This document shows positions 1-64,000 of a stretch of 64,000 nucleotides of DNA, one piece after another. The stretch's first letter is position 1, and the number at the start of each line of letters is the position of its first letter. The notes under the pieces were generated by a model. It saw only the letters and a list, made by a program, of their open reading frames with translations, was not told the DNA's origin and searched no databases. A program made the position numbers and the translations under genes. Origin of the DNA: Blastocatellia bacterium (GTDB lineage Bacteria; Acidobacteriota; Blastocatellia; UBA7656; JADIYM01); the NCBI GenBank assembly GCA_021463145.1, contig JAJTWZ010000019.1, positions 1 through 64,000 on the forward strand. Direction: 5' to 3'.

Positions 1-61
1 AGTTCATCTCAGGGCTTCGCACTGACAGGGCAGGGTGAAACTTGGAAGAGCCTGTACCTGG

Positions 62-163
62 AATCAACAACTTACAGTGGAGTTTCTTGAGAGCGCGCGA
101 AGCGAGATCATTCCGTTTCCTCTTGACGCCGTCGCGCGCGCCCGCTGATGCTTGTCGTTGGGT
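62..163 (+). other. Putative integron attC site 1 (R' GTTGGGT at 157-163; degenerate 5' end)
   Basis: 3' half CTTGACGCCGTCGCGCGCGCCCGCTGATGCTTGTCGTTGGGT is near-identical to the 3' half of the site at 597-684 and ends in GTTRRRY; the 5' R'' box is degenerate (AATCAAC at 62-68). Confidence 0.5.
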
Positions 164-251
164 CGCCACGCGAGTCGTTGCCGGCGGACAAGCGTTCTCG
201 TGTTCTAGACGTCTTGGCTCGTGAGTCGCATCGCGCTGCTTTATCACACTC

Positions 252-602
252 ATGAAGGTACTGATCGGAGTTCTACTCTTCGTGTCTCCCCAGTTGGTTG
301 GTCTCGCCATCTATTTTTGGCGATCGAGGCACAACGATCCTCGTGCCAGACTCTGGGGCGTCATCTTGCCGACACTCATTGCAGCGCTTCCGCTCTTGCT
401 CGTGCTCCATCCCAAACCCGGGGTTCCTGGGAAACTATCGGTATCTGAGGACGGAGACGGCGGTGCATCCCTACTCTTCATCTTCGTAGCTGTGTTTCAC
501 TTCACCGTTGCATTTGTGGGCCATCTTGTCGCTCACGTGCTGATGGGGTCGCACGGGAAGAATGACATTGTCCTTGGCCTGCACACCAGGCGGCCGAACT
601 AA
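252..602 (+). CDS. Small membrane protein, cassette ORF (hypothetical)
   Basis: 116 aa ORF, hydrophobic segments at both ends, sits exactly between two attC-like sites. Confidence 0.55.
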   Translation: MKVLIGVLLFVSPQLVGLAIYFWRSRHNDPRARLWGVILPTLIAALPLLLVLHPKPGVPGKLSVSEDGDGGASLLFIFVAVFHFTVAFVGHLVAHVLMGSHGKNDIVLGLHTRRPN

Positions 603-684
603 CGCACGCTGCGGAGCGCGCGCAGTTGAGCGTGGTCGATTCTCCTTGACGTCGTCGCGCGCCCCCTGATGCTTGTCGTTAGGT
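597..684 (+). other. Putative integron attC site 2
   Basis: R'' AACTAAC (597-603) and R' GTTAGGT (678-684) flank an 88-bp imperfect palindrome (AACTAACG-CA-GC...GCGCGCG / reverse complement ACCTAACGACAAGC...GGCGCGCG). Confidence 0.6.
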
Positions 685-727
685 GATCGTCCGTTGCTTG
701 CCGAATCTCAGGAGCTGGAGTCGCCAC

Positions 728-1354
728 ATGCCTCGAAGTCCTTCGTTGCTCGTCCTCATCTTGATGCTGTTTCTGCCAGCCTCCACAAGCGGTCAGGACT
801 GGCGGTCTAGCGCTCCGATCAAGCCAGAGGTGTGGTCGACGTACCCATCCACCTCACTCAGGGTCGTGCCTGACAGTCTCTCCTGGACTCGAATCGTGGA
901 TACCCAGAGTAACGTCTCTATCTCCTTTCCCGTATCGCCGGACACTCGAGATATGCACATGGGTGGGCATCCCTTCCGTTACTACTCTTGTGATGTCGAT
1001 AGTCATACATTCATCGTGACGGTCACGCACGACGAACCGAAGTCGCGGGCTGCCGTCGATGAGTTTTTGTCGGGCGGCGAGCGCGCGTTGTTGCGAGAAG
1101 CGTCGAAGTTGTCGTCCGACGCAACGATTGTACCTGTAACAAGGTACACGGGGCCGGGGTACCAAGGTCGAGAGGTTCTGGTGAGAGGACTATCTCTTGA
1201 GTACAGATCGTGCACCTTGGTCTGGGATGATGGGACCATCGTGGCCTTGCTGGTGGTCTCTGGGAACGGCTCTGATACCAGTGACTTGATGGCCGGTTTC
1301 GTCGGCTCGCTTCGCAGGCCCACTGTGTCGGCTTCGACTGCCGCACCTAACTAG
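728..1354 (+). CDS. Secreted hypothetical protein, cassette ORF
   Basis: Starts with a signal-peptide-like sequence MPRSPSLLVLILMLFLPASTSGQ; ends in ACCTAACTAG, where ACCTAAC (1345-1351) is a perfect R''-type box overlapping the stop. Confidence 0.6.
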   Translation: MPRSPSLLVLILMLFLPASTSGQDWRSSAPIKPEVWSTYPSTSLRVVPDSLSWTRIVDTQSNVSISFPVSPDTRDMHMGGHPFRYYSCDVDSHTFIVTVTHDEPKSRAAVDEFLSGGERALLREASKLSSDATIVPVTRYTGPGYQGREVLVRGLSLEYRSCTLVWDDGTIVALLVVSGNGSDTSDLMAGFVGSLRRPTVSASTAAPN

Positions 1355-1427
1355 TTCCTGTCCAATAACGGCGCGATTCGCGAAATCCGTGGCTAGGCAG
1401 GGGGTGATGTAGGGGTGCTCGGGGAAA

Positions 1428-1553
1428 GCCTTCCTTCGCGACAAACCTCTGCGACTCAGCGGCTTACCGAAGCGTACGGAGACAAGCCTTCCTTCGCGAC
1501 AATGAAGCTCGGGGTCAGCCTATGAATCTCGGAAACACCTTCCTTAGCGACAA
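1428..1553. repeat. Three spaced copies of a 17-bp repeat (RCCTTCCTTCGCGACAA)
   Basis: Copies at 1428-1444, 1486-1502 and 1537-1553 (third has one internal C>A and a different first base). Confidence 0.7.
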
Positions 1554-2028
1554 GGCTTTACAGATCAGTGCCTTACTGACGAACCAGTACTTCAGCGGTC
1601 GAGTTGACGACGTGCGAACCTCGAGCGTCGTCCGCTATTACTGTTGGGCGCAGAACTTATGCGCAGTATCTGGGGACTTCAAGCCGGGCAGGGTCGAAAA
1701 CGCAGGGATAGGCCGGAAACAGGGATCTTTCCGGACGGTCAATCGATGCCCAGAGTAAATACTGGAAGTTTGGGGGCCGGTAGCCCTAGATCGCTGGTAT
1801 CGGGCCAGAGATTGTGGGCGGCTGAGCGTCAACAACCGTGAACGTCGTCGTACGTGCACCGGAGTTGCTCCCGGCGTCGGTCGCCGAAGAGCACCGTTGC
1901 TCAGACGCACTTCCAAAGTAAGCGCACAACCGCACGCGAGTCCGCACCGACGCCCTGTCGCCCCGACAGGCGTGGCCGGATCACGAGAAGGTCTCGACGA
2001 TCAATTCCCCCAACCCTTCGAGTACCTC

Positions 2029-2042
2029 GTGACGCATGTCAC
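2029..2042. promoter_or_regulatory. Candidate Crp/Fnr-family operator GTGACGCATGTCAC
   Basis: Perfect palindrome GTGAC-N4-GTCAC located 60 bp upstream of the hemerythrin ATG. Confidence 0.45.
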
Positions 2043-2101
2043 AGCGGAGGTGGCGGCGAGCGGATACCGTTTCGTCGATAATTCTCCGGAGGTCAATCAA
2101 G

Positions 2102-2695
2102 ATGCTGCAGATTCACCGTAAGCAGGAGGGGCCGCCCGCCTTCATTCCCGATTTTACCGATCCACTCGGACTTCTAGTTCATTGCCACCGCAAAATCGAC
2201 GCCCAGTTTCGAGCGCTCGAGCACGCGACCCGCTTGCTTCGCAACGGCAACCCGGCGACAGCACAGTCGGCTTACGGCGCGATCGATGCGGCCCAGGCGC
2301 ACTTCGCCGGACCTGGCATGAAGCACACCGCCGACGAGGAGGAGTCGCTGTTTCCGCGACTCCGGCATCACGCCGGGCCCTCCGAGTGGGTCGTCCTGCA
2401 GGCGCTCGACCGTCTCGAGGCGCAACACACCCTCGCGGAGCGGTTGCACCTCGACTTCGACGTTCGCGTCGATCGTTTGAAGCGAGACGAAGTGCTGTCC
2501 GAACTGGAACTCGATCGGCTCGAACGGTGCATTGGCGCGCTTGCTGGCCTCTACGGTCCGCACATGAGAGTCGAAGACGACGTCATCTTCCCCGCGGCTG
2601 CACGGTTGCTACCGCCAGAAGAGCTACTGGCCGTCGGCCGCGAGATGAGGATGCGTCGCGCAGCAATGTTCGCCGAAAAGCATTCCGGAAGTTGA
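2102..2695 (+). CDS. Hemerythrin HHE-domain protein
   Basis: LLVHCHRKIDAQF, HTADEEESLFPRL; helical HHE-type pattern. Confidence 0.75.
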   Translation: MLQIHRKQEGPPAFIPDFTDPLGLLVHCHRKIDAQFRALEHATRLLRNGNPATAQSAYGAIDAAQAHFAGPGMKHTADEEESLFPRLRHHAGPSEWVVLQALDRLEAQHTLAERLHLDFDVRVDRLKRDEVLSELELDRLERCIGALAGLYGPHMRVEDDVIFPAAARLLPPEELLAVGREMRMRRAAMFAEKHSGS

Positions 2696-4035
2696 TGTCG
2701 CCGGCCGTCGAGCAACCGAACGCCGTGATAGTTCCCTTCCCATCCGGAGATCTTCGAAGCTCCTTTCTCGCTCGCGCGGAGGCTCCGGGCGCCGCGCGAA
2801 TCCTCCGCGCGTACGCCGTTTTCGGGCTCTTCTGCATGCTGGTTCCGGGAACTCTCGTCGGCGTGCTAAATCTGCTGACGATAGGTGGACAGCACGCTGC
2901 GTCCGCTGTTGCACCTGCCTGGGTGCAGTCGCACGGCCACGCGCAGATATTCGGCTGGATCGGAACTTTCATCATCGGAATCGGTTACTACTCGCTTCCG
3001 GCATCGCGAAGGGCGAAGATCGCCGGCGTCGACGAGGCGTGGATCGCCCTTTCGCTTTGGGGCGCCGGCGTACTGATTCGCTGGTCTCTGGGGATTTCCG
3101 AAGCCGCCTGGCACGCGCTGCTGCCGATTTCGGCCGCGCTGGAGTTTGCCGGGTTCCTGCTCTTCTTCAGAGCCAGCGCCGGTCACCGGCCTGAAGGCGG
3201 CGGCCCACCCAGGCTCGACGCGTGGGCGCTGCTGGTTGTCGCCGCGACCGCCGGGATGCTGCTCGCGATTGCCGGCAACCTTGCCATCGCCGTCTGGATG
3301 ACCATCACGAACCATGGGCCCGCCGTTCCGCACGAGGCAAACCAGCGACTGCTGGGCTTCGCCCTCTGGGGATTTCTGGTGCCGTTCGTCTGGGGATTTA
3401 CGGCGCGATGGGCGACGGTGCTCGTCGGTGTCGACTCAGGATCAGATCGATCTCTGCTTCGATCGTTCGCCCTGGCCGTGCCCGGCGCCATCCTTCTCGC
3501 CCTGGGCTGGCACGCCGAAGGGGCCGCAATACTGCTCGCGGCCTCCGTGGCGGTTACGCTATCGCTCGGAGTGTTCACGCGCGCGATGCGGCGCCCCGTG
3601 ACCGATGGCGTGCATCCCTGCCAGTCGGCGTTCGTGAGGCTCGCGTACGTGTGGCTGCTGGCGGGTTCGGCGCTGGCGCTATGGGGATCTCTTGCCGGCG
3701 GCTTGCCAGGCGTGATCGGCGCTTCGCGCCACGCCCTGACGGTGGGTTTCCTTTCGACGATGGTCTTCGCCGTCGGGCCGCGCATCATGCCGCTCTTCAC
3801 TGGGGCCACTCGCGTATTCAGTCCGGCGCTCGTTGCCGGGTCGCTCGCGCTGCTCAATCTCGGATGCGTGCTGCGTGTGGTGTCGCAGGTTCTGGCCTAC
3901 GGTGGCCACGCGGACTGGGCGTGGGACGTCCTGCCCGTCTCCGCGGTGATCGAATTGACCGCTTTCACGATGTTTGCCGCGAACCTCGGGCTGACTTTCG
4001 CCTTCCGCGCGCGGTGCGGACATCGAGCCGAATAG
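2695..4035 (+). CDS. NnrS family membrane protein
   Basis: Multi-TM protein with WVQSHGHAQIFGWIGTFIIGIGYYSLP; start overlaps the hemerythrin stop (TGATG). Confidence 0.8.
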   Translation: MSPAVEQPNAVIVPFPSGDLRSSFLARAEAPGAARILRAYAVFGLFCMLVPGTLVGVLNLLTIGGQHAASAVAPAWVQSHGHAQIFGWIGTFIIGIGYYSLPASRRAKIAGVDEAWIALSLWGAGVLIRWSLGISEAAWHALLPISAALEFAGFLLFFRASAGHRPEGGGPPRLDAWALLVVAATAGMLLAIAGNLAIAVWMTITNHGPAVPHEANQRLLGFALWGFLVPFVWGFTARWATVLVGVDSGSDRSLLRSFALAVPGAILLALGWHAEGAAILLAASVAVTLSLGVFTRAMRRPVTDGVHPCQSAFVRLAYVWLLAGSALALWGSLAGGLPGVIGASRHALTVGFLSTMVFAVGPRIMPLFTGATRVFSPALVAGSLALLNLGCVLRVVSQVLAYGGHADWAWDVLPVSAVIELTAFTMFAANLGLTFAFRARCGHRAE

Positions 4036-4077
4036 CCTGCCCATTGAGCCGGGCTGTCCGGCGAACAGGGCGGCTGT

Positions 4078-5136
4078 TTACGTGAGATGGACGGGCACGA
4101 AGCAGGCGTGGCACACGCGTCCGTGCGCGTGGAACGACGTGAGCGCGATTCGCGGCGAAAGGTAGCCGGGCTTCACCGGCTCATCCCCGAGCAGGTCCGT
4201 GCTCAGGTACTTCTTGTTGTCGTCGGGAAACACCGTCGCGACGACCGCACCGCCGCCAAGCTCGTTCTGCACTTCCAGCGCCGCGAGGAAATTCGCCCCT
4301 GACGATATTCCGACCGCCAGGCCCAGCTCCGACGCCAGCTTCTGCGCCATGAGAACCGCATCGCCATCGTGGACGCTCAACACCCGGTCGAGTCCGCCGA
4401 GGTCGAGGATGGGCGGGACGAACTCGTCCGACACACCCTGGATCCGGTGCTTGCCGACCTTGCAACCCGTTGACAATGTCGGCGACTCGGCGGGTTCCAC
4501 CGGATGGACTCGCACCGACGGATGGCGGCGTCGAAGCGCGCGGCCGACACCCATCACCGTACCACCGGTCCCGACACCGGCCACGAAGGCCTCCGGCGCG
4601 ACCCCGGCCGCCTGCAGTTGCAGCGATATCTCTTCTCCCGTGGTCTTCTCGTGAGCTTCAACGTTCGCGTCATTCGAGAACTGCCTCGGCAGGAATACCT
4701 TGCCGGTGCGAACGTCGTGCTCCTCGGCCATTCGAATGCTTCCGAGAAACCCTCCCTCTTCCCGGCTGACGGGGATCACCGTCGCCCCGAGACTCCGGAT
4801 AAGCGCCACTCGTTCGCGGCTCATCCAGTCCGGCATATATATGGCCACATCGTGGCCAAGCGCGCGGCCGATCGCCGAAAAAGAGATGCCCGTGTTGCCG
4901 CTGGTCGCCTCGACGATCGTGTCGCCGGGACGGATGGTGCCGTCGCAGTAGGCGCTCGACAGGATGTGGTAGGCCATCCGGTCCTTGATGCTGCCGGTCA
5001 GGTTCAAGTGCTCGGCCTTCGCGTAGATTACGCGCGGCTCGCCAGCGAAAGTGAACCGCACTTCGAGCAGCGGCGTGTTGCCGATCAGGGTCCGAAGCCC
5101 CCCGAGCCGGTGTTCAACGGTGTCTGGAATGTCCAT
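4078..5136 (-). CDS. PLP-dependent cysteine synthase family protein
   Basis: [18 protein letters not shown]-lysine motif, [34 protein letters not shown]. Confidence 0.85.
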
Positions 5137-5183
5137 GGATTTCTGCATCGCGGCCCATTGTCTGTCGCGTCGGCACACTACCG

Positions 5184-5201
5184 CCGTGATCTCCGTCACG
5201 G
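5184..5201. promoter_or_regulatory. Candidate CRP-type palindrome CCGTGATCTCCGTCACGG
   Basis: Perfect CCGTGA-N6-TCACGG palindrome about 48 bp upstream of the likely cysteine synthase start. Confidence 0.35.
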
Positions 5202-5235
5202 GCGCTACCGTGACTTCATCACCGAAGTGATCGAA

Positions 5236-5958
5236 TCACTGTCCGGCATAGTCCTTCATCTGCGTTTCGTCCAGAATCGTCACCTTGTGTCCGTCCACCG
5301 CCATCAGTCCTTCGTTCTGGAGTTTCGAGAATGCGCGAGATACGACTTCGCGAACCGAGCCTATTCTCATCGCAATCTGTTCCTTGGTAAGTGGCAAATA
5401 GAAGGAGATCCTCGCGCCAGACCGCACTCCGCGCGCTGTAGCCTCCGACAGCAGGAACCGGGCAAGGCGCTGACTGACGTCCTGCAGCGACAGAGTCGCC
5501 ACAAGGTCGCTACAGCGGCGAAGCCGCGATGCCAGCACCTTCAGCGCAGCTATCGCAATGCCCGGGTGATCCAGGCAGAGTCGCCGAACGTCGCGTTTGT
5601 CGATGAAAAGCACCACAGAATCCGTCTCCGCAGACACGTTCGCCGGTGTCGGGCCGTCATCGAACGCGGGCACTTCAGCTATCGTCGCTCCCTCGCGCTC
5701 GACGTGGATGATCTGCTCCCGGCCATCGATGCTCATCCGATAGGCCTTTAGCGAGCCGGATACGACCACGTACAGGCCACGCGCTTCCTCTCCGGCGCTG
5801 AACAGCAGTTCGCCGCGGGCGAGCCGCCGCTCGACGGCCCGCGAAGCCAGAGCCTCGAGCGGGGCGTCCTCCAGGTTCCCGAAAAGCGCGGTGCGCCTGA
5901 GCGCCGCGATGGCGTCGGTCATCGCCGCAAAGGGTACTTCGCTTGCCTCACCCCGCAA
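5236..5958 (-). CDS. Crp/Fnr family transcriptional regulator
   Basis: cNMP-binding fold (GELLFSAGEEARGLYVVVSGSLKAYRMSIDGREQIIHVEREG) plus winged HTH (LTKEQIAMRIGSVREVVSRAFSKLQNEGL). No N-terminal Fnr-type Cys cluster. Confidence 0.85.
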   Translation of the reverse strand: MRGEASEVPFAAMTDAIAALRRTALFGNLEDAPLEALASRAVERRLARGELLFSAGEEARGLYVVVSGSLKAYRMSIDGREQIIHVEREGATIAEVPAFDDGPTPANVSAETDSVVLFIDKRDVRRLCLDHPGIAIAALKVLASRLRRCSDLVATLSLQDVSQRLARFLLSEATARGVRSGARISFYLPLTKEQIAMRIGSVREVVSRAFSKLQNEGLMAVDGHKVTILDETQMKDYAGQ

Positions 5959-6106
5959 AGAGGGGGGCCCCCTCAGGAAGCGAAATTAGGCCGTGCTCGA
6001 CATGATTCCGTTTTCTGAGGGGACCCCAAGTGGGCCGATGCTACCCGGCCGGCTGGCGTCAGGCCGGCCCGGTCACAACCCGCTGCGCCACGGGCACTAC
6101 GGTCGT

Positions 6107-6712
6107 TTACTTCGGCTCCTGTGTAGCGTCGTGCACTTCGGAAGATCCGCGGAGCAGATTCGCAAGCCCGTAGATCGTCAAGACGGTTGCAAACACGATC
6201 ATGATGACGTGAAACCGGTACCGGCTCAGGTTGTTGACGAACAACAGCCACGGATTTCCGTCGGTCTTCTTGAGCGGATGCGTCCCGTCGAGGTATTCGC
6301 GCCAGTCCGGAATTCCGTCGCCATCGAGATCGCTTGTGGTGCCGAGCGCCGCAGCCAGTTCCTCGGGCCTGTTCCTGAACTCGAGAAGCCGTGTCTTTCC
6401 GATCGTTGCGACTATGTGGTTTCCGAACTTGTTGAGAATCGGACTGTCGACCGCCTGACCCGGCTCGAAGGCAGCTCGCGCCTGGTTCAGCCGCCCGATC
6501 TCCTCCGGCGACAAGCCACCGATCTGTCCGAACCCGGCTCCGTCCGGTCCGTCCGAGTTCGCATGACACATCGCACAGTTGATCGCGCGGCCAGAGCGCG
6601 TCTGAACGAACTTCTGAAATTCAGAATATGCGTCCGCCGTCGCCACGCAACCTGCAAGCACAGGGACGACGAGGAGGAACCTTGAGAGGCAGCTTCTAAG
6701 TCTCATTGTCAT
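6107..6712 (-). CDS. Membrane-anchored cytochrome c, one CxxCH
   Basis: Signal peptide, CAMCH, C-terminal TM helix; start overlaps the end of cytochrome b. Confidence 0.75.
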   Translation of the reverse strand: MTMRLRSCLSRFLLVVPVLAGCVATADAYSEFQKFVQTRSGRAINCAMCHANSDGPDGAGFGQIGGLSPEEIGRLNQARAAFEPGQAVDSPILNKFGNHIVATIGKTRLLEFRNRPEELAAALGTTSDLDGDGIPDWREYLDGTHPLKKTDGNPWLLFVNNLSRYRFHVIMIVFATVLTIYGLANLLRGSSEVHDATQEPK

Positions 6713-7815
6713 TGCCCCTTGAGCATTTCGTATATCGACTGGCCGAACACGGTGATGACCACCATGTAGACCGCCGCGGCGATGGCAATCGTCCGCAACG
6801 TCTTCCGGCTCGTGCCCCGGAAGATCCACGGAACCAGCAGCAGCACGACCGCTCCCACGTTCATGACCAGGAAGATGAGCCAGAACGGCAGCAGTTCCAG
6901 CGGATAGTAGACGAAGAAGAAGTACCACTCGGGCTTGATGCCCTCCGGCGTCGATCCGAGCGGGTTGTACGGCTCCGCCAGCGGGTACGCGAAGAACGAC
7001 TCGAACGGAAGGCAGAGCGCCACGACGAAGAGCACCAGAAACACGACCCCCCAGACCGTCAGGTCCTTCACCATGAATGTCGGGAAGAACTTCTCCTTCT
7101 TCCTCGACTCACGATCGACCCCCTTGCTCATGCCGTGGAGCTGGACGGAGAACAGGTGGGCGCCCAGCAGCCCCATGACCATCAGGGGCAACACCACGAC
7201 GTGAATCGCATAGAACCGCGACAACGTCGCCTGTCCCACGCTTGCCTCGCCCTGAATAGTCTCGCGCAGGATGCGAGGGAGCTCCGAAAGAGCACCGGGG
7301 AGGTAGTTCCCTACCTCCTCGATCGACTGAAGGCCGACCTTCGTGGCATTGACCGCGATCTGGTTCCACGGAAGGAGGTATCCGGTGAAGCCAAACCCGA
7401 ACGCCAGAAACAGCAGGATCACGCCGGACACCCAGACGAGCTCGCGCGGCTTTTCGAACGCCTTCATTGCAAAAGTCGTCATCAGGTGAGCGATGACGCA
7501 GAGGATCATCGCCGACGAAGACCAGGCGTGAACGTTGCGGACCAGCGCGCCGCCGCTGACGTACTCCGTGATGTACTCGACCGACGCGTGGGCGTCGCTC
7601 ACGGTCGGCTCGTAATAGAAGAGAAGCATCAGGCCAGTCACGACCTGGACGATGAAGAAGAAGAGCGTGAGGCCACCCAGGTAGTAGGCCCAGCTCATCT
7701 TGTGGACGGGTACTTCCTTCTTCGCCACCATCGAGGCGAAGTTCATCTTCGTCACCGGAAAGCGCTCGGCCACGAAGTCAGCCACGAGTCCGATCGTCGT
7801 AGACAGCTTCATCAC
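6709..7815 (-). CDS. Cytochrome b (bc1/b6f-type) subunit
   Basis: Cytochrome b motifs: GYLLPWNQIAVNATKV and STPEGIKPEWYFFFVYYPLELLP. Confidence 0.85.
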   Translation of the reverse strand: MMKLSTTIGLVADFVAERFPVTKMNFASMVAKKEVPVHKMSWAYYLGGLTLFFFIVQVVTGLMLLFYYEPTVSDAHASVEYITEYVSGGALVRNVHAWSSSAMILCVIAHLMTTFAMKAFEKPRELVWVSGVILLFLAFGFGFTGYLLPWNQIAVNATKVGLQSIEEVGNYLPGALSELPRILRETIQGEASVGQATLSRFYAIHVVVLPLMVMGLLGAHLFSVQLHGMSKGVDRESRKKEKFFPTFMVKDLTVWGVVFLVLFVVALCLPFESFFAYPLAEPYNPLGSTPEGIKPEWYFFFVYYPLELLPFWLIFLVMNVGAVVLLLVPWIFRGTSRKTLRTIAIAAAVYMVVITVFGQSIYEMLKGQ

Positions 7816-9119
7816 GCCACCTCCCCGCGCCGCTTCGCGATGTAGACGCTCGTTCCGGCGAGGTCGGCTTCTTCCTTCGCCGTTCCACCGTCCGGCATCC
7901 TTCGCGCCACTATCGCCCCCTCGGAGTTCATCAGCACCCAGTCCAGATGAGGGAGCGGTGCACGGGCCGGCGACCCGGGATCAGGCGCGCCGGTCCTCAC
8001 GTCGAACCAGGAGATGTGGCACGGACAGAGGATCTTCCCGTCGTCACTGACGTCGCTTGCGACAGTGCACCCGAGATGCGTGCACTTCGCAGAGATGAGC
8101 AGCGGCATTCCGTCGTCACCGCGAAATGCGAGCGCCGGCCGCATCTCGTAGTCCGTGAAGTAACGGCCCTTCTTTGAATCGAGCTCCTCGAGCGTCCCTA
8201 TGCGGATGAAGTCCGACTTGAGCCGTTCGAGCTCGAGCTCGCGCTGCTCGACCGTCGACTTGATTCGCTCGAGCCGCGATTCCATCACTTCGGCCTGCTG
8301 CGAGTCGGACAGCGCCGGGCCGTGAAAGAACCGCGCCAGCTTGTCCAGAACTCCGGCGCCGAGAAGCACGCCGCCCGAAACGGTCGCGGCTGCCCCGCGC
8401 ACGAAGAGGCGCCGTGAGTGCGCGACTTTCATCGCAAGGGCCCGCTCGGCACGGCGCAGGTTGCTCCAGATCACGAGCTGCGGAGCGCGCGCGAGATAGC
8501 TGAGCGGAATGGAGAAAATGTGGACGAGCCGCGAGAACGGGATCAGCGCGATGAAAACCCACGCTCCAACGATGTGTACCTTGACGAGCATCGGCATGTC
8601 CGTCACGAACGAAGAATCGGGCTGCAACCGGACGAGGCTCCGAAGGTACGGCGCGAGCGTGCTCGCTCCCCACGCTGCTCCCCATCGATAGTGCACCGCA
8701 ACGGCGATCCCCAGCACGACCTGCACGAGCAGCACCGCCAGAACGATGAGATCCATCGTCGAGGTCACCGCCTGTACCCTCGCCGACGTCAGGCGGCGCG
8801 TTATGAGTACGAGCAGTCCGGCGACGCACAACACAGAGAAGGCGATGCCAGCTCCCTCGATGACCAGCAGGACCGGACGGACCGACAGCAAACTGGCCGA
8901 CAGCCGCGGAAAAAGGAAGATCGCGATGTGGCCGGCGAGAATCAATATGATTCCAACGTGCCACGGAGCCGAGCCCCACTGCAGTCCTCGGTGCTCGAGG
9001 AACTGAGACGACATCGCCGAATAGCTGTACCGGTCAGACCGGTACCGGAACACCGAAGCCACGACGCAAAGCGCAACCGCGACATAAGGCAGGGCGACGA
9101 ACAGCAGCGAGTCGATCAT
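7812..9119 (-). CDS. narI: NarI-like nitrate reductase gamma subunit fused to a Rieske [2Fe-2S] protein
   Basis: N-terminal half matches NarI (HIAIFLFPR, VHIVGAWVFIALIPFSRLVHIFSIPLSYL); C-terminal half has a TM anchor and Rieske motifs CTHLGC and CPCH. Confidence 0.85.
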   Translation of the reverse strand: MIDSLLFVALPYVAVALCVVASVFRYRSDRYSYSAMSSQFLEHRGLQWGSAPWHVGIILILAGHIAIFLFPRLSASLLSVRPVLLVIEGAGIAFSVLCVAGLLVLITRRLTSARVQAVTSTMDLIVLAVLLVQVVLGIAVAVHYRWGAAWGASTLAPYLRSLVRLQPDSSFVTDMPMLVKVHIVGAWVFIALIPFSRLVHIFSIPLSYLARAPQLVIWSNLRRAERALAMKVAHSRRLFVRGAAATVSGGVLLGAGVLDKLARFFHGPALSDSQQAEVMESRLERIKSTVEQRELELERLKSDFIRIGTLEELDSKKGRYFTDYEMRPALAFRGDDGMPLLISAKCTHLGCTVASDVSDDGKILCPCHISWFDVRTGAPDPGSPARAPLPHLDWVLMNSEGAIVARRMPDGGTAKEEADLAGTSVYIAKRRGEVA

Positions 9120-9679
9120 GACGGTTGTTCCTCCCGATCCACGGTCGCAAGCACGAGCCGTAATGCCTCGATCGCGTGGAGGTACGGGTTTCGGGTTCGC
9201 CCGAGCGAAGCGGCCATTGCCGCCACGGGCGCCTTAAGGCAATAGCGCACGAGTTCGTCGAACTCCTCGGGCGAGAGACACGGCGCAAAACGCAGCAGGA
9301 CGGCGAGATGATCCGGCAGCTCGCTGCCGGGCTCGAAGCCGGCGCGGTCGAAGGCGTCGCGCAGGTCCGCCATCAGTCTGCCGCGTCGAAAACTCTCTTC
9401 GCCGAACAGGTGGACGCTGACGTAGGGCACGCACGACGGCATCACGAGAAACGTGCGCGTATACGCTTCCTGCTGCGCTTCCATCGGCTCGTTCGCGATC
9501 CACTCAAGGAAATCGCCGACCGCTGCGGCGGCTTCCGGGTACTCGCCGGCGAGCGCCGATCTACAGTCGAGCGCGGCGGCAATCGCCCGTTCTCCCGGGT
9601 AATCGAGCAGAGGCGCAAGGCTCGCGAGCGTGCCCGCAAGCGCTCCCTCCGGGCGTCTGTCCATCACTGGTGCGTTCAT
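9116..9679 (-). CDS. narJ: Nitrate reductase assembly chaperone NarJ
   Basis: YVSVHLFGEESFRRGRLMADLRDAFDRAGFEPGSELPDHLAVLLRF; located between narH and narI. Confidence 0.9.
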   Translation of the reverse strand: MNAPVMDRRPEGALAGTLASLAPLLDYPGERAIAAALDCRSALAGEYPEAAAAVGDFLEWIANEPMEAQQEAYTRTFLVMPSCVPYVSVHLFGEESFRRGRLMADLRDAFDRAGFEPGSELPDHLAVLLRFAPCLSPEEFDELVRYCLKAPVAAMAASLGRTRNPYLHAIEALRLVLATVDREEQPS

Positions 9680-11178
9680 GCGCCCCTCTTCGCGATCTGA
9701 ACGAAACCTATGCCACTCTCGCCCTTGCACGAATCGGGCGCGCACGTCCCCTCGATCGCCTCTTCACGCTGAATCGGTGGCAGTACGAACCGCTCGTACA
9801 CTGTCGGCAGAGCGGTCATAGCGTAGATCTCCTCCGCTTCCGCCGGAGTCGTCTCGGCCTCGCGAAGGATGGCGCGCACCAGATCCGGATCCACGTCGGA
9901 CAATTCCTGCGACCGCTTGAAGTATCTGACCGCCATCATCTTCTTGAGCACCTTGTCGACAATCTGCTCGTTGCCGGCCGAGAACAGGCTGGCGAGATAA
10001 CGGACCGGCAGCCGCGCTGCGTCGATGCCCGAGAAGAAGCTATCCACCTGATTCTCGTAGAGCCCCGACGACTGCTTTCCCATCACCGGGAGCAGGGGCG
10101 GCACGTAGAAGAGCATCGGCATCGTCCTGTACTCGACGTGCAGCGGCAGCGCGAGCTTCCATTCGCAGACGTACTTCCAGACGGGCGAGCGGCGCGCCGA
10201 ATCGAGGTACTCTTCGCTGATGCCGTTTTGTCGCGCCGCTTCACATACCTTCTCGTCGAACGGATTCAGGAATGTGTTGCGCTGAGCCTCGACGAGAGCG
10301 CTGTCCTCGACCTTCATTGCGTCCGGCACGCGCTCGGCGTCGTAGAGCAGGACTCCCATATACCGGATTCGGCCGACGCACGAGTGGAAGCAGGCCGGTG
10401 GCTGCCCGGTCTCCAGGCGCGGGTAGCAGAGGATGCACTTCTCCGACTTACCCGTCTTCCAGTTGTAGTAGATCTTCTTGTAGGGACACGCCGAGACGCA
10501 CGCCCGCCAGCCGCGGCATTTTTCCTGGTTGATGAGCACGATCCCGTCCTCGCCGCGCTTGTACAGCGCGCCGGACGGACAAGAGGCCACGCAGCTCGGA
10601 TTCGCGCAATGGTTGCAGATCCGAGGCAGGTACATCATCGAGACGCGTTCGACCTCGAACAACTGCGCGCGCTCTTCGGCCGACAACGCGTCGAGATTCG
10701 GATCGTTGGCGGCATAGATGGGCGAGCCCGAGAGATCGTCGTCCCAGTTCGGACCCGCCTCGATGTCCATGTACTCGCCGGTCACGAGCGAAACGGGACG
10801 CGCCGTCGGCTGGTCGTCGCCTTCCTCGGCGTCGAACAGATCCTGGTACGTGTACGTCCACGGCTCGTAGTACTCGTCGAGACCGGGTTGGTTCGGGTTG
10901 TAGAAGAGTCGCAGTAGCGAGTCGGCCTTGCTCTGACAACGAAGCTCGAGCTCGCGCTTTCCGTTCTTGCCAGTGAGTTTCCAGCCGCCCTGGTAGGACT
11001 CCTGGTCCTCCCATTTCGTCGGAAAGCCCGTGCCTGGCTTCGTCTCTACGTTGTTCCACCACATGTACTCGGCGCCGGGCCGGTCGGTCCAGACGTTCTT
11101 GCAGGCAACGCTGCACGTATGGCACCCGATGCACTTGTCGAGGTGAAAGACCATTGAAACGTGGGCTCGAACGTCCAT
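9676..11178 (-). CDS. narH: Respiratory nitrate reductase beta subunit NarH
   Basis: FHLDKCIGCHTCSVACKNVWT, ICNHCANPSCVASCPSGALYKR, CRGWRACVSACPYKKIYYNW iron-sulfur cluster motifs. Confidence 0.95.
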   Translation of the reverse strand: MDVRAHVSMVFHLDKCIGCHTCSVACKNVWTDRPGAEYMWWNNVETKPGTGFPTKWEDQESYQGGWKLTGKNGKRELELRCQSKADSLLRLFYNPNQPGLDEYYEPWTYTYQDLFDAEEGDDQPTARPVSLVTGEYMDIEAGPNWDDDLSGSPIYAANDPNLDALSAEERAQLFEVERVSMMYLPRICNHCANPSCVASCPSGALYKRGEDGIVLINQEKCRGWRACVSACPYKKIYYNWKTGKSEKCILCYPRLETGQPPACFHSCVGRIRYMGVLLYDAERVPDAMKVEDSALVEAQRNTFLNPFDEKVCEAARQNGISEEYLDSARRSPVWKYVCEWKLALPLHVEYRTMPMLFYVPPLLPVMGKQSSGLYENQVDSFFSGIDAARLPVRYLASLFSAGNEQIVDKVLKKMMAVRYFKRSQELSDVDPDLVRAILREAETTPAEAEEIYAMTALPTVYERFVLPPIQREEAIEGTCAPDSCKGESGIGFVQIAKRGA

Positions 11179-11180
11179 GG

Positions 11181-14100
11181 TTACCAGCTCACTTTTTCGA
11201 GTTTCCTGACGACGACGTAGGTGTCGCGATTGACGCCTGTCGGTCCCCAGTAGTTGAAGGCATAGGTGAACTGCGCGTAGCCGCCGATCATGAATACCGG
11301 CTTCAGCCGGACTCGCGTCAGACTGTTGTGCGCTCCGGCGCGACGGTTCCCTCGTTCACGGGACTTCGGCACTGAGATCGTGCGCTCGGTCGCGTGGTAG
11401 ATCATCCCGATGCCGCGTGGCAGACGCGCGCTCACGCACGCCCGCGTGCAGACCACTCCGTGGTCGTTGAAGATCTCGACCCAATCGTTGTCTTCGATTC
11501 CGATGACGGCCGCGTCCTTGTCGTTCATCCAGAACGGCTCGACACCGCGCGAGAGCGTCTCCATTCGGAGGTTGTCGCCGAACGTCGAGTGGATGTGCCA
11601 TTTCCCGTGCGGAGTCAGATAGTTGAGCACGAGCGAGCCGCCGTCCACCGTAGACTTCGCCAAGTCGCGCAGCCCCGCGGCATCGGGCCTTGGCTTGTGC
11701 GTCGGCAGGTGCTCTCCGAATGCCCGGTAGACCTCGTGGTCGAGGTACAGGTGCTGGCGTCCGGTCAGCGTGCGCCAGGGGATGCGCTCTTCGACGTTCT
11801 GGCAGTAGGACGTGTATGCGCGGCCGCGGTTCGTGATACCCGTCCAGTAGGGAGTCGTCAGGCAGCGTCTCGGCTGGACGCATACGTCGTCGAAGGTGTA
11901 GCGGACCGAACGGGTATCGGCGGCAAGATGTGTGTGGTCGATGCCAGTCTTGACCGACTCGGCGGCGAACGCACGGTGCGCCATCTCGCCGTTCGTCTCG
12001 GCCGCGAAATGGAGAATGACTTCGCAGACCGATCGATCCAGCCGAAGTGACGGATAGGTTCTGCCATTCCACGTTTCGACGGGATGAGTCTTCCCATACT
12101 CGTCGTACGCATCGTCCACGTCGTAGTGAGTGCCGTGTACGGCAAGGCCGTTGTTCCTGAACGCCGGCCCGAGCGACATGAAGCGGTTGTGCAGGTTGTG
12201 GTAGTCGCGGGTGACGACCTTCATTCCGGGCATCGTCACGCCTGGCACCGGTTCGCATTCGCCCTTCGACCAGTCGCGAACGACGGGCTGTGCAATTTCG
12301 GCAGGAGTGTCGTGAGCGAGCGGCGTGACGACCAGATCGCGCACGCTGGCTGGCAGATAACGCACCGCGAGGCGCGAGGTGGCAAGCGCGAGGTCGCGGA
12401 AGGCGTCCCAATCGTTCTTCGACTCCCAGCACGCCGGAACCGCCGCCTGGAGCGGATGGATGAACGTGTGGAGGTCGGTCGTGTTGAGATCGTTCTTCTC
12501 GTAGTAGGTCGCCGCCGGCAGCACTATGTCCGAGTAGAGCGCCGATGTGTCCATGCGGAAGTTGAGATCGATTACGAGGTCGAACTTCCCGGTCGCGGCA
12601 TCGTCGCGCCACACCGCGTCGTGCACGTCGTCGCGAGCTACTTCATCGGCGATCGCGTTCGTGTGCGTGCCGAGGTAGTGCTTGAGGAAGTACTCGTGCC
12701 CCTTCGCCGACGATTGGAGCGCGTTGCCGCGCCAGATGTACCAGACCCTCGGGTAGCACTCAGGTGCGTCCGGGTCTTCGACCGAAAACTTCAGCGATCC
12801 GTCGCGCAACCGGTCGACGGCGTAAGCGACGACCTCGTCGTCGGTGGTGGCGCCGGCGGCCTCGGCCTCGCGCACGAGCTCGACGCTCGAACGGTTGAAT
12901 TGGGGATAACACGGCAGCCATCCGTTGCGAACCGCGAGAACCTGTTTGTCGATCGTATGACCGCTGGCCATCGGATGCGCCTTGTCGGTGACGGCGCAGA
13001 CTTCGTTGAAGTTCTTGTCGTAACGCCACTGGTCCGAATGGACGTAATGGAACGACGGTGCGTTCTGAAGGCGAGGCGGTCCGCCCCAGTCGGTGCCAAA
13101 AGCGATCGGAGCCCATGAAGCCTGCGGCGCGAGCTTCTCCTGCCCTACGTAATGGTTGAGGCCGCCGCCGTTGACTCCGACGCAGCCGCACAGCACGAGC
13201 GGCATTATCGCGGCGCGATATATCAGGTTGTTGTGGTACCAGTGATTGACGCCGGCTCCTATGATGATGCTGCACTTGCCCTGCGTCATCTCAGCCGTCC
13301 GCGCCCATTGCCGCGCGAAGTCGACGACGCTCGAAGCCTTCACGCCTGTGAAGCGCTCCTGCCAGGCTGGTGTGTACGGCTGGGTATCGTCGTCGTAGCT
13401 GGCCGGCCAGGCTCCAGCGCTGCCGGCCACGCCGACACCGTACTGGGCGAGCATCAGCTCGAGCACGGTCGTCACGTAGATGTCGCCATCCGTCGACTCG
13501 ACGCGTCGCGCAGGGACGTCGCGCCGCACGAATACTCCGCTCTCGCCGTCGGTGAAATCGGCAAAGCCAACCGGCACAGTCGAGTCGGCGAGTGCGCCCA
13601 GCCGCAGTGCGGGTTCGATCGTGGCCCCCGTCACGTCGTCGACGAGCTCGAGATTCCACTCACCCTTCTTTTTCTGCCAGCGGTGACCGACGGTTCCCTT
13701 CGGCATCCGCAGGTCGCCAGTCGCGGCGTCGAGCATGAAGGTCTTCCATCCGGCGTGCTCGGCGCCGCTGGTCGCCGCGATCTCGGAAGCGCGAAGCAGC
13801 GAACCTGCCGAGTACGTGCCGTCGGCGCCACGCTCCAGCTTGACGACGAACGGTGCGTCCGAAAACCGCTTCACGTAGTCCAGGAAGTACGGAACCTGCC
13901 GGTCCAGGTAGTACTCCTTGAGGATCACGTGGCCGACTGCCATCCAGAACGCACTGTCCTGACCCTGGTTCAACGGTATCCATTCGTCGGCGATTCGCGC
14001 CGTCTGACTGAAGTCAGGACTGAAGACTACGACCTTCGCCCCCTTGTGTCGCGCCTCGACCAGGAAATGCGCGTCGGGCGTTCGCGTCATCAGGACGTTC

Positions 14101-14816
14101 GAGCCGACGACGGCGACGAACTTCGAGTTGTACCAGTCGGCGCTTTCGGCGACGTCCGTCTGCTCTCCCCAGACTTCGGGCGATGCCGGCGGCAGGTCGC
14201 AGTACCAGTCGTAGAAAGAGAGCGCAACACCACCCATCAGCTGCATGAAGCGGGCGCCGGCCGCGTAGCTCACCATCGACATGGCTGGAATCGGAGAGAA
14301 TCCGACGATGCGATCCGGGCCGTGTTCGAGAATGGTGTGGACGTTGGCGGCCGCCATCAACTCGTTGACTTCCTCCCACGAACTGCGGCGGAAGCCCCCC
14401 TTTCCACGCGCCCGCTGGTATCGATTCCGCGACTCCGGATTCGACACGATGCTGCGCCAGGCGGCGACCGGATCGTCCGGGTTCTTGGCCTTCGCCGCGC
14501 TCCAGAGGTCGACGAGTGCACCCCGCATGAACGGATACTTCACGCGCAACGGGCTGTAGATGTACCAGGAGTAGGAGATCCCACGCTGGCAACCGCGGGG
14601 CTCGTACGGCGGGGCCTCGCGATCGAGAATGGGATAGTCGATCGCCTGCATCTCCCACGTCACGATGCCGTTCTTGACGTAGACGTTCCAACTGCACCCG
14701 CCGGTGCAATTGACCCCGTGCGTGCTGCGAACGATGCGGTCGTACTGCCACCGGTTACGGTAGAACTCCTCCCACTGCCGCTCGTCGGGCGCGAAGATGT
14801 CCTTAATCCACGCCAT
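11181..14816 (-). CDS. narG: Respiratory nitrate reductase alpha subunit NarG
   Basis: [58 protein letters not shown]; 1211 aa. No Tat motif at the N-terminus. Confidence 0.95.
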
Positions 14817-15741
14817 CGCGTCGCCTCCTCAGGAGATTTCGTCTCACGCCGGGCGCCCGCTTTCGATAGACGAAGGCGAGTGCTCCAAGGCCGAAGATCG
14901 CCGTGACCGCTCCGAACGCCGCGACCGGAGGATCCGGCCGCCGCGTGGGCGTGGGAGCCGACTCGGCAAGGAACTTGGTCAGATGGAGCGCTTCCTGCCT
15001 TGTCACGGGATGATCGCGGTATGCAGCGCTCATGATCTTGAAGTTCGTCTTTTCACACGCCGATACGAGCGGGGCTTCACCCAGCTTCGTGTAGACGGCC
15101 GTAAGGTCGGGGCCGAGCGTTCCTCCCGTTCCGTTCACGACGTGGCAGGCCGCGCACGAAGCGCCTCCGTTGACGAATGGACTGCTGCCGGTAAAGAGCG
15201 CCGCTCCGATTGCTGCCGACGGCGGGTCGAACGCGGCGGCCGCGGCCTGGGCGGCGCGGCCCTCCTCGGTCTTGATCCTCTCGCGCACGTTCGGATCCTT
15301 CAGGAACTCGGCCAGCAGCGCGATGTCGGCGTCGGGAAGCGGCCCGACCTTCTTCTCCATGGTCTTGATCGCTGCGGATAGCTCCGGAACGGGCCAGGTG
15401 GCCGCATCGTTCAGGTCCGGGCCGCTCAGCTTGCCGCGCCCGACCGTATGGCAGCCGGCGCATTTCTGGAGATACATCTTCGCGGCCGGGTCGCCCGGCT
15501 CAGATGCCGTCGGCTGGGAAGGCGCGGCTGGAGCAGGCTGAACAGTCGCGACTGCTGCAGGCTGCGATGGTGCTGGTGCAGCCGGCGCCGTCGATCCGGC
15601 GGTGGCGGGTTCCTGACCGAAGGCGGGCTCGACCGGACCGGAGCCCGACAACGAAAGCCAGACGCCGCTCCAGACGAATGCGAGCAGTACCGCTGTTTTG
15701 AGTGCGCGCACGGATGCGAGGCGGACTCGAAGGACGTTCAT
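14803..15741 (-). CDS. Diheme cytochrome c
   Basis: Signal peptide/anchor, two heme motifs CAGCH and CAACH, C-terminal TM; overlaps the narG start. Confidence 0.8.
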
Positions 15742-15903
15742 GGGGATCTCCCTATTTCCTGCGAGACTCGGAATGCTGACGAGTCAATGGCACGACGTCG
15801 GCCGGAACGCTCTGTGTCCCGGAGCACGCAGCAGGGTGGGTTGTTCCGCTCGTGCTCTCGTCGAATCGGGGGGACGATAGCCGCGATGCTCGCGGGGCCA
15901 ATA

Positions 15904-15915
15904 TGACAAAAGTCA
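15904..15915. promoter_or_regulatory. Candidate Crp/Fnr-family operator TGACAAAAGTCA upstream of the nar operon
   Basis: Perfect TGAC-N4-GTCA palindrome, same half-sites as at 2029-2042; 163 bp upstream of the cytochrome c start. Confidence 0.4.
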
Positions 15916-15975
15916 CACGGCGACCTGCGGGGTCGGGCGAGGGCCCTCGGGACCTGGCGCGGTGGGTCGTTCAGT

Positions 15976-16470
15976 TCAGCGCGAAGGCGCGACGGGAACG
16001 ACCGATGTGCCGTCCGTAAAACGAATGCGCGAAATCGTGACCGAGTCGAACGACGTCGGCGCGGCCTCCTTCACTACTACCGCAAGGAACTTCATCTCGC
16101 CGGGCTTGATCCTTTCCTTCGAGTTGAAGGCATACCTCGCTACGGCCATTTCTCGCTTCGCGTCGGAGTAGAACACGAATGACCACTCGACCGATTCGAC
16201 GTCGCGAGCGCCAACATTTCGAACCAGCACGTACGCCTCACGCTGCAGTACGACCTGAGGCGGCGGCGCGCCGCGCGGACGGGGAAGAGGCCGGCCCCAC
16301 GGGTCCGTAGGCAGGCGTCCTCCACCAAACAGATAAGTGCGCTGCACGACGCGGCCGAACGCCGAGTCCACAATTTCGAGATCGGTCGCACCCGGACCCG
16401 GTTTTTCGGCCGCCACCGCCGGTAGCGCGAGCGCGAGGACTATCACGAGAACTGAACTCAACCTGGACAT
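15976..16470 (-). CDS. Secreted hypothetical protein
   Basis: Signal peptide MSRLSSVLVIVLALALPAVAA; single coherent ORF. Confidence 0.55.
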   Translation of the reverse strand: MSRLSSVLVIVLALALPAVAAEKPGPGATDLEIVDSAFGRVVQRTYLFGGGRLPTDPWGRPLPRPRGAPPPQVVLQREAYVLVRNVGARDVESVEWSFVFYSDAKREMAVARYAFNSKERIKPGEMKFLAVVVKEAAPTSFDSVTISRIRFTDGTSVVPVAPSR

Positions 16471-16614
16471 TACGAAGAATCGATCCGTTGCACGTTGGTG
16501 CGCGGCCATCCAGCGCTCCAAACGTCATCCAGAATATCAAAATGCGCCAGCCACCAGTCGCCACTGGCTGGCAATATCCCCTGGTATCGCCAGAACGCGC
16601 GACGTCCGCCGGCC

Positions 16615-17295
16615 TTACTTCCGTCGTCTCGAGAGCAGGACCTGCTCCCACGCCGCCGAGTGTATCAACCTCGCTACGGCGTCGCCGAGCCCATCAACGG
16701 GCGGGTCGAGGCCCTCGGGACAATCGTCGAACAACGTCGCATACAGCACGCAAGCGGCCAGGTAAGATCCCGCGAGATTCGGGTGGCTCATGTCCCGATC
16801 ATGAAGCTGCGGGGCATTCGTCATTGCCAGCACCTTCTCCCAGGCAAGGCCGACCGGCGCGACCGTTGCGCCCAGCTGCTCGCCGATCGAATTGTAAGCG
16901 TCCGCGAGTACGCGCTGGTTGTGAGGTTCGTGCTGCCGCGCCCAGGTCATGTAGAGAACCACCCGCGCGCCGTGCTCGCGGATCACAGGTTCGAAGAGCC
17001 GGACGTTTTCGTGAAAGCGGATCGCATTTTTGACCGGAAGCGTGCTCTGCTCCTGAAGGACCACGATGTCGAATCGCCCGCCGGCCAGCTCGCGCCGGGC
17101 CTCTCCCTTGTTCCAGTGAGCGCGCAACGAAGCGCCGCCCCGGCTCACGAGAGCGTGCTCGAAGCTCCTCCCGCGCCGCTCAGCCATCCGGGCGATCAAG
17201 CCTGGAACGTCGTTTCGCGCCGTGAAGCTGTTGCCGACGAACAGGGCGCGAAGAACGCGAGGCGGCTGAGGCCTGGCCGGCACGCTCAATACCAC
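16615..17295 (-). CDS. SGNH/GDSL-like hydrolase
   Basis: LRALFVGNSFTARNDVP (block I), DIVVLQEQS, C-terminal DRDMSHPNLAGSYLAA (block V DxxH-like). Confidence 0.65.
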   Translation of the reverse strand: MVLSVPARPQPPRVLRALFVGNSFTARNDVPGLIARMAERRGRSFEHALVSRGGASLRAHWNKGEARRELAGGRFDIVVLQEQSTLPVKNAIRFHENVRLFEPVIREHGARVVLYMTWARQHEPHNQRVLADAYNSIGEQLGATVAPVGLAWEKVLAMTNAPQLHDRDMSHPNLAGSYLAACVLYATLFDDCPEGLDPPVDGLGDAVARLIHSAAWEQVLLSRRRK

Positions 17296-17639
17296 GACAT
17301 CTTCGTCTGCATTCCGCCGACTTTCCAGTTCGAGCCGTCACGTAGAAGGAGTAGCTTGAGGGTGCCCGATCGCCTGTCGCGGTTGGTTTCCATGGTGTAG
17401 GTCGCGGCTTGCACGACGAGACCCTGGACACGTTCCTCGGCGAACGCGGTCCGCTCGACAGTCGTGATGAAACCGTCGCCCAGCAACGTGTTACGGAACG
17501 ACTCGACCTTCCCGTCGTCTTTTATGCCGGGACAGATTCTGTCCACGGTCTCGAAGTCGCTCTGCTGAAACGCATACAACAAGCGTCGCGCGAGAGCGTC
17601 GGCGCCTTCGGGCGTTGCGGCGTATGGCGGTTCGGCCAC
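17286..17639 (-). CDS. Hypothetical protein
   Basis: 117 aa ORF co-directional with and overlapping the SGNH hydrolase gene. Confidence 0.5.
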   Translation of the reverse strand: MAEPPYAATPEGADALARRLLYAFQQSDFETVDRICPGIKDDGKVESFRNTLLGDGFITTVERTAFAEERVQGLVVQAATYTMETNRDRRSGTLKLLLLRDGSNWKVGGMQTKMSWY

Positions 17640-17675
17640 CTCGGGTCGAACCGACAGCTCGAACCCGGCTAGCTT

Positions 17676-18752
17676 CTACTCGCCGGAAAACCCCACGTCG
17701 AGGTAGCTGCAGACGATCGACGATGTGCCGAATACGTGCCGGGCCTCGTATTCCACGGTCGCCATCCGTCCGGTGCCGGCGATGCGGTCTATCCGCGGCT
17801 CGGCCTTCGCCGAGACTTCGACCATCTTGCCGAGCGACTCGGGACGCTTCACCCTGGCGCCGAACTCGGGCCACTTCTCGCGCCGCAGCATCGGCGCCCC
17901 GTTATCGTAGATCCGGGCAAACTCCCGCTCCCGCAATTGAGCGATCGTTGCATCGGCGGCCTTTGCCGCATCGGCAGATCCAGGCCGCAAGATCGTGAAG
18001 TAGAGGGTTGCCACGACGGCGGCGGCGACGGTAAGTCCAAGCGCGACGACGAGCGCCGGCACCACGAAACGAAACGGCCGGGATTCTTCGACTGGCCCGA
18101 AGCCGACCGCCGGTGCCGGACGCGCTCCCGGCTGGGCGAATGCGGAGTCCGCGACCGCGGAGTCGGGTGGCGGCCCGACCGTCACGGTCTGCTTGCGGTA
18201 CGTCGCCGGGACAGAATCGGCGCCGGGTTCGGCGTACGGGCGGTGTGAACCGATCTCGGGTGCTACAAACGGCAACGCGCCCAGCCTCGACGCGAGAGCA
18301 ACGAGCCGGATGAACAGCGCGCGGCTCGAATCGTCTAGCGCATTGGCGGCCGTTCGTCCCTCGATCCCCTCGGGACACGATGCCATTGCCGCGGCCAGCT
18401 GTGTGCGCCAGGGCGCGGCCTCCGGCGGCCACGGTCCACCCCACGCGGCGCCACGCAGCAGTGCGACGAACCCGTGCGCGAACGCCTCTTCCATTTCGGC
18501 CGACCAGGCGCCGTGTTCATCGTAGTCGCGAACGGACTGCGCCGCACCGCCGCGCCGGACGACTCTCGCGGCCCACGCAGAGGCGATCGCATCGTCATCA
18601 CGGTCGAGTGAGGGGCGAAGACGCGCGGCGAAAGCGAAAGCCGTGGACGACGCATCCGCGCCCGGCAGAAACTCGACTTCTCGCCCGGCTCCGGAGGCGA
18701 CAATGCAGAGCGCGGTCCCGTCCCGGCGCTGTCGGACTCGTGAATCGTTCAC
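17676..18752 (-). CDS. Hypothetical single-TM protein
   Basis: GTG start overlapping the upstream gene stop; TM FVVPALVVALGLTVAAAVVATLYFTIL. Confidence 0.55.
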   Translation of the reverse strand: MNDSRVRQRRDGTALCIVASGAGREVEFLPGADASSTAFAFAARLRPSLDRDDDAIASAWAARVVRRGGAAQSVRDYDEHGAWSAEMEEAFAHGFVALLRGAAWGGPWPPEAAPWRTQLAAAMASCPEGIEGRTAANALDDSSRALFIRLVALASRLGALPFVAPEIGSHRPYAEPGADSVPATYRKQTVTVGPPPDSAVADSAFAQPGARPAPAVGFGPVEESRPFRFVVPALVVALGLTVAAAVVATLYFTILRPGSADAAKAADATIAQLREREFARIYDNGAPMLRREKWPEFGARVKRPESLGKMVEVSAKAEPRIDRIAGTGRMATVEYEARHVFGTSSIVCSYLDVGFSGE

Positions 18753-20875
18753 GGTGTGGTTACACCTCCTTGACCGGCCGCCGGCAGCGAAAGGGCGATC
18801 CTCAGGCCGCAGATCCCGTAGCGAACGAGTGGGTCGTACCCGAAGCGTTTGCGCGCCGTCGTATCGGTCCAGTGGATGTCGTATGCGCCTCCGCGCAGGA
18901 CGCGTTTCGTGTCGCTCGATCCGCTGATCCAGGCGCTTCCGTCGGCCGGTGCGCCGTTGTAGTTCGAGTGGAACGTGTCGGCGCACCACTCCGAGACGTT
19001 TCCGTCCACGTCGAACAAACCGAAGCCATTTGCAACGCCGAGACTGCCTACGGCGGTGACCTTTGCCCGGAACGGGCCTTTCGGCGATTCTGGATCGTCC
19101 GGGTCGACGCGAATGTTCGCATAGGTTGCGTCGGTCGCCGCGCCAGTCACGTACGGACCGGCTTGACCCGCCAGCGCCGCGTACTCCCACTCGGACTCCG
19201 CGGGCAGCCGGTACGGACGGCCCGTTGCCTTCTCCAGTCGCAGGCAGAACTCGTTCGCGTCGGCCCACGAGATCGACGTCATCGGTAGCGATCCATCCCC
19301 AGGCTCCGGCGTTTCGATTGCCAGGTCGCGCGTGATTCGTGGAAGCGCGGCCACGGCCCGCCACAGGTCGCGCGTCACTTCGGTTCTGGCCAACGCGAAT
19401 TCAGGCACCGTAACGTCGTGCGATGGACGGCTGAACTCGTCGAACGTCACGTCGTCGTCCGGCAGTCCCATGGCAAAGGTGCCGGTAGGAACCACTACCA
19501 TCTCGAACGTCGCGCCCCCGGGAAGCGTCTCTCGAAATACCCGCGCGGTTCCCGACGGACGTTCGACGACGCGGCCCGTCGCGTCGAGACGCACGCTTCG
19601 AAAGGCCGCCGACGTCACCTCGTCCGCGGCTATTGCCCGGCCGGGCGCGCCCGACGCGCCCGCGACAGGGATCGTGTCCGATTCCGCGTCGTAGACCGGC
19701 AGCGACGCGATGTAGCCGATCACGCCCGATACCGGCCTCGGGCCATATTCCCCTTCCCGTTCGCTCGCCGAGCGAACCACCGAATCCGGCGGGGATTCGC
19801 CCCGGATCGTCTTCATTCCAACCTGTTTGCCGAGCGTGACGTCCACAAGGATCAGATATGCATTCGTCACGTACCCCTTGGCGAGCGCCTGGCCGCGGGC
19901 GGAGTAGTACGTATCCAGATATTCCGGCAGCCATTGAACGAAGACGATTGTGCCTACCTCATCGGGTGACTCGGCCCGAATTGCCCGAGCGAGCCCGTGC
20001 GTGCACGGGTCGATCTGGCGAGTGCCGAGGTCGACGACTACCACACGTCCACGGCGGTAAGGGCGAGTCGGCGCCGTCGCGGCCGTCGCCAGCTCGAGGT
20101 AGCCGGCCAGTGATTTCTCGAAACGTCTGGCGCGAGCCTCGTCCGGTGGCGTTCGGAAAATCGCCATCACCAGAACGACGAGCAGGGTAACGGTAGTGAT
20201 CGCCGCTACGGCCGCAATCGCGCGCGCTGACGTGGACTCGAGACGGCCGAGGACCCTCGCAAAGCGACCATTGCCCGCGCCCGGGCCGTCGTCGTCGAAA
20301 GTAGCGAAGGTAGGTGGTCGCGGACTCGCGGCCGGACCGTTCGTGTTCATTGACCGGGCCTGCGACGCGAGGCGCAACCGGTAACTGGTGGCGGCGGCGC
20401 GCGCGGCGGCTGCATCTTGATGCGGCGACCACGAACGTGCGCTCGTGGCTCGTTCGGCAAGCGCAAGCGCTTCGACAGTCCTGCCGTCGGCGTCGCGCAA
20501 TGCGGCCAACCGAAGCAATAACTGTGGGTGATCCGATTCGAGGGCAAGCGCCCGCTCGACGAAGGAAGTCGCCTCGTTCAGGCGGTCTGACTGCATCGCG
20601 ATTCCCGCAATGAGATGGTACGCCTTCGAATAGGAAGGTCCGACCCAGGAGACGGAAACGCCGGCCGGCAGTCTTGGCCCGAAGAACTTCAGATATGCGT
20701 CGAATTCGCGTTCGTCCCAGAATGCGATCTCACGCTCGGCGCCCCGGTCTACCATCCACGACCACGAGGCCGGCATGGAACCCAGGCGGGCTTCGAGCAA
20801 CTCCCTCGCTTCGTCCACGCGGCCGGCGGCGATGAACTGTTCGGCTGTCTCTGTGAAGTCCGGATTCGCGCTCAT
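18749..20875 (-). CDS. TPR-like region plus TM plus formylglycine-generating-enzyme (SUMF1/FGE)-type domain
   Basis: C-terminal MVVVPTGTFAMGLP...RLPAESEWEYAA...GNVSEWCADTF...RVLRGGAYD...ARKRFGYDP...GLRIA. Confidence 0.8.
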   Translation of the reverse strand: MSANPDFTETAEQFIAAGRVDEARELLEARLGSMPASWSWMVDRGAEREIAFWDEREFDAYLKFFGPRLPAGVSVSWVGPSYSKAYHLIAGIAMQSDRLNEATSFVERALALESDHPQLLLRLAALRDADGRTVEALALAERATSARSWSPHQDAAAARAAATSYRLRLASQARSMNTNGPAASPRPPTFATFDDDGPGAGNGRFARVLGRLESTSARAIAAVAAITTVTLLVVLVMAIFRTPPDEARARRFEKSLAGYLELATAATAPTRPYRRGRVVVVDLGTRQIDPCTHGLARAIRAESPDEVGTIVFVQWLPEYLDTYYSARGQALAKGYVTNAYLILVDVTLGKQVGMKTIRGESPPDSVVRSASEREGEYGPRPVSGVIGYIASLPVYDAESDTIPVAGASGAPGRAIAADEVTSAAFRSVRLDATGRVVERPSGTARVFRETLPGGATFEMVVVPTGTFAMGLPDDDVTFDEFSRPSHDVTVPEFALARTEVTRDLWRAVAALPRITRDLAIETPEPGDGSLPMTSISWADANEFCLRLEKATGRPYRLPAESEWEYAALAGQAGPYVTGAATDATYANIRVDPDDPESPKGPFRAKVTAVGSLGVANGFGLFDVDGNVSEWCADTFHSNYNGAPADGSAWISGSSDTKRVLRGGAYDIHWTDTTARKRFGYDPLVRYGICGLRIALSLPAAGQGGVTTP

Positions 20876-21221
20876 TGATATACCCGCGTGAAGACTAGCA
20901 GACTCCGTCGGCCCTGGCGTGTGTCACAGGCCTGGATCGCGAACATCGATCGGGTCGGAATGCAACCGTACCGCCAAGGGGGCGTCCCTGGAAGCTCGTT
21001 TCCGGCGCTTCGAGCCGAGCAGGCCGTGGATCACCGTTTTTTCTCCCGAGCCCGAACAGGATCGGGGCCCTGCGGAGTACGATCGCCGAGCGCAATCGAT
21101 CCTTTGTAGCGGAAGGGTCTCGCCACCCCCGGCCGAAAGATTGGCAATAGCGCCGCGTTGACTTCTGCGCACGTCGCGGCCGCGATGATGCGCTGAATCC
21201 CACTCGATTCGTGGAGGCGTC

Positions 21222-24200
21222 ATGCGCGCTCTGTATCTCGCCGCGGCGGCACTCGTGTGTCTGCTCGGTTTCGCTTCGAGCCCAGTCGCGGCTTCGACGC
21301 CTCGCGTCGACGACCCGACCGAAGGTCAACTTCGGGCCGTCGATGCAAAGGGAAATCTTCGTCCGCCGTGTCCTCTCGAGCACACCGGCGTCGACGTGGA
21401 CGTGTCAGGCCTCGTTGCTCGCGTGACGGTCACCCAGCGATTCGTCAATCCGTATCAGGAAGCAATCGAAGCGGTATATCTGTTCCCGCTTTCCGCCGAT
21501 GCCGCGGTCGACCGAATGAGCATGAGGATCGGCGATCGCACGATCACGGGTCGAATTGCGCGCCGCCCGGAAGCGCGTGCCGCCTACGAGTCGGCTCGCG
21601 CCGAAGGGCGAACCGCCAGCCTTCTCGAGCAGGAGCGTCCGAACGTGTTCTCGCAGTCGGTCGCAAACATTCCCCCTGGTGCACGCGTCGTGGTCACCAT
21701 CAGCTACGTCGAGACGCTCGACTACGAGGACGGCCGCGTCGAGTTCGTCTTTCCCATGGTTGTTGGCCAGAGATACACGCCAGCGGCCGCCACGGCCGCC
21801 CGGCCGGATGCGACCGCAACGTCCACCGCGATGCGCCCCGGTACTCGGGCCGGCCACGACGTCTCGATCGACGTTCGGCTCGACGCCGGCGTTCCACTTA
21901 CGGCCGTGGACTCGAAACTGCACGCGATCGAGACTTCATACAAGAGCCATCACGCCGCTCTGATCAGGCTCGCCGCGCGCGACGAGATTCCAAACCGGGA
22001 TTTCATCCTGTCGTGGGGCGTGGCGGGCGGAAGGCTCGAGGATGCCGTGCTCGCGCATCGCGACCAGCGCGGCGGTTTCGTTACCCTGCTGCTCCAGCCC
22101 CCGGACCGGATCGCCGAAGTGGATCTCGCGCCAAAAGAGATCGTCTTCGTCGTCGACACGTCGGGATCCATGAGCGGGCTGCCGATGGAGAAGGCGAAGG
22201 AGACAGTCCGGTACGCGATCGAGCGGCTCAGTCCCGGCGATACCTTCAACGTTATCACGTTTTCGGGCTCGACTCGGGTGCTCTTCCCCGATCCCGTTCC
22301 GGCGAGCGCCGCAAATCGAGATGCGGCGATGAAGCTGCTTGCCGAGACGCAGGGCGGTGGAGGAACTGAGATGATGGCGGCCATCCGCGCTGCGCTCGAG
22401 CCGTCCGACGCTCAACACCACGTCCGTATCGCGTGCTTCGTGACCGACGGCTACGTGGGAAACGAGTCCGAGATTCTGGCCGAGATCCAGAAACATCCGC
22501 AGGCGCGCGTCTTCGCGATCGGTATCGGCAATGCCGTCAATCGCTACCTGCTGGATCAGATGGCCGCCGAAGGCCGCGGCGAAGTCGCCTACGCTACCCT
22601 GATCGACGATGGCGAGCTAATCGCTCATTCCTTCTTCGATCGCGTGCGCAATCCGATCCTCACCGACGTCACCATTGACTGGAACGGCCTGCCGGTCACC
22701 GACGTGCTTCCGCAGCGCATCCCCGACGTCTTCAGCGCCAGGCCGGTCGTAGTTGCGGCACGCTACTCGGCGCCTGCGTCGGGAACGATCCGCATCCGAG
22801 GCTTCGCGGGCGGACGCGAGGTCGTGCGGGAAGTCTCAGTCATATTGCCGGAATCGACGGCGGGCACGGATTCCCTCGCAACGCTCTGGGCGCGGCGAAA
22901 AGTGGCGGCAGTGTCGCGCGAAGACTTCGCGGGGCTCTTGACCGAGCGGCCGCGCCCAACGATCGACGGCCGAATCGCGGAACTTGGTCTGGAGTTTGGC
23001 CTGTTGACGCCGTTTACGTCCTTCGTCGCCGTAGACGAAACATCGGTATCGGGCAACGGCGAGCCGAAGAGGGTCGATGTAGCCACGGAAACTCCTGACG
23101 GCGTCGAAGGCCGCGCTCTCGACGGGATAGCGAGCGCAAAATCGGGTGGCGTCATTCCGCTGGCACTTCCGGTCGAGCCCGAACACGGGGCGGTCTATGG
23201 ATCCGAGGCAGGCTTCGTTGCCGAGTACGGAGCCAGCAGTGGATCGGTGGCGGCTGGCGACGCAGCTTCCCCTGACCTGTCTACCGTAGTGGAGCGGAAG
23301 GACCTCGCGACTTCCCCTGAACCCGTGATCGACGAGAGTCCCCGCGCTGGAAAGTCCGACATCATCGAAGCCGTCACGATCATAGGCTCGGGCGCCGACG
23401 CTGAATCTGACGGCCGGCCGAAGCGGCGACGAGTTGCGGACCTCCCGCCCAGGCAGCCCAACCCCACGATAGCGCCCGGAGCCGGTCCCGCCACCCCCTG
23501 GCGGCGCGTGTCGGCGCGACCCGCGGTCGAAATCGTCTTCGCCATCGACACGACCGGTTCCATGGGTTCGCTCCTCGACGGCGCAAAACGCCGGATCTGG
23601 AGCATGATCAACGAAATTCAGCGAACGGGCTGCAGGCCGGAAGTGCGTATCGGACTAGTTGCATTCCGCGACCGCGGTGACACGTACGAGACTATGATCC
23701 TGCCGCTTACGACCGATCTGGACCTCGTGTGGGTCACGCTGAGCGGACTGACCCCGTCGGGTGGTGGCGACACACCCGAGAACGTGCAAAGAGCGCTCTC
23801 CGATGCAGTGGGAACGATGGGTTGGTCAAAGGCAGGCGCAGGGCTGTCGAAGGTAGTTTTCCTCGTGGGCGATGCCCCGCCTCAGGAATACGAAGACGAG
23901 GCTAACATCCAGAACACGGTCCGTGCGGCCTTCAGTCAAGGCATCGTCGTTCACGCCATTCAGTGTGGCGACGACGGCGAAACGAAGAGGGCGTGGACCG
24001 AGATCGCGTTGCTCGGCGCCGGCAACTACTTCCCGATACCGGCCGATTCGACGGTCGCGGCAAGCTCGCGCACACCCTATGACAGAGTCATCGCGGACCT
24101 GGGACGCAGGATCGGCGAGACGTACACGCCATACGGAACTCCCGCCGCGCAGGAGGCCGCCAATGCGCGGCAGTCCGATTTCGAACTCAGAGCCGCAGGC

Positions 24201-24560
24201 CGGGACAACCGGGCGGTCGCGGCCGATCGTGCAATCAACAAGGCGGTCAACTCCGGAGCCTACGCTGGCGACTTCCTGCAGGCCATCGAGAATGGCGAGT
24301 TGAAGCTCGAAAGCGTTGCACAGTCCGACCTGCCGCAGGAATTGCGCGGCCTTTCGCCACAGGAGTTGCGGACCGAAATCGATCGCCGGATCTCGGAGCG
24401 GCAGGGCCTGCGTGCTGCAATCGTCGACCTTGCTCGCCTGCGCGACTCCTACCAGAGTCGGACAGCGATCGACGCAGCCGATCCGGTCGCCAGGTTCGAC
24501 ACGGCGGTGGTAGAAGCCGTCCGGAAACAGATTGAGAAATTTGGGGCGGCATGTGAGTAG
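21222..24560 (+). CDS. VIT domain protein with two VWA domains
   Basis: VIT region (VTVTQRFVNPYQEAIEAVYLFPL), VWA-1 FVVDTSGSMSG, VWA-2 FAIDTTGSMGS; signal peptide. Confidence 0.85.
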   Translation: MRALYLAAAALVCLLGFASSPVAASTPRVDDPTEGQLRAVDAKGNLRPPCPLEHTGVDVDVSGLVARVTVTQRFVNPYQEAIEAVYLFPLSADAAVDRMSMRIGDRTITGRIARRPEARAAYESARAEGRTASLLEQERPNVFSQSVANIPPGARVVVTISYVETLDYEDGRVEFVFPMVVGQRYTPAAATAARPDATATSTAMRPGTRAGHDVSIDVRLDAGVPLTAVDSKLHAIETSYKSHHAALIRLAARDEIPNRDFILSWGVAGGRLEDAVLAHRDQRGGFVTLLLQPPDRIAEVDLAPKEIVFVVDTSGSMSGLPMEKAKETVRYAIERLSPGDTFNVITFSGSTRVLFPDPVPASAANRDAAMKLLAETQGGGGTEMMAAIRAALEPSDAQHHVRIACFVTDGYVGNESEILAEIQKHPQARVFAIGIGNAVNRYLLDQMAAEGRGEVAYATLIDDGELIAHSFFDRVRNPILTDVTIDWNGLPVTDVLPQRIPDVFSARPVVVAARYSAPASGTIRIRGFAGGREVVREVSVILPESTAGTDSLATLWARRKVAAVSREDFAGLLTERPRPTIDGRIAELGLEFGLLTPFTSFVAVDETSVSGNGEPKRVDVATETPDGVEGRALDGIASAKSGGVIPLALPVEPEHGAVYGSEAGFVAEYGASSGSVAAGDAASPDLSTVVERKDLATSPEPVIDESPRAGKSDIIEAVTIIGSGADAESDGRPKRRRVADLPPRQPNPTIAPGAGPATPWRRVSARPAVEIVFAIDTTGSMGSLLDGAKRRIWSMINEIQRTGCRPEVRIGLVAFRDRGDTYETMILPLTTDLDLVWVTLSGLTPSGGGDTPENVQRALSDAVGTMGWSKAGAGLSKVVFLVGDAPPQEYEDEANIQNTVRAAFSQGIVVHAIQCGDDGETKRAWTEIALLGAGNYFPIPADSTVAASSRTPYDRVIADLGRRIGETYTPYGTPAAQEAANARQSDFELRAAGRDNRAVAADRAINKAVNSGAYAGDFLQAIENGELKLESVAQSDLPQELRGLSPQELRTEIDRRISERQGLRAAIVDLARLRDSYQSRTAIDAADPVARFDTAVVEAVRKQIEKFGAACE

Positions 24561-24626
24561 GACAATGTCCGCAGGCAGTCCAATCCTGGCGCCACGGAGA
24601 AACTGGCTCAAGAACTCGATGCCCTG

Positions 24627-25265
24627 TTACCGCCTTACGCGTGGATGGCGCACGCGCCATTCCCACGGCGGCGTGGGGTTCGGATCCGTCCACAGTCCCC
24701 GGCGGGCAGCCCGTGCTTCGTTTACAAGCTGCTCCAGACGGGCGTCATCCGAATAGACGTCGTAGAACCACGCCAGTCCTTCGCTCACCAGCACGTCAGA
24801 GGCGCGTCGTCCGTCCGCAATCGTCACATCGACGACTTTGCGCCCATACCGGTCTACGTCCAGTACCTTCACAGTCACCACGCTGCGCATGACGAGTTCG
24901 GAGAGCCGGGCCCGGGCTCGCCGGTTCCACGGCTGGCCGTACTCCGGGGCGTCGATGCCTGCTAGCCGCACTCGCACTCTGCGGCCATTGCGCATCACGT
25001 CGAGCGTGTCGCCGTCCGAGATCGACACGACGCGCCCCGACCACGTTTCGCCGGCGCGCGCAACGACAGCCTCAGGCGACTGGCAGGCGACCGCTATATG
25101 AACGCCAATTGTCACGGTCGAGAGCTGGATGACGGCGAGGGCGAGTGCGGCCCGGATCCAGGACCCTCTCGCATCGACGAACTTTCGGCAGCATTCGAGA
25201 ATTTCGGTTTCACCCACTGACCGACTTGACCTAGCATGGCTCGGGCCGCGGTGTTCTGTCATCGA
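24627..25265 (-). CDS. Staphylococcal nuclease (SNase/thermonuclease) homolog
   Basis: VVSISDGDTLDV...RVRLAGIDAPEYGQPW...RYGRKVVDV...GLAWFYDVYSDD. Confidence 0.85.
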   Translation of the reverse strand, partial: SMTEHRGPSHARSSRSVGETEILECCRKFVDARGSWIRAALALAVIQLSTVTIGVHIAVACQSPEAVVARAGETWSGRVVSISDGDTLDVMRNGRRVRVRLAGIDAPEYGQPWNRRARARLSELVMRSVVTVKVLDVDRYGRKVVDVTIADGRRASDVLVSEGLAWFYDVYSDDARLEQLVNEARAARRGLWTDPNPTPPWEWRVRHPRVRR

Positions 25266-25357
25266 CGACCTCCTGGCGTGAAGTGTGACATCCGGCGGCA
25301 ACAGCCCACTCCAGACTTGTATGCCTCGTCCCGATCGAGAGTAACTCTCAGGGTTCC

Positions 25358-26857
25358 ATGGATCTCTTCAAGAAATTGCGGACTACCGGTCCGCTGCAGC
25401 TCCCGGAGCAGGAGAGCGGCCCCGATCTGGCCTCGCTCGAGCGGGCCCACGCTGCGCGACCGCACGACGGGGCGATTGCCGAGCAGCTCGCGACGGCCTA
25501 TTCCGCGGAGGGCGACACGGCGAAGGCCATCAACGTACTGCTTGCGGCCGGTGAGCTCGCTCGTGACGACGGTAGGGTAGAAGGCGCTCTTCATTTCATT
25601 GCGCTCGCCGAGACGCTCGCCACCGGTCCCAAGCGAATTCCGATCCTCGAGCGGCTCATCGCTCTCCACGTGGCGCGACAGGCATACGTGCGGGCTTTTC
25701 TCATCGCCCGCGAAATTGTCGAATTCCACGTGCGCGGAGAGGATTCGATTCGCGCTCGCGACTTCCTCGGAAGACTCTCGTCGCTCGGTCCTCGCGACGC
25801 CGCATATCGGAAGCGGCTCGCCGGAATGCTGACAGCGTCCGGAGAGGCGTCCGACGCCGGTCCAGTTGCGTCCTGGCGTCAGGGGCAGCTCGATCAGGAC
25901 GTCCCGCGAGAGGACTTTTCGGATCTGTCGGTGCTGCTGGTCGAAGACGACTCGGACCAGGCCGAATTGCTGGCGGCCGCGATCGAAACGCTCGGCTGCG
26001 AGGTCCGAGTCGCTACCGATGGCCTCCACGCGCTTAGCCTGATTGCGGCGAGCCGTCCTCAACTCGTCATATCCGATCTCGTCATGCCTGCGATGGACGG
26101 CAGTCAGCTTTTTCGCGCGATCGCCTCGGACCCGGCGAACGAGACGATCCCGTTCGTGTGCCTCAGCGCTCGCGGCGACCAGTTCGAGGTAGCGGCGGCG
26201 CTCCAGCGTGGAGTCGAGGATTACTGGGTAAAGCCCGTGCGGCCGGCCGAGCTTCGCGCCCGCGTGCTGAGGCTTCTCAGACGCATCAAGGAATACGCGG
26301 CACTAGGCGGCGACCTCGGCATCGGCCTTGCGAACGTCGTGCAGGTGCTCGAGGTCAGCAGCAGGACGGGAACACTCCTGCTGCGCAGCCGCGGCCGCAC
26401 GGCGACTATCTACTTCTCCGACGGCCGGCCGATAGACGCGATTGCCTGCGGGAAGACTGGCGAGCCCGCTTTCTTCGCGATCGCGGAATGGAACGAAGGC
26501 ACGTTCGAGTTCTCGCCACGGCTGCCGGAGCGCGAGCGATCGATCTTTGCGAGCGCGCAGGGTCTGTTACTGGAGGCGTACCGCCGTCTCGACGAAACGG
26601 CCGAAGCCATCGCGGAACTGCCGGACGACAGGACGGTCAAGCTCGCCTTCGTCGGCGACGTTCCTGAAGTCGAAGAGCAGGAGCGCGGCGCACTCGACAG
26701 GCTCAGACTGGCATTGGATGGCAATCGGACACTCGCCGAACTGCTCGACGAGCTCGTCGGTGAACTCGAACCGATCGTTCTGCTTGCCCGGCTCGTAAGG
26801 GAAGGCTCGGTGCGTACGGCCGATGGACACGGGCAGAGTCCCGGCCGTTTCGGGTGA
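25358..26857 (+). CDS. TPR-like - response regulator receiver - DUF4388-like protein
   Basis: Receiver SVLLVEDDSDQ...LVISDLVMPAMDG...YWVKPVRPAEL; then GTLLLRSRGRTATIYFSDGRPIDAIACGKTGEPAFFAIAEWNEGTFEF. Confidence 0.75.
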   Translation: MDLFKKLRTTGPLQLPEQESGPDLASLERAHAARPHDGAIAEQLATAYSAEGDTAKAINVLLAAGELARDDGRVEGALHFIALAETLATGPKRIPILERLIALHVARQAYVRAFLIAREIVEFHVRGEDSIRARDFLGRLSSLGPRDAAYRKRLAGMLTASGEASDAGPVASWRQGQLDQDVPREDFSDLSVLLVEDDSDQAELLAAAIETLGCEVRVATDGLHALSLIAASRPQLVISDLVMPAMDGSQLFRAIASDPANETIPFVCLSARGDQFEVAAALQRGVEDYWVKPVRPAELRARVLRLLRRIKEYAALGGDLGIGLANVVQVLEVSSRTGTLLLRSRGRTATIYFSDGRPIDAIACGKTGEPAFFAIAEWNEGTFEFSPRLPERERSIFASAQGLLLEAYRRLDETAEAIAELPDDRTVKLAFVGDVPEVEEQERGALDRLRLALDGNRTLAELLDELVGELEPIVLLARLVREGSVRTADGHGQSPGRFG

Positions 26858-26974
26858 CACTCGAAACCTCCGTTTTTCCATGTCCATTCTGTCCACACTT
26901 TGACTCTGGCGAGCCTGGCGCGTATACATGGCGCCGCGGGCAATCTTCGCGATGAGCTTTCTGAGGGGGGAGCA

Positions 26975-27475
26975 ATGGCGATAAGTGGACACAAGGGAGT
27001 CAGCCGAATCGATCAGGTATCGAAGAATCATCACGGATGGTACGTGCGCGTCCGTTACAACGGGACGACCGTCTCGAAGTTCTTTCGGGACGGCCTGTAT
27101 GGCAGCCGCGAGAAAGGATTGAAGGCAGCTGTCGCGTTCCGGAACGAGACCGAGAAGGAACTTGGCAAGCCTCGCACGGATCGAACGATCCTGCCGATGA
27201 CGGCGCGTAACACGTCGGGTGTGGTCGGAGTGAGGCGCCGAGTGCGCGCGAGGAAGCCCGTCAATGGCGAGCAGACCCACGCCGCGTACTTCGAAGCGTG
27301 CTGGAGTCCGAAACCCGGCAAACTGCAGCGCAAGCTCTTCTCGGTCGACCAACTTGGCGAGCGTGGCGCGTTTCTGGCGGCGTGCGCTTTCCGGCGCGAA
27401 CGTGAACGCGAGATGCTCGGCGGTGAGATCCGGGCGAATTGGGCGGCGGCTGCCGCGAAGATTCTCGGTACCTAG
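26975..27475 (+). CDS. AP2-like DNA-binding domain protein (two repeats)
   Basis: KGVSRIDQVSKNHHGWYVRVRYNGTTVSKFF...KAAVAFRNETEKELGKP and SGVVGVRRRVRARK...YFEACWSPKPGKLQRKLFSVDQLGERGAFLAACAFRREREREML; strong RBS gggggga before ATG. Confidence 0.6.
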   Translation: MAISGHKGVSRIDQVSKNHHGWYVRVRYNGTTVSKFFRDGLYGSREKGLKAAVAFRNETEKELGKPRTDRTILPMTARNTSGVVGVRRRVRARKPVNGEQTHAAYFEACWSPKPGKLQRKLFSVDQLGERGAFLAACAFRREREREMLGGEIRANWAAAAAKILGT

Positions 27476-27524
27476 CAGTACGGCACGCCGGGCGTAGTCA
27501 CGCGCCGGTGACGTGGAGTTGGAA

Positions 27525-27917
27525 ATGTCTGACGAACCTCCGCGCATCGGCGCGATTGGCTGGGTCGATCTGACTGTGCCGGATGCTGGCGCAGTGAAGG
27601 ATTTCTACCGCGAAGTCGTCGGCTTCGACGTCGTCGACCTCGACATGGGCGGCTACTCGGACTATTGCCTGAATGTTCCGGACAGCGACACGACGGTAGC
27701 CGGCGTGTGCCATGCGCGCGGGCCGAACACCGGAGTGCCGCCCGTGTGGCTCGTCTACATCACGGTAGCGGACCTCGCGGAGAGCCTCGCCAAGGTCACG
27801 CAGCTCGGCGGAAAGGTTCTTCGCGAGCCAAAGACGATGGGATCGTACGGTTCGATGGCTATCATCGAAGACCCGGCCGGCGCGATTGCCGCATTGTTCG
27901 AGCCAGGGACGGCCTGA
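27525..27917 (+). CDS. VOC (glyoxalase/bleomycin resistance) family protein
   Basis: IGWVDLTVPDAGAVKDFYREVVGFDV...GSMAIIEDPAGAIAALFEP. Confidence 0.8.
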   Translation: MSDEPPRIGAIGWVDLTVPDAGAVKDFYREVVGFDVVDLDMGGYSDYCLNVPDSDTTVAGVCHARGPNTGVPPVWLVYITVADLAESLAKVTQLGGKVLREPKTMGSYGSMAIIEDPAGAIAALFEPGTA

Positions 27918-28017
27918 CGTCGCGCGAATACGATTCGTGGACCGGTCGCCATCGGCAAATGCCGCTCGTTTGAACCTCCGGAGTGCCGCTCGTTTGAATG
28001 GCCGGATAGCGGCCATA

Positions 28018-28415
28018 ATGAAGCGCCGGAGGCTCTCCTCGAATCTCGAAGCCCGTTGATACCCGGGAACAATGGCGGCCTCCTGCCCTGGGGCGCTGTA
28101 GTCTGACTCTCCCGAAGATCCGGAGATGCAAAGCAGTTCTCCACGCGCCTGCAGCGCGCCTCCTTGGATGTAACCAACAGCGTTTCGGGTCCGCGGGCCA
28201 TTCTGAAGCGCCGTAGGCGCGAAAGAGCCAGAGCCCACGGCGTAAGCCGTGGGAATTGTGGGAGAGTTCGGTCGAGCCCCGGAGGGGCGAAAGAAGAACG
28301 CGAATATGCGACGGCCGTGGCCCTCTTTCGCCCCTTGCGGGGCTTCGATCGATTTCTGCCTGCTGACCCACGGCTTGCGCCGTGGGCCACGGTGCTTTCG
28401 CGCCTACGGCGCTCC
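28018..28415. repeat. REP-like cluster of GC-rich hairpins, two arms in inverted orientation
   Basis: GAAGCGCCGTAGGCGCGAAAG (28205), CCCACGGCGTAAGCCGTGGG (28233), GAGCCCCGGAGGGGCGAAAG (28274), then inverted CTTTCGCCCCTTGCGGGGCTTCGATCG (28324), CCCACGGCTTGCGCCGTGGG (28367), CTTTCGCGCCTACGGCGCTCC (28395). Confidence 0.75.
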
Positions 28416-28595
28416 GGAAGAATGCGATGGCGACTCGTTCACGCGGCATCGCGACTCGAAGAATACAGAGAGGTTTCGTAACAGCCTTCGAGTAGCACTA
28501 CGCCCGCCAGGCGGAAGGGTTCGGGTGGTTACGATATCCGGAGGGAGCGCAACGGGTCGCTTCATTCACCGCCGCGACGTCTCGAATCTCTTATG

Positions 28596-29066
28596 TTACC
28601 GATGCGCGGTCTGCGCCCCGGCTGATTCGCACACCGACTTCAGCGTGGCGAGCGCCTTCGGCCAGGCCGTGTTCATGAACTCGTCGAAGCCCGGCAGCGA
28701 TTCCATGCGGACGTCCACCTTGGTTCCGCCTTCGACATCCGAGAACGAGTAGTTCTCGAAGCTCGGCGCCCACTTCCGGACTTCCTCGCTTTCGGTGTCT
28801 TCGACCCCGTTCTTGATTTCGCCGAGGTGCTGGATCGAGAGGAACTCGTTCGGCCGGTTCTCGGCAATGACGGCGACCATGCCGCCGTCGCCGCCAGGAC
28901 CGACGAAGCGAATGCGCTCGCCCTCCTCCCACGAACCCTCGTATGTCGAGCCTTCGCAAAAGGCCGACGTCCACTTCTCATACGTCGCCCGCTCGAGCAT
29001 CGTCTTCCAGACGGTCTCGCGGTCGGCGCCGATCACGATGGAGTATTCAAGGATGTTCTTGGACAT
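28596..29066 (-). CDS. SRPBCC (START/Bet v1-like) family protein
   Basis: LEYSIVIGADRETVWKTMLERATYEKWTSAF...GTKVDVRMES. Confidence 0.7.
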   Translation of the reverse strand: MSKNILEYSIVIGADRETVWKTMLERATYEKWTSAFCEGSTYEGSWEEGERIRFVGPGGDGGMVAVIAENRPNEFLSIQHLGEIKNGVEDTESEEVRKWAPSFENYSFSDVEGGTKVDVRMESLPGFDEFMNTAWPKALATLKSVCESAGAQTAHR

Positions 29067-29121
29067 GGCCGAAACCTAGTCCCGCCGGACGATCGGCGTC
29101 AACACAGCGAAGGCCGTGTCG

Positions 29122-29805
29122 TCAGCGTTCCGCCGCCACAATGCGCTCGGCCTGCGTGCGGCGAATGGTGTACTTCGCGAGCTCGAACGGGTCCGCGGTC
29201 TCTGCGCCCGTGACGAGCGCGAGCAATTGCTCGCGACGGGCCCGCTCGCGCCCCTCGGCGGCGTCCACGAGGGAGTGCAGGTCGCGCTCGGTCTGGTCCT
29301 TCGTCTCGTTCTTCAGGCAGAGGAGGGCGAGCCCCGAGTACGTGTAGCGCTCGAAGTTCTCGAAGAGGAATTCGCGCAGCGTGGGGCTGTGCTGGAGGTG
29401 GAAACGGATCGTCTGCTCTACGCTGCGGGCCGGATACTGCGGAAAGGCGGCCGAGTGGATGATCGACGACGCGAACGCGTGGAGCATGAGTTCGGCCATC
29501 GCGAGCACTTCGTCTTCGCTCGCGCGGTCGGCTTCCTTCCATCGCCTGCCCGTGTAGAAGTACGGGCGCAGGTACGGCTTCTCGACGAAGGCGCGCAGGT
29601 ACTCGCCCGTCTCGGCCATTGCGCGCTGGATGAGCTGGATCTCGGGCTGCTGCTGCGCCTGTTCGAGCTGGTGGCGCGCGGTCTCGAGTTGCTGCCGCGC
29701 GTTGCGCAACTGGCGGATGAACACCGAGAAGTTCAGAAGGCCGGTCAGCACGAGGAGGAACGTGCCGCCGAAACTGAGAATCGAGACGAGGAGTTCCGTG
29801 CTCAC
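29122..29805 (-). CDS. Membrane-anchored hypothetical protein
   Basis: N-terminal TM followed by coiled coil and a cytoplasmic domain; 227 aa. Confidence 0.55.
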   Translation of the reverse strand: MSTELLVSILSFGGTFLLVLTGLLNFSVFIRQLRNARQQLETARHQLEQAQQQPEIQLIQRAMAETGEYLRAFVEKPYLRPYFYTGRRWKEADRASEDEVLAMAELMLHAFASSIIHSAAFPQYPARSVEQTIRFHLQHSPTLREFLFENFERYTYSGLALLCLKNETKDQTERDLHSLVDAAEGRERARREQLLALVTGAETADPFELAKYTIRRTQAERIVAAER

Positions 29806-29924
29806 GGGGGCCTACAGTACCGCGAGCGCGGGCGGGCGGGTAGGGTGACAAGGTGCCTCGCCGGGCCTCGTTGGCCCCACGAGTTGGCAGTGGTCGTCGC
29901 GGCCTTCGTTCAGGCGGACTCGTC

Positions 29925-29965
29925 TCGCATCGTCTTCTGTGAATTTCGCATCGTCTTCTGGAATT
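29925..29965. repeat. Two-copy 20/21-bp tandem repeat upstream of the RecA-like gene
   Basis: TCGCATCGTCTTCTGTGAATT / TCGCATCGTCTTCTG-GAATT; followed by inverted repeat ACACCCAT (29967) ... ATGGGTGT (30000). Confidence 0.7.
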
Positions 29966-30018
29966 CACACCCATCCCCCGTCTTGCATGCCCGGCCCGCA
30001 TGGGTGTATGGGTTCTGT

Positions 30019-30750
30019 ATGGGTTTCGGGCGCGCCAGTCTCACACCGGTCGACGACCGTCCCCTCGCGGATCTGCGCCGCTCCGGCGTCGTCCGCGCGG
30101 GCGCCGAACCCCTCCCCGTTCCCGAGACCGTCGCGTCGGGCGATCCCCTCCTCGCGGCCTTCCTCCCCGGCGGAGGCTTCCCCTGCGGCCACATCACCGA
30201 GATCCGCGGTACGCCCTCGAGCGGCCGCCTCTCGATCACCATCCGCGCCATCCTCCGCGCCCTCGCCCTCGGACAGCGGCCAGCGCTCGTCACGACGCGC
30301 GGTTTCTTTCCGGGCCTCGTACCCTGGCTGCCCGCCGCGCTCGACGCCACGCTCGTCTGCCGCGTCGCGGACCTCGCCGAAGGACTCGGCGCCGCCGAAG
30401 TCCTCGCCACGGCGGGCGCCGTCGACCTCCTCGTCCTCGATGCCGTCGGCCTCGCCGGCGATGGACGCCCCGCCGGCGCCGACGCCTCGCTCGCCCGTCT
30501 CGAGCGCGCCGCGCGCGCCGAACGGCTCGCCCTCGTCCTGCTCACCGACGAGCGGTCCGCGGCCACGATCGGCCTTGGCGCGAAGCCGTCGCTGCGGATC
30601 GAACTGCACGCCGCCGCGTCGGGCGTGCCCGACGGACGGTTCGTCGTCCACCCCTCGATCGTGCGTTCGCGGTTCGCCCGGCCGGCCTCGAGCGCCCCGC
30701 CCTCGGCCCCCGAGTCCGTTCCCATTGCCCGGAGAGGACCCGCGTGGTAG
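30019..30750 (+). CDS. RecA/ImuA-like protein with degenerate Walker A
   Basis: LLAAFLPGGGFPCGHITEIRGTPSSGRLSITIRAILRALA resembles the RecA pattern GGGLPxGxxxEIxGPxSSGKT, but with GRLS instead of GKT. Confidence 0.6.
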   Translation: MGFGRASLTPVDDRPLADLRRSGVVRAGAEPLPVPETVASGDPLLAAFLPGGGFPCGHITEIRGTPSSGRLSITIRAILRALALGQRPALVTTRGFFPGLVPWLPAALDATLVCRVADLAEGLGAAEVLATAGAVDLLVLDAVGLAGDGRPAGADASLARLERAARAERLALVLLTDERSAATIGLGAKPSLRIELHAAASGVPDGRFVVHPSIVRSRFARPASSAPPSAPESVPIARRGPAW

Positions 30751-30813
30751 AAGCGCTCCACTTCGGACGGCCGGACGTTCCCGCCGTTCCCGAATACCGA
30801 GGAACGACGAGCG

Positions 30814-31362
30814 ATGATCCTGACCGGACACGCCATCCGCGACGCCGTCGATCGCGGCGACATCCGCATCGAGCCCTTCGACGAGGCTTCGCTCGGACCG
30901 AACAGTTACGACTACCGGCTGCAGCCCGAGCTCGTCGTCCTCGAGCCCGGCGAGACGGGCGAGCCGCCGCGCGTCGCAATCGGCGACGGCGGATTCACGC
31001 TCGAACCGGGACGCCTCTACCTCGGCGCGACCGAGGAGCTCATCGGCAGCGAACGCTACGCGATGACGCTGCTCGGACGGTCGTCGCTCGGACGGCTCGG
31101 GCTCTACCTCAACATCACCGCGGACCTCGGCCACATCGGCGCCCTCTCGAACTGGACGCTCGAACTGAAGGTCGTCCAGCCGCTCGTCGTCTACCCACGC
31201 ATGCGGATCGGCCAGGTCGCGTTCTGGACGGCCTCGGGCACGCCCGCCGCCTACACGGGCCGCTACCTCGGCGACCGGCGGCCCGTCACGAGCCGCGACG
31301 CCGCCCTCGGCACACCGCCGGGCGACCCAGAATCGATGCCGGACACGGAGCCGCTCCCATGA
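30814..31362 (+). CDS. dcd: dCTP deaminase-family protein (copy 1, catalytic Glu present)
   Basis: EPFDEASLGPNSYDYRL, LLGRSSLGRLGLYLNITADLGHIGALSNWTLELKV, YPRMRIGQVAFW. Confidence 0.85.
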   Translation: MILTGHAIRDAVDRGDIRIEPFDEASLGPNSYDYRLQPELVVLEPGETGEPPRVAIGDGGFTLEPGRLYLGATEELIGSERYAMTLLGRSSLGRLGLYLNITADLGHIGALSNWTLELKVVQPLVVYPRMRIGQVAFWTASGTPAAYTGRYLGDRRPVTSRDAALGTPPGDPESMPDTEPLP

Positions 31363-31901
31363 TCCTCACCGGACCCGCCATCACGGCCGCCGTGCGCGAC
31401 GGCCGGATAACCATCGATCCCTTCGACGAAGCACTCGTCGGACCGAACAGCGTCGACTTCCGGCTCGGCGACCGGTGCAAGGTCTATCGCGACCGCGCCC
31501 TCGACGCCGCGATCGACAACCCGACGGAAGACCTCCCCGTTCCGCCCGACGGCATCGTGCTCGATCCGGCCCGCGTGTACCTCTTCAACACGCTCGAGCG
31601 GATCGGCAGCGCGACCTACGTTCCGATCATCCGCGGACGGTCGTCCGTCGGCCGGCTCGGCGTCTTCACCAACATCACCGCCGACCTCATCGACCTCGGA
31701 TCGATCAACCAGCTCACCCTCCAGATGCATGCCGTCATTCCGGCGCGCGTCTACCCCGGAATGCGCATCGGCCAGGTGACCTTCTGGGCCGTCGAAGGAC
31801 CCGTCACGGATCTCTACCACGGAAAATACGCCGACGCGGAAAGCCCCGTGCCATCAAGGTCATGGCGCGAGTTCACGCCCCCGGAGCGGCCGCCCGCCTG
31901 A
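31359..31901 (+). CDS. dCTP deaminase-like protein (copy 2, catalytic Glu replaced by Gln)
   Basis: DPFDEALVGPNSVDFRLGD, IRGRSSVGRLGVFTNITADLIDLGSINQLTLQMHAV, YPGMRIGQVTFW; ATGA start/stop overlap with copy 1. Confidence 0.8.
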   Translation: MILTGPAITAAVRDGRITIDPFDEALVGPNSVDFRLGDRCKVYRDRALDAAIDNPTEDLPVPPDGIVLDPARVYLFNTLERIGSATYVPIIRGRSSVGRLGVFTNITADLIDLGSINQLTLQMHAVIPARVYPGMRIGQVTFWAVEGPVTDLYHGKYADAESPVPSRSWREFTPPERPPA

Positions 31902-32022
31902 GGCGAAAGGATAGGAACGGAGGCGCGTTCATGGCCGTTGCCACCCCACCTCTGTCGAATCCGAGACGCGCCGAACGGCGCCATTTTCCGAGCCAACGGC
32001 TCGCGTGAAGGAGGAAGACCGA

Positions 32023-32802
32023 ATGTCAGCAAACACCCCCGGAAACTTCTGCTGGTTCGAGCTGGGCACGAGCGATTTCGACGGCGCGAAGGCCTTCTAC
32101 GGCGAATTGTTCGGATGGACCGTGGACGTGAATACGGACGCCGGCATGCCGTACGGACTCGTGAGCCACGGTGGCAATGGCATCTGCGGAATGTACGAGC
32201 TCGCGCCCGAGATGCGCGACCAGGGCATCCCGCCGCACTGGATGACCTACGTTGCCACGCCCGACGCCGATGCTACGGCGGCGAAGGCGGCCGAGCTCGG
32301 CGCGATCGTGATGGCCGGACCGTTCGACGTCCACACGTACGGGCGCATGGCCGCGATGGCCGATCCGACCGGCGCGCATATCTCGATCTGGCAGCCGAAG
32401 GACCACTGCGGATCGGACGTGATAGGGCCGATCCACTCGTTCTGCTGGTCCGAGCTGTGGACGCGCGACCGCGACGCGGCCGAGACCTTCTACACGAACC
32501 TCTTCGGCTGGGGACTGAACCACAAGGACACCGGCCCGATGCCCTACGGCGAATGGATCAACGGCGGCATCCCGATCGGGGGCATGCTCCAGATGAACGA
32601 GCAGTTCGGGGATGCGCCGCCGTGCTGGATGCCGTACGTGCACGTCGCGGACTGTGACGCGACCGTCGCGAAAGTGAAGGAGCTTGGCGGCACGCCGATG
32701 ATGGATCCGATGGACATTCCGGACGTCGGGCGCTTCGCGCTCTTCCAGGATGCGCAGGGCGCGACGCTCGCGATCGTCACGTTGGCGATGCCGGACGAGT
32801 AG
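32023..32802 (+). CDS. Double-domain VOC family protein
   Basis: Two repeats: FCWFELGTSDFDGAKAFYGELFGW and FCWSELWTRDRDAAETFYTNLFGW. Confidence 0.85.
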   Translation: MSANTPGNFCWFELGTSDFDGAKAFYGELFGWTVDVNTDAGMPYGLVSHGGNGICGMYELAPEMRDQGIPPHWMTYVATPDADATAAKAAELGAIVMAGPFDVHTYGRMAAMADPTGAHISIWQPKDHCGSDVIGPIHSFCWSELWTRDRDAAETFYTNLFGWGLNHKDTGPMPYGEWINGGIPIGGMLQMNEQFGDAPPCWMPYVHVADCDATVAKVKELGGTPMMDPMDIPDVGRFALFQDAQGATLAIVTLAMPDE

Positions 32803-32848
32803 GCCCGGGGACGAGGCCCGAGGAGGACGCCCGAGGAGTAGCCACGTA

Positions 32849-32934
32849 TCAGTACCGCGAGCGACAGCGAGCGGGTCCGGCGCGCAAGTGGCTGATCGCG
32901 CCCAGGCGAGACCCGCTCGCTGCCGCTCGCGGCA
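32849..32934. repeat. Inverted pair of a dispersed REP-like element (TCAGTACCGCGAGCGnnAGCGAGCGGGTC)
   Basis: Arm 1 32849-32876; arm 2 GACCCGCTCGCTGCCGCTCGCGGCA 32910-32934. Related copies at 29815, 35297, 40721 and 42348/42439. Confidence 0.75.
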
Positions 32935-32942
32935 ATGACAAC

Positions 32943-33794
32943 TCAGTGGTGGATGCCGCGCTTCAGCACACCGCCATCTACGTCCGACAGCGAGTGAGTA
33001 ACGACGAAGGCAGCCGGATCGATATCGCGCACGATCGACTTCACTCCCCCGATCTCCAGCCGCGTGACCACACAGTAAAGGATGTCCTGCGGCGCTCCCG
33101 ACACGCCACCCTCGCCCTTGTAGACCGTCACGCCCCGTCCCAGCTTCCACGTGATCGACTCGCGGATCGCGTTGCTCTCCGGTGAGACGATGATCACCGC
33201 CGTGTACTCCTCGATTCCGTTGATCACGAAGTCCAGCGTCCGCGACGCAGCCACGTACGTGAGAATCGAGTAGAGCGCCTTGTCCACTCCAAGCACCCAG
33301 ATCGCCACGACGAAGATCACCACATTGAGCCCGAGAATCACGTCTCCGACACGAAGAATGCTGCTTCGCTTGCTGATGAGCAGCGCCGCGATCTCGGTGC
33401 CGTCGAGAACGGCGCCACCGCGTATCGCCAGTCCGATACCGGCGCCGAGGAAAATCCCGCCGAACACGGATGTCAGCACGAGATCCGATGTCATGTCGGG
33501 GAAATGCACCGTTGCAAGAACGGCCGCGAGCCCTGCAATCCCGAGCGCGCTGCGGATCGCGAACGGCCTGCCGACGTGCCTGTAGCCGAGCACGACGAAC
33601 GGAACGTTGATGACCGGCAGCAGCAGCGCCAGCGGCAACTTCGACGTCTGCGCGATCAACATGGAAATGCCCGTCACACCCCCGTCGATAAGGTCGCTCG
33701 ATAGCAGGAACCCGTGAATGCCATAGGCAGCCGAGAAGATGCCCATCACGATGAGCGCGGCGTTCTGAGTTTCCCGGAAAAAGAGTTTCATCAC
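32943..33794 (-). CDS. YitT family membrane protein
   Basis: IMGIFSAAYGIHGFLLSSDLIDGGVTGISMLI; C-terminal DUF2179-like region. Confidence 0.8.
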   Translation of the reverse strand: MMKLFFRETQNAALIVMGIFSAAYGIHGFLLSSDLIDGGVTGISMLIAQTSKLPLALLLPVINVPFVVLGYRHVGRPFAIRSALGIAGLAAVLATVHFPDMTSDLVLTSVFGGIFLGAGIGLAIRGGAVLDGTEIAALLISKRSSILRVGDVILGLNVVIFVVAIWVLGVDKALYSILTYVAASRTLDFVINGIEEYTAVIIVSPESNAIRESITWKLGRGVTVYKGEGGVSGAPQDILYCVVTRLEIGGVKSIVRDIDPAAFVVTHSLSDVDGGVLKRGIHH

Positions 33795-33933
33795 CGATCA
33801 GGGTTCGCGTCTACTCGAACCAGTCTTGCCTGTATGGATGTTCGCACACTCTACCTTCTATGGTCAGGAATGGCGAAAGCACCTGACTGCTCGCATTCGC
33901 GCTCGACACGGGTACAATCCCGGCCGGTTCACA

Positions 33934-35292
33934 ATGGACCCACAGATTCTTCTCGTCGTCATACTCGTCGCCGCGATCGCCAACCTCGTCGTTGGCATCG
34001 TGCTGGTTCTGCGCGATCCTTCGCGTCGTGAGGCCGAACTGCTTCGCGTGCTTCGCGAAGAGTTGCGTCAGATTCGCGAGGACGAAGCGGCTGCTGCCCG
34101 TGCGCTGAGAGAGGAACTCCGGCAGAACCGGGAGGACGAAGCCGCCGCCGCCCGTGCCCTTCGCGGGGAACTAAGCTCGGGTTCGGCTGCCGCCGCGGCC
34201 TCGGCGGCGACCCTGCGCGACGAGGTGGCCAAGGCCCAGGAGCGTGCTCTGGAGTCACTCGGCCATCGGATCACCGAATCCAACCGGCAGAACCTGGCGG
34301 CTCTCGAGACGCTCAGGACTTCGCTAGCCGCGGGCGTCCGCGCTCTTCAGGAAGGTAACGAGAAGAAGCTCGAGGAGATGCGCGTGACGGTCGACGAGAA
34401 ACTGCACGGCACGCTCGAGAAGCGGCTCGGCGAATCCTTCAAGCTCGTCAGCGACCGGCTCGAGGCCGTCCAGCGCGGGCTCGGTGAAATGCAGTCCCTC
34501 GCCTCGGGTGTCGGCGACCTGAAGAAGGTGCTCACGAACGTGAAACTCCGCGGCGTGTGGGGCGAAGTGCAACTGCGCGCGATCCTCGAACAGATCCTCA
34601 CGCCCGATCAGTACGTCGAGAATTTCCAGCCGACTGCGGACGAACGCACGATCGTCGAGTTCGCAATCCGCCTGCCCGGCCGTGACCGCGCGACGAGCGA
34701 AGTCTTCCTGCCGATCGACGCGAAGTTTCCGCAGGAGGACTATCTGCGGCTCGTCGAGGCCTCGGAGTCCGGGGAGTCGGACCGGGTCGTCTCGGCAACC
34801 AACGCTCTCGCGAGCGCCGTGCGACTCTCGGGCCAGCAGATCCGCGAAAAGTATCTGCATCCGCCGCGAACGACCGACTTCGGCATCCTTTTTCTGCCAA
34901 CGGAGGGGCTTTACGCGGAAGTGCTGCGGCAGCCGGGCCTGGTCGAGGAACTCCACCTGAAGTGTTCGGTCGTGGTGGCCGGGCCGACTACGCTCGCAGC
35001 GATCCTCAACAGCCTGCGAATGGGATTCCGCACACTTGCGATAGAGCAGAGGTCGAGCGAAGTGTGGAAGGTGCTCGGCGCGGTGAAGACCGAATTCAGG
35101 AAGTTCGGCGACGTGCTCGACCGGGTCAAGAAGCAGCTCGCGACTGCGTCGAATACCATCGAGGAGACGTCGACTCGAACGCGGGCGATGGAACGGAAGC
35201 TGCGGCAAGTTGAAGAACTGCCAATGGAAGCGACGCCGGCGCTACCCGGGTTCGACGAACTGACACTCGCTGGCGAAGACGACTTCGAATGA
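33934..35292 (+). CDS. rmuC: DNA recombination protein RmuC
   Basis: N-terminal TM, coiled coil, LRGVWGEVQLRAILEQILTPDQY, LPIDAKFPQEDYLRL, PTTLAAILNSLRMGFRTLAIEQRSSEVW. Confidence 0.9.
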   Translation: MDPQILLVVILVAAIANLVVGIVLVLRDPSRREAELLRVLREELRQIREDEAAAARALREELRQNREDEAAAARALRGELSSGSAAAAASAATLRDEVAKAQERALESLGHRITESNRQNLAALETLRTSLAAGVRALQEGNEKKLEEMRVTVDEKLHGTLEKRLGESFKLVSDRLEAVQRGLGEMQSLASGVGDLKKVLTNVKLRGVWGEVQLRAILEQILTPDQYVENFQPTADERTIVEFAIRLPGRDRATSEVFLPIDAKFPQEDYLRLVEASESGESDRVVSATNALASAVRLSGQQIREKYLHPPRTTDFGILFLPTEGLYAEVLRQPGLVEELHLKCSVVVAGPTTLAAILNSLRMGFRTLAIEQRSSEVWKVLGAVKTEFRKFGDVLDRVKKQLATASNTIEETSTRTRAMERKLRQVEELPMEATPALPGFDELTLAGEDDFE

Positions 35293-35532
35293 ATATTCAG
35301 CACCGGGAGCGGGAGCGACCGGGTCGACCTCGAGGTACGGGCCCACCAGGAACACCCAGCAACACCGATCTGACGGATCTAAGCGTGCCGCTCAGGTCCG
35401 TCCTACTCGTCCGATCCGTGTTGCTCCTTGATACCTGCGAATCCGCATGTCGACCCGGTCTTCCGGCTCTGATTGTTCAGGCCGAGGCGTGCACTCTTCC
35501 CAGGGCGGAAATGTGTCCGATGAACGTTCCTC

Positions 35533-36987
35533 TTACGAACTCCGGCTTCTTCTGTTCGGCCTTTGATTCGAACGCACGCGCAAGGGCACCGCTCCGGCCG
35601 GTCCGAAGCTGAAGCGCGCGTCGTCGAGTCCCTGCTCGAGGTCGCTCCGCAGTCGCCAGCCCGCGTCGCTGGCGAGAAACACGCCAAGTCCGTCTCGACC
35701 GGCGCCGTTCCAGTCACCCGCGAGCGGAACGGCACCGGCCGGTCCGAACCGCCGTATGAGTTGGGCATTTCCTGGCGCGTGCGCGCCGGAGAGGAAAAAC
35801 GACGTGGTTGCCGGATCGTAGACGCCAACCGTGTCGACTCCGTCGCCGTCCCAGTCGCCCGCAATCGGGACGAACGACGGATCAACCGGGCCGAATCCGA
35901 ACCCGTGATCCGCCTCGCCCTCGGCGAGACCGTTCTTCAGCCAGAACTGACCCTCGCGCGGCAGATAGACGCCAACACCGTCGGCACCGTCACCGTCCCA
36001 GTCGCCGGTGACGGGAACACCCTCGGAGGCGCCGAATTCGAACACGATGTTCGCATCGCCGCTACGGCGCGAGTTCGACAGATAAAACAGCCCCGTTGCC
36101 GCATCGTAGAAGCCCGGCGACGCCTCGCCGTCTCCGTCCCAGTCGCCGAACAGCGGAACGAGTGAAGTACCGGGAGAACCGAACTCGAACGTCGAGAGGC
36201 CAGCGTCCTCCAGGACCGTCGACCGGATTCGCCATCTGGCGGTCTCGCGCTCGAAGGTCGCAACTCCATCGCCGCCCTCGACGAGCACGGCATCGACTGG
36301 CGCCGTTATGCGACGCCACGAGTCGTCATCGAGCGCCGAACCGAGCCGTACGAAGATGTCGTACCGCGCGAAGAGCGGAAAGTCGAACTCGACGAACGGC
36401 TTCGGCGCGTGCCGTTCCGGATCGTAGGCTTCGGCGTAGCCTCGAGTCTCGACCGGAACGATCGTGTGGTGCTGAGAGTCGAAAATCGGATTGATCGGGT
36501 GGAAGGTGACATCATGCAATCCGAGGCTAGCGAACATTCGCCGGTAGTCGGCGATCGTCATCATCGTCGTGTGATCGTCCCAATCCGACCAGACGATCTT
36601 CAGGCCTAGTCGCGCGAGCTTATCGATCCGTTCGAACGAAGGATGCTGGATAAACAGGAAGTCGCGGGCCACGCGGCAGTACCGTTCGAGCGCCCGGCGA
36701 ACGTCTCGCTCGCTCGGCAAGTGCTCGAGGAAGTCGCACATGGCTACGAACGATACGCAACCGGCCGGAAGCTCCACCTCGACTGCGTCGGCGCAAATGG
36801 CCGCGAGGCCGGACGCGCGCGCCAGGTCCACGCGCTCGCTGCTGCGCTCGATGCCGAGTCCGGGACCTGATCCAAACCTTCGTTCGCACCTTCGGGTCGA
36901 GTCGCCTTCGCCCGAACCGGCGTCGATGAAGGCAAACCCGCCGTCTTCGAGTTGCGTAAGCGTCGTCCGATCGATCATCCCGCGCAT
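35533..36987 (-). CDS. SAM-dependent methyltransferase-like domain fused to C-terminal FG-GAP/VCBS-like repeats
   Basis: GFAFIDAGSGEGDSTRRCERRFG...FVAMCDFLEHLPSE; C-terminal repeats LFGDWDGDGEASPGFYD, VTGDWDGDGADGVGVYL, IAGDWDGDGVDTVGVYD, LAGDWNGAGRDGLGVFL. Confidence 0.7.
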   Translation of the reverse strand: MRGMIDRTTLTQLEDGGFAFIDAGSGEGDSTRRCERRFGSGPGLGIERSSERVDLARASGLAAICADAVEVELPAGCVSFVAMCDFLEHLPSERDVRRALERYCRVARDFLFIQHPSFERIDKLARLGLKIVWSDWDDHTTMMTIADYRRMFASLGLHDVTFHPINPIFDSQHHTIVPVETRGYAEAYDPERHAPKPFVEFDFPLFARYDIFVRLGSALDDDSWRRITAPVDAVLVEGGDGVATFERETARWRIRSTVLEDAGLSTFEFGSPGTSLVPLFGDWDGDGEASPGFYDAATGLFYLSNSRRSGDANIVFEFGASEGVPVTGDWDGDGADGVGVYLPREGQFWLKNGLAEGEADHGFGFGPVDPSFVPIAGDWDGDGVDTVGVYDPATTSFFLSGAHAPGNAQLIRRFGPAGAVPLAGDWNGAGRDGLGVFLASDAGWRLRSDLEQGLDDARFSFGPAGAVPLRVRSNQRPNRRSRSS

Positions 36988-37068
36988 TCTCGCCACGATT
37001 GGCTCGAAGTGAAAGGACTGACGGACATTGCGCCGCGCTACCGGAATCGGTGTAGGATCGCCGCCGCG

Positions 37069-37752
37069 ATGTCGATTTTCCGGCGACCACGGCCCGGCGG
37101 TGATATCGGCGCCTGGTGTACGCGATGCAAGCGCGACCTGACGCACACTATCCTGTCGATGGCGACCGAGATACTGCCAGAGCGCGTCCGCTGCAATACC
37201 TGCGGCAGCGAGCACCGCTACCTTCCTGAGCGAACGAAACCGGCGGCCCCGCGCCCGTCGCCGTCTCTCGACGCCGGTTCCACGGCGCCCCGCATCTCGG
37301 GCGTGCAGCCGGCTCCTCCGCGCGTCGAGCGCGCACAACCGTCACGACCGGGGCGGGACCGAATGCCGAGCTTCACTCCAGAGGAGGTTTCCAGAATGGA
37401 CCCGTCAGAACTCGTCGATGCGCTGCGTGACCTGCTCGTCTCGGCCGGCGGCATGGAACCTTCGCCGATCGGATCGAAATGGGAGGGTGGAACGCTGATT
37501 CTCCGGCCAGGCCGGCCAGGACTCCAGGAGAAGGAAGTTCCAGTCGAGACTTTCTTCAAAAAGATCGTCATGGTCAGGGACCGGTTGCGGATTCTCGAGC
37601 AGAAAATCAACACGGCCCAAAACTTATCAGACGCTGAAAAAATCGAGATGCAGCAGTACGTCACCCGGTGCTACGGGTCGCTGACGACGTTCAACCTGCT
37701 GTTCGACGACCGCGACGACTGGTTCGTGGGAGAGAAGTCGACCCAGGGCTGA
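37069..37752 (+). CDS. Zinc-ribbon hypothetical protein
   Basis: WCTRCKRDLTH...RVRCNTCGSEHRY N-terminal two-CxxC zinc ribbon. Confidence 0.6.
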   Translation: MSIFRRPRPGGDIGAWCTRCKRDLTHTILSMATEILPERVRCNTCGSEHRYLPERTKPAAPRPSPSLDAGSTAPRISGVQPAPPRVERAQPSRPGRDRMPSFTPEEVSRMDPSELVDALRDLLVSAGGMEPSPIGSKWEGGTLILRPGRPGLQEKEVPVETFFKKIVMVRDRLRILEQKINTAQNLSDAEKIEMQQYVTRCYGSLTTFNLLFDDRDDWFVGEKSTQG

Positions 37753-38109
37753 GTTTTCGGGTCGTGCTTCGCGTGGGCACCGGCAAGCCTGGGGCATCCA
37801 GCATTCGACGTGCAGGCGGACGGACCGAATGGACGGGTTCGCGCGCATTCCCGCGCCACCGCCTGATCCGTTCAATCCTCGTCTCTCTTTTCCGCGCCAG
37901 AGCCGGCTCATATCGCGTCAGAGCCTGTCACTAAATGCCCTCACCGCTTTTCAGCCACTTCTGGTATGCTGGCGGTCTCACGATCGGGTCCCCAGTCGCG
38001 AAGTTCTGGATTGCCTGAGGGTCTATAGTCATTGAATGGGTATCTCGCCGAGCCGGAATGAGTTTTCAATCTGGCGCGGACAGGAGGAACGGGCCGGGAC
38101 CACCGTCAG

Positions 38110-40707
38110 ATGGCTGAGCGCAGGGACACCGACGATCTGTTGAGCCTGATCGACCGCGTTCACGCGGGGGTGGTCCGGCTTCGCGACGAAAACGCCAGGC
38201 TGCGCGGAGTCCCAGTTCCCGACGATCTACCCGAAGCCGAAGCCGTGCGAACCAGCGAACCGGTTTCGGACTTTGTCGACGAGCCGCAACCGCCCGATTC
38301 ACCCGATCCAATGCCGGGCGACGATGGAGTCGTCGCTTCGGATCCGCAACCGGTGCCGGCAGCGGACGACCCGGTTCGTCCACCTTTGCCCGCATTCGCA
38401 ACTTCGCCGCCGCCTCGCCAGGCCGACACTACGCCTCCCCGTCCGGTCGAGACGCAGAGGTGGCGGCAATCGCTCACATCGGGTGGCCTGCCAGCTTCGC
38501 CGGCCTCGCCGGCAGCAGACGCCGCGACTGCCCGCCGCAGTCCAGAGGAGCTCGTCCGCGTGTATCGCTCGCTGTTTCGCGGTCGCGACGATGTCTACGC
38601 GATCCCCCGCGTCTCCGCCGACGGCACTCCCGGGTTCGCCGAAGCCCGCGTGCAGGCCTCCGGTGGTCGCGAGGACCGTCTTCCCCTCACCGACGGAGTC
38701 GTGAGGAGCCACCTCGGCGGCCGTAGGTCGATCGGAATCTATCCCCTTCTCGCGGACGGCACCTGCTGGTTCGTCTCATTGGAATTGTTCGGGGCCGGTT
38801 GGCGGCCGCGCGTCGCGGCTCTTGTTGCCGCTTGCCGCGACGAACGGATCGACGTCGCGATCGAGCGTGTCTCGAGCGGCGCCGGAGCACGCGCGTGGAT
38901 CTTTTTCGATGCCCCGGTCCAGGCAGCTCGCGCTAGAGCGTTTGCGTTCCGGCTGGTCGACAGGGCCCGCGGCAACGGACTCAGCGACGCCGAGAGCGTT
39001 CGTGTCTATCCGGACCTCGATGCGCCGGGCGAGATCGACCTGGGATCGGCCATCGCCCTTCCGCTCGACCGGGATCCGGTCAGCGAGGAGCAGTCGTCGT
39101 TCGTCGACGAACGCTTCCAGCCGTTCCCGGATCAATGGTCGCTGCTCGGTTCGGTTGGCCGCGTATCCATCGACGATCTCGACCCGTCTTCGCCGGGACC
39201 TGGCGGCGATGCCTCCACTACGACCCCAGGCGCGCCAGGGGCGGTCCCGTCCTCTCCCGGGCGTCCAACTCCGCAGCCGGGCATCGCCCGCGTCAACCGG
39301 TCGAACGTGCTGCTCGTCGAAGTCACGAACATAGTGGGATCGGCACGTACGGAGCTCTCTCGTCTTGCCGCGATTTTCGCGCCTCCGCGCGAACCGTCGG
39401 GCGATGCCGATACCGGACTGCCTTTCGACACCTCGGAACCGGATGCGACTGGACGCATCGCGCTCGCGCGTGGCGCCTTCGACGAGTTGCTCGCGCTGCT
39501 CTCGAGATCCGGCCTCGAGCCCGACATCCACGACGAGAGAATCGAGGGGCAGCCTCTTGGCGTCCGTTTCGACGGCGAGACGCGTCCGCAGATCGACGCC
39601 GCCGTTGCCGCCGCGCTTCGCCGCGAAGCGTGCGTGGTTTCCGCAGGATCCACGGCGGACCTTTACACGCTCGTAGCGCAGATGATTGGCGGCCGCGGGC
39701 GAACGACGCTCGTGCTCGTGCGCCGCCGTCGCGACCTCGATGCCTGGCAGGACGCTCTTGCGCGGCGGCTCGGGATGCCGGTGTCCGACGTCGGACTCGT
39801 GGGCGACGGAAAGGACCGCCGGACCGGACTGGTAGACATCGCCGTCGCCGCAAGCGCCGTCCGCGGCGCCGACGTGAAACCCTGGGTCCACGACTATGGC
39901 CACGTCGTCGTCGATTCCTGCCAACGCATCGGCAATGCAACGCTCACGCGACTGCTCGGGCAGCTTCGCCCTAGGTATCTTCTCGGCGTCACGACGAAAT
40001 CCGCAGCGGCCGGCAGCCTCGACCTGCCAGCGGCGGTTCAGTTCTCGCCACACGCGATCGAGGTCGCGTCGACTGCCCGAAATGGCGCACAGGCCGTCAT
40101 CGTCCGTGCGACGGGGTTCCAGACGGATGCGAGTGACGCCGACACGGAACACCGGCAACTGATCGCGGCGCTTGCGCTCGACGACGCGCGCAATGACCTT
40201 GTAACCCGCGACGTCGCCGCTCTCGCGTTGTCCGGACTTCGCCCACTCGTGCTCACCGAGCGAACGGATCACGCACGCGAACTGGCCGAGCGGCTCGAAC
40301 GGCTCGTTCCGTCATCGGGACGTCTGGCGAGCGAGGCGGGACGCCGGCAGCGCGCCCTCACTCTGGCGCGGCTCAAGGAGCTGCCCGACTCGGAGCCGTG
40401 GGCGCTGGTCACCTCGACGCGTTTCGCCATCGACGGCCTCGGCACGAACCGCATAGGCGCGCTCGTGCTAGCGATGCCGTATCCATTCCGCGGCGATTTC
40501 GAGCGAGTGCTTGGCCACATCTGGCGGCGCTACGGTACTCGCGGCGCGATCAAGGTCTACGACTTCGTCGACGAGGCAATCCCGGCGCTCGTCCGCATGT
40601 ACTGGCGGCGTCGCGCCGGATACCTGTCGCTCGGCGCCGTCATCGAGAGCGAGCCGGAAATGCCGGCGCTGCGGGCCATTGCCGCGCGCCGCGGCCCGGC
40701 GAGTTGA
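38110..40707 (+). CDS. TOTE conflict-system-type AEP primase - SF2 helicase homolog with degenerate catalytic motifs
   Basis: Family signature regions: VYRSLFRGRDDVYAI, LPLTDGVVRSHLGGRRSIGIYPLLADGTCWF, FVDERFQPFPDQWSLLGSV, HDYGHVVVDSCQR, LVLTERTDHARELAERLERLV, LVLAMPYPFRGDFERVLGHIWRRYGTRGAIKVYDFVDEAIPALVRMYWRRRAGY. Confidence 0.75.
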   Translation: MAERRDTDDLLSLIDRVHAGVVRLRDENARLRGVPVPDDLPEAEAVRTSEPVSDFVDEPQPPDSPDPMPGDDGVVASDPQPVPAADDPVRPPLPAFATSPPPRQADTTPPRPVETQRWRQSLTSGGLPASPASPAADAATARRSPEELVRVYRSLFRGRDDVYAIPRVSADGTPGFAEARVQASGGREDRLPLTDGVVRSHLGGRRSIGIYPLLADGTCWFVSLELFGAGWRPRVAALVAACRDERIDVAIERVSSGAGARAWIFFDAPVQAARARAFAFRLVDRARGNGLSDAESVRVYPDLDAPGEIDLGSAIALPLDRDPVSEEQSSFVDERFQPFPDQWSLLGSVGRVSIDDLDPSSPGPGGDASTTTPGAPGAVPSSPGRPTPQPGIARVNRSNVLLVEVTNIVGSARTELSRLAAIFAPPREPSGDADTGLPFDTSEPDATGRIALARGAFDELLALLSRSGLEPDIHDERIEGQPLGVRFDGETRPQIDAAVAAALRREACVVSAGSTADLYTLVAQMIGGRGRTTLVLVRRRRDLDAWQDALARRLGMPVSDVGLVGDGKDRRTGLVDIAVAASAVRGADVKPWVHDYGHVVVDSCQRIGNATLTRLLGQLRPRYLLGVTTKSAAAGSLDLPAAVQFSPHAIEVASTARNGAQAVIVRATGFQTDASDADTEHRQLIAALALDDARNDLVTRDVAALALSGLRPLVLTERTDHARELAERLERLVPSSGRLASEAGRRQRALTLARLKELPDSEPWALVTSTRFAIDGLGTNRIGALVLAMPYPFRGDFERVLGHIWRRYGTRGAIKVYDFVDEAIPALVRMYWRRRAGYLSLGAVIESEPEMPALRAIAARRGPAS

Positions 40708-40767
40708 TCGCAGTAAGGAATCAGTACCGCGAGCTGTAGCAAGCGGGCCGGCCAGTGCGGAGGTCAG

Positions 40768-41157
40768 GTGGAACGAACGAAGATCGCAACGGGAACGAAG
40801 TGGGAGCCCATCGTCGGGTATTCGAGGGCCGTCCGCGTCGGAAATCACGTATGGGTGTCGGGGACGACCGCGACCGGGCCTGACGGCCGCGTCGTCGGAG
40901 TTGGTGACGCCGGCGCCCAGACGCGACAAATCCTTGCCAACATCGACGCGGCGCTCGACCGCGTCGGCGCGCGGCTGGAGGACGTCGTGCGAACGCGGGT
41001 CTACGTGCTCGACATCGCCCAATGGGAGCCGGTTGGCATTGCGCACGGCGAGATTTTCGGCGACATCCGTCCGGCAACGGCGATGGTCGAGGTCTCGCGG
41101 CTTATCGATCCTGAAATGCTTGTCGAGATCGAAGCGGACGCCTTCGTCGCGGACTGA
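40768..41157 (+). CDS. RidA (YjgF/YER057c) family protein
   Basis: [23 protein letters not shown]...[36 protein letters not shown]. Confidence 0.85.
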
Positions 41158-41178
41158 ATCCGGGTTCCGGGACCGAAT

Positions 41179-42330
41179 TTGCAGTACTCTTCGCGCAACG
41201 TGAATTGTCCAAAGTGCCATCAGCCAGTCGACGCCGCGCAGAAGTACTGCGCGGCGTGCGGCGCCGCACTTGGCGGGCCTAAGCCGTGGTACCGCCGCCC
41301 GAAGGCCGTCGTTCTGGCCGGTCAGCTCACGGCAAGCGTCCTGAGTGGCGCGGTCGGTGCGATGATCGCCTTGCTGCTTGCGTTCTACGTCTTCACGCCT
41401 GGTGGACGGCCGCTGTTCGGCAATTCTAACGTTGTGGTCGTGACGGCGGCGCCGTTCGAAGAGCGCACCGCACTGGGACGTATCAATGCATCGTCGCTGC
41501 TTCCGTACAAGGACTCTACGTTTCTGATCGTGGACGACCTGACCGACGACGCATTCTACGAGTTGCAGTTCTTCGCTGACGGACGAAAGGCCCAGCCTCT
41601 GCTGCGGCATTCGGTCGCTGGACTTGCGCCCGGCATGGTTGAAGACTTCGAGGGTTCGACAATTGTCGACGTTGATGGCAATCGCTACATGGTCGCGGTT
41701 TCGTCGCTCGAGAAAGTGGAGGGCGAGAACACGGAGGACGGCCTGGTGCGCATTGCCGTTGGCGAGGACGGACGGTTCACGGGAGAGGCAATGTCCGGCT
41801 TCCGAGCGTGGCTGATTGCGAACAATCCATCCCTCGGTGAACTCGCGGGAGGTGCCGATGCACTCGACGTTCAGGGCCTCGCGTGGGACCCGAACCTGAA
41901 GGTCCTCCTCGTTGGAATCCGGTCAGCGACGAAGGACCGGAAGCCGCTCGTGCTCTTCGTCCGGGTGAAGGACTGGTCTGGGCCGTGGACGGTCGACAAC
42001 CTCGAGGCCCTCGAGCCGGTCTCGCTCGCCGTCGCGGATTCCGGAAAGCCGAAAGGCATCTACAGCCTCGTATTGCATCCGACGCGACAGGTCGTCTATG
42101 CCGTCGTGCGCGACTCGGACGGGCGGAGCGGATCCGCGGAACTCTACGAATGGTACCCGACAGCCGGCGGCACGGTGAAACTCGTCCCGGACATCGTCTT
42201 CCACCCGGCCATGCGGCCGGAGGGCCTTGCGTTCGGCACGATAGGCGGCCGCTCGGCGCTTGTCATCGTCGACGACAACGGGGGATACGCGGTGCTCTGG
42301 ACCGACGAGCTGCCGGTCCTCGCCGGGTGA
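41179..42330 (+). CDS. Zinc-ribbon, single-TM protein with an extracytoplasmic beta-rich domain
   Basis: CPKCHQPVDAAQKYCAACG zinc ribbon, then a TM helix, then about 280 aa. Confidence 0.6.
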   Translation: MQYSSRNVNCPKCHQPVDAAQKYCAACGAALGGPKPWYRRPKAVVLAGQLTASVLSGAVGAMIALLLAFYVFTPGGRPLFGNSNVVVVTAAPFEERTALGRINASSLLPYKDSTFLIVDDLTDDAFYELQFFADGRKAQPLLRHSVAGLAPGMVEDFEGSTIVDVDGNRYMVAVSSLEKVEGENTEDGLVRIAVGEDGRFTGEAMSGFRAWLIANNPSLGELAGGADALDVQGLAWDPNLKVLLVGIRSATKDRKPLVLFVRVKDWSGPWTVDNLEALEPVSLAVADSGKPKGIYSLVLHPTRQVVYAVVRDSDGRSGSAELYEWYPTAGGTVKLVPDIVFHPAMRPEGLAFGTIGGRSALVIVDDNGGYAVLWTDELPVLAG

Positions 42331-42347
42331 GGCGAAGCGCGTACGCA

Positions 42348-42464
42348 TCAGAACCGCGAGCGAATGCGAGCGGCCGCGCGAAGAGCCCAACGCAAGAATC
42401 CCTGGAGCGAGTGAATCAATTCGTAGGACTGTCCGTTCGGCCGCTCGCATTCGTTCGCGGCTCT
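42348..42464. repeat. Inverted pair of the dispersed REP-like element
   Basis: TCAGAACCGCGAGCGAATGCGAGCGGCC (42348) and GGCCGCTCGCATTCGTTCGCGGCTCT (42439). Confidence 0.7.
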
Positions 42465-42600
42465 CGAGAAAATTCCCCGTAAGTCGTGAATTCCGGGCTC
42501 CACGGATTCCGAGTTTCAGACTGCCATCTCAGTGCGAAGCAACGAGACGAACTCTGCTGCGCACGGCCCTTGTGAAACCGCGGGCGCACGGCCTTCGTCG

Positions 42601-45600
42601 CTACGAGAACCGCAACCGGTCGAACGCGAGCGACGACGGCGACAACCGCATCCGCACGCCACGCGTTTCCGGCTGAACGAAGCAGTACGACTGCCGGTGG
42701 CAGAACGGCACGAGCAGCGCCCGGTCGGCGATGAGCGTCTCGATCTGTCGGTAGATGTCGTGCCTCACGTCCGCGTCCGGCTCCGAGCGTCCCGCTTCGC
42801 ACAGTCGGTTGAGCGCCTGACTGCCGACGAAGCGGCCGTACAGTCCGGCTTCCGTGTGCAGGACCGGATACGCGAAAGCGTCCGCGTCGGCGTAGTCACC
42901 AAGCCACCCACCGATGACCATGTCGACTGTCCCCTCGCGGCACGTCGCTTCGAGCCTGCCCGTCGCGACGATGGAGACCTCCAGTCGCACACCCTCGCGC
43001 GCGAACGACGACGCGAGCGATCGCTCGAGCGATTCGGCGACTCCGGGGATCATCGCCGCCGACAGCGTCACGGGCGGAGCGTCGCGGCCGGCGGACGGCG
43101 CCGGCTTCCGGGTTCGCCGCGGCGGCTCGTAGCCGAGCAGTCCCGGCGGAATCAAGCTCCGCGCCGGCATCGCCGCGGCTCCGAAGCTCGCGCGCGTGAG
43201 CGCCTCGACGTCGATGCTCGCCGCGAGCCGGCGGCGCAACCCCTCCTCCGCAAGCGGTCCGGATTGGGCATTGAAAACGAGGAAGTAGGTCGCGAGCGTC
43301 GGATACTCGTGCAGCAGAGGGCCGAACTCGGGATCCGCGCGCAGGGTTTCGCGATCTTCCGCATCCAGATTCCACGCGAGCGAGTACCGTCCTTCCCGGT
43401 ACCCCGATAGAATGTCGGCCTGGGAAATGCCGAACCGGCTCCTAAGGCCGTCGGTGCGCGGAAACCCGGGACGCCAGTACTCCGGACTGGCCTCCTGGTC
43501 GAGCCGTCGACCCGGATCGAAGCGCGTGACGCGAAACGGACCAGTGCCGACGCACGTATCGCGCCAGGTGCCTTCGATGGTTTCCGTGCCCTCGGGGACG
43601 ATCGCGAGCGACGAGTGTGTAAGCATCGCAGGAAAGACGCCGCACGGCCTGTCGAACTCGACGGTCAGTTCGAGGTCGTCGACGATCCGCACGCCCTCGA
43701 GCGAAGCGGCGCGGCCGGCGGCGACCGCCTCGGCGCCGCGCACGCGATCGAGAAGCCAGCGACGGTCCGGCACGCGCATTACCCGATCGAAGGTGTACCG
43801 GACGTCACGCGCCGAGAGCTTCCGGCCGTCGTGGAACCGTACGCCTTCGCGCAGACGGATGCGCACGCGACGTCCGCCTTCTTCGGCTGTCACCTCGGTG
43901 GCGAGCCACGGTGCGATCCGCGCGCCCTTCCCTTCCATCGTCAGCGTCTCGAAAACGGTGAGGACGATGCCGGCGTGCATGTCGTTCGGTTCGAGACACG
44001 GATCGAGCGACTGGACCGCCATATGGTACGGAATGCGGAGGATGCCCCGTCCCAGGGCACCGAGCGAATTCGTGGCGAGCGACGTCGTCGCATCCCCCTC
44101 GCGACGGGTCGGCGCGTCATCGAGCGGGCCGGTGCGAATCGGGCGCAGGCGGTCGGCCTCGTCGAGCATGGCCTGGGCGCGTGCGTGGTCGCCTCGAAGG
44201 TTCGCCATCGTCGCGCCGACGTCGAGCAGCCGGACGAGGCTCAGGTCGTTGCGCTGCGCGCGCGCGGCGTCCAGCCCGCGGGTCACCCACCGGCGCGCCT
44301 CGTCGATCCGGCGGCTCTTCCAGGCAAGCTCGGCGGCGGCGACCATGACGTCGAGCTCGCGCGCGCGCTGTCGAGCACGCGAAAAGGCGTCGGCCGCGAC
44401 GCCGAGCTCGCGCAGCCCCTCGTCGAACTCGCCGGCCATCGCGAACGCTTCGGCGAGCAGCACGCGCGCTTCGCCTTCGCGCGCCGCATCGGTGCCGTCG
44501 CGCTCGAGAAATCCGACGGCCGTGTGCATCGCCCGGATCGCCTCCTGCGGACTCCACGTGCCGAGCGCGCGACGGGCGAGGTGCGTCGCATGCTCGACGG
44601 CCTTTTCGGCGACGTCGCCGTGGGCGTAGTGGTGGACGAGCTGCGGCAGCACGCGCTCGATCCGACCGGCCGCCTGCGTCTCGAGCCGCTCGGCGTGGCG
44701 CGCGTGGAGCAATCGGCGCTTTCGGCGCGAGAGCGACCGCAGGAGCACTCTGTGGAGCGCACCGCTCGTGAATGCGAGCTCGTCACGTCCCTGGATCCGA
44801 TGCTCTTCGAGAAAGCCGGTGTTGACGAGCCGCTCGACGACCGCATCCAGATCGTCGCAGTCCGAGGCCGCGAGCTCGAGCTCGCGATAGTCGAAGCGAC
44901 GACCGAGCACCGACGCGAGCCGAAGCAGCTCGTGTTCGTGCACCGGCAAGCGGTCGACGCGCCGCGACACCGCTTGCCGCACCGTCAGCGGCAGCTCCTC
45001 GGTGAACTCGCCCGAGTGGCCCGCGGCGACCCAGACTCCGTCGCCGTCCCGCTCGATGCGGTTCGTCTCGACCAGCGACCGCACGAGCTCGCGGGTGAAG
45101 AACGCGTTGCCGGCCGACACCTCGTGCAGCCGCTCGGCGAGCGCCGGATCGACGCGCGACTCGCCGAGCAGGAGACCGACAAACGTCGACTGCTCGTCCG
45201 GCGTGAACGGCGACACGGCGAGCGAAGCGAAACGGCGTTCTTCACGAAGCGCGTCGGCGAGCCGTTCGGCCGCGTTCGAGCGCCCGACGTCCGTCGTGCG
45301 GTACGTGGCCAAAATGAGGATCGGGCACGGCTGCAGGCGGGACACGAAGTAGTGCAATGCCGTGAAGGCGACGTCAGAACAGTGGAGGTCCTCGAGACAG
45401 ACGACGAGCGGGCCTTCGCGGGAGATCCGCGCGAAAGCCGTGGCAAGGAGTTCGAAGACCGCCGACTGGTTTTCGGGCTTCTCCTCGACGGGCGCACGGC
45501 CGGCGGCCGGCGTTTCGAACGTCCGCAGCTCTGTCAGCTCGCCTAGCACGGGAAAGAGCGCGGTGAGTTCCGGCAGCAGGTCCGCGAGACAGGCTGCGCC

Positions 45601-46911
45601 TTCGGCCGACGACCGGATGACGTCGCGGATCGCGTCGCAGAACGCGCTGTAGGGGATTCCGAGGTCGGGCTCGGCGAAACGTCCGCGCGCGACGCGAATC
45701 GACGACGCACGCGCGAGTTCCTCGACGTAGTCGACGAGGTGCGACTTGCCGACGCCGATGTCTCCCGATACGAGAACGAGGTGGCATTCGCCGGCGACGG
45801 CGAGGTCGAGCCGGTTGCGGAGGGCGACGGTCTCGGCGTCGCGACCGACGTGCAGGAAGGACGCGGACGTCCGCGCCGGCGATCCGCAGTCTGCCGGCGC
45901 GTCGGCGTGCCCGATGGACGCACCAGGCGCGGCGCCAAGCTCGGACTCGACCGCGGCGAGATCGCGGCCGAACGCCTCGGCCGAGGGATACCGGTCATCC
46001 GGGTGCTTCGCGAGGGCTCGCAGGACCACTGCGTCGAGCGCCGCCGGCAGTCCCGGAACGACGTCGGACGGCGGCTTCGCGAGCTTCACGAGATGCTGCG
46101 TGAGGAGCGCGCCGAGCTTTGTCGCTGGGAACGGTGGCACCCCGGTGAGCGAGCCGACGTCGGCGTCGATCCCTGTGTTGAGCTTCGCGATGCCGAAGTC
46201 GAGCACCTTCGCCATCGGTCCCTCGAGCGTGGTCTCCAGGAAGATGTTGTCGGGCTTCAGATCGCGATGGACGATTCCTGCGCCGTGTGCAGCCTGCAGG
46301 GCCGAACAGACCTGACGGGCAAGCCTGACGGCGGCGACGGGCGCCATCGGCGACACGGCGGCGAGCTCGTCGCCGAGCGGCCGGCCCGCCAGGTACTCCA
46401 TGACGATGTACATCCCGAGGTCGGGCGCGACGCCGAGGTCGAAGATGGTGATGATTCGTGGATGGTTGAGGCTCGCGACGGCAAGGGCTTCGCGCTCGAA
46501 GCGCGCGAGCGCCGCGGGCTCGGCGTCGGACTGTGCGTGGACGAGCTTGATGGCGACGGTGCGCTTCAGGTTGAGTTGGGTCGCGCGATAGACCTTCCCC
46601 ATGCCGCCTGAACCGATCCGCGCGTCTAGGCGGTAGCGATCGGCAATGACGGTACCGACGAGATCGACGCCTGCGGAAGATCGCCTGGCGTCGGACTCGG
46701 CGGCCGTGTCGCCCCTTGCGCCGGCTCCGTTCTCGACGTCTGCAGGACGTGGCGGACCGTCCGCGCGGTCGAGCAGCAGTGACGCGACGGCGTCGCGAAG
46801 CTCGGCGTCGCCCGCGGCGGCGTTGCGCAGGTACGCCTGACGCGCGAAGGACGGGCACGCGAGGACGCGGTCGAGGAGGTCTCGAATCTGTTGCAGACGT
46901 TCTGCGGTCAC
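42601..46911 (-). CDS. Ser/Thr kinase-like - AAA ATPase - family 5 solute-binding-protein fusion
   Basis: YRLDARIGSGGMGKVYRA, VAIKLVH, IVHRDLKPDNIFL, VLDFGIAK; Walker A SGDIGVGKSH; C-terminal ETLTMEGKGARIAPWLATEV...VRIRLREGVRFHDGRKLSARDVRYTFDRVM SBP_bac_5 pattern. Confidence 0.85.
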   Translation of the reverse strand: MTAERLQQIRDLLDRVLACPSFARQAYLRNAAAGDAELRDAVASLLLDRADGPPRPADVENGAGARGDTAAESDARRSSAGVDLVGTVIADRYRLDARIGSGGMGKVYRATQLNLKRTVAIKLVHAQSDAEPAALARFEREALAVASLNHPRIITIFDLGVAPDLGMYIVMEYLAGRPLGDELAAVSPMAPVAAVRLARQVCSALQAAHGAGIVHRDLKPDNIFLETTLEGPMAKVLDFGIAKLNTGIDADVGSLTGVPPFPATKLGALLTQHLVKLAKPPSDVVPGLPAALDAVVLRALAKHPDDRYPSAEAFGRDLAAVESELGAAPGASIGHADAPADCGSPARTSASFLHVGRDAETVALRNRLDLAVAGECHLVLVSGDIGVGKSHLVDYVEELARASSIRVARGRFAEPDLGIPYSAFCDAIRDVIRSSAEGAACLADLLPELTALFPVLGELTELRTFETPAAGRAPVEEKPENQSAVFELLATAFARISREGPLVVCLEDLHCSDVAFTALHYFVSRLQPCPILILATYRTTDVGRSNAAERLADALREERRFASLAVSPFTPDEQSTFVGLLLGESRVDPALAERLHEVSAGNAFFTRELVRSLVETNRIERDGDGVWVAAGHSGEFTEELPLTVRQAVSRRVDRLPVHEHELLRLASVLGRRFDYRELELAASDCDDLDAVVERLVNTGFLEEHRIQGRDELAFTSGALHRVLLRSLSRRKRRLLHARHAERLETQAAGRIERVLPQLVHHYAHGDVAEKAVEHATHLARRALGTWSPQEAIRAMHTAVGFLERDGTDAAREGEARVLLAEAFAMAGEFDEGLRELGVAADAFSRARQRARELDVMVAAAELAWKSRRIDEARRWVTRGLDAARAQRNDLSLVRLLDVGATMANLRGDHARAQAMLDEADRLRPIRTGPLDDAPTRREGDATTSLATNSLGALGRGILRIPYHMAVQSLDPCLEPNDMHAGIVLTVFETLTMEGKGARIAPWLATEVTAEEGGRRVRIRLREGVRFHDGRKLSARDVRYTFDRVMRVPDRRWLLDRVRGAEAVAAGRAASLEGVRIVDDLELTVEFDRPCGVFPAMLTHSSLAIVPEGTETIEGTWRDTCVGTGPFRVTRFDPGRRLDQEASPEYWRPGFPRTDGLRSRFGISQADILSGYREGRYSLAWNLDAEDRETLRADPEFGPLLHEYPTLATYFLVFNAQSGPLAEEGLRRRLAASIDVEALTRASFGAAAMPARSLIPPGLLGYEPPRRTRKPAPSAGRDAPPVTLSAAMIPGVAESLERSLASSFAREGVRLEVSIVATGRLEATCREGTVDMVIGGWLGDYADADAFAYPVLHTEAGLYGRFVGSQALNRLCEAGRSEPDADVRHDIYRQIETLIADRALLVPFCHRQSYCFVQPETRGVRMRLSPSSLAFDRLRFS

Positions 46912-47122
46912 GGCGGTGGTGTTCGGAGGACGAGTCGGCGCCGGCGGCCCAGGACGGGTTCGGCCGCGCGTTCCCGGTAGGCTACCAGATGGCGAGAGTC
47001 ACCGCGCGGTTGCCGCGCAGCGCGAAGCGCCCAGGAGTACGGCGTGCGGTGCCCGGCGCCGCCTTCGCTCGAGGCTCGACGCTTTCTCTATTCTATGTCG
47101 AAAACGACGCTTCGCGCCGGAA

Positions 47123-48013
47123 TCAGCCGAGGTGCCCCATCCGGCCGCTGCGGTAGTCCGCGAGCGCCTGCCGGATCTCGTCGACGGTGTTCATCACGAA
47201 CGGGCCGTGTCCGACGATGGGCTCGTCAATGGGATCGCCTGAAAGCACGAGCGCCGTCGTGTCGTGCTCGACGTCGAGAATGACGAAATTCCCGGTGCGT
47301 TCGAACACGCCGACTTCAGCCGGACCGATGGCGCCGCCGCCGTCGACGTGCACCGCGCCGTCGAGTACGGCGAGCAGCACCGTGTGTCCGTCCGGCACCG
47401 GCAGCTCGACGTGGTGGCCGGCCCGCAAACGAACGTCCCAGACGTCCATCGGCGTGAACGTCTGCGCCGGCCCGATCGCGCCGTCGAACGCACCGGCGAT
47501 GACGCGAACGGTGCCGCGACCGTCGGGCAGGTCGACGGCCGGGATGTCGGCATCGAGAATCGACTGGTAGCGCGGCGACTTCATCTTGTCCTTCGCCGGC
47601 AGGTTTACCCAGAGCTGCACCATGTGGAAGCGGCCACCGTCGCGCGCGAAATCTCGGCCGTGGAACTCTTCGTGCACGATGCCCGACGCAGCCGTCATCC
47701 ACTGCACGTCGCCGGGTCCGATGCGTCCGCCGCCGCCCGACGAGTCCCGGTGCTCGACCACGCCGTCGTAGACGATCGTGACGGTTTCGAAACCACGGTG
47801 CGGATGCTCGCCGACGCCTAGACGCCGCGTCGTCGGTGGAAAGTCGCGTGGACCGGCGTAGTCGAAGAGCAGGAACGGACTCAGTTCGGCGCCGCCATCC
47901 GAATACGCGAAGAGCGTGCGGACCGGGAATCCGTCGCCGACCCAGTGCTGCTCGGTGTTGCGATGGACGTGCGCGAGGGAACGAACGGATCGTGAGCTGT
48001 CGGATGCGGACAT
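47123..48013 (-). CDS. Pirin family protein
   Basis: SPFLLFDYAGPRDFPPTTRRLGVGEHPHRGFETVTIVYDG...GDVQWMTAASGIVHEE. Confidence 0.9.
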   Translation of the reverse strand: MSASDSSRSVRSLAHVHRNTEQHWVGDGFPVRTLFAYSDGGAELSPFLLFDYAGPRDFPPTTRRLGVGEHPHRGFETVTIVYDGVVEHRDSSGGGGRIGPGDVQWMTAASGIVHEEFHGRDFARDGGRFHMVQLWVNLPAKDKMKSPRYQSILDADIPAVDLPDGRGTVRVIAGAFDGAIGPAQTFTPMDVWDVRLRAGHHVELPVPDGHTVLLAVLDGAVHVDGGGAIGPAEVGVFERTGNFVILDVEHDTTALVLSGDPIDEPIVGHGPFVMNTVDEIRQALADYRSGRMGHLG

Positions 48014-48042
48014 GGAGAAAGACTACTCCTCCCCCGCGCGCC

Positions 48043-48990
48043 CTACGAAGCCGCCGCTGTGGCAGCGAGACCCTTCACGGGAGTCCTCCACGCTGCACGC
48101 GTCGGCGACGTGCCGGTCGTCGCGGCGTCGAATGCGTCCTGCACACGCTTCGTGAGCGGGCCGCGCCCGCCGGCGCCGATCGGACGGTCATCGAACTCGC
48201 GGATCGGCGTGATCTCCGACGCGGTGCCCGTGAAGAACGCCTCGTCGGCCTCCCACAGGTCCTGCGGCGTCAGCGCACGCACCTCCGTCTCGATCCCGAG
48301 ATCCTCGGCGAGCCCGAGCACGGCGTCCCGCGTGATGCCCATGAGGATCGACGATCGTGCGTCGTTCGTGATGAACCGTCCGTCCCGCACGACGAAGAGG
48401 TTCTCAACGGCACCCTCGGCGACCGTGCCGTCCGTGTTGAGCAGCAGGGCCGAATCGAATCCACGCGCCATCGCCTCGCGGATCGCGAGCCGCGAGTTCA
48501 GGTACTGGCCGCATGCCTTCGCCGTCGACGGAATCATCGACGTGTGGATCTTCCGGTACGGCGACAGCGTCGCGCGAACGCCGTTCTCCTTCGTCACCGC
48601 ATTCACGTGGCCCATGTCAGCCAGAGCGAGAATTGCCACGTCGATCGGCGAATCCACCCGGATCCCGAGATGCTCGCTTCCCGACCAGACGAGCGGCCTG
48701 ATGTAGGCGTTGCGCATTCCGTTTGCCGCGACGACTTCGACCGTTGCGTCGATGAGCTGCTGTGGCGAGAACGGATGGAGCAGGTTGTAGGCTGCCGCGG
48801 ACGCGAAGAGCCGGTCGATGTGCTCGGGCAGCCGGAAGACCGCCGGACCCGATGGACCGTCGTAGCTGCGAATGCCCTCGAACACGCCAGTACCGTAGTG
48901 CAGGGCGTGCGCCGATACGTGAGTGGTGGCGTCCTTCCACGGGACGATGCGGCCGTTCAGCCAGACGTACTCCACTCCTTCGAATCCCAC
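48043..48990 (-). CDS. ilvE: Branched-chain amino acid aminotransferase
   Basis: HALHYGTGVFEGIRSY, GTVAEGAVENLFVVRDG, GITRDAVLGLAEDLGIE; GTG start at 48990. Confidence 0.9.
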   Translation of the reverse strand: MGFEGVEYVWLNGRIVPWKDATTHVSAHALHYGTGVFEGIRSYDGPSGPAVFRLPEHIDRLFASAAAYNLLHPFSPQQLIDATVEVVAANGMRNAYIRPLVWSGSEHLGIRVDSPIDVAILALADMGHVNAVTKENGVRATLSPYRKIHTSMIPSTAKACGQYLNSRLAIREAMARGFDSALLLNTDGTVAEGAVENLFVVRDGRFITNDARSSILMGITRDAVLGLAEDLGIETEVRALTPQDLWEADEAFFTGTASEITPIREFDDRPIGAGGRGPLTKRVQDAFDAATTGTSPTRAAWRTPVKGLAATAAAS

Positions 48991-49149
48991 GATCGATCCC
49001 TCCCGTGACTGGATTTGACGACTGCTGCCGTGCGCAAACCCGGCAACGTGCCAACCAAACATTCTATGGATCGAACACTCGAGCATGGAATGCCGAATGA
49101 AAGGAAGTTTCGTCCGTTCACTTAATAATGTAAGGTCAAGCTCGCCCAT

Positions 49150-49620
49150 ATGAACACGATCGACAAGCAGCTCGACACCATTGGATGGAAGATCCTCGCC
49201 GAACTGCAGGCGAATGCCCGCATATCGTTTGCCGAGCTCGGCCGCAGGGTGGGACTTACCACTCCCGCGGTCTCGGAAAGGGTAAAGCGCCTCGAGGAAT
49301 CGGGGGTGATCGCGGGCTACCGGACCGAGGTGGATCCATCTAAGGTCGGACTGCCGATATCGGCGTTCATCCGAATGAGCATCGTCGGCGACGTTTCGAA
49401 CGCCATAATCGCGCTCGTCCGCGAGTTGCCGGAGGTCGTCGAGTGCCACAAGGGCACCGGTGGCGACTCGTTCATCCTGAAGGTAACGGTGCGGTCAGTA
49501 TCGCACCTTGAAGCGCTCATCGACCGGCTTATTCCGTTCGGGACTACGTCCACGTCGATCGTGTTGTCGTCTCCCGTCGAACGTCGGACGATCGAGCACG
49601 GGGACGTTGCAGGGGATTGA
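49150..49620 (+). CDS. Lrp/AsnC family transcriptional regulator
   Basis: [49 protein letters not shown]; divergent from ilvE. Confidence 0.9.
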
Positions 49621-49928
49621 ATCCGCGTGTCCCCCGCTTGTATGCCGCACCGGCCACAGGCGGACATGTACTTGCACCGAAAACATAGAGCGCACTCGAT
49701 TTATCGTCGAATTGGCGCGTTGACGCTCTCATTGGGCCCTGGATTCGGGCGTGGAACCCGGTTTCACGCCGTTATCGGATGCCGAAACGCCAGGCTGTCT
49801 TCGCGTCGCCGTTCACGTCTCGTGCTCCGCAAAGCGTTGACCGGCATGGTGTTGCGGCCGGATTCGCCCTCCGGTTCCTGTTGCGGTTCTACTCGCGTTG
49901 ATCTCGAGAACAACTCGTACCTGAAACG

Positions 49929-49949
49929 AAAAACCCCACCATCTTGGGG
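49929..49949 (-). terminator. Rho-independent terminator for the leftward gene ending at 50029
   Basis: Minus strand CCCCA-AGATGG-TGGGG followed by TTTTT. Confidence 0.5.
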
Positions 49950-50028
49950 CCATGTTGGTCGAGCACCGCTCTATCTTGTACACGGCTACGGGTTCGCCCA
50001 AACTCCACCGTGACCTGCAGGGACAACC

Positions 50029-50634
50029 CTACGCCTTGTCGTATGCCTCGCGCAGCCAGCCGATGAGTTCGGCGTCGACTTCGTCCACCGTCTCGAGCCG
50101 TACCCGGTGCGAGACCATCGCGTTCCAACTACCGGCCTTCTCGAGCCGGCCCGACGGTTCCACTCCCTTGAGCTGGATTCCGATGTCGAAGCGCGTAGCC
50201 GTCGACGGATGCAGACACGCGAACTGCTTCGACCGGCGAAGGCTTACGTACGCCTGCTTCGGTGCGAGCTCGACGTCCTTGCCGAAGCCATTGATCGCTT
50301 TCATGAGCTTGTCGTAGATCGGCCGCAGATCCGCCTTCTTCCCGGCGAAAAGACCGTCGACGGCGCTGCCACCCCCAGCGGCCGATACCCGCTTGGCCGC
50401 AGGAGCGGGCTTGCCCGTCGCCGACGCCATCGAGGGGTGGCCCTTCATGCCGTGCACGATCGCGTTTGCGTATCCGTGACCGATGCCGTGCTCGCTCTTC
50501 AGGTAGTTGACGATTTCGCCGTGCTTCTCCTTGCCGCAGCCTCGCGCGATCGCGATCCACTGGGCGAGCGACTTGCCGGTCTTCGCCTCGAGGTTCTTCA
50601 TCATCGTCGCCATCTGTTCGTCAGGGCTTGCCAT
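50029..50634 (-). CDS. DUF4287 / DUF5655-like protein
   Basis: KNLEAKTGKSLAQWIAIARGCGKEKHGEIVNYLKSEHGIGHGYANAIVH; C-terminal domain KKADLRPIYDKLMKAINGFGKDVELAPKQAYVSLRRSKQFACL. Confidence 0.7.
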   Translation of the reverse strand: MASPDEQMATMMKNLEAKTGKSLAQWIAIARGCGKEKHGEIVNYLKSEHGIGHGYANAIVHGMKGHPSMASATGKPAPAAKRVSAAGGGSAVDGLFAGKKADLRPIYDKLMKAINGFGKDVELAPKQAYVSLRRSKQFACLHPSTATRFDIGIQLKGVEPSGRLEKAGSWNAMVSHRVRLETVDEVDAELIGWLREAYDKA

Positions 50635-50675
50635 TGCGGTTCTCCTCGTTCGTTCGTATGCGGCGCGTCCGATCC

Positions 50676-51131
50676 TCAGCCGGCCTTCGACGTATGGAAG
50701 TCTGCGAATGACACGAGCGTATCGCGCCATCCACGCTCGCAGCCCTCGTAGAAGGCGTCGGCGACGGGGTCGGCGGGAAACCCGCTCTGACGCACCGTGA
50801 GCCTGGAGCCGCCGTCGTTGGGCTCGACGGTGAACTCGGTCGTGAAATCGGCCTCGAACGGAAGCGGCCCCGTCCGGGCAAAGTAGCGGTACTCGCCAAG
50901 CACGAGCCGCGTCGGCGGCTCCGCAACGAGAATGCGCGCGGACGTAACATAGTCCGGCGCGTCCTCGTCATCACCCCACGTCGCAACCCAAAGGCCGTCC
51001 CGACGCGCGTCGACGATTGCCGATGCGGCGAGCCACCATGTCCGGATCGCACTCGGCGTCACGAGCGACGCGTAGACGCACTCGGGGGAGGCCTCGACGT
51101 CGATCGAATTGACGTGCGATCGGGTGGACAT
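50676..51131 (-). CDS. SRPBCC/AHSA1-like family protein
   Basis: VEASPECVYASLVTPSAIRTWW...FTTEFTVEPNDGGSRLTVRQSGFP. Confidence 0.75.
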   Translation of the reverse strand: MSTRSHVNSIDVEASPECVYASLVTPSAIRTWWLAASAIVDARRDGLWVATWGDDEDAPDYVTSARILVAEPPTRLVLGEYRYFARTGPLPFEADFTTEFTVEPNDGGSRLTVRQSGFPADPVADAFYEGCERGWRDTLVSFADFHTSKAG

Positions 51132-51179
51132 GGATTTTCGTCCCCAGCGAGGGAGCCAAGGCCTCTTCGAGGTGGAGAA

Positions 51180-51608
51180 TCAGGGCTCGGCGGCGAACTC
51201 CGTGTACTTTCGCGCAGAACCCTGCGCCTTCGCAACCGGATACTTTTGCTCGTTGAGCAGCAGCTTCTCCATGAAGGCGGCTCCGAGGTCGATGTCGTGG
51301 TCGTGCGCGATCAGCAGCACCCAGTAGAGCACGTCGGAAAGCTCGTGCCCGAGGGCCTCGCGATTCTTCTCGAGATGCGCAGCCAGCTCGTCGCCGTTTC
51401 GCCACTGCATCAACTCGAGCACTTCGGCGGCCTCGAGCGCAAGCGACACCGCCGTGTCTTTCGGCGTGTGGAACTGTCTCCAGTCCCGCGCGTCGCGAAA
51501 AGCCAGAACCGCGGCCGTGAGCGCCCGGATCGAGTCGTTCTCCCGCGCCGGCCCGCCCGCCGCACCATTCAGTTCTACCACCTCGCCACTCACGAGCCGG
51601 GCTCCCAC
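51180..51608 (-). CDS. MazG-like nucleotide pyrophosphohydrolase
   Basis: LALEAAEVLELMQW...EALGHELSDVLYWVLLIAHDHDIDL (ExxE...ExxD pattern). Confidence 0.8.
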   Translation of the reverse strand: MGARLVSGEVVELNGAAGGPARENDSIRALTAAVLAFRDARDWRQFHTPKDTAVSLALEAAEVLELMQWRNGDELAAHLEKNREALGHELSDVLYWVLLIAHDHDIDLGAAFMEKLLLNEQKYPVAKAQGSARKYTEFAAEP

Positions 51609-54007
51609 GCCAGCGCGACGAGCTGCACCGCGATGTTTGTCTTCTTCGGTTTGACGACGACGGTCTCGAGCTCGGCCGCCGTCGCCTCGGCAACGGCAGT
51701 CAACTGCGCGATGTCGGACTGAAGCGCGGATTCCAGTTCGGCGAGCTGCTCGTTCACTGCGGCGAGGTCGGCATTGGCCCGGTCCACGTCGTTCGATTCT
51801 CGCGAAGCTCGCGAGAACGACCTGGAAGCCGTGCCGGCCCTCGAAATCAAAGAGCCCCTGGATCCGAACAGCGAACCGAAGATCGCACCTCCGACCGAGA
51901 GCGCCGTGTCGAGCTTCGAAGCGCGGCTCTGCTCGGTCTGGCGCTGCAGCGCCTGCTCGGAACGCCGGCGCCGCTCCTCGAGGACCGCGACCTTCGGCGC
52001 GTACTTCGCGCGAAGCTTGTCGACCTTTGCGTCGCGGTCCTCGCGCGCGACCTGTGCGAGACGGATCCGGAAATCACGTTCCGACTCGCCGACGCCCGAG
52101 CAAATGCCGAGCGCAGAGTTGCAGAAGAGGTCGAGCGTGGCGTTCGCGCTGAGCCACGTGACGTACTCCTTCGACCACTTCGCGTAACTCTTCCCCTTGC
52201 CAGCCAGTCCAGGCAACGCTCCGAACGTGGCGCCATCAACAGGCTCGCGTTCGAGATCGGATATGGCAACCCCGGCTTCGCGGCCTTCGTGCCAGTCGAC
52301 GGGCACCGGGCCGTCGGTGACCGCGCTCAGGTGCGTGAACGTGCGCATCGTGTCGACACCGCGCTTCGCGTCGACGAACTGTACGTTGGCGCACGCAAGG
52401 ACGGCCGGCGAGTACGCGATGCCGGCCGCGGACGGCGCCGCCGGCAGGAAGTACTCCGCAACGTCCGGCTCGACCATCGGACGCGCGGCGGACGGGGCGA
52501 CCGGAGCGGGTGCGGCGGATGCCGCTGCGGGCGCGCCCGATACTGCCGGCACGGCCGTCGACGATGGCGACGCAGCGGCTGTCGCGGCACCTCCCTCTGT
52601 AGCCGAAGCGAGCTGGCGGATTTCCTGCCGCGTGAGCGGCCCGCGCAGATACGAAAGCGTCCACCTCGTCTTGAAGGTCACCGGCGCGCTCTCGTGCACG
52701 TTGTGGAGCAGGAATACGCGCTTACCGAGGGAAGCGAGCGTCTGTTCCATGGCACCGCGGTCGAATCCGCCGCCGGCCGACGCGCTCGCGCCTTCGAGCC
52801 CCTCCAGAACGCGGGCCTTGTCGCGTTCGGTCTGGAGCCTTCCAATGAACCAGGTGCCCGTGTTCGACAATCCCTTGTAGTCGATGTCCACTGGATTCTG
52901 CGTCGCAAGGACGATGCCAACGCCGAACGCGCGCGCTTGTTTGAGCAGCGTCAGGAGCGGCCGCTTCGAAGGCGGCTCACCCGTTGGCGGGAAGTAGCCG
53001 AATATCTCGTCCATGTAGACGAGCGCGCGCAAACTCGACGTTCCCTTCTGCGCTCGCGTCCAGGCGAGCACGGTGCCGAGCAGCAGCGACACGAAGAACA
53101 TCCGCTCGGCATCGTCCAGATGCGCGATCGTGAAGATGGCGATGCGCGGCTTTCCCGACTCCGAATACAGAATCCGGTCGATGTCGAGCGAGGTTCCCTT
53201 GAGCCACGGCTGGAAGTTCGGCGACGCGAAGAGGCTGTTGATGGCGCTCGCAAGCTCGAACCGCTCGCTCGCCGGGTAGAACGCGTCGACGCCGAGCACG
53301 CCGATCTGTTCGAACGGCGGCTTCTGGACCGCAACTATCAGCGCTCCGGCATCCAGACTGCGCCCGGTTGTCCACGCTTCCGCGAAGATGGTCGACAGGA
53401 GGATGTGATCGCGGCTCTTCACCGGATCCGCGTCGCGGCCGAGCAAACCGAGCAGCGCCGTGACCGTCGACGAAATCTGGTCGCGGAAGAGATCCTCGTC
53501 TCCGCGCATCGCTTCAGGCGGCGCGGCGAACGAACCGAGAATGTTCACCGGCGTTCCGGCGCTCGATCCCGGCGTGTAGATCGCGAAGTCGGCCGCCGCG
53601 CGCATTCGACGGATTCGCTCCCCGTCCTGCCCCCAGTCCGAAATGCCTTTCGACCAGAACTCCGCCTGCTGCTTCGCATAGTCGTCGGGCGACACGCCCG
53701 CGGTGCGCGCATCGTCCTCGTTGATCCAGGGACGGAACTCCTCGGGCCGAAAATCGGGAAACTGGAGCAGGATGTTGCCGATGTCGCCCTTGGGGTCGAT
53801 CACGATCGCGGGAATGCCGTCGATCGCCGCTTCTTCGAGGAGCCCGATGCAGAGTCCCGTCTTGCCGCTGCCGGTCATGCCTATGCAGACAGCGTGCGTG
53901 GTCAGATCCTTCGAGTCGTAAAGCAGAGGCACATCGGCCGTCGCGCCAGTTGCGAGGTCGGTCTGACGGCCCAGGTAGAAAACTCCGAGCTTCTCGTAGT
54001 CGGTCAT
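51590..54007 (-). CDS. HerA/DUF853-like P-loop ATPase
   Basis: Walker A CIGMTGSGKTGL, Walker B ALVYMDEIFGYF, LLKQARAFGVGIVLATQNPVDIDYKGLSNTGTWFIGRLQT. Confidence 0.85.
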   Translation of the reverse strand: MTDYEKLGVFYLGRQTDLATGATADVPLLYDSKDLTTHAVCIGMTGSGKTGLCIGLLEEAAIDGIPAIVIDPKGDIGNILLQFPDFRPEEFRPWINEDDARTAGVSPDDYAKQQAEFWSKGISDWGQDGERIRRMRAAADFAIYTPGSSAGTPVNILGSFAAPPEAMRGDEDLFRDQISSTVTALLGLLGRDADPVKSRDHILLSTIFAEAWTTGRSLDAGALIVAVQKPPFEQIGVLGVDAFYPASERFELASAINSLFASPNFQPWLKGTSLDIDRILYSESGKPRIAIFTIAHLDDAERMFFVSLLLGTVLAWTRAQKGTSSLRALVYMDEIFGYFPPTGEPPSKRPLLTLLKQARAFGVGIVLATQNPVDIDYKGLSNTGTWFIGRLQTERDKARVLEGLEGASASAGGGFDRGAMEQTLASLGKRVFLLHNVHESAPVTFKTRWTLSYLRGPLTRQEIRQLASATEGGAATAAASPSSTAVPAVSGAPAAASAAPAPVAPSAARPMVEPDVAEYFLPAAPSAAGIAYSPAVLACANVQFVDAKRGVDTMRTFTHLSAVTDGPVPVDWHEGREAGVAISDLEREPVDGATFGALPGLAGKGKSYAKWSKEYVTWLSANATLDLFCNSALGICSGVGESERDFRIRLAQVAREDRDAKVDKLRAKYAPKVAVLEERRRRSEQALQRQTEQSRASKLDTALSVGGAIFGSLFGSRGSLISRAGTASRSFSRASRESNDVDRANADLAAVNEQLAELESALQSDIAQLTAVAEATAAELETVVVKPKKTNIAVQLVALAWEPGS

Positions 54008-54684
54008 GCTGTTTCGTCCTGACTGTACTGAGCTCCCGTCAACTCACCACGAAGTCGATCGAGAAACTCCCGAAGAAAAGCCGTTCGACGAGCAGCTTCG
54101 GCGCGGCCCGCGCTCGTCTTCATCGTTGCCTCGAGAGTGAGCAGTTTCGAATAGAAATGATCCACGGTGAACCGCGCATCGTCCGGCGCGCGCTCTCTGC
54201 AGAACGGATCGCCAGGATCGTAAAGGGCACGGCCGAGCGCGCCGCCGAGTGAAAGACAGCGTGCAAGACCGACGGCGCCGATCGCATCGAGCCGGTCGGC
54301 ATCCTGCACTACAGCGGCCTCGATGGTTCGAACCGGAATGCCGGCCGTGAAGCTGTGGGCCTCGATCGCGTGCGCGATCGCGTCGAGCGGGGACGGCGGA
54401 TAGCCCCAGTCGGCCAGCATCCGGACCGCCCTCTCCGCCGACATGCTCGATGCGCGGCCGCGGTCGGGCGAGTCCTTCGGCACCCAGACGCAGTCGTGAA
54501 GCCAGGCAGCCGGGACTACCACCTCCATTTCGGCGCCTTCCATAGTCGCGAGACTTCGCGCGGAGGTCGCGACGCGCCGCAGATGCTCGACATCGTGCGC
54601 CGTATCGGCTGCCTGGCCTGAGCACCACGCCGCGAAACGTTCCTCCCACTGTTCGAGCGAATCCGGCGACACGCACGCTCTCAC
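54004..54684 (-). CDS. HD-domain phosphohydrolase
   Basis: DTAHDVEHLRRV...AAWLHDCVW...VVQDADRLDAIGAVGLAR; ATGA overlap with the HerA-like gene. Confidence 0.8.
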   Translation of the reverse strand: MRACVSPDSLEQWEERFAAWCSGQAADTAHDVEHLRRVATSARSLATMEGAEMEVVVPAAWLHDCVWVPKDSPDRGRASSMSAERAVRMLADWGYPPSPLDAIAHAIEAHSFTAGIPVRTIEAAVVQDADRLDAIGAVGLARCLSLGGALGRALYDPGDPFCRERAPDDARFTVDHFYSKLLTLEATMKTSAGRAEAARRTAFLREFLDRLRGELTGAQYSQDETA

Positions 54685-54685
54685 G

Positions 54686-55285
54686 TCAATCGTCCTCCCG
54701 ATTCGGATCGAACGTCGGCTCGTTGTCCTGGTCGTATCCACGACGCCGAACCACGCCGACGATCGCTCCGAAGATGCAGCCCACGACGACGACGAACGCG
54801 ACGAGTCCAAAGACGAACTTGGCGCGAGTGGCCGTTCCGAGGATGGTTATCGCGCCGGCGCTCACGCCGGGGTAAGCGGCGATCAGCCGCGACAGGGTTA
54901 GGTTCTCGACACACTCGGCCGCGAACACGCCGATCGGCACGGCCGCAAGACCCCTCCACGCTAGACTCGTCCCGAATCTCTCGACGCAGAAGAGGATGAC
55001 GATGGATAGAACCGCCGCCGCAAGCGCCGCGTGAATCAGATCCAGATTCTGGAAAGCGGCGTACTCGGTTCGCCCATCCGGCCCGAGCCTGTCGAGCACG
55101 GAAGTGACGTCGATTGCGGCAGTGACTGGCTGCTCTTCGATCAGAACGTCCGGCGCTACGCGCTGGGCGACGGCCTCGTAACGGCTTCCGAACAGAAAAA
55201 GCGAGAATCCGAGCCACCCCGCCACCGAGAGCGCCAGCATCCATCCTGCCATCCATCGTCGCATTCGGTGCTCCCCCTCCCCCAC
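54686..55285 (-). CDS. Membrane protein, hypothetical
   Basis: About four TM segments; 199 aa; immediately upstream of the HD gene. Confidence 0.55.
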   Translation of the reverse strand: MGEGEHRMRRWMAGWMLALSVAGWLGFSLFLFGSRYEAVAQRVAPDVLIEEQPVTAAIDVTSVLDRLGPDGRTEYAAFQNLDLIHAALAAAVLSIVILFCVERFGTSLAWRGLAAVPIGVFAAECVENLTLSRLIAAYPGVSAGAITILGTATRAKFVFGLVAFVVVVGCIFGAIVGVVRRRGYDQDNEPTFDPNREDD

Positions 55286-55296
55286 GTCGATCTTCG

Positions 55297-56781
55297 TCAG
55301 TTTCCTTCGCGGACGAGCCGGCGGAGGATGACCCGCAGCTGTCGCTGGCGCGCTTCGGCCGACCAGGTGTGGTTCGACGGATACTCCACGTCGAGTTGCC
55401 GCTCTGCGCGTTCGTTCAGCGTCGCAAGCTCGAGCGGAAGCAGCGAACTCACGAGTTCGTCGGTCTCGGCCTCGTAAGCGCGCATGACGGTTAGTTCGGC
55501 CACGGCCCGCCTTTCGATCTCGGCCTCGAATTCCGGATTTGCGCCACGCGTGAGGACGTCCGCGCCGGCCGCCCTGGCGCGGAACTCGACCGGCGCTTCG
55601 AGGTCGGCCTTCAGCAGCGACATCAGGAACGCCGGTGGACTCTTGAGCTTCTTGTGATCTATCGATGCCCGGAAATACTCGACAATGCGGCTCGCGCGAT
55701 CCAGTTGCTCGCGATCCAGCGCGCGTGCGTGCTTGCGCGCGACGGCCGGGTGAACGCCAGCAGCGATCAGCCCGTCGCCGAACCGGTGCGCTTCATCTTC
55801 AGAGATCTCGCCGTCCGCGGCCTCGCCCTCGAGGTCGTCGAGTTCCGGAAGCGCAAGCTGAGCCTTTGCCCTGCGCTCGATCTCGTTGAGGAAGGCCTTG
55901 CTGTGGTGGAAGACGATCTTGTAGCGCTTCGCGCCGAGGCCGGCCGCCCGCTCGATGGCCCAGTCGCGAATGTATCCCTCGCGCGTCAACTCGTCGAGCG
56001 AGGGTCCGAGTTGCTTCCGGATGTCTGCCGGAAACTGTTCGACCTTGATGTCGAGGATCTTCGCGAGGTCTTCGTAGAGTTTCTCGAACTTCCCGGTGCG
56101 GCGCGAAGCGAACAACCACACCTGGAGCAACGGCACGAGGGCGCGGCTGATTTCGTTGCGGAGGCGCGAATACTTCTCGTAGTCGATCAGAAGCAGGTAA
56201 CCGTTCTTGAAGTTCTCGATCTGCCAACTGGAAAGCCAGATGCAATGACGCCGCGCCGTCGTCCCGTCCTCGAGTTCTTCGCCCTTGAGCAGCACCCGGT
56301 CGAAGACGCGAAAGACGTCCTTCGACCACTGCTTCTTTCCCGCGTTCCAGATCGCCGACTCGCTGACGATAGTCGTCGTGGCAAGCCGAAGGAGCTGGTT
56401 CTCGAGATCCTCGTAATTGTCGCCACTCAGGGTCTTGCCCTGCCGGCGTAGCAACTCGGCCGGCGACAATTCGAGCATCGACGGAATGCGGGCGCCTCGG
56501 GAGACGGCTTCGGAGACGAACGACAGGATCGAGAAGTAACAATCCTGATCGGACGTGCGCGGAAAGCCGAACTTTTTCGACGCGATGATGGTAGCCGAAA
56601 CGTCGATCATCTCGCCGCCAATAGTTCTCTTGAGGGTGATGGTCCGCTCGGTCGACTTGTCGCGTGGAATGCCGCCGCGGACGCTGAAGAAACCCAGCGT
56701 CGCGAGGCTTTTCTCAACCCGAATTCGTTCCGGCCCGTTTCCGGCTCGAGGTGCGGCGGTGCCCGTCTTTCTGCGTGGCAT
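55297..56781 (-). CDS. RepA-like plasmid replication initiator
   Basis: Initiator-like sequence (GFPRTSDQDCYFSILSFV, QIENFKNGYLLLIDYEKYSRLRNEISRALVPLLQVWLFASRRTGKFEKLYEDLAKIL) adjacent to an iteron array. Confidence 0.7.
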   Translation of the reverse strand: MPRRKTGTAAPRAGNGPERIRVEKSLATLGFFSVRGGIPRDKSTERTITLKRTIGGEMIDVSATIIASKKFGFPRTSDQDCYFSILSFVSEAVSRGARIPSMLELSPAELLRRQGKTLSGDNYEDLENQLLRLATTTIVSESAIWNAGKKQWSKDVFRVFDRVLLKGEELEDGTTARRHCIWLSSWQIENFKNGYLLLIDYEKYSRLRNEISRALVPLLQVWLFASRRTGKFEKLYEDLAKILDIKVEQFPADIRKQLGPSLDELTREGYIRDWAIERAAGLGAKRYKIVFHHSKAFLNEIERRAKAQLALPELDDLEGEAADGEISEDEAHRFGDGLIAAGVHPAVARKHARALDREQLDRASRIVEYFRASIDHKKLKSPPAFLMSLLKADLEAPVEFRARAAGADVLTRGANPEFEAEIERRAVAELTVMRAYEAETDELVSSLLPLELATLNERAERQLDVEYPSNHTWSAEARQRQLRVILRRLVREGN

Positions 56782-56854
56782 TCGTCACTCCATCGCCAAC
56801 AGTCTCGTCAACAACATCTGGAGGTCGGCGCCGATCACTACCACTTGTTGTTGT

Positions 56855-56870
56855 GCATGTCAGAACATGC
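56855..56870. promoter_or_regulatory. Inverted repeat GCATGT-CAGA-ACATGC upstream of the repA-like gene
   Basis: Perfect 6-bp arms, 74 bp upstream of the initiator start. Confidence 0.4.
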
Positions 56871-56930
56871 GTCTAAGAAAGATCAGAGTGTCCGCAGAAT
56901 ACGAACTGAAGCGGGAGATGGCAAGAAAAA

Positions 56931-57751
56931 TCCGACCCAAGTGCGATAAATCTCAGGATGAAGTGCGAGAAACTCGGATGCAAGTGCGAAATCCTCGGAT
57001 GGAAGTGCGCGGCGGCGCGTTGTCTTTTCCCGCTGTCGACGCCTGTCTTGACGATGCCGCCCAGGGCGATCGTCGGGAAGGCGCCGGCTGGTCGAGTCCT
57101 CGCGAACGAATCGTCGGACGGAAGTGCGAGATTCACGGCCGACGGCCAGGCTGACATCGCTCAGGAATCGGACCGAAGTGCGAGAAGTGTTGCGCCGATC
57201 GGACCGACAGGTCGCCATCGCAGGCGCTTCCAGTACGGCAGTTCGCGCTCCAATTACGTACGCCGCCCAGCCGTCAGGCTTGAAAACCTTTTTGAATCAG
57301 ATGGTTAGCCGAAATCGTCGGATGGAAATGCGATCCGGTACCGGGCGACTTCCATGAGCAGGTGCGATTCGGATGGAAATGCGAGATTGCTGTTCGGAGC
57401 GTAGCCGGCCGCCTGGAGCCAGGTAGCGAAGGACGCCAACAGGATCGGGCGCAAGTCCATGCGGATCCGAGGCTTACATGATTTTTCGGACGGAAGTGCG
57501 AGGTTCGGCTCACCCTTAGCAGAGGACGCCCAAATGTCTGGAAGTAAGCGAGTTCGCTCCAGAACCATTGCACGGGGACCGGAATTCGAGGTGGCATTTC
57601 CCCATCGTTGAATCACGACGATATAGTCCTGTTTCTTATAACTTACAGTCTTTATCTCGGATCGAAGTGCGAAGGCTTGCCCGCCGGAATTCGGATCGAA
57701 GTGCGAACCCTCGACGGCTCATCGACTTGCGCTCTCGGACCGAAGTGCGAA
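56931..57751. repeat. Iteron array: 12 direct copies of TCGGAYSGAARTGCGAR
   Basis: Copies at 56931, 56954, 56974, 56995, 57114, 57168, 57318, 57369, 57486, 57657, 57691 and 57735, all in the same orientation; an A/T-rich segment lies at about 57617-57658. Confidence 0.9.
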
Positions 57752-57781
57752 CTTGAGGACATGCGGCGCATGGTGCTGCCG

Positions 57782-57841
57782 TGACTGGATGTGTCGCTAT
57801 TTGACCGGCTGCGACAGCATCTGACCGCCTGTGACGGTGGC
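57782..57841. repeat. Three tandem 20-bp imperfect repeats (TGACYGGMTGYGWCRS...)
   Basis: TGACTGGATGTGTCGCTATT / TGACCGGCTGCGACAGCATC / TGACCGCCTGTGACGGTGGC at exactly 20-bp period. Confidence 0.6.
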
Positions 57842-57993
57842 CGCCACGGGGCGCACGGCAACTCAGGGGATAAATAGTAGTGAAACTGGATGGTTCGGGG
57901 ATTGCGGGGAGGTGTTCATCGGCCGTTCAGAAAAGGCATGATGAAGTTATCGAGCCGGGTCGATCGCCCGGCCACGGTGGGCTGGAATTTTCG

Positions 57994-58686
57994 ATGCGAA
58001 TACTCCTCGTCGAAGACGACAGGCAGCACGCGGTCATAATCGCCCGCGGCCTGCGAAAGCACGCCTTCGCCGTTGACACGGCGGATGACGGCGACAACGG
58101 ACTCTTTCTGGCCCAGACGAATGCTTACGACGCGATCGTCCTGGACGTGATGTTGCCGAAACTGAGCGGGATCGACGTGTGCCGGGCATTACGCGATGGC
58201 GGTTCCGATGTGCCAGTGCTGATGCTGACTGCTCGAGACGCCGTGGAAGATCGCGTAGCCGGCCTCGAAAGCGGCGCCGACGACTACCTCGTCAAGCCGT
58301 TTTCATTCGACGAACTGGTTGCGCGCGTCCGGGCGTTGCTTCGCCGGGTTCGTCGCTACGAAGCCCCGATACTGCTTGTTGGCGACCTCACGGTCGATAC
58401 TGGAGCGCGCTCGGCGCGGCGCGGAGAACGGTACGTCTTGCTCACCTCCAAGGAGTTCGCGCTGCTCGAGTTTCTGGCGAGGAACTCCGGCCGGGTAGTC
58501 GGGCGTGCCGAGATCTCGGAGCACGTCTGGGACAATGGCTACGACGCGTTTTCGAACGTGATCGACGTCTTCGTCGGACGGCTGAGGCGCAAGATCGACG
58601 AGGGCGAACCGGTGAAATTGCTGCACACACGGCGCGGAGCCGGATACGTGCTCGCCGTTGACCGGCCCGGACCGGACCAGGAGTGA
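57994..58686 (+). CDS. OmpR-family response regulator
   Basis: MRILLVEDDRQHA...YDAIVLDVMLPKLSGIDVCRAL...DDYLVKPFSFDEL...VDVFVGRLRRKIDEGEPVKLLHTRRGAGYVL. Confidence 0.95.
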   Translation: MRILLVEDDRQHAVIIARGLRKHAFAVDTADDGDNGLFLAQTNAYDAIVLDVMLPKLSGIDVCRALRDGGSDVPVLMLTARDAVEDRVAGLESGADDYLVKPFSFDELVARVRALLRRVRRYEAPILLVGDLTVDTGARSARRGERYVLLTSKEFALLEFLARNSGRVVGRAEISEHVWDNGYDAFSNVIDVFVGRLRRKIDEGEPVKLLHTRRGAGYVLAVDRPGPDQE

Positions 58687-60157
58687 CCGCATCTTGAACC
58701 CAATCGCACGTCTGCCGATTCGTCTGAAACTGACGCTCTGGTATGCCGTCGCGCTTGCTGTGTCGATGATCCTGCTTTCGGCCGCGATTTACGTGTCCAC
58801 GCGCCGGATGCTATACGCCGACATGGACCGCGACCTCGAGCGCAACTCGCGCTCGCTCGCGGCTCGGCTCGAACACGAGTTCGACGAGGGAGAAACCGGA
58901 GAGCACGCGTCGGCTTCGCTCGTGCGGAAGTCCCTGTTTCATAATCTCTCGCTCGAAATCGTCCGGGATGATGGAACGCTGGTAGCGGCCTCCGATGACC
59001 TTGCCGGCCGAAGGCTTTCGCAGCCTGGCGAACTAGCCAGCGTGCCGCCACTTCGCAGCGGAGTTGCGCGTTTCTCGATTCCGCCGGGCGACCTCGACCC
59101 GGCTGGAGTGGAGACAGCGGCCGTCCGCGTCTTCCACTCGATGGAAGGTCGAGACTACGTACTGGTCGCCGGCGCCGGACGAACCGCCAACGAGACCGCG
59201 CTCGATGCGCTGCGCGTTCCCATACTCACGCTCATCCCCTTGCTGCTTGCAATGGCCGTGACTGGAGGATGGCTGCTCGCGCGGCGTGCGCTCGCTCCTG
59301 TTGCGGCAATGGCAGAGCAGGCGCGACTGATGGGAGCGGACCGGCTCGACCGGCGGCTCGAGGTCGCGAACCCGGGCGATGAACTGGGAATGCTGGCGCT
59401 GACATTCAACGAGTTGCTCGCGCGTCTGGAGTCGGCCTTCGTGCGGATGAAGCAGTTCATGGCGGACGCTTCGCACGAAGTCCGCACCCCGGTAGCCATC
59501 ATTCGATCAGGCGCCAGCGTAGCCCTCACGCCGCCAATCGAGATCGGTGAGTGCGTCGAGACGTTGCAGGCCATCTCGGATCAGACCGTCCGGATGAGCC
59601 GGCTGGTCGACGACATGTTCTTTCTCGCACGCGCCGATGCGGGGGCAATTCCAATCGACTCCAGCGAATCGGTGGTCCTGGACGACCTGGTCGACAGGTG
59701 CCTGCGAACGGCCGCTCCACTCGCGGTCGAACGCCGAGTCGAGTTGTCTCGCGCCGAGGGGCCGCGGGCCGGCGCCGTCTGCTTCGGCGATCGAGTGCGG
59801 CTCGAGCAGATGCTGATGAACCTGATCGTCAACGGAATCAATCACGTAAACGAAGGCGACACGGTCAGCGTGGGCTTGCGAGACGCAGCGAAAGGCGTCG
59901 TCCATATCGACGTGCGCGACACGGGACCGGGAATTCCGGCGGAGCATCACGATACGGTTTTCGAGCGATTCAGCCGGCTCGACGCATCCAGATCGAGCGA
60001 CACCGGCGGAAGCGGCCTTGGGCTGCCGATCGCGCGATGGATCGCAATGGCCCACGCCGGCTCGCTATCGGTTTCGAATGCCAGGGGTGGCGGCTGCGTC
60101 TTTACGGTCACTCTCCCCGAGGGCACACGCTTCGTAGAGGCCAACCCCGAAAGCTAA
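58658..60157 (+). CDS. Sensor histidine kinase
   Basis: HAMP region; MKQFMADASHEVRTPVAIIRSGASV (H-box); VDVRDTGPGIPAEHHDTVFERFSRLDASRSSDTGGSGLGLPIARWI; like heavy-metal sensor kinases. Confidence 0.9.
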   Translation: MTGPDRTRSDRILNPIARLPIRLKLTLWYAVALAVSMILLSAAIYVSTRRMLYADMDRDLERNSRSLAARLEHEFDEGETGEHASASLVRKSLFHNLSLEIVRDDGTLVAASDDLAGRRLSQPGELASVPPLRSGVARFSIPPGDLDPAGVETAAVRVFHSMEGRDYVLVAGAGRTANETALDALRVPILTLIPLLLAMAVTGGWLLARRALAPVAAMAEQARLMGADRLDRRLEVANPGDELGMLALTFNELLARLESAFVRMKQFMADASHEVRTPVAIIRSGASVALTPPIEIGECVETLQAISDQTVRMSRLVDDMFFLARADAGAIPIDSSESVVLDDLVDRCLRTAAPLAVERRVELSRAEGPRAGAVCFGDRVRLEQMLMNLIVNGINHVNEGDTVSVGLRDAAKGVVHIDVRDTGPGIPAEHHDTVFERFSRLDASRSSDTGGSGLGLPIARWIAMAHAGSLSVSNARGGGCVFTVTLPEGTRFVEANPES

Positions 60158-60387
60158 CCCCCCTGTGTTCATCGAACCGTCATCTATGCCCCTGTAGTCT
60201 TCCAGGCAAGGGACTGGAGTCCGTCCGCGGTGCTAGGCCGCATTCTCGCCAGCGGAACCAGAACTGCAGCACCGAACCGGGTCCGCTCGATTCGACCGTC
60301 GCGGCGGCATCCGGATGCGTCATAGGATGGCTTACGCCACACATCTTCTTCCGAACTGCAGGAATCCGGTCTCAGGACGAGGTCAAG

Positions 60388-61716
60388 GTGCGTTTTCCAA
60401 TTCGACATAGACGATTGCAGGCGGCAGCAGCCGGCATATTACTTTTCACTTTCGCCGCGGGCGCGGCCGGTCAGGCACCGGCCGGGATCGAGCGCCGGAC
60501 CGCGCACGGCGTGGTGCGTCCGGCAGGTTCCGATCCGGTTCTGCCGCCTGGGGTGGCGATTGTGGACGGACTCACCGACGACGAAGCCGTCGCAATTGCG
60601 CTCTGGAACAACGCCGCGTTTCACGCCGACCTCTCGGCATTGGGAATCGCCCGCGCCGATCTGGTCGAGGCCGGCCTGCTCAAGAATCCGATTCTCTCGT
60701 TTCTCTTCCCTCTTGGACCGAAGCAACTGGAGGCCACGGTCACCCTCCCGCTCGAGATTTTCTGGCAGCGGCCCCGGCGCGTTGCCGCCGCGAAGGCCGA
60801 CTTCGAACGCATCGCTACCGGACTCGAGCAGAATGCACTCGACCTCGCGCGTGACACACGCCTTGCGTTCTATGACGTGCTGTTCGCGGAAGACCGCGCC
60901 CGGCTTGCGCACGAACTGGAAAGGGTCCGGCGCGAGACCACCGCGCTTGTCGATGCGCGGTTTCGTGCAGGAGAGGTCGCCGAACTGGAAGTCATCGCCG
61001 CTCGCGCCGACGAAATGGCCGCCGCCGAACTGGCGAAGCGCCGAGATGGCGAAATCGGTGTGGCGCGCGAGAGGCTTGCGTCACTGACGACGCTCGAGGG
61101 CAGAATGGCCGCTCTTTCTCTCAGCCCGCCGTCGCCGGATACCGGCGAAGTTCCGGACCCTGACTCCCTGGTTCGGACCGCACTCGCCGCGCGGCCCGAC
61201 CTTAGGGCGTCCGAACTGGCCATCGAGGCTGCAACGAAGCGCGCGAAGTGGGAGAAGTCCAGGATGGCGACTCTCTCGGGAATTCTCGACATCAACGGAT
61301 CCGGAAAGAACGGGTTCGAAGCAGGCCCCGGCATTCTGGCCGAGCTGCCGGTCTTTCACAGGAACAAGGGAGGCATTTCGAGATCCGCAGCCGAGGTCGA
61401 GCGCGCCGCGCGACAGTACCTCGCGGTGCGCGAGCGGATCGTTCTGGAGGTCAGGCAATCCCGGGCGGAACTCGTTCAGGCGCGGGCCTCGCTCGATGCG
61501 CTTCGCGGTTCGGTGATCCCCGAAGCCAGCGAGGCCGTGCGAATCGCCGAACTCGCCTACCGGAACGGCGCCGAGTCGTTGCTCTTCGTGCTCGACTCGA
61601 TGCGACGCTTGTCGGACGCACAACTTGCCGACGCCGAGGCCTTGGCCAATCTCAGGCGCGCGCGCGCACGCCTCGACCGCAGCTTAGGGAGGAACGATGC
61701 ACTGCAGCAGCCCTGA
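60388..61716 (+). CDS. TolC/CzcC-family outer membrane efflux protein
   Basis: Signal peptide, GLTDDEAVAIALWNNAAFHADLSALGIARADLVEAGLLKNP, coiled-coil OEP repeats; GTG start. Confidence 0.85.
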   Translation: MRFPIRHRRLQAAAAGILLFTFAAGAAGQAPAGIERRTAHGVVRPAGSDPVLPPGVAIVDGLTDDEAVAIALWNNAAFHADLSALGIARADLVEAGLLKNPILSFLFPLGPKQLEATVTLPLEIFWQRPRRVAAAKADFERIATGLEQNALDLARDTRLAFYDVLFAEDRARLAHELERVRRETTALVDARFRAGEVAELEVIAARADEMAAAELAKRRDGEIGVARERLASLTTLEGRMAALSLSPPSPDTGEVPDPDSLVRTALAARPDLRASELAIEAATKRAKWEKSRMATLSGILDINGSGKNGFEAGPGILAELPVFHRNKGGISRSAAEVERAARQYLAVRERIVLEVRQSRAELVQARASLDALRGSVIPEASEAVRIAELAYRNGAESLLFVLDSMRRLSDAQLADAEALANLRRARARLDRSLGRNDALQQP

Positions 61717-62914
61717 TCCAGCGATCCATTCGACTCGAGCCAGGTTCTTGACCGCACTCTGCCTCGGTGTGGCCCTTTTCGCGGCGGCCTGCGGCGCGAA
61801 GCCGTCCGATGCCGCGAAAACCGCTCCAGCCAAGGTCGACAACCCCGAGAAAGAGACCGACCTGGCCACGATCACGCTCACGGCTGAAGCGGAGAAGCGG
61901 CTTGGAATCGAGTATGCCGACACGGCATTCACGAACGTCGCCCGCTCGCTCACGATCTCGGGCGAGATCGTACCTACGGCCGACGCCATCGCGCAGGTGT
62001 CGTCGCCAATGGCGGGCACGCTTGTCCCCGGCGATTCAGGCACGGCAATCGGCACGCCGGTGCGCAAGGGTCAGGCGGTGTTCAGATTGCAGCCGTATCT
62101 GGCGCCGGAGCGCGGCCTCGTCACGCAACTGGAGCGCGACGTCGAGTCCGCGGAGACGCGAATCGCCGCCGCGAAGGTCCGCCTGGCGCGCGCCGAGCAG
62201 CTCGTTCGCGACAAGGCGGGACCGCAAAAAGCCGTGGACCAGGCTCGTGAGGAGCTGGCGCTGGCCGAAACCGACGCCCGCGCGGCTCGCGAGAAGCTCA
62301 CGAAGATAAAGGCAGCGCCGGCCGCTGCCGACGTCATCCTTCCGATAGCCGCCCCGCGCGACGGCGTGCTCGTCGCCGTTCACGTGGCGGCCGGTCAGAC
62401 GGTTGCCAACTCCGCCGTTCTTTTCGAAGTGTCGGATCTTTCGACGGTCTGGGTGCGCGTCCCGGTTTACGTCGGCGACATCGACGGGGTCGACCGGTCG
62501 AGTTCGGCCCGCATTGGCGAGCTCGGCGACAGTCCCGGCTCGCCGACCCGTTCGGCTCGCCCCGTATCGGCGCCTCCGACCGCCAATGCTTCGGCATCGA
62601 CGGCCGACCTCTATTACGCCCTTTCGAACGGCGACGGGCGCCTGCGCCCAGGTGAACGCGTCGCAGTAATATTGGCGCTGAAGTCGTCGGAGGAAAGTCT
62701 GGTCGTCCCGTGGTCCGCGGTATTGCACGACATCAACGGCGGAACCTGGGTCTACGAGAACACCGCGCCGCAGGTCTTCGTGCGGCGTCCGGTGGAGGTC
62801 CGCGACGTCGTGGACCGGGTCGCCGTGCTCGCGCGCGGGCCGGCGCCCGGCACTCGAATCGTGACAACCGGCGCAGCCGAGTTGTTCAGCACCGAGTTTG
62901 GAGCGGGCAAGTGA
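61697..62914 (+). CDS. RND efflux periplasmic adaptor (CzcB/CusB-like)
   Basis: Lipoprotein-like signal, [64 protein letters not shown]. Confidence 0.9.
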
Positions 62915-62942
62915 TGCGGCGCCCGGAGCAGAGGCCAACCCA

Positions 62943-64000
62943 ATGATGAACTGGATCGTCCGGACCTCACTCAACCTCCGCGCAGTGGTCGTTGTCCTGG
63001 GCGTGGTCTTCATGATCGCCGGACTGCAGACGATCCGGACCACGCCGCTCGACGTCTTCCCCGAGTTCGCGCCGCCTCTGGTCGAGATCCAGACGGAAGC
63101 GCCGGGTCTTTCGACGGCTGAAGTCGAGAGTCTGATCTCGGTGCCGATCGAGCAGGCCGTCAACGGCACGTCCTGGCTGAAGACGCTACGTTCGAAATCA
63201 GTACTCGGCCTTTCGTCCGTGGTACTCGTGTTTCAGGAAGGCACCGACCTGATGCGAGCGCGACAACTCGTCCAGGAGCGGCTCGCGATCGTTGCCGGAC
63301 GATTGCCCGACGTGGCGCATCCCCCCGTCATCCTGTCGCCTCTCTCTTCGACGAGCCGTTGCATGAAGATCGGAATCTCGTCGACGGCCATGTCGCAGAT
63401 GGATATGACCACGCTCGCGAGATGGACGATCCGGCCGCGGCTGATGGCGATTCCCGGGGTCGCCAACGTGGCGATCTGGGGAGAGCGCGACAGGCAGATC
63501 CAGGTTCTGGTCGATCCCGATCGCCTCGAGGCCCACGGGACGACGCTGGACGAGGTCGTGACGGCCACGCGATCGGCGACGGCGCCCGGCGCCGGCGGAT
63601 TCGTCGACACGCCGACGCAGCGCCTGCCGGTCACTCACGTGTCGCCGATCGAGGGCGCCGCCGATCTTGCGCGCATCCCGGTCGCTTTCAAGTCGGGCTC
63701 GGCTCTTCGTCTCGGCGACGTTGCCGACGTTCGAGAAGGTTTTGCGCCTCCGATCGGAGACGCCGTCATCAACGACATGCCCGGACTGCTTCTGATCGTC
63801 GAGAAGCAGCCTTGGGGCAACACGCTCGAGGTTACGCGCAAGGTGGAGGCCGCCCTTGCGGATCTGCGGCCCGGCCTGACGGGTCTCGAGATCGACTCGA
63901 CAATCTTCCGGCCGGCGACCTTCATCGAGCGCGCGATCTCGAACCTCAACCACGCCCTCCTGCTCGGCTGCCTGCTCGTAGTGCTGGTTCTCGCTGTGTT
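62943..64000 (+). CDS. RND heavy-metal efflux permease (CzcA/CusA-like), truncated by the window edge
   Basis: [76 protein letters not shown]; open at the right edge. Confidence 0.9.

Follow-up and report, generated by a model that had tools for sequence, protein, structure and literature searches.

Two adjacent genes in a Blastocatellia genome, here called A and B, encode related proteins of the DCD fold that, judging from their residue patterns, probably represent a dCTP deaminase-dUTPase divided between two genes, with A deaminating and B hydrolysing. The two proteins have lost opposite catalytic residues, this reciprocal loss is fixed, and the pairing of the genes is conserved.

Results

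A translationally coupled pair of DCD-fold genes

Gene A (30814..31362, + strand; 182 aa) and gene B (31359..31901, + strand; 180 aa) lie in the window, by which we mean the whole 64,000-nucleotide stretch of DNA that was analysed. The first-pass annotation had described positions 30814-31901 as a translationally coupled pair of dCTP-deaminase-like proteins with an ATGA overlap, and this description stands: both open reading frames are present, the stop/start overlap is at 31359..31362 (+ strand), the proteins are 45% identical, and both are members of the Pfam family DCD (PF22769; 104 bits for A and 131 bits for B, with a curated cut-off of 27). Of the 18 other pairs measured, 12 also have a 4-base overlap. 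Neither protein matches the classical dUTPase family PF00692 (Pfam, E 0.001). Against the dCTP deaminase equivalog model TIGR02274, which has a threshold of 92.8 bits, A scores below (67.4 bits) and B just above (94.0 bits), although B is the copy that lacks the catalytic Glu.

Single-chain AlphaFold predictions, built from smaller alignments of non-plasmid loci, have pLDDT values of 85.8 for A and 91.9 for B. The best structure match of both predicted folds is the M. tuberculosis dCTP deaminase-dUTPase, with a TM score of 0.86 for B, and sequence searches return the same bifunctional enzyme and that of B. halodurans as the best solved relatives of A and B. The bifunctional dCTP deaminase-dUTPases (M. 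tuberculosis 2QXX/4A6A, M. jannaschii 1OGH, B. halodurans 4XJC) have the fold of A and B and are their closest matches in structure and sequence.

Reciprocal loss of catalytic residues

Both proteins have the GRSSxxRLG block reported in the first-pass annotation, as motif 2: GRSSLGRLG in A (residues 88-96; 31075..31101, + strand) and GRSSVGRLG in B (residues 93-101; 31635..31661, + strand). The Glu/Gln difference described at the same time is also present. At the position of the catalytic Glu138 of E. coli Dcd, A has Glu117 (WTLELKV; 31162..31164, + strand) and B has Gln122 (LTLQMHA; 31722..31724, + strand). The E. coli E138Q variant reportedly has undetectable deaminase activity. The second key residue of the superfamily, an Asp (M. 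tuberculosis (Mtb) Asp119, E. coli Asp128), holds the water molecule that hydrolyses the triphosphate. At this position we found the reverse loss, which had been missed: A has His107 (31132..31134, + strand), and B retains the Asp as Asp112 (31692..31694, + strand). Together with the Glu/Gln contrast, the His of A and the Asp of B at the hydrolytic-water site indicate that the hydrolase residue has gone from A and the deaminase residue from B.

A published analysis found the Asp to be conserved across the whole DCD/dUTPase superfamily, found Ser102, Asp119 and Gln148 to be indispensable for dUTP hydrolysis, and identified Phe at the E. coli Arg126 position as a mark of bifunctional enzymes (PMC3360063). 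B has the residues of a DCD-fold dUTPase (Ser95, Asp112 and Gln139), with Leu rather than the blocking Arg. A has equivalents of all three dCTP deaminase residues of the monofunctional E. coli Dcd (1XS1; Glu138, Arg115 and Ser111), one of which, the Glu, is Gln in B. E. coli Dcd retains Asp128, which is blocked by Arg126, whereas A has no Asp; the hydrolysis-blocking Arg is missing from both A and B, each of which has Leu. Since this Leu replaces Phe in both copies, neither fits the known bifunctional signature. The bifunctional enzymes carry Asp and Glu on one chain; A has no Asp and B has no Glu, and only the pair jointly carries both. The two proteins together have all of the catalytic residues of the bifunctional enzymes, in two genes rather than one.

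A precedent for B is the thermococcal dUTPase of the DCD fold (9LN0, P45; 8Y1W, T. pacificus), in which the Asp is retained and the deaminase Glu is replaced, by Met in the thermococcal enzyme and by Gln, once Met, in B. Identity to B in the structural match is 24-26%, and the residues of the thermococcal enzyme are read from the aligned PDB sequence. With the Asp-without-Glu pattern of a solved dUTPase, B looks like a hydrolase and should not deaminate dCTP.

The reciprocal pattern is fixed across conserved pairs

Our set of 20 A/B pairs draws on Bacillota, Nitrospirota, Actinomycetota, plasmids of Rhizobium, and the window itself. Every A protein has the Glu (21/21, the twenty-first being a lone copy in locus L179 without B) and none has the Asp (0/21), this position being His in 13, Asn in six and Gln in two. 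Conversely, the Asp is present in 20/20 B proteins and the Glu in 0/20, its position being occupied by Gln in 19 and Met in one. The Gln of B is not a singleton mutation, and the earlier observation is confirmed and was, if anything, understated. Across the B proteins, the dUTPase triad is retained (Ser 20/20, Asp 20/20, Gln 19/20). So is the C-terminal lid, which in the window reads GKYADAESPVPS (31821..31856, + strand), with Lys156 and Tyr157 invariant among B proteins. The lid Lys is found in 20/20 B proteins and in 3/21 A proteins. The lid of A is usually degenerate and its equivalent of His121 is mostly Gln, suggesting that A may act poorly alone or act on another substrate.

Neither copy appears to be decaying. 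Mean column identity is 60% for B and 53% for A; with B the better conserved copy and its hydrolase residues kept, we ruled out that B is a pseudo-enzyme. We likewise ruled out that A is a decaying copy, since its Glu, with the W-T-L-E around it, does not vary across 20 aligned A proteins; selection appears to maintain A as an enzyme. These data also bear on the regulatory or sensor role proposed for B in the first-pass annotation, by which B would be a catalytically dead subunit, binding nucleotide and modulating A. Loss of the deaminase Glu and translational coupling to A would fit such a role, as would the organization of DCD enzymes as trimers with active sites between subunits (PMC12088426). 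However, the residues for dUTP hydrolysis (Ser/Asp/Gln; PMC3360063) and the lid Lys (20/20) are kept in B, the more conserved of the two proteins, and its residues follow the pattern of a known dUTPase. We therefore consider a purely regulatory B improbable, and less likely than a split deaminase/dUTPase. As for the suggestion that B binds nucleotide without deaminating, its fixed Gln agrees with the expected lack of deamination, but its hydrolase residues argue against mere binding.

Single-copy relatives differ from A and B in carrying both residues. Among the 25 single-copy relatives in our tree, 25 have the Asp and 24 the Glu, and 17 have Phe at the Arg126 position. The 349 genomes searched from one Bacillota phylum yielded 17 single-copy relatives, and one genus of the window's phylum yielded 21, all with Asp and Glu. 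The single-copy proteins from Bacillota and the window's phylum (L034-L054, L155-L171), which have Asp and Glu together and Phe at the Arg126 position, are among the nearest branches outside A+B. One single-copy gene from the window's phylum (L055:1468-2013) combines Asp with Gln (WTLQI) and lacks an adjoining partner, possibly a stand-alone change of the dUTPase type, going by its residues. Distant single-copy members with His or Gln together with Glu (L006, L008, L018, L020, L056 and L058) indicate that deaminase-type proteins without the Asp occur elsewhere; L006 and L008, with His and Glu, are a precedent for the pattern of A.

Scanning a genome collection with A identified another eight loci, all with A followed by B, in Clostridia, Bacilli and Nitrospirae; the scan used patterns derived from A, including the Glu motif, and so is biased toward A-like proteins. 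Pattern-free translated searches of plasmids also found pairs, in Streptomyces, Nocardiopsis, Nonomuraea, Embleya and Rhizobium. On the Streptomyces plasmid L024, the gene order is reversed and B carries the Met. A Nitrospirae contig (L014:5001-7455) has four tandem DCD-fold genes: A, then B, then one carrying both Asp and Glu, and finally one in which Asp is paired with Thr at the Glu position. The lone A of Embleya (L179:16794-17489) has a B-like end (AVQPVRVYAGM), such as a deletion of most of B would leave. In two small Clostridia genomes (G386 and G387), the A/B pair comprises the only DCD-family genes found, and a search of G386 for a dUTPase-family match found none.

A probable single origin and joint inheritance

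A quick maximum-likelihood analysis of 68 proteins gave a tree, with SH-aLRT support values, in which A proteins form one branch (96), B proteins form one branch (85), and A and B are joined (95) next to the Bacillota-type single copies. When the diagnostic and C-terminal columns were dropped, A still formed one branch; B did not, with two changes (one extra). We conclude that descent of A and B from a single duplication is well supported by the tree. Distances among A proteins correlate with those among B proteins (r=0.88, 20 loci; 0/5000 shuffles as high), and also after thinning to 14 loci (r=0.74; 0/5000 shuffles), indicating that the two genes have moved together. Searched with A, 118 relatives of the window's genome gave weak, single matches only, suggesting that gain in the window's lineage was horizontal.

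Neighbouring genes

A gene for a protein resembling dNMP kinases lies near the pair in 17/20 loci. It matches PHROG 139 (deoxynucleoside monophosphate kinase, phage), and 9/13 plasmids with this kinase also have an A/B pair. On plasmids, the common gene order is dNMP-kinase-like, A, B, zinc cytidine-deaminase-like and methyltransferase. Actinobacterial plasmids share a longer cluster with methyltransferase and glycosyltransferase genes, most adding a nucleotidyltransferase, a radical SAM-like gene and a HAD hydrolase. From its gene content, the plasmid cluster looks like one for nucleoside biosynthesis. A link to the 4'-thiothymidine cluster (PMC12691670) was considered and dropped, as that paper mentions no deaminase. 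In Rhizobium (L023:11997-13022 and L028:11979-13016), a dNMP-kinase-like domain is fused to a zinc cytidine-deaminase-like domain in a gene adjoining A/B; the L023 fusion has no PADLOC match. Upstream of A in L010-L017, Clostridia and Bacilli loci share a gene for an NrtR-type NUDIX regulator and the kinase, and in Clostridia loci an uncharacterised protein of ~235 aa with no Pfam match is encoded directly before A.

In the window, the plasmid-type cluster is absent, and the pair lies between a RecA-like gene on its upstream side and a glyoxalase-like gene on its downstream side. The RecA-like gene (30019-30750, + strand; Pfam RecA, 37 bits) is just upstream of A; its product has Arg in place of the Walker A Lys (TPSSGRLS) and is reminiscent of ImuA/SulA-like proteins. 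A MazG-like nucleotide pyrophosphohydrolase gene (51180-51608, - strand) lies 20 kb from the pair. The kinase has no match in the window's genome and was dropped as part of the system there.

These neighbourhoods are relevant to another reading, in which an obligate mixed trimer of A and B acts on a non-standard cytosine nucleotide in a modified-nucleoside pathway, with the residue changes tuning specificity. In its favour, the plasmid copies sit in a common nucleoside-like gene cluster, the kinase recurs at most pair loci, and the degenerate lid of A beside the conserved lid of B looks as if that of B served both. However, the window pair has neither the cluster nor, in its genome, a kinase match, and a mixed trimer alone would not reunite Asp and Glu if one chain supplies both to each site. 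We regard this reading as possible, though rather unlikely. Similarly, a mixed A/B trimer with deaminase and hydrolase residues in different active sites, taken with the conserved kinase, cytidine-deaminase-like, radical SAM and glycosyltransferase genes, would represent an undescribed modified-deoxynucleoside pathway in several phyla, a proposal that we put forward as speculative and unlikely.

The first-pass annotation had also mentioned that some dCTP deaminases are antiphage effectors that deplete dCTP, and by that reading the pair would be such an effector. The patchy distribution of the pair and its presence on plasmids are consistent with this idea. To our knowledge, antiphage dCTP deaminases such as AvcD have a zinc-dependent CDA fold unrelated to Dcd; the likeness to the pair is one of name and predicted product only. 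Moreover, neither A nor B has a PADLOC match, B would convert the product into a dTTP precursor, and the neighbouring genes are metabolic. Scans of viral contigs and phage searches gave single DCD genes only, those on the viral contigs nearly all with both Asp and Glu, and a viral origin was rejected. With no pair among the relatives fetched from viral contigs, the antiphage link is weak. A viperin-like match in a neighbour at L013 (38 bits) is probably a generic radical SAM protein and was set aside. An antiphage function is thus very improbable, and less likely than the split deaminase/dUTPase.

Discussion

The simplest history is that of a bifunctional ancestor, one duplication and a division of labour. 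A single-copy enzyme with one active site, using Asp for triphosphate hydrolysis and Glu for deamination, would have duplicated once; A would have retained only the deaminase Glu, and B only the hydrolase Asp, along with the other dUTPase residues and the C-terminal lid. We infer that A would convert a dCTP-type nucleotide to the dUTP type, which B would hydrolyse to the dUMP type and pyrophosphate. Translational coupling would balance the levels of A and B, which perhaps assemble as mixed trimers, and the clustered plasmid versions may have a modified deoxynucleotide as their substrate. The window's genome has separate dcd and dut genes elsewhere, suggesting that the pair is dispensable for ordinary thymidylate supply there.

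We found no description of such a pair in the literature searched, which included few subscription journals. The pair offers a natural experiment on one active site that performs two reactions: deamination and triphosphate hydrolysis have apparently been pulled into two coupled subunits, and each half could be studied without making mutants. If the proposed split is correct, the many B copies annotated as dCTP deaminases would be hydrolases and need renaming. The conserved neighbours of the pair hint that soil and gut bacteria have a nucleotide pathway yet to be characterised.
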